Source of the DNA: Blautia sp.
Lineage (GTDB): Bacteria; Bacillota; Clostridia; Lachnospirales; Lachnospiraceae
Direction: 5' to 3'
NCBI GenBank assembly: GCA_023663685.1
Contig: JAMPHB010000010.1
Coordinates: forward strand, 1-36,997
Length of the DNA stretch: 36,997 nucleotides
This document shows, piece by piece, positions 1 to 36,997 of the stretch. The position numbers and the translations under genes are program-made. Every line of letters starts with the position of its first letter. Positions within the stretch are counted from its first letter, which is position 1. The notes under the pieces were generated by a model. The model was not told where the DNA came from. It saw nothing but the letters and a program-made list of their open reading frames with translations, and did not search any database.

Positions 1-1009
1 TTCCCTCGATGGAGTCGTACTCCGTGTTGATCTTCGGGAAGTAGAGGATACCCTTCAGATTAAAGGGATAGTCCATGTTCAGGTGTATCCAGAACAGCGG
101 CTCCTTGTAGTCCAGAAATACCTTGCGGTAAAACTCTTTGTACTGTTCCTCGGTGCATTCGCTGGGATTTTTCGTCCACAGGGGCTGGGGATCGTTTAGG
201 GGAACCGGACGCTTTACGATTTTTAGCTTATCTTTGGCGGGGGAAACCTCCACGATCTCCTTTTCCCCGTTCTCGTTCTCTTTTTCCTCAGTCTTTGCCT
301 CCTCGTGGATCTCCTCAATCACTGTGTCGGTGTCACGCCTGTCCTCCTTGTCGATGGTCTCATATTCCTCCGGGGCGTTGGCCTTCGCCAGATAGATCTC
401 CGTAGGCATGAAGGAGCAGTATTTTTCGATGACCTCTCTTGCCCGGTACTCGTTGGCAAATTCTAGGCAGTCCTCGTTCAGATAGAGGGTGATCTCGGTT
501 CCAATCTGATCCATGTCGCCGTCCACCATGTCGAATTCAGTGCCGCCGTCGCAGGACCAGTGTACCGGAGCCGCTCCTTCCCTGTAGGAGAGGGTGTCGA
601 TGGTTACGGTATCCGCCACCATGAAAGCAGAATAGAAGCCCAGGCCAAAGTGGCCGATGATCTGGTCGTCCGTTCCCTTATCCTTGTATTTCTCGATGAA
701 GTCTGTCGCGCCGGAGAAGGCAATCCGGTTAATATATTCCTCCACCTCCTCAGCGGTCATGCCAAGGCCGTTGTCGATGACCTTTAAGGTCTTCTCCTCC
801 GGGTTTACAATGATTTGAATCTTTGGCTTATAGTCTGCGGGGAGCGTGTACTCGCCCATCATGTCCAGTTTTTTCAGCTTCGTGATGGCGTCGCATCCGT
901 TTGAAATCAATTCACGATAAAAAATATCGTGGTCTGAGTACAACCACTTCTTGATAATGGGAAAGAGGTTGTCGCTGTCGATGGAAAGGTTTCCGTGTTT
1001 GTTTTCCAT
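1..1009 (-). CDS. htpG: Molecular chaperone HtpG (Hsp90), N-terminal part, cut by window edge
   Basis: The first 336 codons of bacterial Hsp90, an ATP-dependent dimeric cytosolic chaperone; the C-terminal part lies beyond the left edge. Reading from 1009 leftward, the protein opens MENKHGNLSIDS and shows the GHKL ATPase signatures in order: ELISNGCDAITK (catalytic Glu and Mg-binding Asn), DNGLGM, and the lid/glycine motif GHFGLGFYSAF. A charged linker rich in Glu, Asp and Lys (roughly residues 215-255) separates the N domain from the start of the middle domain (PLWTKNPSECTEEQYKEFY). The start ATG at 1007-1009 follows AAAGGAGATG on the minus strand. It is transcribed leftward from its own promoter, with a CIRCE element upstream of the -35 box, so HrcA repression and heat induction are expected. 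Identification is confident. Confidence 0.97.
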   Translation of the reverse strand, partial: MENKHGNLSIDSDNLFPIIKKWLYSDHDIFYRELISNGCDAITKLKKLDMMGEYTLPADYKPKIQIIVNPEEKTLKVIDNGLGMTAEEVEEYINRIAFSGATDFIEKYKDKGTDDQIIGHFGLGFYSAFMVADTVTIDTLSYREGAAPVHWSCDGGTEFDMVDGDMDQIGTEITLYLNEDCLEFANEYRAREVIEKYCSFMPTEIYLAKANAPEEYETIDKEDRRDTDTVIEEIHEEAKTEEKENENGEKEIVEVSPAKDKLKIVKRPVPLNDPQPLWTKNPSECTEEQYKEFYRKVFLDYKEPLFWIHLNMDYPFNLKGILYFPKINTEYDSIEG

Positions 1010-1052
1010 ATTAGATACATCTCCTTTGTCCGTTTTATGAATTCTAATGGGT

Positions 1053-1081
1053 ATCATAAAACAGAGGCGCTGAAAAGTCAA
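1053..1081 (-). promoter_or_regulatory. htpG promoter (sigma-A type)
   Basis: Read on the minus strand, TTGACT (1076-1081) and TATGAT (1053-1058) are separated by exactly 17 bp, about 44 bp upstream of the htpG start codon. This is close to the housekeeping consensus. The CIRCE sits 7 bp upstream of the -35 box. Confidence 0.8.
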
Positions 1082-1088
1082 TGAAAAA

Positions 1089-1115
1089 TTAGCACTCAAG
1101 AAGAACGAGTGCTAA
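1089..1115. promoter_or_regulatory. CIRCE element (HrcA operator)
   Basis: TTAGCACTC, a 9-bp spacer, then GAGTGCTAA: both 9-bp arms match the CIRCE consensus perfectly. CIRCE is bound by the heat-shock repressor HrcA, usually at groE and dnaK operons. Here it lies just upstream of the htpG promoter; no other promoter is evident facing right, so htpG is the likely target. Confidence 0.93.
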
Positions 1116-1271
1116 TAACAAGGGGCAAAATCCAGTGTTTCCAAGGCATGGGGCAATTCTAAAATCTTTATAAACTGGTGGCCTGTACCGGAGCATGAAG
1201 AGGAAAAGCGTCAGGCGGCTGGACATTTCAGGGAAAAAGTGGTAGGATTGCAGGCATGGCGGAGGTTTGAC

Positions 1272-1343
1272 ATGAAAGAAGAAATGAAACTGGATATGAA
1301 AGAAGAGATGAAACCGGATATGGAAGAAGAAATGATCGTGGAA
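1272..1343 (+). repeat. Three 24-bp tandem repeats encoding octapeptides at the MATE N-terminus
   Basis: Three in-frame 24-bp units at 1272, 1296 and 1320 encode MKEEMKLD, MKEEMKPD and MEEEMIVE. Units 1 and 2 differ at few bases; unit 3 is more diverged. Each unit opens with ATG, so a slipped or internal start would still yield an intact MATE domain. Such a cytosolic extension is not part of the MATE fold. Confidence 0.85.
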
Positions 1344-2711
1344 AAGGAACAGACAAAGGCGCCGGGGGACAGGAGCCGCAGGGGCAGCATGACGGAGGGA
1401 AATCCGGTGCGCTGTATGCTTGCATTTGCGATTCCCATGATTCTTGGCAATCTCTTCCAGCAGCTCTACAACATTATGGATTCTGTGATTGTGGGAAAGC
1501 TGGTGGGGGCGGATGCGCTGGCGGCAGTGGGGGCGTCCACCGCCATCACCATGCTCTTTGTCATGGTTGCCATAGGGACAGGCATCGGTTGCTCGGTGGT
1601 GATCTCCCAGCTCTTCGGGGCGGAGCAGATGGAAAAAATGAAGACGGCAATCTCCACGGCGCTCACAGCAATTCTGGTATTTTCGCTGGTGCTCTCGCTG
1701 CTGGGGCGGCTGTTAAGCCGTGGGATTCTCACGCTGATGGGAACGCCTGCGGATATTTTCGGGCAGGCGCTGACCTATCTGAATATTTATTTTTACGGGT
1801 TTTTCTTTCTGTTCTTATACAACGCATTTTCTGCGGTGTTTAACGCGCTGGGGGATTCGAGAAAGCCCCTGTACTTTTTGCTGTTCTCCTCAGTGCTGAA
1901 TATCGGGCTGGATCTGCTGTTCGTGGGAACCTTCCGCTGGGGCGTGGCAGGTGCGGCGTGGGCGACGCTGCTCGCGCAGGCAGTCTCTGCGGTTTTATCC
2001 TTTATAGTGCTGTGGGTGAAGCTTAGGCATATCGCAAGCGGCTCCTACCAGAGGTTTGACGGAGGGATGCTTCTCAATATGACAAGGGTGGCGATTCCCA
2101 CCATTGTGCAGCAGTCCATGGTTTCCATCGGTATGCTTTTAATCCAGTCGGTGGTCAACCGCTTCGGCTCAGTGTTTCTGGCGGGCTACACGGCGGCGGT
2201 GCGCATTGACGGAATCGCGATTGTGCCGATGGTGAATGCGGGCAATGCAGTGTCCACCTTTGTGGCGCAGAATATGGGGGCGAAAAAGCCCGAGAGAGCG
2301 AAGCAGGGCTATCATATCGGCTTTGCGATGGCGGTGGGAATCGGCGCGCTGATCGGTGTCCTTTTGTTCTTCTTCGGGAACGCGGCAGTGGGGGCGTTTA
2401 TGGATGCAGCCACCGATGCGGCATCGATCAAAATCGGCGTGCAGTATCTGAGCGTTGTCTCCATGTTCTATTTTGTCATGGGAGCGATGAATACCACCAA
2501 CGCGGTGCTGCGCGGGGCAGGGGATATGGGCTGGTTTATGGCGATTACGCTGGTGAACCTGCTGGTTCGTGTGAGCCTCACCTACCTTTTTGCGGACGTC
2601 ACCGCCGGAATGATTATTATGTGGGCGAATCCGATCGGCTGGTCTGTGGGGCTGGCAATCGGATATTTCCGCTATCGTCAGGGAAAGTGGAAGCATATAG
2701 AACTGATTTAG
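1272..2711 (+). CDS. MATE family efflux transporter
   Basis: A 479-residue multidrug/toxin extrusion protein, a polytopic inner-membrane antiporter expected to use Na+ or H+ to export organic cations or drugs. After a charged N-terminal tail, the MATE domain begins at TEGNPVRCMLAFAIPMILGN and continues with LFQQLYNIMDSVIVGKLVGADALAAVGAS, a typical MatE opening; about twelve hydrophobic segments follow. The open frame extends upstream to a GTG at 1239, but the ATG at 1272 has GGAGG six bases before it and is preferred. The first 24 codons are an unusual acidic/Lys tandem repeat. The substrate cannot be told from sequence. It is followed by a thioesterase gene 39 bp downstream; no functional link is obvious. 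Confidence 0.9.
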   Translation: MKEEMKLDMKEEMKPDMEEEMIVEKEQTKAPGDRSRRGSMTEGNPVRCMLAFAIPMILGNLFQQLYNIMDSVIVGKLVGADALAAVGASTAITMLFVMVAIGTGIGCSVVISQLFGAEQMEKMKTAISTALTAILVFSLVLSLLGRLLSRGILTLMGTPADIFGQALTYLNIYFYGFFFLFLYNAFSAVFNALGDSRKPLYFLLFSSVLNIGLDLLFVGTFRWGVAGAAWATLLAQAVSAVLSFIVLWVKLRHIASGSYQRFDGGMLLNMTRVAIPTIVQQSMVSIGMLLIQSVVNRFGSVFLAGYTAAVRIDGIAIVPMVNAGNAVSTFVAQNMGAKKPERAKQGYHIGFAMAVGIGALIGVLLFFFGNAAVGAFMDAATDAASIKIGVQYLSVVSMFYFVMGAMNTTNAVLRGAGDMGWFMAITLVNLLVRVSLTYLFADVTAGMIIMWANPIGWSVGLAIGYFRYRQGKWKHIELI

Positions 2712-2750
2712 TAAAATGTAAATTTAATTTTACAAAAAAGGAGAGAAAAT

Positions 2751-3155
2751 ATGTTAGAGGTAGGAATCAGGGGACATAAGGAACTCGTGGTCACGGACGA
2801 ACAGACGGCAAAGCACATGAACAGCGGGGCGATGCGGGTGTACGCGACGCCCTGCATGGTCGCGCTGATGGAGTACGCGGCTTTTGACAGCGTGCGCCCC
2901 ATGCTCGAGGAGGGCTGTGGGACAGTCGGAACGGCGTTAAATATCAGGCATGTGGCCTCGACGCCCGTGGGGATGAAGGTCTGCTGCGACTCGGAGCTTG
3001 TCAAAATCGACGGCCGTGCCCTGACCTTTTCGGTGAAGGTCTATGATGAAAAGGGCTTAATCGGCGAGGGGGAGCACGAACGTTTTATAATCTATGAGGA
3101 TAAATTCCAGGCAAAGACTGACGGGAAGCTGGAGAAGCAGGATGCTTTACGATAA
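2751..3155 (+). CDS. Hotdog-fold thioesterase, FlK-like family
   Basis: A 134-residue cytosolic protein resembling the fluoroacetyl-CoA thioesterase (FlK)-like hotdog family, which hydrolyses small acyl-CoA thioesters. The pattern fits the FlK triad: a Thr and Glu in ATPCMVALMEYAA (about T33 and E41) and a His in LNIRHVASTPVG (about H68), in the order and spacing expected from FlK Thr42/Glu50/His76. The C-terminal half gives the second hotdog strand block (LTFSVKVYDEKGLIGEGEHERFII). The start ATG has AAGGAGAG at good spacing. The end overlaps the next gene's start by 14 bp, indicating translational coupling. Most such proteins in gut Clostridia have no proven substrate; a housekeeping acyl-CoA clean-up role is an inference. 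Confidence 0.8.
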   Translation: MLEVGIRGHKELVVTDEQTAKHMNSGAMRVYATPCMVALMEYAAFDSVRPMLEEGCGTVGTALNIRHVASTPVGMKVCCDSELVKIDGRALTFSVKVYDEKGLIGEGEHERFIIYEDKFQAKTDGKLEKQDALR

Positions 3156-3771
3156 GGATATCAGGGAGCCGCTTTTTGACTTTCTGGAAGAGAACTACGG
3201 AAAAATCAGGCTTTTAGAGGAGCAGGTGATGGGACGCTCGAGGGCGGACATTGTCATGGTGACGGCCGCCGCTCTCTACGGTATTGAAATCAAGAGCGAT
3301 GCGGACAGCTATGCGAGGCTGGAGCGTCAGGTGCATGACTATGACCTCTATTACGACTACAATCTGGTGGTGGTGGGAACCAGCCATGCCGCCCATATTG
3401 AGGAACATGTGCCCGCGTGGTGGGGCATCATCACGGTGGAGGAGACAGGGGAAGCCGCGGATTTTTATTTTCTCCGGCGTCCCCGGGAAAATCCCGGGCT
3501 GGACTGGAACCGGAAGATTGAGATACTCTGGCGGCCGGAGCTGGCCCGGATACAGGAGCTGAACCGCATGGCGGCCTATAAGCAGAAGAGCAAGCGCTTC
3601 GTGGCGGACAAGATTGTGGAGACAGTTCCCAGAGAGATTCTTTCCGCCCAGCTCTCGGAGGAGCTCTTCGAGCGGGATTACACAAAAATATGGGAGGAGA
3701 TCCAGACCTACCGGAAGGAAAACGGTCAGAAGCCAAGGCGCAGAAAAAGAAGGCGCAGGAGAAGGGCATAG
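3142..3771 (+). CDS. sce7726-like PD-(D/E)XK nuclease-superfamily protein
   Basis: A 209-residue protein. Near the N-terminus, RADIVMV, then LYGIEIKSDADSYARLERQVHDYDLYYDYNLVVV, matches the restriction-endonuclease-like core (Asp, then E-x-K) of the sce7726 family; the helix with RLxxQ and the VVV strand complete the fold. The active-site Asp, Glu and Lys are all present, so nuclease activity is possible but unproven. The frame stays open to 3094, but the ATG at 3142 begins the conserved region (MLYDKDIREPLFDFLEE) and fits coupled translation from inside the thioesterase gene. The protein ends in a striking arginine/lysine run (about ten of the last twelve residues), a likely nucleic-acid-binding tail. 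Function is unknown. Confidence 0.68.
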   Translation: MLYDKDIREPLFDFLEENYGKIRLLEEQVMGRSRADIVMVTAAALYGIEIKSDADSYARLERQVHDYDLYYDYNLVVVGTSHAAHIEEHVPAWWGIITVEETGEAADFYFLRRPRENPGLDWNRKIEILWRPELARIQELNRMAAYKQKSKRFVADKIVETVPREILSAQLSEELFERDYTKIWEEIQTYRKENGQKPRRRKRRRRRRA

Positions 3772-3839
3772 AAAAGGCATGAAAAAGTGAATTTTTCCTA
3801 TACAAGGGATTGCAGGTAGAGTATAATATGGAGCAGGAA

Positions 3840-4973
3840 ATGAACAAGTCGGTGACAAGGATTTATATAATGACCCACAAGGCGTTTGATGTGCCGGAGG
3901 ATGCGATGTATATTCCGGTATATGTAGGCAGCGCCGGCGCTTCTGCGGAGGAAGCGTCGGCTCTTTTCGGCTATACGAGGGACGACAGCGGGGATAATAT
4001 CTCCGGCCAGAACTGTTATTTCAGTGAGCTGACGGGCATGTACTGGGTGTGGAAAAACCAAAAAGACATAGAGAACGTGGGTATCTGTCACTACCGGAGA
4101 TATCTGCTCAATGCGCAGGGATATATGTTTACGGAGCCGGAGATTATATCTCTCTTAAAGGAGTATGATATACTCACGACGAAAAATCTGCAGCTCAACT
4201 TTCCCTACGCCGAGGGCTTTGCCTCCCATCACAAGCCCGTCTATCTGGAGGAGACCGGGAGGGTGCTCGCGGAGCGTTATCCTCTCTACTATGAGACCTT
4301 CCGGCGGCTGATACACGAAAAGCACACTTATTTCGGCAATATGCTGATCTGTCGAAAAGAGCTGTATGATGAGTACTGCGGGTGGCTTTTCGATATTCTC
4401 TTTGAGGTGCAGCGGCGGGTACCCGTGGTGGAAAGCGACAGCTATCACAGACGCATTTTCGGCTTTCTCTCGGAATTTCTGCAATATGTGTGGATTTCCA
4501 CTAAGCATTTGCGGGTGTGCGGGTGCATGGTCGGGATGCTGGGGGAAAAGGCGGAGGTCGGCGAGGTAAAGCGCCATCTTGCCCGTTTTTTTGCTGCCGG
4601 GGATTATGCCGGGGCAAAGGAATACTTTCTGGAGGCGAAAAGACAGCGGCCGGATCTTTTGATGGAGGCCTCTGATATTACAGGGGAGCTGCATCTGTGC
4701 ATGGAGGTGATTGCGATTGCGGGGCTTGAGCAGGAGCGCTACGGAAGGAATCTGCTGGACACTGTCCGGGATTTTAAAGAGCTTATGGCTTACTGTAATC
4801 AGCTGAACCGCTACGCCCTGCTGCAGATGGGGCAGGAGACAGGCACGAAAGAGGATGAGGAGCTAAAGCTCCGGGTGCAGGAAAAGGCGACGCCGGTGGC
4901 TGTGCAGACGGCGTGTGCGGTCATGCAGGCGGCTGGAAAGAAAACGATGGCAGGATATGACAGTAAGGACTAG
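3840..4973 (+). CDS. DUF4422 domain glycosyltransferase-like protein
   Basis: A 377-residue protein. Its first 230 residues look like the DUF4422 family, often found in capsule and exopolysaccharide loci and thought to be glycosyltransferases: RIYIMTHKAFDVPED at the N-terminus, then ISGQNCYFSELTGMYWVWKN and VGICHYRRYL, the hallmark block. YFGNMLICRKELYDEY and VPVVESDSYHRRIFGFLSE follow. The C-terminal 120 residues are helical and not recognised. Upstream in-frame starts exist (TTG at 3810, ATG at 3828), but GGAG six bases before the ATG at 3840 favours that codon. It stands alone, with no polysaccharide cluster around it. It is followed 16 bp later by the SufC-like gene. Acceptor and donor are unknown. 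Confidence 0.75.
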   Translation: MNKSVTRIYIMTHKAFDVPEDAMYIPVYVGSAGASAEEASALFGYTRDDSGDNISGQNCYFSELTGMYWVWKNQKDIENVGICHYRRYLLNAQGYMFTEPEIISLLKEYDILTTKNLQLNFPYAEGFASHHKPVYLEETGRVLAERYPLYYETFRRLIHEKHTYFGNMLICRKELYDEYCGWLFDILFEVQRRVPVVESDSYHRRIFGFLSEFLQYVWISTKHLRVCGCMVGMLGEKAEVGEVKRHLARFFAAGDYAGAKEYFLEAKRQRPDLLMEASDITGELHLCMEVIAIAGLEQERYGRNLLDTVRDFKELMAYCNQLNRYALLQMGQETGTKEDEELKLRVQEKATPVAVQTACAVMQAAGKKTMAGYDSKD

Positions 4974-4989
4974 GAGGTAAAAGGCGATT

Positions 4990-5751
4990 ATGCTGGAACT
5001 AAAGAACATTAGCTTTCAGGCGGAGGATGAGAAGGAGATTTTAAAGGACGTGAGCCTTGTGATCGACGACCGTATTGTGGTGATCACCGGACCCAACGGC
5101 GGGGGTAAGTCTACGCTTGCAAAGGTGATTGCGGGCATTGTGAAGCCGACGGGGGGACAGCTCTTTCTTGACGGGGAGGATATCACGGCATACTCGGTCA
5201 CAGAGCGGGCAAAGGCGGGCATTGGACTTGCCTTTCAGCAGCCGGTGCGCTTCAAAGGGCTTACGGTGCGGGATCTGGTTACAATCGCGGCGGGACGGGA
5301 GCTCTCTTTAAATGAGGCCTGCGCTTATCTCTCGGAGGTGGGACTGTGCGCGAGGGATTACATTGACCGGGAGTTAAACGCCAGCCTTTCCGGCGGGGAG
5401 ATCAAGAGGATTGAGATTGCGACGATTCTGGCAAAAAATTCAAGGTTTTCGGTGTTCGACGAGCCGGAGGCGGGCATTGATCTGTGGAGCTTCCGAAGCC
5501 TGATCCGCGTCTTCGAAAAAATGCAGCATGAGAATCAGGGAACGATTCTCATTATCAGCCACCAGGAGCGGATTTTAAATATTGCGGACAAGATTATCTA
5601 TATCAAAGACGGCATGGTCGAGAAATACGGGACGAGACAAGAGGTGCTGCCGACGCTCATGGACACCTCGAAGGCGGGATGCGATGTGCTGCTGGACAAG
5701 CTGGAGAGCGATTCTTCAGCAGGGGCTGCCGGAAGGGAGAGTGTGCAATGA
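4990..5751 (+). CDS. SufC-like ABC ATPase of a minimal Fe-S assembly system
   Basis: A 253-residue soluble ABC ATPase. Walker A GPNGGGKST (about residues 34-42), Q-loop LAFQQPVRFKGLTV, signature SGGEIKR, Walker B with FDEPEAGID, and switch ISHQERIL are all intact. The FDEPEAGID and SGGEIKR variants and the tightly coupled SufB-like partner mark it as SufC-type rather than a transporter ATPase. The start ATG is preceded by AGGAGGT. The stop overlaps the next gene's ATG (ATGA), so the two products should be made together. No sufS, sufU or sufD follows; this matches the two-gene SUF-like minimal system (SmsC/SmsB) described in anaerobes. Assignment to that system is an inference from length and gene order. 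Confidence 0.82.
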   Translation: MLELKNISFQAEDEKEILKDVSLVIDDRIVVITGPNGGGKSTLAKVIAGIVKPTGGQLFLDGEDITAYSVTERAKAGIGLAFQQPVRFKGLTVRDLVTIAAGRELSLNEACAYLSEVGLCARDYIDRELNASLSGGEIKRIEIATILAKNSRFSVFDEPEAGIDLWSFRSLIRVFEKMQHENQGTILIISHQERILNIADKIIYIKDGMVEKYGTRQEVLPTLMDTSKAGCDVLLDKLESDSSAGAAGRESVQ

Positions 5752-6668
5752 TCGACGAGATAGGAAAGAATCTGTTAAAAGAGGTGGCGGAGCTGGACGC
5801 GCTTCCGGTGGGCGCTTACAATATAAGGGTGAACGGAGCCAGCAGCGAGCGCAATACGACGGCGAATATTGATATCGTGAGTAAGGCAGACAAGTCCGGC
5901 ATCGATATTATCATTAAGCCGGGGACGAAAAATGAGAGCGTGCACATACCGGTGGTGCTCTCCCAGAGCGGTCTTAAGGAGACGGTGTACAATGACTTTT
6001 ATGTGGGGGAGGACTGCGACGTGACGATTGTTGCCGGCTGTGGAATCCACAACTGCGGCAATGGGGACAGCTCCCACGACGGTCTGCATCGCTTTTTCGT
6101 CGGAAAAAACGCGAGGGTGCGCTATGTGGAAAAGCACTACGGCGAGGGGGAGGGCCGGGGAAAGCGGCTGATGAACCCCACCACAGAGGTGCATCTGGAG
6201 GAGGGAGCCAGCATGAAGCTGGAGGCGACCCAGATTTCCGGAATTGACGACACCCTGCGGAAAACGACCGCCACGCTGGCGGCAAATGCCCGGCTTGAGG
6301 TGCAGGAAAAGGTGCTGACGGACGGGGAGCAGAAGGCGGTCTCGGAGTTCGTGGCAGATCTAAACGGCGCGGGCAGCAGCTGCAACATTGTGAGCCGCAC
6401 AGTGGCGAAGGAGCACAGCGTACAGCATTTTGCCAGCACTCTGCGGGGAAACGCGCCCTGCAGCGGCCATACGGAGTGCGATTCCATCATTATGGACGAC
6501 GCGAAGGTATCCGCCAGCCCGAACTTAACGGCGGCGGACGTGGACGCCAGCCTCATTCACGAGGCGGCCATCGGCAAGATTGCCGGCGAGCAGCTTTTAA
6601 AGCTTATGACGCTGGGGCTGACAGAGGCTGAGGCGGAGGAGCGGATCATAAATGGATTTTTAAAGTGA
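5748..6668 (+). CDS. SufB/SufD-family Fe-S scaffold protein (SmsB-like)
   Basis: A 306-residue protein of the SufB/SufD beta-helix family. It lacks the long N-terminal region of SufB from complete suf operons (usually over 450 residues), so it is much shorter than canonical SufB. The conserved C-terminal core is seen: TARLEV-like strands, NIVSRTVAKEHSVQHFAS, NAPCSGHTECDSIIMDDAKVSASPNLTAADVDASLIHEAAIGKIAGEQLLKLMTLGLTEAEAEERIINGFL. The Cys in NAPCSGHTECD and the Glu of HEAAIGKI are candidates for cluster assembly. The ATG at 5748 overlaps the sufC-like stop and follows GGAAGGGAGA; a longer frame reaches back to 5679 but lies inside the partner gene. It probably forms a complex with the adjacent ATPase and builds Fe-S clusters. 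Confidence 0.8.
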   Translation: MIDEIGKNLLKEVAELDALPVGAYNIRVNGASSERNTTANIDIVSKADKSGIDIIIKPGTKNESVHIPVVLSQSGLKETVYNDFYVGEDCDVTIVAGCGIHNCGNGDSSHDGLHRFFVGKNARVRYVEKHYGEGEGRGKRLMNPTTEVHLEEGASMKLEATQISGIDDTLRKTTATLAANARLEVQEKVLTDGEQKAVSEFVADLNGAGSSCNIVSRTVAKEHSVQHFASTLRGNAPCSGHTECDSIIMDDAKVSASPNLTAADVDASLIHEAAIGKIAGEQLLKLMTLGLTEAEAEERIINGFLK

Positions 6669-6823
6669 ATATTAAAATACATCAATAAAATTGCATAAAT
6701 TTAATCATTCTATTATCTGCAATGGTGTGTTAAAATTTATCATAAATATTGATTTTATTTTATGTGCCTGTACAAAAAGCGGCAGATGGCTGCACCAGTG
6801 CAGGCGGAAAGAAGGAGGTAGTC
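6669..6823 (+). promoter_or_regulatory. AT-rich leader/control region of leuA
   Basis: An AT-rich intergenic stretch of 155 bp ahead of the LeuA-AraC gene. Visible elements: direct repeats CATAAAT at 6694 and 6741, inverted ATTGCA (6690) and TGCAAT (6718), and a GC-rich palindrome CTGCAC-CA-GTGCAG at 6790-6803. The GC palindrome could form a small RNA hairpin shortly before the ribosome site. No T-box, leucine-rich leader peptide or clear -35/-10 pair was found. The direct repeats could be operator half-sites for an AraC-type protein, but this is a guess. Confidence 0.35.
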
Positions 6824-6859
6824 ATGCCATGCATGACAAAAAAGGATGAAGAATTTTGA
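6824..6859 (+). CDS. 11-codon leader ORF overlapping the leuA start
   Basis: ATG at 6824 follows an excellent ribosome site (GAAGGAGGT) and opens a frame of eleven residues, MPCMTKKDEEF, ending at TGA 6857-6859. The leuA ATG (6846) lies inside it in another frame and has only AAAAAAGG directly abutting it, a poorly placed site. leuA's own frame has a TGA at 6834 and no start between it and 6846, so leuA cannot use the strong site directly. Coupled re-initiation is the simplest reading. The peptide has no leucine codons, so it is not a classical attenuator. Confidence 0.5.
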   Translation: MPCMTKKDEEF

Positions 6860-8840
6860 CAAATATGAGCGACAGTACTTTATGCCCCCGGTCTGCGGGT
6901 ATGACTGGGTGAAGAAGGATCACATCGAGAAACCGCCGGTCTGGTGCTCTGTGGATTTGCGGGACGGGAATCAGGCGCTGATCGAGCCCATGAGCCTGGA
7001 TGAGAAGCTCGAATTTTTCCAAATGCTGGTAGATATCGGCTTTAAGGAGATTGAGGTCGGCTTTCCGGCAGCCTCGGAGACGGAATTTATCTTTATGCGC
7101 ACGCTGATCGAGCGGGATATGATTCCGGACGATGTGACTGTTCAGGTGCTGACGCAGGCGAGGGAGCATATTATCCGAAAGACCTTTGAGGCGGTGAAGG
7201 GCGCGCCCCACGCGGTGGTGCATCTGTACAATTCCACCTCTGTGGCTCAGAGAGAGCAGGTATTTAAGAAAGATAAGGAGGAGATCAAACGGCTGGCAGT
7301 GGACGGCGCGAAGCTCCTTAAAAAGCTGGCGGACGAGACAGAGGGGGATTTCTCCTTTGAGTACAGCCCGGAGAGCTTCCACGGCACGGAGGTCGAGTAC
7401 GCGCTGTCTGTCTGCAACGCGGTGCTGGACGTCTGGCAGCCGTGTGACCATAAGTCGATCATCAATATCCCGGCCACAGTGGAGACCGCCATGCCCCATG
7501 TGTTTGCGACCCAGATTGAGTATATCAGCAAGAATTTAAAATACCGGGACAATGTCGTATTGAGCCTGCATCCCCACAACGACAGAGGCTGCGGCGTCTG
7601 CGACGCAGAGCTGGGGATTCTGGCCGGAGCCGACCGCATCGAGGGAACTCTCTTCGGCAACGGCGAGCGGACGGGAAATGTGGACATTGTGACCCTCGCG
7701 ATGAATATGTTCTCCTACGGCACAGATCCGGGGCTGGATTTTTCCAATATGCCCCATATCCGGGAGACCTATGAGAGACTTACAAGAATGCATGTGGGCG
7801 ACCGCACGCCCTATGCCGGAGATCTGGTGTTCACCGCCTTTTCCGGCTCCCACCAGGACGCGATTGCAAAGGGCATGGCATGGCGCGGGGAGAAGCATCT
7901 TAAGACATGGACGGTGCCCTATCTGCCGATTGACCCCGTGGACGTGGGCAGGACATACGACGCGGACGTGATCCGCATCAACAGCCAGTCCGGCAAGGGC
8001 GGCATCAGCTACATCTTAAAAGAGAATTTCTCCATCTCCATGCCCGAAAAGATGCGGGAGGAGGTAGGCTATGCGGTGAAGCAGGTCTCGGACGAGGAGC
8101 ATAAGGAGCTTTCACCCCAGTGGGTATACAATATCTTCGAGGAGAATTATGTGAACCGGACGCCCTATTTTACGGTGGATGAGTGCCACTTTAAGCAGAC
8201 CGACGGCATCATGGCGGAGGCGACCATCGCCTTTGGCGGAAAAAAGACCATTGTGGATGCAAACGGCAATGGACGGCTGGATGCGGTGAGCAATACCATC
8301 AAGCAGTTTTTCAGCATCAGCTATGAGCTCTCCACCTACGAGGAGCACGCGCTGTCCAACGGTTCCTCCTCCAGAGCAATCGCCTATGTGGGGATTACCT
8401 GCGACGGAAAGAATTACTGGGGAGTCGGCATGGACGAGGATATTATCAAGGCATCGATCCACGCGCTGACGGTGGCGGTCAACAAGCTTCCGCAGATTGA
8501 GACCAGCGAGGGGGCAAAGGACGAGAGACTGACCGCAATGCTTAACTTTATCCAGAACAATTACCAGGAGGTCACGCTGGAGAGCATGGCGGAGCATTTC
8601 CACCTCTCCGAGCCGTATATCTCCAAGTACATCAAGGATAAGTCCGGCAGGACCTTCGGCGAGCAGGTGACGAAGATCCGTATGAAGCGGGCAAAGACGC
8701 TCTTAAAGAACGGCAATATGACCGTGGAAAATATCGCCTGCTCGGTGGGGTATCCGAATGTGGAGCATTTTAACAGAACCTTTAAAAAAGCGTTTGACAT
8801 GACTCCGATCCAGTACCGCAACGAGAGCCGGGCGAAATGA
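6846..8840 (+). CDS. leuA: 2-isopropylmalate synthase fused to a C-terminal AraC-type HTH domain
   Basis: A 664-residue protein. Residues about 30-330 are the TIM-barrel acyltransferase that condenses acetyl-CoA with 2-oxoisovalerate, the first step of leucine synthesis: DLRDGNQAL, the metal-binding HPHND block and GNGERTGNVD are intact. About 438-547 form the LeuA allosteric (leucine-sensing) domain, with AEATIAFGGK and GVGMDEDIIKASIHALTVAVNKL. About 560-660 form an AraC/XylS double helix-turn-helix: LESMAEHFHLSEPYISKYIK, then ENIACSVGYPNVEHFNRTFKKAF and MTPIQYR. The enzyme part resembles the long LeuA2 type; the DNA-binding tail is additional. No leuB, leuC or leuD is adjacent; the neighbours are Fe-S assembly genes upstream and a surface protein 20 bp downstream. 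The frame is continuous across the junction, so the fusion is real in this sequence. Confidence 0.93.
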   Translation: MKNFDKYERQYFMPPVCGYDWVKKDHIEKPPVWCSVDLRDGNQALIEPMSLDEKLEFFQMLVDIGFKEIEVGFPAASETEFIFMRTLIERDMIPDDVTVQVLTQAREHIIRKTFEAVKGAPHAVVHLYNSTSVAQREQVFKKDKEEIKRLAVDGAKLLKKLADETEGDFSFEYSPESFHGTEVEYALSVCNAVLDVWQPCDHKSIINIPATVETAMPHVFATQIEYISKNLKYRDNVVLSLHPHNDRGCGVCDAELGILAGADRIEGTLFGNGERTGNVDIVTLAMNMFSYGTDPGLDFSNMPHIRETYERLTRMHVGDRTPYAGDLVFTAFSGSHQDAIAKGMAWRGEKHLKTWTVPYLPIDPVDVGRTYDADVIRINSQSGKGGISYILKENFSISMPEKMREEVGYAVKQVSDEEHKELSPQWVYNIFEENYVNRTPYFTVDECHFKQTDGIMAEATIAFGGKKTIVDANGNGRLDAVSNTIKQFFSISYELSTYEEHALSNGSSSRAIAYVGITCDGKNYWGVGMDEDIIKASIHALTVAVNKLPQIETSEGAKDERLTAMLNFIQNNYQEVTLESMAEHFHLSEPYISKYIKDKSGRTFGEQVTKIRMKRAKTLLKNGNMTVENIACSVGYPNVEHFNRTFKKAFDMTPIQYRNESRAK

Positions 8841-8860
8841 GATAAGGAGGATACATACAT

Positions 8861-10219
8861 ATGAAAAGATTTGTAAAAAGCTTTGGCGTGGCGGCGTTTT
8901 TCCTGCTGGCACTTTTGCTTTTCCGGACGGATGCAGAGGCGGCGACAGCACCGCATATCGTGGGGCAGGAAGAGGTCATTTATTTAGATGGCAAGGATAA
9001 AATCGCCGTGCTGGGAGATAACATTATATCTGTCACATATTCCTCGGATAAGAAAACGGTGGCGACTGTGAGTAAGGACGGCGTGGTCAAACCGAAGAAG
9101 AAGGGGAAGGCTACGATCCGGGCAAAGGTCACCTATAAGAAAAATGGAAAGAAGACGACCAAAACCCTCAAGTATCAGGTGCAGGTGCTGGGAAAGTCCA
9201 CGGAGTATTTTGTATACACCAAGACGAACCGCATCCTAAGGCTTAAGGACAAGGCAAAAAAGCTTGAGAGCCTGTATATCCCCGGATATAACGCGAAGGG
9301 GAAAATTACGGCAATGTACGGAAGCTCGCTGGCGTACAATGAGAATCTCAAGCACCTCTATGTTTCAGACAATCTCGAGACCTTTGTACCCCACATAGAG
9401 GATATTTATCCCCACAGCCTGATGCATTGTCCCAATTTAAAGAGCGTCCATCTGGGGAAGAATTACGGATATTTACAGTACATGTACAACTGTCCCTCGA
9501 TTGAGCACATCACAGTGGACGAGCGCAATAAGAATTATAAGGTCGTGGACGATGTGTATTTCAGTAAGGACGGAAAGAACCTCTGCTATTATCCTGCGGG
9601 GAAACGGAACACTTCCTATGTCATACCGGAGGGGACAGAGCGCGTGTATGGATACGCCTTTTACGGCGCGCGCTATCTGCAGAGCGTTACCCTGCCGGAG
9701 ACGGTGAAATCGCTTGGGGAAGGAGCTTTTTACGCAGCCAGCCTGCGGGAAGTCCATATGCCGGAGTATGCGGCCATCAATATGGAGGAGGGCTATGTTT
9801 TTGCAGAATGCACAAATTTAAAAAGCCTCAGCCTGCCGGAGGGCGTTACGAATATTTACCGCATGTGCTGTAATTGTACAGCACTCGAGACGGTAGAGCT
9901 TCCGGCCTCGTTTTCGGATTCCTGGTGGCTGTCGTCGGCGTTTACCGGCTGCAGCAGCCTGAAAAATATTCAGCTGAAAGAGGGGTGCAGCGCCTGCAGG
10001 GTGGTCGACGGCGTGGTCTTTTCCATGGACGGCAAAGAGCTTTACCTCTATCCCGCCGGAAAAACGGATGTTGCCAGTTATACTGTGCCTGACGGCACGG
10101 AGGTAATCTGGGAGTATGCCTTTTACGATGCGGCCTGTACGGAGGTGCGGATACCGGCCTCTGTCAAAATTGAAGATGATGCCTTCAGAAAGAATACAGA
10201 TATAAAAATAATACAATAA
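8861..10219 (+). CDS. Secreted BspA-type leucine-rich-repeat protein with bacterial Ig-like domain
   Basis: A 452-residue exported protein. A signal peptide (KRFVKSFGVAAFFLLALLLF, cleavage probably after AEA at about residue 27) is followed by a BIG2-like Ig domain (about 30-110: ISVTYSSDKKTVATVSKDGVVKPKKKGKATIRAKV). Then come LRR_5 (BspA-type) repeats to the C-terminus, with units such as LQSVTLPETVKSLGEGAFY and LKSLSLPEGVTNIY. Two copies of a VVDDVYFSKDGKNLCYYPAGK-like block (about residues 225 and 383) interrupt the repeats. No LPXTG or other anchor is seen, so it is either released or held non-covalently. The ribosome site AAGGAGG is good, and the gene follows leuA by 20 bp, suggesting co-transcription. 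A role in adhesion or surface recognition is typical for the family but not shown here. Confidence 0.85.
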   Translation: MKRFVKSFGVAAFFLLALLLFRTDAEAATAPHIVGQEEVIYLDGKDKIAVLGDNIISVTYSSDKKTVATVSKDGVVKPKKKGKATIRAKVTYKKNGKKTTKTLKYQVQVLGKSTEYFVYTKTNRILRLKDKAKKLESLYIPGYNAKGKITAMYGSSLAYNENLKHLYVSDNLETFVPHIEDIYPHSLMHCPNLKSVHLGKNYGYLQYMYNCPSIEHITVDERNKNYKVVDDVYFSKDGKNLCYYPAGKRNTSYVIPEGTERVYGYAFYGARYLQSVTLPETVKSLGEGAFYAASLREVHMPEYAAINMEEGYVFAECTNLKSLSLPEGVTNIYRMCCNCTALETVELPASFSDSWWLSSAFTGCSSLKNIQLKEGCSACRVVDGVVFSMDGKELYLYPAGKTDVASYTVPDGTEVIWEYAFYDAACTEVRIPASVKIEDDAFRKNTDIKIIQ

Positions 10220-10230
10220 CAATCGTATGG

Positions 10231-10256
10231 AGCGCAGGCTGGTTTCAGCCTGCGCT
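10231..10256. terminator. Hairpin between converging genes, possible bidirectional terminator
   Basis: AGCGCAGGCT (10231-10240) and AGCCTGCGCT (10247-10256) form a perfect 10-bp stem with a 6-base loop. It lies after the stop of the LRR gene and overlaps the last codons of the converging CDF gene. Neither side has a good run of T, so termination may be weak. Confidence 0.5.
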
Positions 10257-11159
10257 ATTGTATGGGTTGACGTGCACCATCACATGCTTGACGGTGTCGA
10301 AGCGAAATTCAATATGGTCGTGGAGCCGCTCGGCAATCTCGTGGGCGTCCTTAAGGGGCAGCTCAGCGTCCACCGCAATCTCCACGTCTACATAGATTTT
10401 GGTTCCGAACACCCGGGTGCGCAGACTGTCCAGCGCAAGCACACCCTCCTCGCTGCGGATAAAATCTGCGATGATCTGCTCTGTGCCGCTGTCGCAGGCA
10501 TGATCCACCATTTTGTCCACTGCATCCTTAAAAATATCATAGGCGGCCTTCACAATAAAGACGGTGATGACGAGACTGGCAACGGGATCCAGGATGGGAA
10601 AGCCCAGCCTTGCGCCGCCGATGCCGATCAGTGCGCCGACGGAGGAGAGGGCGTCGGAGCGGTGATGCCATGCGTCCGCCATGAGAGCGGCAGAGTTGAT
10701 GCGCTTCGCGTGCACTTTTGTATACCAGAACATGGCTTCCTTGCAGATAATGGACACTACCGCCGCAAGCAGGGCGAGGAGACCGGGAGCTGCAAGCTTT
10801 TCATAGCGGCCGCCTATCACTGTGCGCAGGGCAGAGCCGCCGATCGAGAGTCCGGTGATCAGCAGAATCGTGGCGAGAATAATTGCCGCCACACACTCCA
10901 GCCGCTCGTGTCCGTAGGGGTGATCCTCATCGGCCTCCCTGGAGGAGACATAGATGCCAATAATGACCACAATGCTGGAGAATACATCGGAGGCGGAGTG
11001 CACCGCATCGGAGATCATGGCCCCGGAATGGGCGATTACGCCGGCAAACAGCTTAAATACTGAAAGCAGCAGATTGCCGGCGATACTCACGGCAGACACC
11101 CGGTTGGCGGTTTTATGGAATTCAGCGTCACTGACGCCCGCGGATATTTTTCCGTTCAT
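10245..11159 (-). CDS. Cation diffusion facilitator (CDF) family transporter
   Basis: A 304-residue divalent metal exporter of the inner membrane, expected to swap Zn2+, Fe2+, Mn2+ or similar for protons. Six hydrophobic segments are seen. The metal site of TM2 is in SDAVHSASDVFSS, that of TM5 in MADAWHHRSDALSS (HxxxD), and the family motif DHPYGHERLE follows TM2. A C-terminal cytoplasmic domain (about 205-300) includes RTRVFGTKIYVDVEIAVDAELPLKDAHEIAERLHDHI and the terminal MVHVNPYN. The start ATG at 1157-1159 of this block (11157-11159) follows GGGGGAG. It diverges from the feo operon, so metal-dependent joint control is plausible. Metal specificity cannot be read with certainty. Confidence 0.92.
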   Translation of the reverse strand: MNGKISAGVSDAEFHKTANRVSAVSIAGNLLLSVFKLFAGVIAHSGAMISDAVHSASDVFSSIVVIIGIYVSSREADEDHPYGHERLECVAAIILATILLITGLSIGGSALRTVIGGRYEKLAAPGLLALLAAVVSIICKEAMFWYTKVHAKRINSAALMADAWHHRSDALSSVGALIGIGGARLGFPILDPVASLVITVFIVKAAYDIFKDAVDKMVDHACDSGTEQIIADFIRSEEGVLALDSLRTRVFGTKIYVDVEIAVDAELPLKDAHEIAERLHDHIEFRFDTVKHVMVHVNPYNSAG

Positions 11160-11185
11160 GGCAGCTCCCCCTTATGTCTCCTATC

Positions 11186-11214
11186 ATTGTATGAATTCTT
11201 TGCGAAAATTGCAA
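11186..11214 (-). promoter_or_regulatory. Promoter of the CDF gene
   Basis: On the minus strand, TTGCAA (11209-11214) and TACAAT (11186-11191) are 17 bp apart, about 27 bp upstream of the CDF start codon. The near-palindrome CAAATTAGTT-N6-AACTATTTG at 11245-11269 lies upstream, between this promoter and the feo promoter. Confidence 0.65.
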
Positions 11215-11305
11215 TGAAAATCACACTTGTTTTCCAAGAAATGCAAATTAGTTATACAAAACTATTTGTAGCCACAGAAAACTGCACAAAAAGAAGAAAA
11301 GGTTA

Positions 11306-11336
11306 TTGACATCTAAAAAAGGTTAGTATATACTAA
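11306..11336 (+). promoter_or_regulatory. feo promoter with overlapping iron-box-like palindrome
   Basis: TTGACA (11306-11311), a 17-bp spacer and TATACT (11329-11334) form a strong promoter. The perfect 14-bp palindrome TTAGTATATACTAA (11323-11336) covers the -10 box, where a bound repressor would block polymerase. The TTAG...CTAA arms resemble DtxR/IdeR-family iron boxes, fitting an iron-uptake operon. Transcription would start near 11341, leaving a leader of about 55 bases. Confidence 0.78.
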
Positions 11337-11395
11337 TGTGTGTAAGTTACACTAAAACCAGTGAAACTATCTCATGGGAAAAGGAGGAGGAGTGT

Positions 11396-11605
11396 ATGCC
11401 ACTTACTATGTCCCCGAAGGGAGAGCAGGTTGAAATCAAGAAGATAAGCGGCAGGGAGGAGGTTCGCAGGCATCTGGAGGAGCTCGGCTTCGTGGCGGGC
11501 AGCTTTGTCACGGTGGTCGCGGAGAATGCAGGCAGCATGATCGTCAATGTCAAGGGCGCGAGAATCGCCATTGGCAGGGAGACGGCGAACCGTATTTTCG
11601 TATAA
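11396..11605 (+). CDS. feoA: FeoA family protein (first copy)
   Basis: A 69-residue SH3-fold FeoA, an accessory cytosolic protein that acts with the FeoB ferrous iron permease. The sequence shows the usual pattern: KISGREEVRRHLEELGFVAGSFVTVVAENAGSMIVNVKGARIAIGRETANRI. An in-frame ATG at 11336 lies within the promoter's -10 palindrome and cannot be translated from that transcript; the ATG at 11396 follows AAGGAGGAGG and is chosen. Thirteen bases separate it from the second feoA. Confidence 0.88.
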   Translation: MPLTMSPKGEQVEIKKISGREEVRRHLEELGFVAGSFVTVVAENAGSMIVNVKGARIAIGRETANRIFV

Positions 11606-11618
11606 GGAGGAGAGACAA

Positions 11619-11837
11619 ATGACACTGAAGGAAGCGAGGGTGGGGCAGATCCTCACGGTGAAAAGGCTGACCGGGGAAGGTCCGGTGAAGAAGAGAATTA
11701 TGGATATGGGCATCACAAAGGGCGTGGAGCTTTATGTCCGCAAGGTTGCGCCGCTGGGGGATCCGGTGGAGGTGACGGTGCGCGGCTATGAGCTGTCCCT
11801 GCGCAAGGAGGATGCGGAGATGGTTCAGGTGGAGTAA
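11619..11837 (+). CDS. feoA: FeoA family protein (second copy)
   Basis: A 72-residue FeoA with TLKEARVGQILTVKRLTGEGPVKKRIMDMGITKGVELYVRKVAPLGDPVEVTVRGYELSLRKEDAEMVQV. The G-pro-VKKRIMDMGIT and GDPVEVTVRGYELSLR blocks are the FeoA signature, and this copy is closer to the typical family than the first. The start follows AAGGAGGAG. Twin feoA genes ahead of feoB are common in Clostridia; the two may contact different parts of FeoB. A terminator-like hairpin follows before feoB. Confidence 0.93.
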   Translation: MTLKEARVGQILTVKRLTGEGPVKKRIMDMGITKGVELYVRKVAPLGDPVEVTVRGYELSLRKEDAEMVQVE

Positions 11838-11840
11838 GGG

Positions 11841-11867
11841 GGATCTGCCGGCGGGCAGACCTTTTTT
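11841..11867 (+). terminator. Intra-operon terminator between feoA2 and feoB
   Basis: GG(A)TCTGCC (11841-11849) pairs with GGCAGACC (11854-11861) around a GGCG loop, with one bulged A, and is followed by six T. It lies directly after the feoA2 stop and 83 bp before feoB, so it may reduce feoB transcription relative to feoA. Confidence 0.7.
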
Positions 11868-11877
11868 CGGGATACGG

Positions 11878-11893
11878 GTTAGCGAAAGCTAAC
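11878..11893. promoter_or_regulatory. Second TTAG-N6-CTAA palindrome / GNRA hairpin upstream of feoB
   Basis: GTTAGC-GAAA-GCTAAC. As DNA it contains TTAG-N6-CTAA (11879-11892), the same arms and spacing as the palindrome over the feo -10 box. As RNA it would be a 6-bp stem capped by a GAAA tetraloop. Either an iron-box-like operator or an mRNA hairpin is possible; no convincing promoter is seen with it. Confidence 0.4.
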
Positions 11894-11950
11894 AAATGAA
11901 AGCAAGAACGAACCATGGATAGTAACAACAAATAAAAAAGGAGAGTAGAG

Positions 11951-14467
11951 ATGTCATTAAAAATTGCACTCGCAGGAAATCCAAACTGCGGTAAGACCAC
12001 ATTATTTAATGCACTGACCGGCTCGAACCAGTATGTGGGAAACTGGCCGGGAGTGACTGTCGAGAAAAAGGAAGGAAAGCTTAAAAGCAACAAGGACGTG
12101 GTGATTTCCGACCTTCCGGGAATTTATTCCCTTTCCCCCTACACGCTGGAGGAAGTGGTGGCAAGGAATTATCTGATCGGTGAGAAGCCTGACGCCATCA
12201 TCAATATCGTGGACGGAACGAACATTGAGCGCAGCCTCTATCTGACCACACAGATTATTGAGCTGGGATTTCCGGTGGTTCTGGCGGTCAATATGATGGA
12301 TCTTGTGACTAAGAGCGGAGACAAGATTAACATTTACGCGCTTGGTGAGAAGCTGGGCTGTGAGGTCGTGGAGATTTCTGCACTCAAAGGAACAGGCGTG
12401 ACAAAGGTGGCGGAGAAGGCCGTGGAGGCGGCGCAGGCAAAGAAGGCGGTGGTGCGCGTACATAAGTTTGACGACGCTGTGGAGTCTGCCATCGCCAAAG
12501 TGGAGGATAAGCTGGGCGACAGCGTGGCCGAGAGCCAGAAGCGTTTCTTTGCAATCAAGCTATTGGAGCGTGACTCTAAGATTTTGGAGCAGATAAAGGC
12601 CGCGCCGGATGTGTCCGCGGAGATTGGGGAGCTGGAGGAGCATTTCGACGACGATACTGAGAGTATCATCACGAACGAGCGTTACAGCTATATCTCTTCG
12701 ATCATAGGCGCCTGCGTGAAAAAGTCGTCGAACAAGGAAAAACTCACCATTTCCGATAAGATTGACAAGATTGTGACAAACCGGATTCTGGCGCTTCCGA
12801 TTTTTGCGGTTGTGATGTGGCTGGTGTATTTTATCTCCATGTCAACGATTGGAGCGGCGGCTACAGACTGGACGAACGACAATCTCTTCGGGGACGGCTT
12901 CCATCTGCTGGGCATCGGCTCCGGCGCTTACGGGGAGGCGGCCGATGAGTTCGCAGAGGCGGAGACGGTCGTGAACGGCTTTTTGTCCTATGCCGGGGAG
13001 CAGGGCATGGATGTAGAGAACATAGAGGCGGCTTTGGATGCAGAGTCCGAGGATTTCGATACGGCGGCGGCAAACGCAGCTGTTTCAGACCTTGTGGCGC
13101 TCTTTGACGAGAGTTCCACCGCAAACTATCTGGTGGAGGACGAGGAGACCCTGGAGACGACCGGGGAATCTGCGGGCTACGCGGATCTGACAGCGGCTGC
13201 GGCTGTGTATGCGGACTATGACTGTGCGGCTCCCGACCCTGCGGATTACGGCGTGTGGGTGCCGGGAATCCCGGTTCTTGTGGAGTCAGGATTAAATGCA
13301 ATCCACTGTGCAGACTGGCTTTCGGGGCTGATTCTTGACGGAATCGTGGCAGGAGTTGGCGCGGTGCTGGGCTTTGTACCCCAGATGCTGGTGCTGTTCA
13401 TTCTGCTGGCTTTCTTAGAGTACTGTGGTTATATGGCGAGAATTGCCTTTATCTTAGACCGTGTATTCCGCAAATTTGGCCTTTCCGGAAAGTCCTTTAT
13501 CCCGATGCTGGTGGGTATGGGCTGCGGTGTGCCGGGCGTTATGGCCAGCCGTACCATTGAGAGCGAGAAGGATCGCCGCATGACGATTATGACGACCACC
13601 TTTATTCCCTGCGGGGCAAAGGTTCCCTTTATTGCCATGATTGCGGGCGCAATCTTTGGCGGCTCATCCCTTGTGGCGACCAGCGCTTATTTTGTAGGAA
13701 TCATCGCAATTATTTGTTCGGGAATTATGTTAAAAAAGACAAGAATGTTCGCAGGAGATCCGGCGCCCTTCGTTATGGAGCTCCCGGCTTACCACTGGCC
13801 AAAGGTCAGCTCAGTGCTTCGCAGCATGTGGGAGAGAGGCTGGTCCTTCATCAAGAAGGCGGGCACGATCATTCTTCTTTCGACGATTGTGATCTGGTTT
13901 ACGACCTACTTTGGCTTTGTGGACGGAAGCTTCACGATGCTGACAGAGGATCAGATTGATTCCAGCATCCTTGCGGCGATTGGCAATGCCATTGCATGGA
14001 TTTTTATTCCGCAGGGCTGGGGAAACTGGCAGGCGACGGTTGCCTCCATTACCGGACTTGTGGCAAAGGAAAATATTGTGGGAACCATGGGAATTCTGTA
14101 CGGCGGCGGGGACGCTACCGTATGGCAGGCACTGGGGGCGGCATTTACGACAGCCAGCGGATATTCCTTCCTCGTATTTAACCTTCTGTGTGCTCCCTGC
14201 TTTGCGGCTATGGGCGCGATCAAGCGGGAGATGAACAACGTGAAATGGTTCTGGTTTGCCATCGGCTATCAGTGCGGACTTGCGTATCTGGCGGCTCTCG
14301 TGGTATACCGTATCGGCGGACTGTTCACCGGAGCGTGCGGTTTTGGCATCTGGACGGTGGTAGCAATCGCGATTCTCGTATTGTTCGTCTACATGCTCTT
14401 CCGCAGGCCAAAGGCGCGGGAGAGCGCAAAGGGCTATGCCGGTCTTGGGAAAGCCATGAATGCATAA
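11951..14467 (+). CDS. feoB: Ferrous iron transport protein FeoB with enlarged acidic loop
   Basis: An 838-residue inner-membrane Fe2+ permease. The N-terminal G domain has G1 GNPNCGKTT (about 9-17), switch NWPGVTVEKKEG, G3 DLPGIYSLSPYTLEE and G4 NMMD, followed by a helical GDI-like region to about 275. The membrane part begins at about 276 (RILALPIFAVVMWLVYFIS). Gate motifs LVGMGCGVPGVMASR and the second Gate block FNLLCAPCFAAMGAIKREM are present. Between the first and second membrane segments, about residues 305-440 form a long, very acidic, Ala-rich insert (for example ALDAESEDFDTAAANAA), clearly longer than in standard FeoB. The start follows AAAGGAGAG. A terminator follows the stop. No feoC or Cys-rich FeoB partner is seen. 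Confidence 0.96.
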   Translation: MSLKIALAGNPNCGKTTLFNALTGSNQYVGNWPGVTVEKKEGKLKSNKDVVISDLPGIYSLSPYTLEEVVARNYLIGEKPDAIINIVDGTNIERSLYLTTQIIELGFPVVLAVNMMDLVTKSGDKINIYALGEKLGCEVVEISALKGTGVTKVAEKAVEAAQAKKAVVRVHKFDDAVESAIAKVEDKLGDSVAESQKRFFAIKLLERDSKILEQIKAAPDVSAEIGELEEHFDDDTESIITNERYSYISSIIGACVKKSSNKEKLTISDKIDKIVTNRILALPIFAVVMWLVYFISMSTIGAAATDWTNDNLFGDGFHLLGIGSGAYGEAADEFAEAETVVNGFLSYAGEQGMDVENIEAALDAESEDFDTAAANAAVSDLVALFDESSTANYLVEDEETLETTGESAGYADLTAAAAVYADYDCAAPDPADYGVWVPGIPVLVESGLNAIHCADWLSGLILDGIVAGVGAVLGFVPQMLVLFILLAFLEYCGYMARIAFILDRVFRKFGLSGKSFIPMLVGMGCGVPGVMASRTIESEKDRRMTIMTTTFIPCGAKVPFIAMIAGAIFGGSSLVATSAYFVGIIAIICSGIMLKKTRMFAGDPAPFVMELPAYHWPKVSSVLRSMWERGWSFIKKAGTIILLSTIVIWFTTYFGFVDGSFTMLTEDQIDSSILAAIGNAIAWIFIPQGWGNWQATVASITGLVAKENIVGTMGILYGGGDATVWQALGAAFTTASGYSFLVFNLLCAPCFAAMGAIKREMNNVKWFWFAIGYQCGLAYLAALVVYRIGGLFTGACGFGIWTVVAIAILVLFVYMLFRRPKARESAKGYAGLGKAMNA

Positions 14468-14470
14468 TAA

Positions 14471-14506
14471 ATTCCCGCCGTCCTGTTATGGGCGGCGGGA
14501 ATTTTT
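14471..14506 (+). terminator. Terminator of the feo operon
   Basis: ATTCCCGCCG (14471-14480) and CGGCGGGAAT (14493-14502) form a perfect 10-bp stem with a 12-base loop, followed by TTTT, just after the feoB stop. Confidence 0.9.
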
Positions 14507-14528
14507 ATCCTTTTTAAACCTTCCTAAT

Positions 14529-14580
14529 GAAAAAAGAATTGCGCAATTCCTTGATTTGACTGGATTATGCGCAATTCTTT
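14529..14580 (-). terminator. Terminator of the tRNA-Leu gene
   Basis: Arms 14533-14545 and 14568-14580 are a perfect 13-bp inverted repeat (AAAGAATTGCGCA). Read on the minus strand the hairpin is followed by a run of T (complement of 14530-14535). It lies just downstream of the tRNA 3' end. Confidence 0.8.
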
Positions 14581-14584
14581 CTAA

Positions 14585-14668
14585 TGCCGGCAGCGGGACT
14601 TGAACCCGCACGATGTTGCCATCAACAGATTTTGAGTCTGCCTCGTCTGCCAATTCCGACACGCCGGC
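14585..14668 (-). tRNA. tRNA-Leu, anticodon CAA
   Basis: An 84-nt class II tRNA on the minus strand. The acceptor stem pairs GCCGGCG with TGCCGGC (one G-U), the discriminator is A, and no CCA is encoded. The anticodon loop is CTCAAAA, giving anticodon CAA for leucine codon UUG. The long variable arm (TTGATGGCAACATC) is typical of tRNA-Leu, and the T arm has GCGGGTTCAAGTCCCGC. TATAAT-like sequence about 15 bp upstream of the 5' end is a likely -10 box. Confidence 0.95.
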
Positions 14669-14903
14669 ACGAACATATATTATACTAGCACAAGCTTCTG
14701 TAGATTTCAAGCCCCAATTTCACTCCATCTTTTTTCATTTTCTGTTTTCTTTCATACAATTTAAATTTCCAGCTGCCCTTTGACAAACATACAATTATAA
14801 TATGAATTTCGCTACGGAAATGAATAAATACTACGATTACAGCATATAATCCCAAAGAAAAGATGATTTAAACCTAAAAATTGCTTAAAAAACGCAAATC
14901 AGA

Positions 14904-14932
14904 TTGACAAAACAGTCGAAAAGAGGTATTAT
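14904..14932 (+). promoter_or_regulatory. Promoter of the AAA-HEPN operon
   Basis: TTGACA (14904-14909), 17-bp spacer, TATTAT (14927-14932). It lies 32 bp before the chosen ATG at 14964. It also shows that the in-frame TTG at 14904 is part of the -35 box, not a start codon. Confidence 0.8.
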
Positions 14933-14963
14933 AAGCGCAAATAGTGGGAAGGTGGCGGCACAT

Positions 14964-16211
14964 ATGCTTTTAAAGTTTTCATGCTCAAATCATAAATCTA
15001 TAAATAAAGAGGTTACCTACACGGCCATTGCAGGAAAGGACAATACCTTTGAAAATGAGCTAAAGGAATATGGAAAATACAGAGTGCTGAGAAGCACTGC
15101 GATTTACGGTGCAAACGGCTCCGGTAAAAGCAACTTTATTGACGCCTTGTCTTTTATGAGTGCGTTGGTCACAAATAGCATTCAGCATCAGCCGGGACAG
15201 GGAGTTTATCAGGCTCCCCATAAATTAAACAGCGAGAAAAATCCAAGCACATATGACATTCAGTTTGTTAAAAATGATATAAGATATGCCTATGGCTTTT
15301 CGGTAAAGGAGCATAGTATAGACGAGGAGTATTTGTATTTTTTCCCAAATGGAAGACAAGTAAAAATATTTGAAAGAAAGGGAATGGATATTTCTCCGGG
15401 GGATAAGTACAAAAATGCTTTTGAGCTGAGTCTGCAGGCATTAAAAAATAATAGGCTGTTTTTATCCTGCTCGGCAAATTACACGGATAAAGAAGAAATC
15501 GAGGCCGCTTTTTTATTTTTTCAGAAGGATATCATTTTTTATAATCCGGATGTAAATAACTGGACAGAGTATTCCATTGAGTTAATGCAGAGAAACAAAG
15601 AAATTAAGGATAAGTTTCTCAGGATTCTGGAAGCGTTTCAGACTGGGATAAGAGACATCAATGTCAGAGTGAAAAAAATATCCATGGATACGGTAGAGTT
15701 CCCTTCAGATATGCCGGAACCTCTAAAAACTATGCTCAAATCCTCGAAGGAAGCCAGCGAGATCGTGGCCAAAATAGCCTATGACAAGTTTGAAACTGAT
15801 TTATTGACCGAAGAATCGACAGGAATAAAGAAATTATTTGAAATCATATGTCCTATCATAGATATTATAAATACGGGAAAGCTTCTTGTGTTTGATGAAA
15901 TCGAAAATGGCTTACATGAAGCTGTGGTATATGAAATTGTCAGGCTGTTTAAGTACGCAGAAAAAGAGCAGTTTGCACAGCTTCTTTTTTCGACACATGA
16001 CACGAGCCTGTTAAATATGAATCTGTTTCGGCGTGATCAGGTCTGGTTTACACAGCTGGATAAGGAGAGAGCGACAGATTTATACTCATTGGTAGAAGTA
16101 AAGAATGTTAGAAAAACTGAAAATCTGGAGAAGGGGTATATGTTGGGCAAATATGGGGCAATCCCCATGCTGAGCCACAATATATATGATATCTTCAATG
16201 GTAATGGCTAG
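14964..16211 (+). CDS. AAA15-family ATPase, predicted defence protein
   Basis: A 415-residue ATPase of the COG1106/AAA15 group (AbiLi/RloA-like), related to SMC/OLD-type ATPases. The N-terminal strand block LLKFSCSNHKSINKEVTYTA leads to Walker A GANGSGKS (about 49-56). After a long helical insert, Walker B LLVFDEIENGLH lies at about 307-318, and FSTHDTSLL at about 341-349 is the switch region. The gene is clearly richer in A and T than its neighbours and contains many AAA and ATA codons, suggesting horizontal origin. The start is set by the promoter at 14904 and the conserved MLLKFS opening. The next gene, 18 bp on, encodes a HEPN-type protein; the pair resembles ATPase-plus-HEPN nuclease logic of PrrC/RloC split over two genes. 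A phage-sensing role is inferred. Confidence 0.82.
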   Translation: MLLKFSCSNHKSINKEVTYTAIAGKDNTFENELKEYGKYRVLRSTAIYGANGSGKSNFIDALSFMSALVTNSIQHQPGQGVYQAPHKLNSEKNPSTYDIQFVKNDIRYAYGFSVKEHSIDEEYLYFFPNGRQVKIFERKGMDISPGDKYKNAFELSLQALKNNRLFLSCSANYTDKEEIEAAFLFFQKDIIFYNPDVNNWTEYSIELMQRNKEIKDKFLRILEAFQTGIRDINVRVKKISMDTVEFPSDMPEPLKTMLKSSKEASEIVAKIAYDKFETDLLTEESTGIKKLFEIICPIIDIINTGKLLVFDEIENGLHEAVVYEIVRLFKYAEKEQFAQLLFSTHDTSLLNMNLFRRDQVWFTQLDKERATDLYSLVEVKNVRKTENLEKGYMLGKYGAIPMLSHNIYDIFNGNG

Positions 16212-16229
16212 GATAGCGGGGGAGTCAGA

Positions 16230-16934
16230 ATGGAAAGAAGCTTAGAATTAAATCCTAGTAAAGAAAATATCAGGGACTCACATCAGCCGCCGATTGTAAA
16301 ATTTCATCTGGATCAAATAAAGCAGCATTTCGATAGCAATATTATAGAAATCGAGGCTCAATTTGATGTGGCAGACTCTTTGATAAGCGAAAACCGGAGG
16401 GAAGACGCTGAAAATATTTGGAGATATCAGATTGTGTTTTTGGAGAGCGCATTTGATTTTTATTTGCATGAAGTCACAAAATATGGTTTGGCAAGCATAT
16501 TCGAAGGACAGTGGGATAAAACTCCAAAGTATCAAAATATTAAAATTGATATGGAACTGATTGAGCAGGTATTACATGGCAATGCAGACAGTGAATGGTT
16601 TGCAGCCTTTGTGAATGATGCTTATGCCAAAACAACAATGGTTTCCTTTGACAGTGTAAAAGATCAGATGAATTTAATCGGTCTGGAGCTTCAAAAAATT
16701 GCAGATTGCGCGTTTTATGATGTAAATTCCGATGAGAAAACGATGGATAAGCTCAAAAGAGTTGTTGACAGTTTGTATTATAGGAGAAATGCAATAGCGC
16801 ATCAGTCAGACAGAGAACATGCGACGGCGGAGAAAAATACGATAACGAAAGAGACAATTGAAGAATTTATTATGAATATTACAAAAATTGTAGAGGCAAT
16901 ACACAGGGAAATGGAAGCAAAAAACAGCTGCTAA
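16230..16934 (+). CDS. HEPN-domain protein (RiboL-PSP-HEPN-like), putative ribonuclease
   Basis: A 234-residue, largely helical protein. Near the C-terminus YYRRNAIAHQ contains the HEPN RNase motif R-N-x3-H (about R186, N187, H191), with the polar residue directly after Arg as in active HEPN ribonucleases. Upstream helices (ENIWRYQIVFLESAFDFYLHEV) resemble the RiboL-PSP-HEPN family. HEPN proteins of this kind cut tRNA, mRNA or rRNA in toxin and anti-phage systems. The start follows GGGGGAG and the gene is co-transcribed with the AAA15 ATPase; codon use is equally AT-rich. The ATPase may hold this nuclease inactive until phage infection, as in PrrC; that is inference. A strong terminator follows. 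Exact family membership was judged by eye. Confidence 0.75.
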   Translation: MERSLELNPSKENIRDSHQPPIVKFHLDQIKQHFDSNIIEIEAQFDVADSLISENRREDAENIWRYQIVFLESAFDFYLHEVTKYGLASIFEGQWDKTPKYQNIKIDMELIEQVLHGNADSEWFAAFVNDAYAKTTMVSFDSVKDQMNLIGLELQKIADCAFYDVNSDEKTMDKLKRVVDSLYYRRNAIAHQSDREHATAEKNTITKETIEEFIMNITKIVEAIHREMEAKNSC

Positions 16935-16980
16935 CCATATGAACAGCGGACATTCTATGAATTGTGCATACATACGGCAG

Positions 16981-17016
16981 GAAGGCTTTCTGGAGATCAG
17001 AAGCCTTCATTTTTTT
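16981..17016 (+). terminator. Terminator of the AAA-HEPN operon
   Basis: GAAGGCTT(T)CTG pairs with CAGAAGCCTTC (16998-17008) around GAGAT with one bulged T, followed by A and six or seven T. It closes the AT-rich module 46 bp after the HEPN stop. Confidence 0.88.
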
Positions 17017-17017
17017 A

Positions 17018-17047
17018 TTGACAAAAGTTATCATATATGATAACTTT
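17018..17047 (+). promoter_or_regulatory. Promoter region with 24-bp perfect palindrome
   Basis: TTGACA (17018-17023) is followed at once by AAAGTTATCATA and its exact reverse complement (17024-17047), a 24-bp perfect palindrome covering the spacer and any -10 box (TAACTT at 17-bp spacing, or ATATGA-like alternatives). It lies 27 bp before the XRE regulator gene and is a strong candidate for its autoregulatory operator. Confidence 0.72.
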
Positions 17048-17074
17048 ATATCAGTGAGAAAGGGAAGAAACGTG

Positions 17075-17290
17075 ATGGAGAAGGTAGGAAGCGCCAGGCA
17101 GGAGGTGGCAGAGCAGCTGAAGGCCGCCCGGAAGGAGCAGGGAGTGACGCAGGAGAATCTGGCGGAGAGAGTGGGGACAAAGAAGTCCAACATTTCCCGT
17201 CTGGAGAGCGGGAGATATAATCCGAGTCTGGATTTTCTGGAGAAGGTGGCAGGCGGACTTGGAAGACAGCTGCAGATTAAGGTGAAGTAG
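17075..17290 (+). CDS. XRE-family (Cro/CI-type) HTH regulator
   Basis: A 71-residue protein that is almost only a helix-turn-helix domain: VAEQLKAARKEQGVTQENLAERVGTKKSNISRLESGRYNPSLDFLEKVAGGLG. This matches the antitoxin-like HTH_3 class. The frame is open back to 16964, across the terminator and operator, so the ATG at 17075 (AAAGGGAAG upstream) is the real start. It likely represses its own promoter through the 24-bp palindrome. It is followed 12 bp later by a small unrecognised gene, giving a toxin-antitoxin-like layout, although the partner is not recognisable as a toxin. Confidence 0.85.
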   Translation: MEKVGSARQEVAEQLKAARKEQGVTQENLAERVGTKKSNISRLESGRYNPSLDFLEKVAGGLGRQLQIKVK

Positions 17291-17302
17291 GAGAAGCATG
17301 TA

Positions 17303-17581
17303 ATGACAAAAAAGCTGGGGAACTACAAGGACAATGATGTGGAGCTGTGCCGGACGACGAACCGGAGGGTAAGCAGCGAGACAGTGCAGGCACTTTTGGA
17401 GGAGCAGATACCCTTTACAAGCAACCATAAGAGGATACCCTTTTTTAAGAGGGAGGAGTACAAGGGAGCCAGTGAGCTCTGGGTCATCAGCACGAGTCCC
17501 CGCAGATACGGGCAGGCCCGCCGGGTAATCGACCGGCTTGACCGTATCTACAGGGATCGGCTGGTACTTTCCAATTATTAG
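17303..17581 (+). CDS. Small protein of unknown function, partner of the XRE regulator
   Basis: A 92-residue basic protein that I do not recognise. It contains LCRTTNRRVSSETVQALLEEQIPFTSNHKRIPFF and ends SPRRYGQARRVIDRLDRIYRDRLVLSNY. The pattern (a helix with TVQALLEEQIPF, a strand with ELWVIST, then a helix with ARRVIDRLD) is reminiscent of small DUF2007-like alpha/beta domains, but the match is weak. The start at 17303 follows GGAG (17290-17293 region) and is 12 bp after the XRE stop, so both should be on one mRNA under the 24-bp palindrome. It is GC-rich like the chromosome, unlike the AAA-HEPN genes upstream. It does not look like HigB or RelE. Confidence 0.6.
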   Translation: MTKKLGNYKDNDVELCRTTNRRVSSETVQALLEEQIPFTSNHKRIPFFKREEYKGASELWVISTSPRRYGQARRVIDRLDRIYRDRLVLSNY

Positions 17582-17621
17582 TGAAAACTTTATGAATTCC
17601 ATTCAAAAATCTGCGCAGGTG

Positions 17622-17630
17622 TGGTAGAAT
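17622..17630 (+). promoter_or_regulatory. Extended -10 promoter before the LtaS-like operon
   Basis: TGGTAGAAT is a TGn-extended -10 box; a weak -35 (TTCAAA at 17602-17607) is 17 bp upstream. It would start transcription near 17637, so the in-frame GTG at 17621 is not the start of the following gene. Confidence 0.55.
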
Positions 17631-17707
17631 CGTTTTCAGACAGTGTCTGGACTTCTATTGCCTGCGCTTTTTTGCGGGCAGGACATAAGACGGGGAGTAC
17701 AAAAGGG

Positions 17708-19507
17708 ATGGAGCAGGGATATTTGCAGGACAATTTAGAACCGGTGGAGGAGAGCGGAGGCAGAGCGAAGGAGACAAAGTCTGTATGGCCGATCGTATCG
17801 GTGCTTTTGTTTTTTCTTTTCGCGGCGGCGGCCTTTTATCTCATGGAGGCCTACGAGCACAATCCATTTTTGGAGGTACGGCCGAAGGCTCAGCTGTTCA
17901 ACCTTCTTTTGTTTGAACTGATTGCGTGGACGCTCTATCTGCTGACGAACCGGATGCGGCTTGCGTGCAGGCTGCTGGTGGCATTTTCCATGCTCTTTGG
18001 GCTGGTGAACTATTATGTGATGCGCTTTCGCTCTACGCCCTTTGTGCCGTGGGACATTTTTTCGGCCGGCACGGCGGCATCGGTGGCGGGGAATTATGAT
18101 TTTACGCCGGAGCTCCGCATGGTGCTTGTGAGCCTTGCCTTTGTGCTTCTTTTTGTGCTGGCGCATTTTATGAAGGAAGCGCCCCGCATCAGGCCGCTGT
18201 TTCGGTTTCCGGCGGCTGCGGCAGGGGTGGTTTTTCTGTGTGTATTCACCCATACCCTTCAAGACGAGCAGTTTCAGATTCGCAATTACCTTTATCCCTA
18301 TCTGTTCACGCCGGGGTACATGACGGAGGTGAACGGCATGGCGGTGACCTTTGCCATGAATCTGCAGTATCTTGAGGTAGAGCAGCCTAAGGGCTACGAC
18401 AGGGATGAGGCGGAGGCGATTCTGGAGGAGTATGGGCAGGAGCCGCAAAAGGGGGAGTATCCGAATATTATTGTGATTATGGATGAGGCATTTTCGGAGC
18501 CTGCCGTTTTAGGGGAGCTTCGGACGAATCAGGATTATATGCCTTTTTACCATGAGCTTTTAAAGGGGGCGGACAATACAGTGACCGGCTATGCGGAGGT
18601 GTCTGTCTGCGGCGGCAATACGGCGAACTCGGAGTTTGAGTTTCTCACCGGCAATACGATGGCCTTTCTGCCGGAGGGGAGCATTCCCTACCAGCAGTAT
18701 ATAAAGAGAAAGACTCCCTCACTGGCGGAGCATTTGGCGGGGCTCGGCTATCAGACTTATGCGCAGCACCCTTACTATGCCAGCGGCTGGGAGAGGGAGA
18801 AGGTCTACCCCCTTTTGGGCTTTGCCGACACGGATTTCATAGATGATTACACGGATAAAGAGTATGTGCGGAAATACATAAGCGACGCCTGCGATTTCGC
18901 CCATGTGATACATACCTATGAATCAAAAGAGCCGGGGAGTCCCGCCTTTATTTTCAATGTAACGATGCAAAACCACGGCGGATATACCGACGAATATGCG
19001 GATTTTGCCAGTGATGTGCAGATGGAGGGCGGGAGCGCGGCACTGAACCAGTATCTTTCGCTGCTGCGGCGGACAGACGAGAGCCTGCGGGAGCTCATCA
19101 CCTATTTCTCCGGGGTGGAGGAGCCGACCGTTGTGGTGTTTTTCGGGGATCACCAGCCCGGCGATTCGGTGGTGCGCCCGGTGTGGGAAGAAAACGGCGT
19201 GGGCAGTGCCCTGAGTGCAGAGCAGCAGCGCCTGCGTTATCAGGTGCCCTACCTGATATGGGCAAATTTTGAAATCCCGGAGGAGCAGGGACTTGACATG
19301 AGCCTGAATTATCTGGGGTATGAGGTACTTGAGAGGGCGGGGGTGCCAGTATCCGCCTACCAGAATTTTCTCGGTGAAATGAGGCGCGTCTGCCCGGTGC
19401 TCTCCGCCGCGGGGAGGACGGAGGCAGCGGAAGGGGAGGAGCTTGAAGACTGGCTCCTGCGCTACCAAAAAGTCCAGTATTACCGGTTATTTGACAATAG
19501 AGAGTGA
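17708..19507 (+). CDS. LTA synthase-like sulfatase-family phosphoglycerol transferase
   Basis: A 599-residue membrane protein with about five N-terminal transmembrane segments and an extracellular alkaline-phosphatase-fold domain, the layout of LtaS, which polymerises glycerol phosphate from phosphatidylglycerol. Metal and nucleophile sites can be placed: IIVIMDEAFSEP (Glu near 260), the nucleophile Thr in CGGNTANSEFEFLTG (near 305), and FFGDHQPGDSVV (Asp/His near 480). EHLAGLGYQTYAQHP and NVTMQNHGGY are further family blocks. The frame is open to 17621, but that GTG lies in the promoter; the ATG at 17708 opens MEQGYLQDNLEP. It leads an operon with YfhO- and CsbB-like genes, supporting a role in a lipoteichoic-acid-like polymer. 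Confidence 0.85.
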   Translation: MEQGYLQDNLEPVEESGGRAKETKSVWPIVSVLLFFLFAAAAFYLMEAYEHNPFLEVRPKAQLFNLLLFELIAWTLYLLTNRMRLACRLLVAFSMLFGLVNYYVMRFRSTPFVPWDIFSAGTAASVAGNYDFTPELRMVLVSLAFVLLFVLAHFMKEAPRIRPLFRFPAAAAGVVFLCVFTHTLQDEQFQIRNYLYPYLFTPGYMTEVNGMAVTFAMNLQYLEVEQPKGYDRDEAEAILEEYGQEPQKGEYPNIIVIMDEAFSEPAVLGELRTNQDYMPFYHELLKGADNTVTGYAEVSVCGGNTANSEFEFLTGNTMAFLPEGSIPYQQYIKRKTPSLAEHLAGLGYQTYAQHPYYASGWEREKVYPLLGFADTDFIDDYTDKEYVRKYISDACDFAHVIHTYESKEPGSPAFIFNVTMQNHGGYTDEYADFASDVQMEGGSAALNQYLSLLRRTDESLRELITYFSGVEEPTVVVFFGDHQPGDSVVRPVWEENGVGSALSAEQQRLRYQVPYLIWANFEIPEEQGLDMSLNYLGYEVLERAGVPVSAYQNFLGEMRRVCPVLSAAGRTEAAEGEELEDWLLRYQKVQYYRLFDNRE

Positions 19508-19514
19508 TAAGACC

Positions 19515-22055
19515 ATGATGATAGAACAAAAAACTATGACCCGGGTCAGACAGAACCGGACGCCCTGCCTTGCGGCTTTTTTGTTGCCCCTTTTTATCTG
19601 CGGGGTAATCTGTATCTGCAACGGGGTCTACCCCTTCGGGAAGAACTGTATTCTTCATGTGGATATGTACCACCAGTACTGTCCGTTTTTTACAGAGCTT
19701 CTGCGCAAGCTGCAGGACGGTGAAGGACTGATGTATTCGTGGAATCTGGGGCTGGGGAGTGATTTTGTCTCCCTTTACGCTTATTATCTGGCAAGTCCGC
19801 TCAACTGGCTGCTGCTTTTATGCCCACGGGCGCATGTCATAGAGTTTATGACGCTTCTCATCCTTGTAAAAATCGCCTTAAGCGGGCTTGCTTTTTTCTT
19901 TTATTTAAAGGAACATTACGGCCTGATTGGCAGGGACGGGAGATTTCATAAACAGACGGCTCTTCCCGCGCAGGTGTTTGCCCTCGCCTATGCCCTGTCC
20001 GGCTTTGTGGCGGCCTACAGCTGGGATATCATGTGGCTGGACTGTATCGCGCTGTTTCCGGTGATTATGGTGGGGCTGGAGCGGCTGGTGAAAAAGGGGC
20101 AGGTTCTGCTCTACTATGTGAGTCTTGCGGTGTGCATTTTTGCAAACTATTATATCTCCATTATGATATGTATTTTTCTCGTCTTCTATTTTGCGCTGCT
20201 CTTTGTGAGGGAGGGGAAGTCTGCGGGGCGCTGGCGGCTTTCCGCGCTGGGGAGGTTTGCACTGTGCTCGACCCTTGCGGGGGGCACCTCGGCGGTTCTG
20301 CTGCTGCCGGAGATTTTTGTGTTGTCCGCCTCGGGATCCATAGACGGGGGATTTCCTGAAAAGGCACAGTGGTATTTTCATCTGATCGCGGAGCTGGGGC
20401 GCGGCGCGGCGACGGCGAAGGTATATACGGGAAACGACCACTGGCCGAATCTCTACGCGGGGGCGTTTTCCCTCATACTGGTGTGGCTGTATCTGCTGAA
20501 CCGCAGGATTTCATGGAAAGAGAAGCTTCCAAGGCTTTGTATGCTCTGCTTTTTTCTCGTAAGTTTTGCCCAGAACCAGCTGGATTATATCTGGCACGGG
20601 ATGCATTTTCCCCAGTCCCTGCCGGCCCGGCAGTCCTTTCTCTATATCTTTTTGCTTCTGTCCATGGGCTTTGCCACGGTGCGCAAGTGGAAGGGCGTGA
20701 GGCGTGGACAGATTGTGGCGTCTACGGTGCTTGCCCTGCTTTTGCTTCTGGCTGCGAGCGTGGCGGGAGATGAGGAGGTAACGGCGAACTCCGCCTACCT
20801 GATTACGGCCCTGCTTTTGCTTCTGTACGGGCTGTTGCTGCTTTTGACAAAGCTGGTATCTGCCTCCGCCAGGCAGCTTCTCATGGAGCTTCTCGTGGGA
20901 ATCGCTGTGTTTGAGCTGGCTTTAAATATGGGGCTGACAGGTTTTTCTGTGACCAGCCGCACGGACTATGTGCAAAAGCAGGAGGCTTACGGCAGTCTGC
21001 TGGCTCTCGCCGGGGAGAGGGAAGAGGGCGGTTTTTTCCGGGTGGAGGACACCGGGAGAAAGACCAAGAACGACGACGCTCTCTATGGCTATGCCTCGGC
21101 AACGATTTTTTCTTCGCTGATGAATCTGAATGTGAGCCATTTTTATCAGAGCCTCTACATGGAGGGGGGAAAGAATTTTTATTCCTACAACGGCTCGACG
21201 CCTCTGACCTCGGCTCTGTTGTCAGTAAAGTACTATCTCTCAGATAACGCGATGGAGGAAAATATATTCCGCACGCTGGTGGGGCAGGCGGACGGCCGCT
21301 ATCTCTACGAGAACAATTTCTGTCTGTCCCTTGGCTATATGGTGGATGAGGCTGTGATTGCAGGCTGGGAGCCGGATATGAAGAACCGGGCAGCCTCCCT
21401 GAATGCGCTTGCTTATGCGCTTGGGGCTGAGAATGAGCTGCTTGCGGGAGTCGTCTGCGGACAGGAGGCGGCGGAGGGGGTAACGAAGCTGACAATCCCC
21501 GAGGCTGGTTTTTATTATGCGGCCTGTGATGTGTGCGGGGCGGATTCGCTCACGGTCAGCCGCAGTGACGGCTGGAGCCAGAGATACTCGAAGACGACCC
21601 ACCGCTATATTCTTGCACTCGGAGACTGTGAGGCGAAAGAGACGGTACAGATCCGCAATACGGCGAAAGAGGAAATCCATTTTACACTCTACCAGATGGA
21701 CGTGCAGGCCGTGCAGCAGGCTTATGAAACTCTGAATCAGCAGACGTTCACTGTGGATGCAGTGACAGAAACTGGCGTTTCGGGGCACATTGCGGTGGAG
21801 CGGGCAGGGAGGCTGGTCTTTGCCATTCCTGCCGACGAGGGCTGGCGCGTGTATGTGGACGGGGAGGAGGTAAACCCGCGGCCATGGCAGGATGCGCTTT
21901 TGGCGGTGGAACTTACAGAGGGCAGTCACGAGGTCAGGCTTAGCTACACCACACCCTGGCTGCTGCCGGGGGCAGGCATCAGCGGCATGTGCGTTTTGAC
22001 ATTTTTGATTTATGCGCTGTGGCGGAATCGGAGGAAATTGCGATGGAGAAACTAA
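19515..22055 (+). CDS. yfhO: YfhO-family GT-C membrane glycosyltransferase
   Basis: An 846-residue protein with a dozen or more hydrophobic segments and a C-terminal extracellular region, matching the YfhO family. The N-terminal loop VDMYHQYCPFFTELLRKLQDGEGLMYSWNLGLGSDF holds the acidic residues typical of GT-C enzymes, and NWLLLLCP, ALSGFVAAYSWDIMWLDCIALFPVIMVGLERL follow. The tail has the family's VPVDEGW-like end (FAIPADEGWRVYVDGEEV). In Bacillus subtilis YfhO moves sugars from a lipid-phosphate donor to lipoteichoic acid. The start ATG at 19515 lies 8 bp after the LtaS-like stop; a TTG-initiated longer frame lies inside that gene. The CsbB-like partner starts inside its 3' end. Which sugar is added is unknown. 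Confidence 0.87.
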   Translation: MMIEQKTMTRVRQNRTPCLAAFLLPLFICGVICICNGVYPFGKNCILHVDMYHQYCPFFTELLRKLQDGEGLMYSWNLGLGSDFVSLYAYYLASPLNWLLLLCPRAHVIEFMTLLILVKIALSGLAFFFYLKEHYGLIGRDGRFHKQTALPAQVFALAYALSGFVAAYSWDIMWLDCIALFPVIMVGLERLVKKGQVLLYYVSLAVCIFANYYISIMICIFLVFYFALLFVREGKSAGRWRLSALGRFALCSTLAGGTSAVLLLPEIFVLSASGSIDGGFPEKAQWYFHLIAELGRGAATAKVYTGNDHWPNLYAGAFSLILVWLYLLNRRISWKEKLPRLCMLCFFLVSFAQNQLDYIWHGMHFPQSLPARQSFLYIFLLLSMGFATVRKWKGVRRGQIVASTVLALLLLLAASVAGDEEVTANSAYLITALLLLLYGLLLLLTKLVSASARQLLMELLVGIAVFELALNMGLTGFSVTSRTDYVQKQEAYGSLLALAGEREEGGFFRVEDTGRKTKNDDALYGYASATIFSSLMNLNVSHFYQSLYMEGGKNFYSYNGSTPLTSALLSVKYYLSDNAMEENIFRTLVGQADGRYLYENNFCLSLGYMVDEAVIAGWEPDMKNRAASLNALAYALGAENELLAGVVCGQEAAEGVTKLTIPEAGFYYAACDVCGADSLTVSRSDGWSQRYSKTTHRYILALGDCEAKETVQIRNTAKEEIHFTLYQMDVQAVQQAYETLNQQTFTVDAVTETGVSGHIAVERAGRLVFAIPADEGWRVYVDGEEVNPRPWQDALLAVELTEGSHEVRLSYTTPWLLPGAGISGMCVLTFLIYALWRNRRKLRWRN

Positions 22056-22990
22056 TCAGTATTGTAGTGCCCGTGTACAACGAGGAGGAGACGCTGGAGG
22101 CACTTTACCGTGAGCTGGAGCAGGTGAGGGAAAAAATGTCCGGCTATACGTTTGAGTATCTGTTTGTCAATGACGGCTCGACAGACCGGACGCTTCCCAT
22201 GCTCCGGGAGCTGGCGGAGCACGGGAGAGTGCGCTATCTGTCCTTTTCCCGGAATTTTGGAAAGGAGGCGGCGCTCTATGCCGGGCTTTCCAATGCAAGG
22301 GGGGACTATGTCGCCACGATGGATGCGGATCTGCAGGATCCGCCCTCGCTTCTGCCGCAGATGATGGAGCTTTTAGAAAACGGCTGTGACAATGTGGCCT
22401 GCCGCCGGGTGAACCGCAGGGGGGAGCCGCGGATACGCTCCTTCTGCGCCCGGTTGTTCTATAAGCTGCTCCGGCGTATGTCGGAGATTGACATTGCGGA
22501 CGGGGCGAGAGATTACCGCCTGATGAGCCGTCCCATGGTCGAATCCGTTCTCTCGCTGTGTGAATACAACCGCTTTTCCAAGGGGATTTTCGCGTGGGTG
22601 GGTTACGAGACAAGCTGGATAGAATACGAGAATGTGGAGCGGAGCGCAGGGGAAACGAAATGGAGCTTTTTCAAGCTTTTTCGCTACTCGATGGACGGAA
22701 TAATGAATTTTTCCAATACGCCGATACGCCTTTCCTCCTATCTGGGGCTTTTACTTACGCTGGTGTCCTTTATTGCCATTATTGTGGAGATAATCCGGGC
22801 GCTGGTTTTTGGAGATCCGGTGGCAGGCTGGCCCTCACTGGTGTGTATTATTACCTTTATCGGCGGAATCCAGCTCTTTTGCATGGGGATCATGGGACAT
22901 TATATTTCAAGAACCTATATGGAGGTAAAACGGCGGCCGCATTACATTATCAAAGAGACGAACTGTGAGGATGTGCAGCTCAACCACTAG
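22043..22990 (+). CDS. CsbB/GtrB-like GT2 family glycosyltransferase
   Basis: A 315-residue protein with a GT-A catalytic domain: SIVVPVYNEEETLEALYREL, FVNDGSTDRT, FSRNFGKEAALYAGLSNARGDYVATMDADLQDPP (DAD near 94-96). Two C-terminal membrane segments follow (about 230-252 and 268-290). This is the architecture of CsbB, GtrB and DPM1, which load a sugar onto undecaprenyl phosphate at the inner face of the membrane. The ATG at 22043 follows GGAGG and overlaps the YfhO gene by 13 bp. With YfhO as the outer transferase it forms the CsbB-YfhO pair known from lipoteichoic acid glycosylation; no GtcA-like flippase gene is adjacent. Confidence 0.9.
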   Translation: MEKLISIVVPVYNEEETLEALYRELEQVREKMSGYTFEYLFVNDGSTDRTLPMLRELAEHGRVRYLSFSRNFGKEAALYAGLSNARGDYVATMDADLQDPPSLLPQMMELLENGCDNVACRRVNRRGEPRIRSFCARLFYKLLRRMSEIDIADGARDYRLMSRPMVESVLSLCEYNRFSKGIFAWVGYETSWIEYENVERSAGETKWSFFKLFRYSMDGIMNFSNTPIRLSSYLGLLLTLVSFIAIIVEIIRALVFGDPVAGWPSLVCIITFIGGIQLFCMGIMGHYISRTYMEVKRRPHYIIKETNCEDVQLNH

Positions 22991-23022
22991 CGCGGCTGTC
23001 TACAGATTTTTTAAGGTTTTGT

Positions 23023-23051
23023 TTGCGGGCTGAGGGAATAAATGATACAAT
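23023..23051 (+). promoter_or_regulatory. Promoter of the FKBP gene
   Basis: TTGCGG (23023-23028), 17-bp spacer, TACAAT (23046-23051), 38 bp before the start codon. Confidence 0.6.
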
Positions 23052-23089
23052 AGCACTCAAAATAGAAAGTATGAAAAGGAGACGGATGC

Positions 23090-23656
23090 ATGAATAAGGA
23101 GAATAAGAGGCAGGCAAAGGAGCGCAGGGCGCAGGAGAGGGAGAAGCAGCTGCGCCGTAAAAAAATTGCGGATATCGTGGGTCTGTGGGGGCCGGTTATT
23201 TTGATTGCAGCGGTAGTTATTGTGCTGATTGTGGCGATTGCGACCTCTGGCGCGTCGGAGGATAATGGATTGCAGGATGACTCTGAGTTTGGCTTTTCCC
23301 TTGTAGATGATGACGGCAACGAGATGGAGTTTCTGGACTGGACGGAGGAGGACGAGGGCGACTATGTGCTCAACACAGAGGAAGGGCGGATTGTCGCAGA
23401 GGGCGATATGATAAATATTGACTATGTGGGGCGTATAGACGGTGTGGCCTTTGAGAATGGTGATACGCAGGGCATGGGCGAGGATCTGACCATCGGCTCC
23501 GGGGAGTACATCGACGGATTTGAGGAGGCAATCGCCGGACATGCGGTGGGGGAGAACTTTGACATGACGGTTACTTTTCCGGAAAATTACGGCGATGAAG
23601 CGCTGAATGGAAAGGATGCAGTGTTTACTACAACGATCAATGGAATTTATGAGTAG
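23090..23656 (+). CDS. Membrane-anchored FKBP-type peptidyl-prolyl isomerase
   Basis: A 188-residue protein in three parts: a highly charged cytosolic tail (about 1-28, rich in Lys, Arg and Glu), one transmembrane helix ([20 protein letters not shown], about 33-52), and an external acidic spacer leading to an FKBP domain of about 85 residues. The FKBP core is seen as [60 protein letters not shown] and [15 protein letters not shown], a trigger-factor-like version. It probably folds secreted proteins outside the membrane. AAAGGAGACGG precedes the ATG. It is transcribed on its own ahead of efp. Confidence 0.85.
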
Positions 23657-23669
23657 TTGAACAAAACCC

Positions 23670-23698
23670 TTGCAATGTATTCCAATATATAGTAAAAT
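23670..23698 (+). promoter_or_regulatory. Promoter of efp
   Basis: TTGCAA (23670-23675), 17-bp spacer, TAAAAT (23693-23698), 44 bp before the efp start codon. Confidence 0.65.
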
Positions 23699-23742
23699 CG
23701 ACAGATGAGAGAATTTTACTCGTATTTAAGGAGGAAGATCGA

Positions 23743-24300
23743 ATGATTTCAGCAGGAGATTTCAGAAACGGTGTTACCATCGAGCTCGAGGGTAATGTAT
23801 TTCAGATTATTGAATTTCAGCATGTGAAGCCGGGAAAGGGCGCTGCGTTTGTGCGTACCAAGCTTAAGAATATTGTCAATGGCGGAGTTGTAGAGAAGAC
23901 TTTCCGCCCGACAGAGAAGTGCCCCACCGCGCATATTGACCGCAAGGACATGCAGTATCTGTATTCGGACGATGATTTTTACCACTTCATGGACGTGGAG
24001 ACATATGACCAGATTGACCTGACGAAGGACAATGTGGGAGATGCGCTTAAGTTCGTGAAGGAGAATGAGATGGTGAAGGTCTGCTCCTACAAGGGCGATG
24101 TGTTTGCCGTGGAGCCGCCGCTTTTTGTAGAGCTTGCGATTACCGAGACAGAGCCGGGATTCAAGGGTGATACGGCTACAGGCGCGACGAAGCCTGCCAC
24201 GGTCGAGACAGGCGCGACGGTATCTGTGCCGCTGTTTGTGGAGCAGGGCGATGTGATTAAGATTGATACACGAACCGGAGAGTATCTGTCGAGAGTCTAG
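23743..24300 (+). CDS. efp: Translation elongation factor P
   Basis: A 185-residue EF-P, the normal length, with the KOW-like domain I and two OB domains. The tip loop reads [17 protein letters not shown], with the lysine of PGKGAAFV (about K32) in the place that is modified in many bacteria; the P-G-K-G form is the Bacillus-type. Later blocks include [24 protein letters not shown] and the C-terminal signature [20 protein letters not shown] relieves ribosome stalling at polyproline. The start follows AAGGAGG. It has its own promoter. Confidence 0.97.
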
Positions 24301-24330
24301 GCCTGCTAAGCGGAGCGCGCTGGCATATTT

Positions 24331-24408
24331 TTCATAAAACTATAAAGACAGCTGTATAATCTACAGCCTCCCATCGCATACTATCTGCAAAAAAGGGAGG
24401 CTGTTTTT
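24331..24408 (+). promoter_or_regulatory. eno promoter and hairpin that sequesters the ribosome site
   Basis: TATAAT (24355-24360) with a weak TTCATA -35 (24331-24336, 18-bp spacing) would start transcription near 24366. ACAGCCTCCC (24363-24372) pairs perfectly with GGGAGGCTGT (24395-24404), and five T follow directly before the ATG. The right arm contains the GGGAGG Shine-Dalgarno, so the stem masks it. A competing 6-bp stem GCTGTA/TACAGC (24351-24356 with 24362-24367) is possible in read-through RNA. The hairpin is terminator-like for read-through transcripts and a translation gate for the native one. Confidence 0.6.
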
Positions 24409-25704
24409 ATGTCTTTAATGATTCAGATCGTAGATGTACACGGAAGAGAAATTTTAGATTCCAGAGGAAATCCTACCGTTGAGGTGGAGGTGGTGGCCCA
24501 GACAGAAACCACCGGGAAAAAGACCACCGGGAGGGAGTCCGTGCCGAGCGGCGCAAGCACCGGGCGTTTTGAGGCCGTAGAGCTGCGCGACGGGGATACC
24601 CGGTTTTTCGGGCTGGGAGTACAGAAGGTCATCGACCATATCAATACAAGGATCCGGCAGGAGCTGCTTGGCATGAATGTGCTCGATCAGGTGGCAGTTG
24701 ACCGGAAGCTGGTAGAGCTGGACGGGACGGACAACAAGGGAAATCTGGGGGCAAACGCATTGCTCGGCGTGTCCCTGGCCTGCGCCCGCTGTGCGGCCTC
24801 GGCGTTAGAGATGCCGCTGTTTAAATATCTGGGCGGCTGCAATGCAAAGTGCTGGCCCCGGCCGATGATGAACGTCATCAATGGCGGTGTCCACGCAAAA
24901 AATTCGCTGGATTTTCAGGAGTTTATGATTGTGCCGGTGGGAGCCTGCTGTTTTCCTGAGGCGGTTCGCATGGGGGCAGAGGTCTATCACTTTTTAAAGC
25001 AGCTGCTCACCGAGGCGGAGCTTTCCACCGCTGTGGGAGACGAGGGCGGTTTTGCCCCCGATTTTGCCAACGCAAAGTCAGTCTTTGACTTTTTGGGAAG
25101 AGCCGTGGAGCTGGCAGGCTACGAGGTGGGAAAGGACGTGGCTTTTGCCATGGACGCGGCGACCTCGGAGCTCTATGATGAGAAGGATGGAATGTACCAC
25201 TTCCCGGGAGAGACGTCCCTGTCCGGCAAGGAGGGAGAGGTAATCCGCAGTGCAGATGAGATGATTTCGCTCTTTGAGGAGCTGGCAAATGAATATCCGC
25301 TGATATCTATCGAGGATCCATTGGACGAGGACGACTGGGAGGGCTGGCAGAAGCTGACGAAACGGCTGGGAGATAAGGTGATGCTTGTGGGGGACGATCT
25401 TTTTGTCACAAATACAAAACGCATCCGCTGCGGAATTGATCTTCGCGTAGCGAATGCGGTGCTTATCAAGGTAAACCAGATCGGAACCCTGACCGAGGCG
25501 ATGGACGCCATCGAGCTGGCACAGATCAACGGCTACAGGGCGGTCATTTCCCACCGCTCCGGAGAGACAGAGGATTCCTTTATCGCGGACCTCGCAGTCG
25601 GAGTCAACGCCGGCTGGATCAAGACGGGCGCGCCCTGCCGTGGAGAGCGGACGGCGAAATACAACCAGCTGCTTCGAATCTCCGAAAACCTCTCCGAGGC
25701 CTAG
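24409..25704 (+). CDS. eno: Enolase
   Basis: A 431-residue phosphopyruvate hydratase that converts 2-phosphoglycerate to phosphoenolpyruvate in glycolysis; the length is typical. Family blocks are intact: [78 protein letters not shown], the metal ligands in [23 protein letters not shown] and VGDDLFVTN, the catalytic lysine region [13 protein letters not shown], and [10 protein letters not shown]. The ATG at 24409 is eight bases after GGGAGG, which lies within a hairpin. Its stop codon overlaps that of the converging PilT-like gene by 2-3 bases around CCTAGG. Confidence 0.97.
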
Positions 25705-26762
25705 GCGAGATTCAGGCGCTTGTTCATCATGTCCGGGTTCACCGCCTCCGATACGGCGGTGCGCCGGTCGATGACGCCCTCCTTGCAGAGATTGTAGATG
25801 CTGGAATCCATGGCAATCATATTGTCGGCGGCAGAGGTGTAGATGATGCCGTCGATCTGGTGAACCTTGCCCTCCCGGATCAGGTTGCGGATTGCCGGGG
25901 TGAGTACCATGATCTCAAATGCCGGAACCATCTCCCCGTTGACCGAGGGGAGAAGCTTCTGGCTGACAACTGCCTGCAAAACTGAGGCGAGCTGAATCGA
26001 AATCTGGCGCTGCTGGGAGGCGGGAAAGGCGTCGATGATCCGGTCAATGGTGTTGGCTGCCCCTATGGTGTGCAGGGAGGAAAAAATCAAATGCCCGGTC
26101 TCCGCCGCCGTCACGGCGGTGTTGATTGTCTCATAGTCCCGCATCTCTCCGAGGAGAATCACGTCCGGACTCTGGCGCAGGGCAGCCCGGAGCGCTGTCA
26201 GATAGCTCTCGGTATCAGTGCTGATTTCGCGCTGGGACACGATGCTCCTTTCGTGACGGTGCAGGAATTCCAGGGGATCTTCCAGGGTGATGATGTGCGC
26301 CTCACGCTCGTGGTTGATCTTGTCGATGATGCAGGCTAAGGTCGTGGACTTTCCGCTCCCGGCGGGGCCGGTGACCAGTATCATGCCGTTTCTTGAGTCT
26401 GCGAGATTCATAACCGAGTCAGGAATGTGTAAATCGCTTGGCTTTGGCAGGCAAAAAGTGATCACACGGATCACCGCAGAGTAGGAGCCTCGCTGCTTGA
26501 AGGTGCTGACCCTGAAACGTGACACGCCGGGAATCGCAAAAGAAAAATCGTCGTCGCCCGTGCGCTCAAAGAAATCAATGCTCCTTTCTGCCAGTGCATA
26601 GATTCCGGTGACGAACTCAAAGGTATCCTTCGGCTCCATGCAGGAGCTGTTCAGGGAGGTAATAAATCCCTTTCTCTTGTAGGTCAGCGGACGCCCCGCA
26701 ATGATAAAGATGTCGGAGGCCTCATGTCCGGTTGCTTCTTCCAAAATTTTTCTAACATCCAT
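25701..26762 (-). CDS. PilT-like type IV pilus ATPase
   Basis: A 353-residue secretion/retraction ATPase of the PilT/VirB11 superfamily. Walker A is GPAGSGKST (132-140), the Asp box EDPLEF (161-166), Walker [10 protein letters not shown] (about 201-209), and the His box [10 protein letters not shown] (223-232). The C-terminal [10 protein letters not shown] motif is diagnostic for PilT retraction ATPases rather than PilB. The start ATG follows AAAAGGAG. It is the last gene of a minus-strand operon with a GspF-type platform protein and four small membrane proteins. It is the only motor ATPase in the window, which is odd because pilus extension usually needs PilB. Confidence 0.88.
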
Positions 26763-26781
26763 AAGTGTATTCTCCTTTTAT

Positions 26782-27303
26782 TTATGTGCCGATCAGCTTC
26801 ATCGGCGGTTCTTCTATCTGGTGGGAGACGGCGTTCTCCGTCTGCCAGCGCGTGAGCTGGAAATAGACGCCGCCATTCATATCCGGGGAGAGAAGCTCCA
26901 GCTCCACCACCAGATTCTGTGTCTCCGTAACCGGGATACGGTAAGTGGCATACAGCTGCTTCTCCCCGTGGGAAAGCTCCATGCCAAGCTCCGGAGCCTG
27001 CCGGGCGTATGAAGCAAGAATTTCTTCCGCCTTTTTTCGGAACGCCTTTTCCGTCGTGCCGGGGGGGATATCCTCCGCAAGCTGTGCATCAATTCTGGCG
27101 AGGTGGGCGTAAGCCGTCTCCTCTGCCTCATAGTAAGCGCTTGTCCGCTCCGCCACCTTGCGGCTTAACTTGTAGTCCGCGTGGGCGGTGAGCACAGCCA
27201 GAACGGAAAAGGTGATTATGCAGAGCATGACAAAGGTAGTCAGTATGGTGACAAAGCCAAAATTCTGAAAGCCCCGGTTTGGCTTTTTTCTTATGCTTTT
27301 CAT
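26782..27303 (-). CDS. Pilin-like single-pass protein of unknown family
   Basis: A 173-residue protein with a basic start (KSIRKKPNRG), one membrane helix near residues 16-42 (GFVTILTTFVMLCIITFSVLAVLTAH) and a soluble helical-then-beta domain. The N-terminal helix position is pilin-like, but no class III prepilin cleavage site (G-F-T-L-x-E) is seen. The helix is followed by a long charged amphipathic stretch (KLSRKVAERTSAYYEAEETAYAHLARID). It overlaps the previous gene by 4 bp (ATGA-type) and ends 20 bp before the PilT gene. Probably a minor-pilin-like part of the machine; I cannot name a family. Confidence 0.68.
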   Translation of the reverse strand: MKSIRKKPNRGFQNFGFVTILTTFVMLCIITFSVLAVLTAHADYKLSRKVAERTSAYYEAEETAYAHLARIDAQLAEDIPPGTTEKAFRKKAEEILASYARQAPELGMELSHGEKQLYATYRIPVTETQNLVVELELLSPDMNGGVYFQLTRWQTENAVSHQIEEPPMKLIGT

Positions 27304-27767
27304 AGCAGCACCCCCTTTTCGGAAAGAAGGAATGTAAGCTGCTGCTGTCTGTAGTGGCAGGCAGTCAGAGAGTAGATTTCTTCCCCCTCCGCTGTAAAAC
27401 AGAGAATCTCGGCCTTTGCCAGTGCTTCACTGTCGCCCGCCACCGGGGCAATCGCCAGATAGTAGCACGCCTCTTCGCTCTGGCATTCACAGAAATCAGC
27501 GTCTAAGTAGACAATGACCTGACTGTTTAAGTTGATGCTGTAGCTGTAATATTCCAGAATATCCTGCAGTGTTCCGTCCCCGCTTTCAAAGACAGAGGCT
27601 GCGCTGGTGCAGCAGGTGATGGCCTGATGCAGTTCCCCGGTCTGTCTTGTCAGCGTGTGTGAGCGGATAAAAAGCTGCAGGGCCGCCAGCATCAAAAGGA
27701 CGAACAGCAGAAGATTTAGGATGATCTCCATAAGAAACAGACTGTTTTTCGAGTGTGTGCGCTTCAT
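27300..27767 (-). CDS. Pilin-like single-pass protein
   Basis: A 155-residue protein. After a short basic stretch (KRTHSKNS), the helix LFLMEIILNLLLFVLLMLAALQLFI (about 10-34) carries a single glutamate near its start, as in type IV pilins (Glu5), but the residue before the hydrophobic helix is Ser rather than Gly and the cleavage motif is imperfect. The rest is a Cys-containing beta-rich domain (ITCCTSAASVF, CECQSEEACYYLAI). It overlaps both neighbours by 4 bp, so it is tightly coupled. Likely a minor-pilin-like subunit; unproven. Confidence 0.66.
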   Translation of the reverse strand: MKRTHSKNSLFLMEIILNLLLFVLLMLAALQLFIRSHTLTRQTGELHQAITCCTSAASVFESGDGTLQDILEYYSYSINLNSQVIVYLDADFCECQSEEACYYLAIAPVAGDSEALAKAEILCFTAEGEEIYSLTACHYRQQQLTFLLSEKGVLL

Positions 27768-28273
27768 GGAACCTCCCTTCTGGCGTTTGCCTTTGTGTCG
27801 AGGCAGAGCTCGTGCCGGATTCCCTTCGTGTCCGTGAGGACAACGCGTATGAGCCCGGAGTGGACAAGCTCCGGAGCAAAGCCCGACAGCGTAATGATTT
27901 CCTGCCCTGTTTCCGGCGTATACACCGCGTTCTCCCCGACGACAAGCTCCCGCAGCGCGCCATCGTAGTAATAGATATAGGTGTGGTAGATTTTATCGTC
28001 AATCCGGTTCTCCAGGGTCAGGGCGGAGCCTCCCGCAAAATCCTCCACCATAATGCCGGCATCCGTATCGTACTGGCGTATCTTTTCGCGCAGATAGGAG
28101 GTGGTGGTGCGCAGCTCATAGTTCTCGTTCATAGCGTCCGCCGTAAGCTGGTACTGTTTCGCGCCGACCAGCACCAGTGTGAAGGCCGTGACGGCAAAAA
28201 GCGAAAATAAGAGCACGAGAAAGACCGTATCTATTTTTCGGGAATGGAAATTCAGTCGCAGCATATTACTCAT
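27764..28273 (-). CDS. DUF4860-like pilin-operon protein
   Basis: A 169-residue protein with one N-terminal membrane helix (VFLVLLFSLFAVTAFTLVLVGA, about 17-38) after a basic segment, then a soluble part: ENYELRTTTSYLREKIRQYD, YIYYYDGALRELVVGEN and a C-terminal beta-rich end. It resembles DUF4860 proteins, which I recall beside GspF/PilT genes in Lachnospiraceae; the family call is from memory. Its 5' end overlaps the preceding gene by 8 bp and its 3' end overlaps the next by 4 bp. Confidence 0.65.
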   Translation of the reverse strand: MSNMLRLNFHSRKIDTVFLVLLFSLFAVTAFTLVLVGAKQYQLTADAMNENYELRTTTSYLREKIRQYDTDAGIMVEDFAGGSALTLENRIDDKIYHTYIYYYDGALRELVVGENAVYTPETGQEIITLSGFAPELVHSGLIRVVLTDTKGIRHELCLDTKANARREVP

Positions 28274-28595
28274 TCTCCCGTTCTATAATCGTTACATTGG
28301 GGCGCAGATTGCCCCCGATGTACTGGTAATCAATGAAAAAGCGCTTTTCGTTGTAGGTGAAGCCGTAGTTGTCGTGCAGATAGGAAAGACTCGGCGGATA
28401 GGCTCCCTCCAGCGCGTAGCACTGGGTAATGCTCCGGTTGACAGCGCGCTCTACGAGCTGGCGCTCCTGACTCTGGTTCGCCTCCTGCAGGCTGTCCGCC
28501 CCAAAAGCGAAGGCGAGGATTACACAGAGAAGAAGAAGCAGGGGAAAAAAGCGCCCGATATGTATTTTTTCTTTTTTCACAGAAAAAAGTGCCAT
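28266..28595 (-). CDS. Small pseudopilin-like protein
   Basis: A 109-residue protein: basic start, one membrane helix (IGRFFPLLLLLCVILAFAFGA, about 12-32), then a helix and a short beta domain. The stretch CYALEGAYPPSLSYLHDNYG resembles the variable-region opening of GspG-type pseudopilins (ALEGxYP.SL..L), supporting a pilin-like fold without the usual prepilin peptidase site. GAGGGGG precedes the ATG at 28593-28595. It lies 15 bp after the GspF-like gene. Confidence 0.65.
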   Translation of the reverse strand: MALFSVKKEKIHIGRFFPLLLLLCVILAFAFGADSLQEANQSQERQLVERAVNRSITQCYALEGAYPPSLSYLHDNYGFTYNEKRFFIDYQYIGGNLRPNVTIIERENE

Positions 28596-28610
28596 AATAC
28601 CCCCTCATGC

Positions 28611-29636
28611 TCAGCCGATGCTTGTGATAATTCCAAGGAGCGGCAGCAGGAATGAAATCAGGATCAGCCCGATAAATATACACAGAATCACGACAAGCGT
28701 GGGCTCCAGCACAGAGATTAAATGTGAGAGCTGCTCGTCGGTATCCTCCTCGTAGGCGAGGCTGATGCGGTGCATGACAGAGTCCATGTCGCCGGTTTTG
28801 TAGCCGATGGTGATCCAGCTGGCGTACATCTGGGAAAAGATGCCGGACAACAGCAGGGAGCGGTCAAAGCTCTCCCCGTGGCGGATATGACCCCTGCAGT
28901 TTTGAATCCGAAGCTGCATGTGGGAATTGTCCACAAGGCTCTCGGCGAGATCTAAGCCCTGGTCAGTGTCCAGCCCGCTGGCCAGCGCCAGATACAGGCA
29001 GTTGGCGACGCGGCTTGCGGCGACAGAGGCGGAGATCTTTTTCCCGAAAAATTGTCCCCTGCCTGCGTTTAAGCGGTAGAAAATCACAGCCGCCGCCAGA
29101 GCAAGGATAAAGACAACGACGAATACCACGGTGTAGCGGTTCAGAATATTGCTGATGTTCATAAGCGTCTTTGCCATTCCGGTCAGCTCGCTGCCCAGCT
29201 GGGCATAGATCTGGGAAAACACCGGAAGCACCTTCGCGAGCATGACGAGGATGACGACAACCATCATGCAGGTCATAATCAGAGGGTAGGTGATGGCATT
29301 TTTGATGCCGTCGCGAAGCTCCATCTCGCGGGTATAATAGGCGGAGAGGGAATCGAGGGATTCTTCCAGCCGCCCGGTAGTCTCGCCAAGCTCGATCATG
29401 TGGATCATGTAATCCGGGAAAACACCGGTATCCGCTAAGGCGGCGTGCAGGGTGCCGCCCACCTCCATCGGGGTATAGAGTTCGGTGAGAAGCGCCGCCG
29501 TCTCCTCGTCGGCGGCCTCATCCCGCAGAATGGAGAGGCCATAGTAGATGGGGAGCCCGGCCTTCACCACCATGGAAATCTGTTCGCAGAAGGCGGAAAG
29601 CTCTGCTTCACTTAAATGTTTCTTTCTGTGCTTCAT
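28611..29636 (-). CDS. Type II secretion/type IV pilus platform protein (GspF/PilC family)
   Basis: A 341-residue inner-membrane protein with two tandem GspF (T2SSF) domains. Domain 1 begins LSAFCEQISMVVKAGLPIYYGLSIL, with IELGETTGRLEESLDSLSAYY before a membrane hairpin (LIMTCMMVVVILVMLAKVLPVF). Domain 2 has ANCLYLALASGLDTDQGLDLAE and ending TLVVILCIFIGLILISFLLPLLGII. This protein is the membrane platform on which the ATPase acts. The frame extends to 29741, but the ATG at 29634-29636 follows AGGAGGAG and begins 8 bp after the lipoprotein stop. With the PilT-type ATPase it forms the core of a pilus-like machine. Confidence 0.9.
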   Translation of the reverse strand: MKHRKKHLSEAELSAFCEQISMVVKAGLPIYYGLSILRDEAADEETAALLTELYTPMEVGGTLHAALADTGVFPDYMIHMIELGETTGRLEESLDSLSAYYTREMELRDGIKNAITYPLIMTCMMVVVILVMLAKVLPVFSQIYAQLGSELTGMAKTLMNISNILNRYTVVFVVVFILALAAAVIFYRLNAGRGQFFGKKISASVAASRVANCLYLALASGLDTDQGLDLAESLVDNSHMQLRIQNCRGHIRHGESFDRSLLLSGIFSQMYASWITIGYKTGDMDSVMHRISLAYEEDTDEQLSHLISVLEPTLVVILCIFIGLILISFLLPLLGIITSIG

Positions 29637-29644
29637 AACTCCTC

Positions 29645-30607
29645 CTAGTACACAAATTTGGTCGTGTATTTGCTGTTTTCGGTAATAAAATCCTGCGGGG
29701 AATCGCTGGTGGAGGCAAAGGTTGGATCCATGAGCTTCCATTCCTTCCCGTCAAATTCGATGATGCCGTTGATCCAGCCCATATCCTTGATATAGATGCT
29801 GACCCAGGCGTGGTACACCTCTCCCATAAAGCCGACCTCAAGGCGCGTAGGAATCGCCTGCGAGCGCAGCATGGCGGCCATGACGGCGGCGTAGTCAAAG
29901 CAGATGCCGCTGTTTTTGGAAAAAACATCGTCCACCACAGGCAGATATCCGGTGGTCACGCTGGCGGCCTTGTCATAGTCATAGGTAAAATTGGTAATCA
30001 TATAATTGTATACAGCGGACACGACGTCCAGGTCAGAGTCCGCCGATGCGGCTAATTCCTTCGCCCTTGCAACCGCGAGGGAGGATTCCGTAAAACTCAC
30101 ATACTGGTTCGGATACAGATAGGGGCCGTAGGTATTTTCAAGCCTGACCGAAATCTCCTGCGAGAGAGCTGTGGCATACTGGTCGTCTGCAATATCTTCA
30201 GAAACGGTCACCGTGTAGACGCCGTCCCCCGCAGTCAGCGGAAACACCTCATAGTCCCCGTGAAGGTCGTAGCTGTAGACAATCTGGTCAGGGCCGGTAA
30301 TCTGCAGCTTGACCTTTGGGTTGGTTCCCGTGTAATTGACCATCACATAACCCTCGGATGCGTTGGTCGCATCGATGGTGGAGACGTCGCAGGTGTAGAC
30401 CGTGCCGCCGTCCGCCGAGGGCGTCAGCACCCGGATGGAATTGTCCCTTGTTCCATGGGTATCCCTGCCCGTCTGTTCACCGCTGGCAGGGGAACCGGTG
30501 TCCGGCGCCGGGCCGGGGGCTGGTTCTTCTGTCCGGCTGCAGGAGATGAGCAGGCAGGCTATAAGAAGCAGCACAGCGGAAAGAAGCCGTATAGAACGAA
30601 TTCTCAT
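29645..30607 (-). CDS. Transglutaminase-like domain lipoprotein
   Basis: A 320-residue exported lipoprotein. The signal peptide RIRSIRLLSAVLLLIACLLISCS has a lipobox (L-I-S-C); a Pro/Gly-rich linker follows. A beta domain (about 65-160) with TVYTCDVSTIDATNASEGYVMVNYTG precedes a transglutaminase-like/peptidase core at about 200-320: VVSAVYNYMITNFTYDYDKAA, SGICFDYAAVMAAMLRSQAIPTRLEVGFMGEVYHAWVSIYIKDMGWINGI. The Cys (in GICFDYA), His (YHAWV) and Asp/Trp of the triad are all present. The ATG at 30605-30607 has AGGAG seven bases upstream; an earlier in-frame ATG at 30649 lacks one. It is the first gene of the pilus-like operon and may trim or cross-link surface proteins; that role is inferred. 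Confidence 0.8.
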   Translation of the reverse strand: MRIRSIRLLSAVLLLIACLLISCSRTEEPAPGPAPDTGSPASGEQTGRDTHGTRDNSIRVLTPSADGGTVYTCDVSTIDATNASEGYVMVNYTGTNPKVKLQITGPDQIVYSYDLHGDYEVFPLTAGDGVYTVTVSEDIADDQYATALSQEISVRLENTYGPYLYPNQYVSFTESSLAVARAKELAASADSDLDVVSAVYNYMITNFTYDYDKAASVTTGYLPVVDDVFSKNSGICFDYAAVMAAMLRSQAIPTRLEVGFMGEVYHAWVSIYIKDMGWINGIIEFDGKEWKLMDPTFASTSDSPQDFITENSKYTTKFVY

Positions 30608-30662
30608 AGTCATACTCCTAAAATTTATTAAGTTTCCATACATTCGCACATTTCTTTCTACT

Positions 30663-30668
30663 ATTATA
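30663..30668 (-). promoter_or_regulatory. -10 box of the lipoprotein/pilus-like operon
   Basis: TATAAT on the minus strand, 56 bp upstream of the lipoprotein ATG. The -35 region is poor (T-rich, no TTGACA-like match). It is divergent from the secG promoter, whose -35 box starts 27 bp away. Confidence 0.4.
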
Positions 30669-30694
30669 AGCTTTTAGTAAATTATAAAAAAGTG

Positions 30695-30723
30695 TTGAAA
30701 TGTGCGATATGGTATGTTATACT
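30695..30723 (+). promoter_or_regulatory. Promoter of secG
   Basis: TTGAAA (30695-30700), 17-bp spacer, TATACT (30718-30723), 38 bp before the secG start. Confidence 0.7.
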
Positions 30724-30760
30724 TGCTCTGTTATGAGTATAAAAATAGGAGGTGCAGGGC

Positions 30761-31000
30761 GTGGGCGTTTTAAATACGATTTTAACGGTAGTATTTATCA
30801 TACTGAGTATTGCCATAACAGTGGTTATCCTGATGCAGGAGGGGAAATCCGCAGGACTTGGCGCGATTGCCGGTGCGGCAGACACTTACTGGGGCAGGAA
30901 CAAGGGGCGTTCCATGGAGGGGATGCTGGTCAAGATCACGAGAATCTGTGTGATTTTGTTCCTCGTGATCGCGATGGTACTGAATCTGGGAATCTGGTAG
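30761..31000 (+). CDS. secG: Protein translocase subunit SecG
   Basis: A 79-residue two-helix membrane protein of the SecYEG channel. Helix 1 is VLNTILTVVFIILSIAITVVILMQEGK, the conserved loop reads KSAGLGAIAGAADTYWGRNKGRSMEGML, and helix 2 is ITRICVILFLVIAMVLNLGIW. AGGAGG lies eight bases before the GTG at 30761, so that is the start; an upstream GTG at 30752 overlaps the Shine-Dalgarno. It begins the secG-rnr-smpB-ssrA cluster, an arrangement conserved in many Firmicutes. Confidence 0.92.
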   Translation: MGVLNTILTVVFIILSIAITVVILMQEGKSAGLGAIAGAADTYWGRNKGRSMEGMLVKITRICVILFLVIAMVLNLGIW

Positions 31001-31007
31001 GATACGC

Positions 31008-31042
31008 AAGACTGTCGATGGACTCGGCAGTCTTTTCTTTTT
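31008..31042 (+). terminator. Terminator-like hairpin between secG and rnr
   Basis: AAGACTGTCGA (31008-31018) pairs with TCGGCAGTCTT (31024-31034), one T-G pair, loop of five, followed by TTCTTTTT. rnr begins 42 bp later without a clear promoter of its own, so partial read-through is likely. Confidence 0.72.
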
Positions 31043-31083
31043 ACCGGGTGATTTTGTTGAAGCAAAGATTTGGAGAATAAGAA

Positions 31084-33216
31084 GTGAGCAGCGAACAGTA
31101 TAACAGACGTAAAAAAATGATATATGATTTTATGTGCGATCCCCTGTATGTTCCGATGAAGATCAAGGAGCTGGCTGTCATGCTGGAGGTCAGCAGGGAG
31201 GAGCGGCCGCAGCTGGAGCAGATTTTAGGGGAGCTGCTGGAGGAGGGCAAAATCGTCCTCTCCCGGCGGGGGAAGTACAGTAAGGCTGAGTTTTTGCGGG
31301 TTACAGGTGTCTTTACGGCAAATCCGAGGGGATTTGGCTTTGTGACCGTGGAGGGAGAGAGTCAGGATATCTTTATTCCCGAGAGCAAAACAGGCGGCGC
31401 CATGCATATGGATCAGGTGGAGATTGAGATTTCTCCGGGGCAGACCGGGCGCAGGCGGGAAGGCGTTGTAGTCAGGATTATAGAGCGCGGCACAAAGCAG
31501 ATTGTAGGTACCTATGAGGAAAACACTACCTTTGGATTTGTGGTGCCGGACAACGTAAAATTTTCCCGTGATGTTTTTGTGGCGAAGGAGTTCTCCATGG
31601 GAGCGGTCAGCGGTCACAAGGTTGTGGTGGAGCTCACCAGCTATGGAGGGAAGGAGAAAAAGCCCGAGGGTCGTGTGACGGAGATTCTGGGGCATGTGAA
31701 CGACCCGGGCGTGGATATTCTTTCACTCGTGCGAGCCTACGACCTGCCGGTGGAATTTTCCGAGAAGGTGCTGGCGCAGGTAGAGCGCGTGGCAAAGCCG
31801 GTATCGGAGGCGGATAAGGCGGGGCGCATGGATCTCCGGGACGTACAGATGGTGACTATCGACGGAGATGACGCAAAAGATCTGGACGACGCGGTATCCC
31901 TTGTGATGGAGAAAGAGAATTATAAGCTGGGCGTGCATATTGCGGACGTGACCAATTATGTGCAGGAGCACAGCGCGCTGGATGTGGAGGCTCTAAAGAG
32001 GGGAACCTCCGTTTATCTGGCAGACAGGGTAATCCCGATGCTGCCCCATGCGCTCTCCAACGGGATCTGCTCTTTGAATCAGGGGGAGGAGAGGCTGGCG
32101 TTAAGCTGTATTATGACCATAAATCCAAAAGGGGAGGTCATCGACCATGTGATCGCGGAGACGGTAATCTGTGTGAACCGGCGGATGTCCTACGCGAATG
32201 TAAAAAAGATCCTCGCCGACCATGACCCGGAGCTGTGTGCAGAGTATGAGGCTTTTGTTCCCATGCTTGCGCGCATGGAGGAGCTGGCGGGGATTTTAAG
32301 GAAAAAGCGTATGAAGCGCGGCTCGATCGACTTCGATTTCCCGGAGACGAAGGTGATTTTGGACGAGAGGGGAAAGCCCGTGGATATAAGGCCCTATGAG
32401 CGGAATGTGGCGACGAAGCTCATCGAGGATTTCATGCTGATCGCCAACGAGACGGTGGCGGCCGACTATTTTTGGCAGGAGCTGCCCTTTGTTTACCGGA
32501 CGCATGAAAGACCTGACAGCGAGAAGGTGCAAAAGCTTGCCGCTTTTATCAACAATTTCGGATACTCCATTCATATCGGGGCGGATGAAGTGCATCCTAA
32601 GGAGCTGCAGAAGCTTCTGGAAAAAATTGAGGGCAGCGAGGAAGAACCGCTGATCAGCCGCCTGACCCTGCGCTCCATGAAGCAGGCGCGCTACACGACA
32701 GACAATACCGGGCATTTCGGTCTGGCCGCGAAATGTTATTGTCATTTTACTTCGCCGATCCGCCGCTATCCGGATCTGCAGATTCACAGAATCATCAAGG
32801 AGAATCTGAGGGGGAGGCTTGTGGACAAGCGCATCGGCCACTATGAGCATTTGCTGCCGGAGGTCTGCGACCACTCCAGTAAGATGGAGCGAAGGGCGGA
32901 CGAGGCGGAGCGGGAGACAGTGAAACTGAAAAAGGTGGAGTATATGCAGGAGCATGTGGGGGAATGCTTTGAGGGGGTAATCTCCGGGGTGACGGAGTGG
33001 GGATTTTTCGTCGAGCTTCCCAACACGGTAGAGGGACTTGTGCGGGCGGCCGATCTGACAGACGATTATTATCAGTTTTATGAGGATTCCTACGAGCTGG
33101 TGGGAACTGTCACAAACCGCCGCTACAAGCTGGGACAAAAGATTGCTGTCCGCGTGGAGGGGACGGATAAGGTGCTGCGGACGATCGACTTTTCCCTCGT
33201 GGACACGAAGGGATAA
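31084..33216 (+). CDS. rnr: Ribonuclease R
   Basis: A 710-residue 3'-to-5' exoribonuclease of the RNB family. Domains in order: an N-terminal helix-turn-helix-like region (about 1-65), two cold-shock OB folds (about 70-215, including [20 protein letters not shown] and [11 protein letters not shown]), the RNB catalytic domain with [18 protein letters not shown] (the metal-binding aspartates) and [20 protein letters not shown], ending with the [16 protein letters not shown] block, then a C-terminal S1 domain ([20 protein letters not shown]). The GTG start at 31084 follows GGAG by eight bases. RNase R works with SmpB and tmRNA to degrade faulty mRNAs, and the two partners lie directly downstream. 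Confidence 0.96.
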
Positions 33217-33251
33217 GGCCTGACAGATTTCTATATATAAAACGTGAAAAA

Positions 33252-33325
33252 AAGCCGGAAGCCGGTTGCATTTTTGGAGGAAATCATTTATTCTATATAT
33301 TGAGCAAATGCAACCGCTTCGGCTT
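33252..33325 (+). other. Long imperfect hairpin between rnr and smpB
   Basis: Left arm 33252-33273 and right arm 33306-33325 pair as AAGCCG, (g), AAGC, (c), GGTTGCATTT against AAATGCAACC, GCTT, CGGCTT: 20 pairs with two single-base bulges. The loop is 32 bases and AT-rich, with weak promoter-like parts (TTGCAT 33266, TATTCT 33289). It ends 19 bases before the smpB start, close to its ribosome site. It is a candidate RNase III site or a regulator of smpB translation; no T run follows, so it is not a standard terminator. Confidence 0.65.
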
Positions 33326-33344
33326 GCGGGAAGGAGGCTGCCGA

Positions 33345-33812
33345 ATGGGCAGGGAAGCTCGAAAGCTAATAGCCAACAACAAGAAGGTTTATCACGACTA
33401 TTTTCTGGAGGAGACCTTCGAGGCTGGCATCGCTCTCGCCGGGACGGAAGTGAAGTCCATGCGGATGGGCAAGTGCAGCATTAAGGAGTCCTTTATTCAC
33501 ATTGAGAATGGAGAGGCCATCCTTTACAGTATGCACATCAGTCCTTACGAGAAGGGGAACATTTTTAACAAGGATCCTTTAAGGCCGAGGAAGCTTTTAC
33601 TGCACAGGCGGGAGATACAAAAGCTCATGGGGAAGATTGCCCAGAAGGGATATACCGTCGTTCCGGTGGAGGTATATTTTAAGGGGAGTCTGGTGAAAGT
33701 GCAGATAGCACTGGCCAGAGGAAAGAAGCTCTACGATAAGCGTCAGGACATTGCCAAAAAGGACATGAAGCGCGAGGCGGAGAGAGACTTCAAGGTGAGA
33801 AATCTGGGCTGA
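33345..33812 (+). CDS. smpB: SsrA-binding protein SmpB
   Basis: A 155-residue RNA-binding protein that delivers tmRNA to stalled ribosomes. The OB-fold signature is complete: [45 protein letters not shown], then [28 protein letters not shown] and the C-terminal [24 protein letters not shown] tail that folds into the decoding centre. AAGGAGG lies seven bases before the ATG at 33345; a TTG-initiated extension to 33300 runs through the hairpin and is not needed. It is followed by a tandem repeat array and its RNA partner, ssrA. Confidence 0.97.
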
Positions 33813-33813
33813 C

Positions 33814-33950
33814 GAAGCAGGGGTAATATTTTGCTTCGCAAAACACGGGAAGCAGGAGTTATATTTTGCTTCGCAAAACACGGGAAGCAGGAGTTATATT
33901 TTGCTTCGCAAAACACGGGAAGCAGGAGTTATATTTTGCTTCGCAAAACA
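33814..33950 (+). repeat. 35-bp tandem repeat array between smpB and ssrA
   Basis: Four units start at 33814, 33849, 33884 and 33919. Units 2 and 3 are identical; unit 1 has two changes (GGGTAA for GAGTTA), and unit 4 lacks the last three bases. Each unit contains GAAGCA, later TGCTTC, and an embedded hairpin TTTTGC-TTC-GCAAAA. The array runs from one base after the smpB stop to six bases before the tmRNA 5' end. No unique spacers are present, so it is not CRISPR. It would be transcribed as a chain of small hairpins. Confidence 0.93.
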
Positions 33951-33956
33951 TAACAA

Positions 33957-34293
33957 GGGCTAGTAATGGTTTCGACAGGGACTATGAAGCTGGAGAAGCG
34001 AGCCGCACGCAATGCGTTAAATGGCAAAATTAAAATTAAACGCTGAAGACAATTTAGCATACGCTGCCTAGTTGCAGCAGTCTGACCCAGACCACCTACA
34101 GTCTAGGATCCAGGCTTCGACTATGTAGGAAACGACATTAGCAAAGCTTTGCGCTAATGGGCGTAATATGAAGCTACTGAACCCACCAGAATGTCTGTTT
34201 TCGGGTGGCAGAGGGAATGCAAAATAACAGACTACGCTCGTAGAAGGACAGGGGATTGGTTTTTGGACACGGGTTCGACTCCCGTCTAGTCCA
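33957..34293 (+). ncRNA. ssrA: Transfer-messenger RNA (tmRNA)
   Basis: A 337-nt tmRNA. The 5' end GGGCTAG pairs with the 3' acceptor strand CTAGTCC, with A as discriminator and no encoded CCA. GGTTTCGACAGG near the 5' end and GGGTTCGACTCCCG near the 3' end are the tRNA-like D and T regions. The tag frame starts at GCA 34024 and ends at TAG 34069-34071, coding AKLKLNAEDNLAYAA, a degradation tag with the usual hydrophobic end. Pseudoknot regions lie between. It rescues stalled ribosomes with SmpB. Its 3' end directly abuts a terminator and an inward-facing integrase gene, so it is the likely attachment site of an island. Confidence 0.96.
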
Positions 34294-34297
34294 CGCT

Positions 34298-34328
34298 AAA
34301 AGGCTTGAATTTTCAAGCCTTTTAATTA
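34298..34328. terminator. ssrA terminator (possibly bidirectional)
   Basis: AAAAGGCTTGAA (34298-34309) and TTCAAGCCTTTT (34312-34323) form a perfect 12-bp stem with a two-base nominal loop, followed by AATTATT. The A/T-rich flanks let it work in both directions, so it may also end the integrase transcript. Confidence 0.85.
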
Positions 34329-34329
34329 T

Positions 34330-35361
34330 TCATGTTGCATTTTGTGTTGCATATGTTTCAAAGAAGTCATTCATTTGAGCTGTATATTTCTGTTCATACT
34401 GTTCCATATTACGTCTGTAAACTTGTTTGAGAATCTTGTCAGAGCTCCAGCCGCCATAGCTCATAATATACTGATCCGGGACACCCTGCGCATGGCGGAC
34501 AGAAGCGGAATAGGCGCGAAGATCGTGGAAGCGAAACTTATGGGCGCCGGTAATCTCAAAATAACGCTCAAAGCGTCGGGTTAATGCATCGGGGGTAATA
34601 TTTACGACCTTCCCCTGCTTTGGAAGCATTTTTGCCAGGGATGGCGGAATATCAATGTACCGGTTGGAGCTTGAATTTTTTGTGCTGTTTTTGACCATGT
34701 AGTCGTAATCCGAGCCTTTTACCATTGTATTATGGATGTGGATCCGCGTGTCGTCGATATCTTCCCCGCAGAGCCCGCATATTTCGCTGCGCCTCATCAT
34801 GCACCATGCGGCAAGATATACCGCTTTCTCAAGCTCGGTATCATGCTCGTGACACCAGGCAATGATATCCTGCACTTCCTGATCCGATGGGATATAATAT
34901 TCAGGCGGCATTTTCTGGGGAAGTTTGTGGGAGCCAATGTCCACGCCGTTTTCCTTTAGAACCACGGATAGGAAACCATAGGCATTTGATACCGTCTTAG
35001 GCGAATGGGTACCGCTAAAATTTTTTATCCAGTTATCAATCACTTTTCCCTTTAAATCCTTAATTTTCCGGTCAGCGATGGAGGCATAATAGCTCTTGTA
35101 CTGGCGATAGCCTCTGAGTGTGGACGGAGAGAGCACATTTTTCTTGAGTTCAATATACTGATCAATCGCAGCAGACAGGGAAATATCCTGAATTTTCTCC
35201 CTCCGGTCATCGGAGTGGTTTTTGTACTGAGCCGCCAAAAGCTCGGCTTCTTTTTTGGTTTGAGCCGTAAAGGACTTGTAATGCCTTTTTCCGTCTATGT
35301 CCGTATAATCAAATGAGAGACATCTGTACATACCGGATGGTAATTTTTTAGCAGTTGCCAT
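34330..35361 (-). CDS. Tyrosine-type site-specific integrase
   Basis: A 343-residue phage-integrase-family recombinase. The N-terminus is an arm-type DNA-binding region (YRCLSFDYTDIDGKRHYKSFTAQTKKEAELLAAQY), then a SAM-like core-binding domain (about 60-145), then the catalytic domain. Catalytic residues can be placed: Arg in MMRRSEICGL (about 190-191), His-x-x-Arg in FHDLRAYS (279-282), Trp in GGWSS (305), and the tyrosine nucleophile in LKQVYRRNM (about 315). The second His position is replaced by a Tyr-Gly-Gly-Trp pattern, seen in some relatives. The ATG at 35359-35361 follows AAAGGAG. Its stop lies 37 bp from the 3' end of ssrA, the usual placement for an integrase that uses that gene as attachment site. 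Confidence 0.93.
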   Translation of the reverse strand: MATAKKLPSGMYRCLSFDYTDIDGKRHYKSFTAQTKKEAELLAAQYKNHSDDRREKIQDISLSAAIDQYIELKKNVLSPSTLRGYRQYKSYYASIADRKIKDLKGKVIDNWIKNFSGTHSPKTVSNAYGFLSVVLKENGVDIGSHKLPQKMPPEYYIPSDQEVQDIIAWCHEHDTELEKAVYLAAWCMMRRSEICGLCGEDIDDTRIHIHNTMVKGSDYDYMVKNSTKNSSSNRYIDIPPSLAKMLPKQGKVVNITPDALTRRFERYFEITGAHKFRFHDLRAYSASVRHAQGVPDQYIMSYGGWSSDKILKQVYRRNMEQYEQKYTAQMNDFFETYATQNAT

Positions 35362-35458
35362 AATATTACTCCTTTGCTGTAGCAGTCTTGCAGGTCTGGA
35401 AATTCTACCCGATAGGATTCGTTTTCATTGTGAAAACAGAAGGATACACAAATAACAT
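35362..35458 (-). pseudogene. hicB-like antitoxin remnant (frameshifted, truncated)
   Basis: From the ATG at 35456-35458 (AAGGAGG seven bases upstream) the frame reads MLFVYPSVFTMKTNPIG and stops at 35405-35407. The next frame continues with NESYRVEFPDLQDCYSKG. Joined, they match the HicB antitoxin N-terminus (M-x-[YF]-[VI]-Y-P-[AS]-[VI]-F-T ... Y-x-V-x-F-P-D-[LI]-x-x-C-[FY]-[ST]-x-G). A one-base loss near AATGAAAAC would explain the shift. Similarity ends at the integrase start, so the last part is missing. The AAAGGAG ribosome site of the integrase is formed from the remnant's own codons. The palindrome GTTTTCATTGTGAAAAC (35421-35437) sits inside it. Confidence 0.72.
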
Positions 35459-35570
35459 AGCAAATCCTCCTTACAAAGCAACGTAACATGTGTTGAATGT
35501 ACTGTCAAGAGAAAATTTGGAGTTCTTAACAAACAAAAGTTTAAAAAAAATGTTCCAATACGAAAATTTA

Positions 35571-35579
35571 TGATATAAT
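35571..35579 (+). promoter_or_regulatory. Extended -10 promoter of the Panacea operon
   Basis: TGATATAAT is a perfect TATAAT with the TGn extension, 33 bp before the start codon. The -35 region (TGTTCC at 17-bp spacing) is weak, as often with extended -10 promoters. Surrounding DNA is very AT-rich. Confidence 0.65.
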
Positions 35580-35612
35580 TGTAAATAAATTGCTAAGAGA
35601 GGAGGGATATGT

Positions 35613-36038
35613 ATGTATGAGGGCATTGAAGTAGCAAAATTTGTAATCTCGTTCTGTGCAGAAAGTGGAACCCCCGTTAGTAATTTACAGTTACAAAAGA
35701 TTTTGTACTTTCTTCAGGTACATTTCATCAAGATGGAGAGGTATCTTTTTCAGGAGGACTTTTATGCGTGGCAGTATGGGCCGGTTATCCCGGAGATTTA
35801 CTTTATGTTTGCGGGATATGGTGCAAGCAAAATCAATAGCCGGTATGATACATTTCTGGAAAAAGAAGATAAGGACATAATTGAGCCGTTGATACAGAAA
35901 CTTATTGAATATTCTTCATGGGAGCTTGTTGCAATGACACACAGGGAAGGAGGACCTTGGGACAGGGTATTAAAAAATGGTGGCGAAAATAGTATAATCC
36001 CCAAGGAATACCTATCATACGACAAGGCAGAATTCTAA
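35613..36038 (+). CDS. Panacea-domain (DUF4065/SocA-like) protein, putative antitoxin
   Basis: A 141-residue protein of the DUF4065/Panacea family. The diagnostic helix is VSNLQLQKILYFLQVHFI (about 22-38), followed by FQEDFYAWQYGPVIPEIYFMFAGYG and, near the C-terminus, WELVAMTHREGGPWDRVL. Panacea proteins (PanA) act as antitoxins against many unrelated toxins, including membrane-active ones. The start follows GGAGG. The next gene's ATG abuts its TAA stop (TAAATG) with no ribosome site of its own, typical of a coupled antitoxin-toxin operon. Base use is AT-rich compared with the flanking chromosome. The antitoxin role is inferred from the family. Confidence 0.85.
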   Translation: MYEGIEVAKFVISFCAESGTPVSNLQLQKILYFLQVHFIKMERYLFQEDFYAWQYGPVIPEIYFMFAGYGASKINSRYDTFLEKEDKDIIEPLIQKLIEYSSWELVAMTHREGGPWDRVLKNGGENSIIPKEYLSYDKAEF

Positions 36039-36917
36039 ATGGCGAGAGAATATAATAGTAAAAGTGTGGAATTGTGCGAAATAATTGAACAATTATATAA
36101 GGCTGAAAGTGAAAACGACTTCAGACAGATATGTAATTCTTTAAGGGAAATATATTTGAAAGAGGACGGAAGCCTTGATGAGAATTTTCGCCATGAATAT
36201 GCAGGAATATCTGGCAAGATACGGGAGTTGAGCGAGTATCAGGAGGAAGGGATTCATCCGTTCCAGATCACATACTTATTGGATAATATCAATAATATAT
36301 ATGATTATGCTGTTAGAAATGAAGAACCATATGTAAAGAGCCTTTTTAAACTTAAGGATCATATAGGGCTGGAGGCTGGGCGGATCGCATTAGTAGAGCA
36401 GCTTAAATGGGAAATCGAGCACAGCGAAGAATCCGTAAGAAGTCAGTTGGAAGATATAAGACATGTAGCAGATACATTGAATGTGCAAATCAAAGAAATG
36501 TCAGGGGTGGCCTCTAAATTGAAAGAGGAAAGTACTGTTGGGAAAAGGAATCTGCAGGAAATGAGCATATTATCGGACCGCATGAAACATAAGATAGAGG
36601 ATATACACAGGGATTCCATCACGATACTTGGAATTTTTGCCTCGATTGTATTATCTTTTACAGCGGGAATTGTGTTCTCAAGTTCTGTGCTGGAGAATAT
36701 CCATAAGGGCAGCCCGTACCGAATATTTGCAGCAATTACCCTACTGGGAGTTATAGTAATAAACTTGGTTACAATACTTCTGGCCTATATTGATAAGATA
36801 AGGAAGATTTCTGACAATAAGATAGAATATCCGTCTTTTCTGATAGTATTAGACATCCTTGCCGCCGTGGCGCTGATAATTATTTTTGTTGTATGGAGAA
36901 TGCTGGAGGGAAATTAG
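36039..36917 (+). CDS. Three-TM coiled-coil membrane protein, candidate toxin of a PanAT-like pair
   Basis: A 292-residue protein that I do not recognise as a named family. Residues 1-190 are predicted helical; the segment about 113-190 (IALVEQLKWEIEHSEESVRSQLEDIRHVADTLNVQIKEM and on) is a likely coiled coil. Three hydrophobic helices follow at about 194-216, 228-250 and 265-286, ending in a short WRMLEGN tail. There is no signal peptide, so the N-terminal domain should be cytosolic. The ATG lies directly after the Panacea stop codon with no gap, implying coupled translation. Its position makes it the candidate toxin (PanT); membrane permeabilisation is a plausible mechanism but only inferred. 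A terminator follows at the window edge. Confidence 0.62.
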   Translation: MAREYNSKSVELCEIIEQLYKAESENDFRQICNSLREIYLKEDGSLDENFRHEYAGISGKIRELSEYQEEGIHPFQITYLLDNINNIYDYAVRNEEPYVKSLFKLKDHIGLEAGRIALVEQLKWEIEHSEESVRSQLEDIRHVADTLNVQIKEMSGVASKLKEESTVGKRNLQEMSILSDRMKHKIEDIHRDSITILGIFASIVLSFTAGIVFSSSVLENIHKGSPYRIFAAITLLGVIVINLVTILLAYIDKIRKISDNKIEYPSFLIVLDILAAVALIIIFVVWRMLEGN

Positions 36918-36951
36918 AAAATATTATAGAAATGGAGAGGGGGTGTAATAT

Positions 36952-36997
36952 AAAGTGTGTAAGTTACCGGTAACCAAAACTTACGCACTTTATTTTT
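36952..36997 (+). terminator. Terminator after the Panacea operon
   Basis: AAAGTGTGTAAGTT (36952-36965) pairs with AACTTACGCACTTT (36978-36991), 14 pairs with one G-U, then ATTTTT at the window edge. The loop side contains the 12-bp palindrome GTTACCGGTAAC (36963-36974). Confidence 0.85.

Follow-up and report, generated by a model that had tools for sequence, protein, structure and literature searches.

We describe a 2-isopropylmalate synthase (LeuA) that carries an AraC-type helix-turn-helix (HTH) at its C-terminus and that we consider, with a probability of roughly three in four, to be a dedicated AraC-type regulator of its own gene, with leucine probably acting as the switch. The DNA analyzed, referred to here as the window, is the whole stretch of 36,997 nucleotides from Blautia sp. 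(Lachnospiraceae; GCA_023663685.1, contig JAMPHB010000010.1, positions 1 to 36,997, forward strand). Comparison of sequences among genomes provided the architecture of the protein, a predicted operator, the co-occurrence of the operator with the HTH, its spacing from the promoter and an apparently near-single target. The features of the gene and its upstream region are collected in Table 1.

Table 1. Features of the leuA-HTH gene and of its upstream region in the window
Feature	Position	Strand	Details
Operator site 1 (candidate)	6669..6708	+	40-mer, 40.5 bits; direct half-sites TTAAAATACATCA and ATAAATTTAATCA with a spacing of 23 bp; about 20 bp separate its end from the extended -10
Operator site 2 (candidate)	6726..6765	-	Inverted reading 20.9 bits, direct reading (at 6727) 8.5 bits; overlaps the -10 and the start expected near 6743
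Extended -10, TGTTAAAAT	6728..6736	+	25 bp past the 34-mer core of site 1
Shine-Dalgarno-like AAGGAGGT	6812..6819	+	By sequence
11-codon leader frame MPCMTKKDEEF	6824..6859	+	Overlaps the leuA start; no leucine codons
leuA-HTH fusion gene	6846..8840	+	664 aa; ATG at 6846; in-frame TGA at 6834-6836 just 5'
Catalytic barrel, HMGL-like, residues 32-307	6939..7766	+	Pfam; GNGERTG 271-277, HPH 242-244, D40
IPMS_D2 linker subdomain, residues 326-392	7821..8021	+	Pfam; holds Y359, equivalent to M. tuberculosis LeuA Y410 (available excerpts of PMC2704214)
LeuA_dimer, leucine-type regulatory/dimerisation domain, residues 423-548	8112..8489	+	Pfam, E 4.9e-24
AraC-type double HTH, residues about 560-660	8523..8825	+	Pfam HTH_18 581-659, HTH_AraC 621-659

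The frame of the fusion gene comprises 664 codons and has zero internal stops by ORF reading, and Pfam located all of the domains that the initial annotation had read in it, so that the claim of a single frame joining LeuA to an AraC-type HTH holds. The HMGL-like domain was matched with an E value of 1.4e-69, and the LeuA part as a whole (residues 5-547) scored 789.4 bits against the NCBIfam model for type-2 2-isopropylmalate synthase (NF002991), which has a cut-off of 455. The same annotation had placed the HTH directly behind the leucine-type regulatory domain and had named the lack of an HTH_18 match as a reason to abandon the idea; a complete double HTH is indeed predicted to follow LeuA_dimer, and HTH_18 was found at residues 581-659 with an E value of 2.7e-20 and 72.9 bits against a gathering cut-off of 33.6, family positions 1-79 of 80 being matched. 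Among solved structures, the closest chains belong to M. tuberculosis LeuA over residues 27-516 and 520-548 and to AraC-type domains over the tail. The fusion protein is the sole LeuA match at E <= 0.001 in the source genome (2.32 Mb, 31 contigs, 82% complete), and nine other matches to it at this threshold cover the HTH part only. Directly 5' of leuA the window encodes a SufC-like ABC ATPase and a SufBD-core protein (4990-6668, Pfam), and directly 3' an exported protein with BspA-type leucine-rich repeats and a Big_2 domain (8861-10219). Elsewhere it holds a fluoroacetyl-CoA thioesterase-like protein (FlK, E 3.2e-39; 2751-3155), a DUF4422 protein (3810-4973) and two FeoA genes followed by an 838-aa FeoB-like frame (11396-14467; FeoB named by sequence).

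We used the residues given for the M. tuberculosis and yeast enzymes in the available excerpts of PMC2704214 to compare the active site and the leucine pocket. The catalytic residues listed there for M. tuberculosis LeuA (D81, H285, H287, GxGERxG and H379) correspond in our alignment to D40, H242, H244, GNGERTG and H336, all of which are present and invariant in the 49 fused homologues, out of 70 read, that make up alignment A1. Among the listed leucine-binding and feedback residues, G531, G533, L535, Y554, A558, A567 and Y410 are kept (as G474, G476, L478, Y498, A502, A511 and Y359) and A536, V551 and A565 are changed (to D479, L495 and S509); G474, G476, Y498, S509 and A511 are invariant in the 49 fusions. 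Because the leucine-pocket residues are largely kept, the fusion protein is likely to sense leucine. The same excerpts describe a slow structural change that leucine causes in M. tuberculosis LeuA and that is transmitted through the linker.

The fusion is genuine and old. The domain search and the count of homologues that the initial annotation had proposed confirmed five Pfam families and found the same architecture in at least 89 of the 397 genomes of the window's family, with matches of 65-100% identity that begin at the start and reach at least residue 659; 363 of the 397 have a LeuA match at E <= 1e-60. Within the window's genus the full fusion was present in 47 of 60 genomes, and one relative (L321) encodes a fusion protein 99% identical to that of the window. 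The span of these matches to residue 659 or beyond and the 99% identical relative rule out an assembly error. An additional fusion in G163 is interrupted by the contig end, and in two genomes, G061 (L078) and G078 (L084), the HTH is a separate frame directly downstream of LeuA with the operator described below kept; these natural split versions had first looked like HTH-less loci with the motif. A sample of the order (246 genomes) contained 13 full fusions, every one in the window's family, and no fusion among 106 LeuA matches from other families, and among 299 genomes sampled from the phylum, searched at E <= 1e-190, one of another family, G959 (L349), had the fusion at 71% identity. Named carriers include Roseburia inulinivorans DSM 16841, Lachnobacterium bovis DSM 14045 and Eubacterium ramulus. 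The named fusion records are mostly Lachnospiraceae and some MAG titles give other groups, probably wrongly; the record nearest the window, L218, which matches it at 99% over the 140 C-terminal residues, bears the title Muribaculaceae, which is probably wrong.

All five Pfam families were matched (E <= 0.001) in 49 of 49 fused homologues of alignment A1, and the positions invariant in all of them include, besides the catalytic residues, G635-Y636, E640, F642, R644, F646 and P654 of the second HTH. Omega was 0.004-0.033 for the HTH, similar to the 0.011-0.055 of the enzyme part, in six close pairs, these being what remained of 13 pairs after 7 gave no HTH value (dS saturated), with several of the six near saturation and the misaligned L001/L009 left out. 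By these estimates purifying selection maintains the HTH in the measurable pairs.

An unsupervised EM search of 69 regions upstream of fused leuA genes found the motif ATATTAAAATAnATCAATAAAAnTGATTAAATTT, which is AT-rich and partly palindromic. The predicted operator consists of two direct half-sites, TTAAAAnnnATCA, with a spacing of 23 bp, and its extended form, a 40-mer, terminates in AATCAT or NTCACT. We scanned 1 kb of upstream DNA with a cut of 14 bits and found the motif at 70 of 73 HTH-bearing loci versus 0 of 56 HTH-less LeuA loci (0/36, and 0/20 in a second batch), the best score among the latter being 6.0 bits. Of these 70 sites, 60 served to train the matrix; the ten sites outside the training all stand upstream of T-boxes. 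The three misses are L011, L043 and L049, the last of which has just 47 bp of upstream DNA. An HMM search of the downstream DNA revealed no split-off HTH at any of the 56 HTH-less loci. Also outside the training was a named set, which consists of the 80 best matches to the C-terminus of the window's fusion protein minus duplicates and cut loci and is related to the first set; among its 64 non-duplicate fused loci, each having 400 bp or more of DNA upstream, 58 carry the motif (the HTH-bearing loci without it being L230, L244, L245, L263, L279 and L289). In a genus set that overlaps the named set, the motif was present at 23 of the 25 loci scored.

The initial annotation had noted direct repeats near 6694 and 6741 and had proposed the AT-rich leader as an autoregulatory target. 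The repeats turned out to belong to an operator present in two copies (6672-6705 and 6730-6763; 34 nt, 71% identical, 58 bp apart), and the leader does hold a conserved operator-promoter that tracks the HTH (70/73 versus 0/56) and would be the target of autoregulation. The opposite strand scored above 10 bits at 33 of 109 loci, with the HTH-less loci among those listed at 7.2 bits or less; we read these scores, after the fact, as inverted second sites. Residue 589 of the recognition helix co-varied strongly in raw counts with the right half-site (114 concordant, 4 discordant and 14 unclassed of 132), yet this is a clade effect: the correlation was rejected because it reflects only 3-4 tree changes and independent pairs give it no support.

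The position of the promoter relative to site 1 is nearly fixed. An extended -10 (TGnTAnnnT) begins exactly 25 bp past the 34-mer in 50 of 60 promoters and 22-28 bp past it in 57 of 60, the base-shuffle control giving a mean of 0.8 and a maximum of 5, and 45 of the 58 promoters in the named set have a distance of 24-26 bp. A consensus scanner found no + strand promoter of the sigma-70 type in 6500-8950. Matches to the -35 at 5-6 of 6 positions occurred in 2 of 60 motif promoters versus 3 of 60 at a control position; as such matches are equally rare in the control, the lack of a -35 means here the absence of enrichment for TTGACA. Matches at 4 of 6 positions were commoner in the motif promoters (18 versus 8 in the control). 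For the T-box promoters of HTH-less genes, the best promoter in 75 bp has a -35 of 5-6 of 6 in 17 of 32 cases, a figure from a freer search that is not like-for-like with that of the motif promoters.

A second operator was detected at p <= 0.01 in 79 of 141 promoters, in either orientation and mainly 56-59 or 72-75 bp from the first, and control stretches upstream exceeded 5 bits in 1 and 2 of 139. In L321 both sites are kept though the spacer is partly changed. Reading site 2 as a plain direct repeat was superseded, since both the window and many other promoters give higher scores when the site is read as inverted. Two lineages without site 1 (L011/L337 and L230/L335) have, by eye, TTGACT 17 bp before the -10, which favors activation at site 1, and L230/L335 retains site 2 (also by eye). 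In the genus relatives L011 (1437-1481) and L337 the operator is degenerate or gone, and the -35/-10 promoter carries the inverted repeat TTAGTGTTA-gca-TAACACTAA, imperfect in L337, which is perhaps the site of another repressor. Further downstream, the good Shine-Dalgarno sequence serves the leader frame, which is kept in L321, and leuA has no well-placed one; this arrangement suggests that the leader frame may be translationally coupled to leuA.

To what extent the operator occurs elsewhere was examined in 48 whole genomes (46 chosen as fused, two split). With up to 3 mismatches allowed there were 43 matches, comprising 40 in the leuA promoter, 2 second sites there and 1 before leuB-ilvD in G341 (L128 3977-4016), the only clear second target. 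The reversed pattern, used as a control, gave 0 matches over the 48 genomes, and eight of them gave no match to the motif at this level. A wider leucine regulon was rejected: in 30 fused genomes the ilvC upstream regions were without the motif, and upstream of leuB it was confined to two genomes of one genus, G341 at 27.5 bits and, as a weak site, G017 at 12.3 bits; in that genus a search of 5 genomes at <=3 mismatches located the leuB site only in G341. No T-box was found before leuB at the gathering score in 20 loci. The target of the predicted operator seems to be almost only its own promoter, plus one leuB site in one genome.

Branched-chain amino acid synthesis in Clostridia has been reported to be under T-box control (available excerpts of PMC2494555). 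We found a T-box before 32 of 37 scanned HTH-less leuA genes (out of the 56 loci) versus 10 of 64 HTH-bearing ones, nine of the 64 having been picked for apparent motif absence. All 10 of the HTH-bearing loci with a T-box have the motif upstream of it, so that the T-box lies between the motif promoter and the gene. Mutual exclusion of motif and T-box was apparent at 350-400 bp upstream and was ruled out at 1 kb, both being present in these 10 loci. The window contains no T-box (RF00230) at the gathering score. A Clostridiales-1 RNA was seen between T-box and leuA in two HTH-less loci (L081 2439-2597, L086 2339-2502), and a TwoAYGGAY RNA in a third (L298 50-212).

A quickly built tree of 109 rows, based on the LeuA part, requires 7 changes of the HTH and 9 of the motif. 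Five of five independent and well-supported HTH changes go with the motif and 0 go the opposite way, giving a p of 0.0625, where five pairs cannot reach p 0.05. A tree of 129 rows has 8 HTH changes and 10 motif changes, with 4.8 the same, 0 opposite and 0.2 showing no difference. The likely order of events, in a direction that we infer, is that a T-box gene gained HTH and operator and that losses came later. In G959 the fused leuA is accompanied by the operator at 47.7 bits and, by sequence, a T-box too; the presence of gene and operator together suggests that the module may have been horizontally transferred whole, the alternative being a binning error.

DNA binding, the ligand and the sign of control are inferred from these comparisons, and we propose that the two HTH pairs of a LeuA dimer would dock on the half-sites of site 1, where the HTH would aid RNA polymerase at an extended -10 promoter without a good -35, as an activator resembling AraC class II. 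Binding at site 2, over the -10 and the start, would lead to repression. Leucine in the LeuA_dimer domain would alter the relation of the two HTH domains of the dimer, so that leuA would be turned down, and the same leucine would inhibit the enzyme; how active the first committed enzyme is and how much of it is made would in this way be set by one protein. We also put forward, tentatively, a flux-reading form of this enzyme-regulator: since a single dimer unites barrel, leucine domain and HTH, occupancy of the promoter might report both leucine and the catalytic state, substrate-bound or idle, site 1 serving for activation and site 2 for repression. If this were true, the result would be a feedback module of one protein and one promoter that took the place of the T-box, or was added to it, in part of one family and that is movable as a unit between lineages.

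Several other explanations have to be weighed against regulation by leucine through the fused HTH. The fusion could bind its own promoter as a plain repressor or activator tuned by 2-ketoisovalerate, acetyl-CoA, 2-isopropylmalate or its own concentration alone, which we regard as possible but somewhat unlikely. AraC-type proteins can act in either direction, every promoter result fits any ligand, and with an intact catalytic site substrate occupancy could be sensed as well; on the other hand, LeuA_dimer is the domain that adjoins the HTH, and within it G474, G476, Y498, S509 and A511, the equivalents of leucine-pocket residues named in the excerpts, are invariant in 49 sequences. It is improbable that the motif is owned by a separate regulator of leucine synthesis, with the HTH on LeuA a passenger or acting elsewhere. 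Such a regulator would account for the few fused genes without the motif, and the link between HTH and motif is one of sequence, but the motif was found at 0 of 56 HTH-less loci, it accompanies all five supported HTH changes, it stands before neither ilvC nor, except in one genus, leuB in the 30 fused genomes, and it seems to have travelled with the gene to another family (G959).

We give still less credence to the AT-rich leader being an RNA control element, attenuator or riboswitch-like, with no protein operator. T-boxes control many relatives, and in some (L028, L032) site 1 overlaps a hairpin and T's, which are probably the end of the preceding gene; however, the conserved extended -10 follows site 1, which is thus outside the transcript, many copies of the motif have no such hairpin, no Rfam family matches the leader of the window and its 11-codon frame is without a leucine codon. 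A draft assembly (82% complete, 31 contigs) and a separate HTH frame in two relatives might suggest that the two parts were joined recently by accident, or through faulty assembly, and without function, an explanation whose probability is negligible, since it is refuted by the survey, in which at least 89 of 397 genomes, single-contig assemblies included, have the full fusion, and is also opposed by the purifying selection on the HTH in six measurable pairs.

Few enzymes double as DNA-binding regulators of their own pathway. None of the open-licence papers listed in our searches describes a LeuA-AraC fusion or its combination with such an operator, and the LeuA-HTH architecture may already be in domain databases. 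The protein is present in cultured gut bacteria (Roseburia inulinivorans, Lachnobacterium bovis), and its predicted operator is precise enough for a direct gel shift. Relatives without domain and operator, mostly with a T-box, offer a natural series for the passage from RNA-based to protein-based control, and the upstream region is a self-contained, leucine-responsive candidate promoter for anaerobes.

The fusion has all enzyme domains in common with type-2 LeuA (NF002991; PDB 1sr9, 3fig), and most of the catalytic and regulatory residues listed in the available excerpts are kept; it differs from M. tuberculosis LeuA by an extra 110-residue AraC-type HTH tail, the solved chain stopping where the tail starts. 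As in AraC/XylS proteins (HTH_18), a complete double HTH is C-terminal to a small-molecule domain, and the candidate sites, defined by sequence, are direct half-sites adjoining the -35 region and a second site over the promoter; unlike in those proteins, the sensor is a whole biosynthetic enzyme and no cupin or stand-alone sensor, and the half-site spacing is 23 bp. Ada-type proteins also combine an AraC-type HTH and an enzyme in one chain, but there the HTH is fused to a methyltransferase, the response is to DNA alkylation, and no amino-acid allosteric domain precedes the HTH. T-box control of leuA concerns the same gene and a leucine-related signal, but through an RNA element that reads tRNA charging. 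The trigger enzymes PutA, with a ribbon-helix-helix fold, and BirA, with a winged HTH, likewise have an enzyme and a DNA-binding domain in one chain, and the fusion has a candidate target in its own promoter. In the available excerpts of PMC6978683, PutA and BirA are pathway enzymes that double as DNA-binding regulators of pathway genes and are described as repressors, whereas for LeuA-HTH activation is likely. Neither of the two is a LeuA. LeuA-HTH would represent a trigger enzyme built from AraC-family parts.
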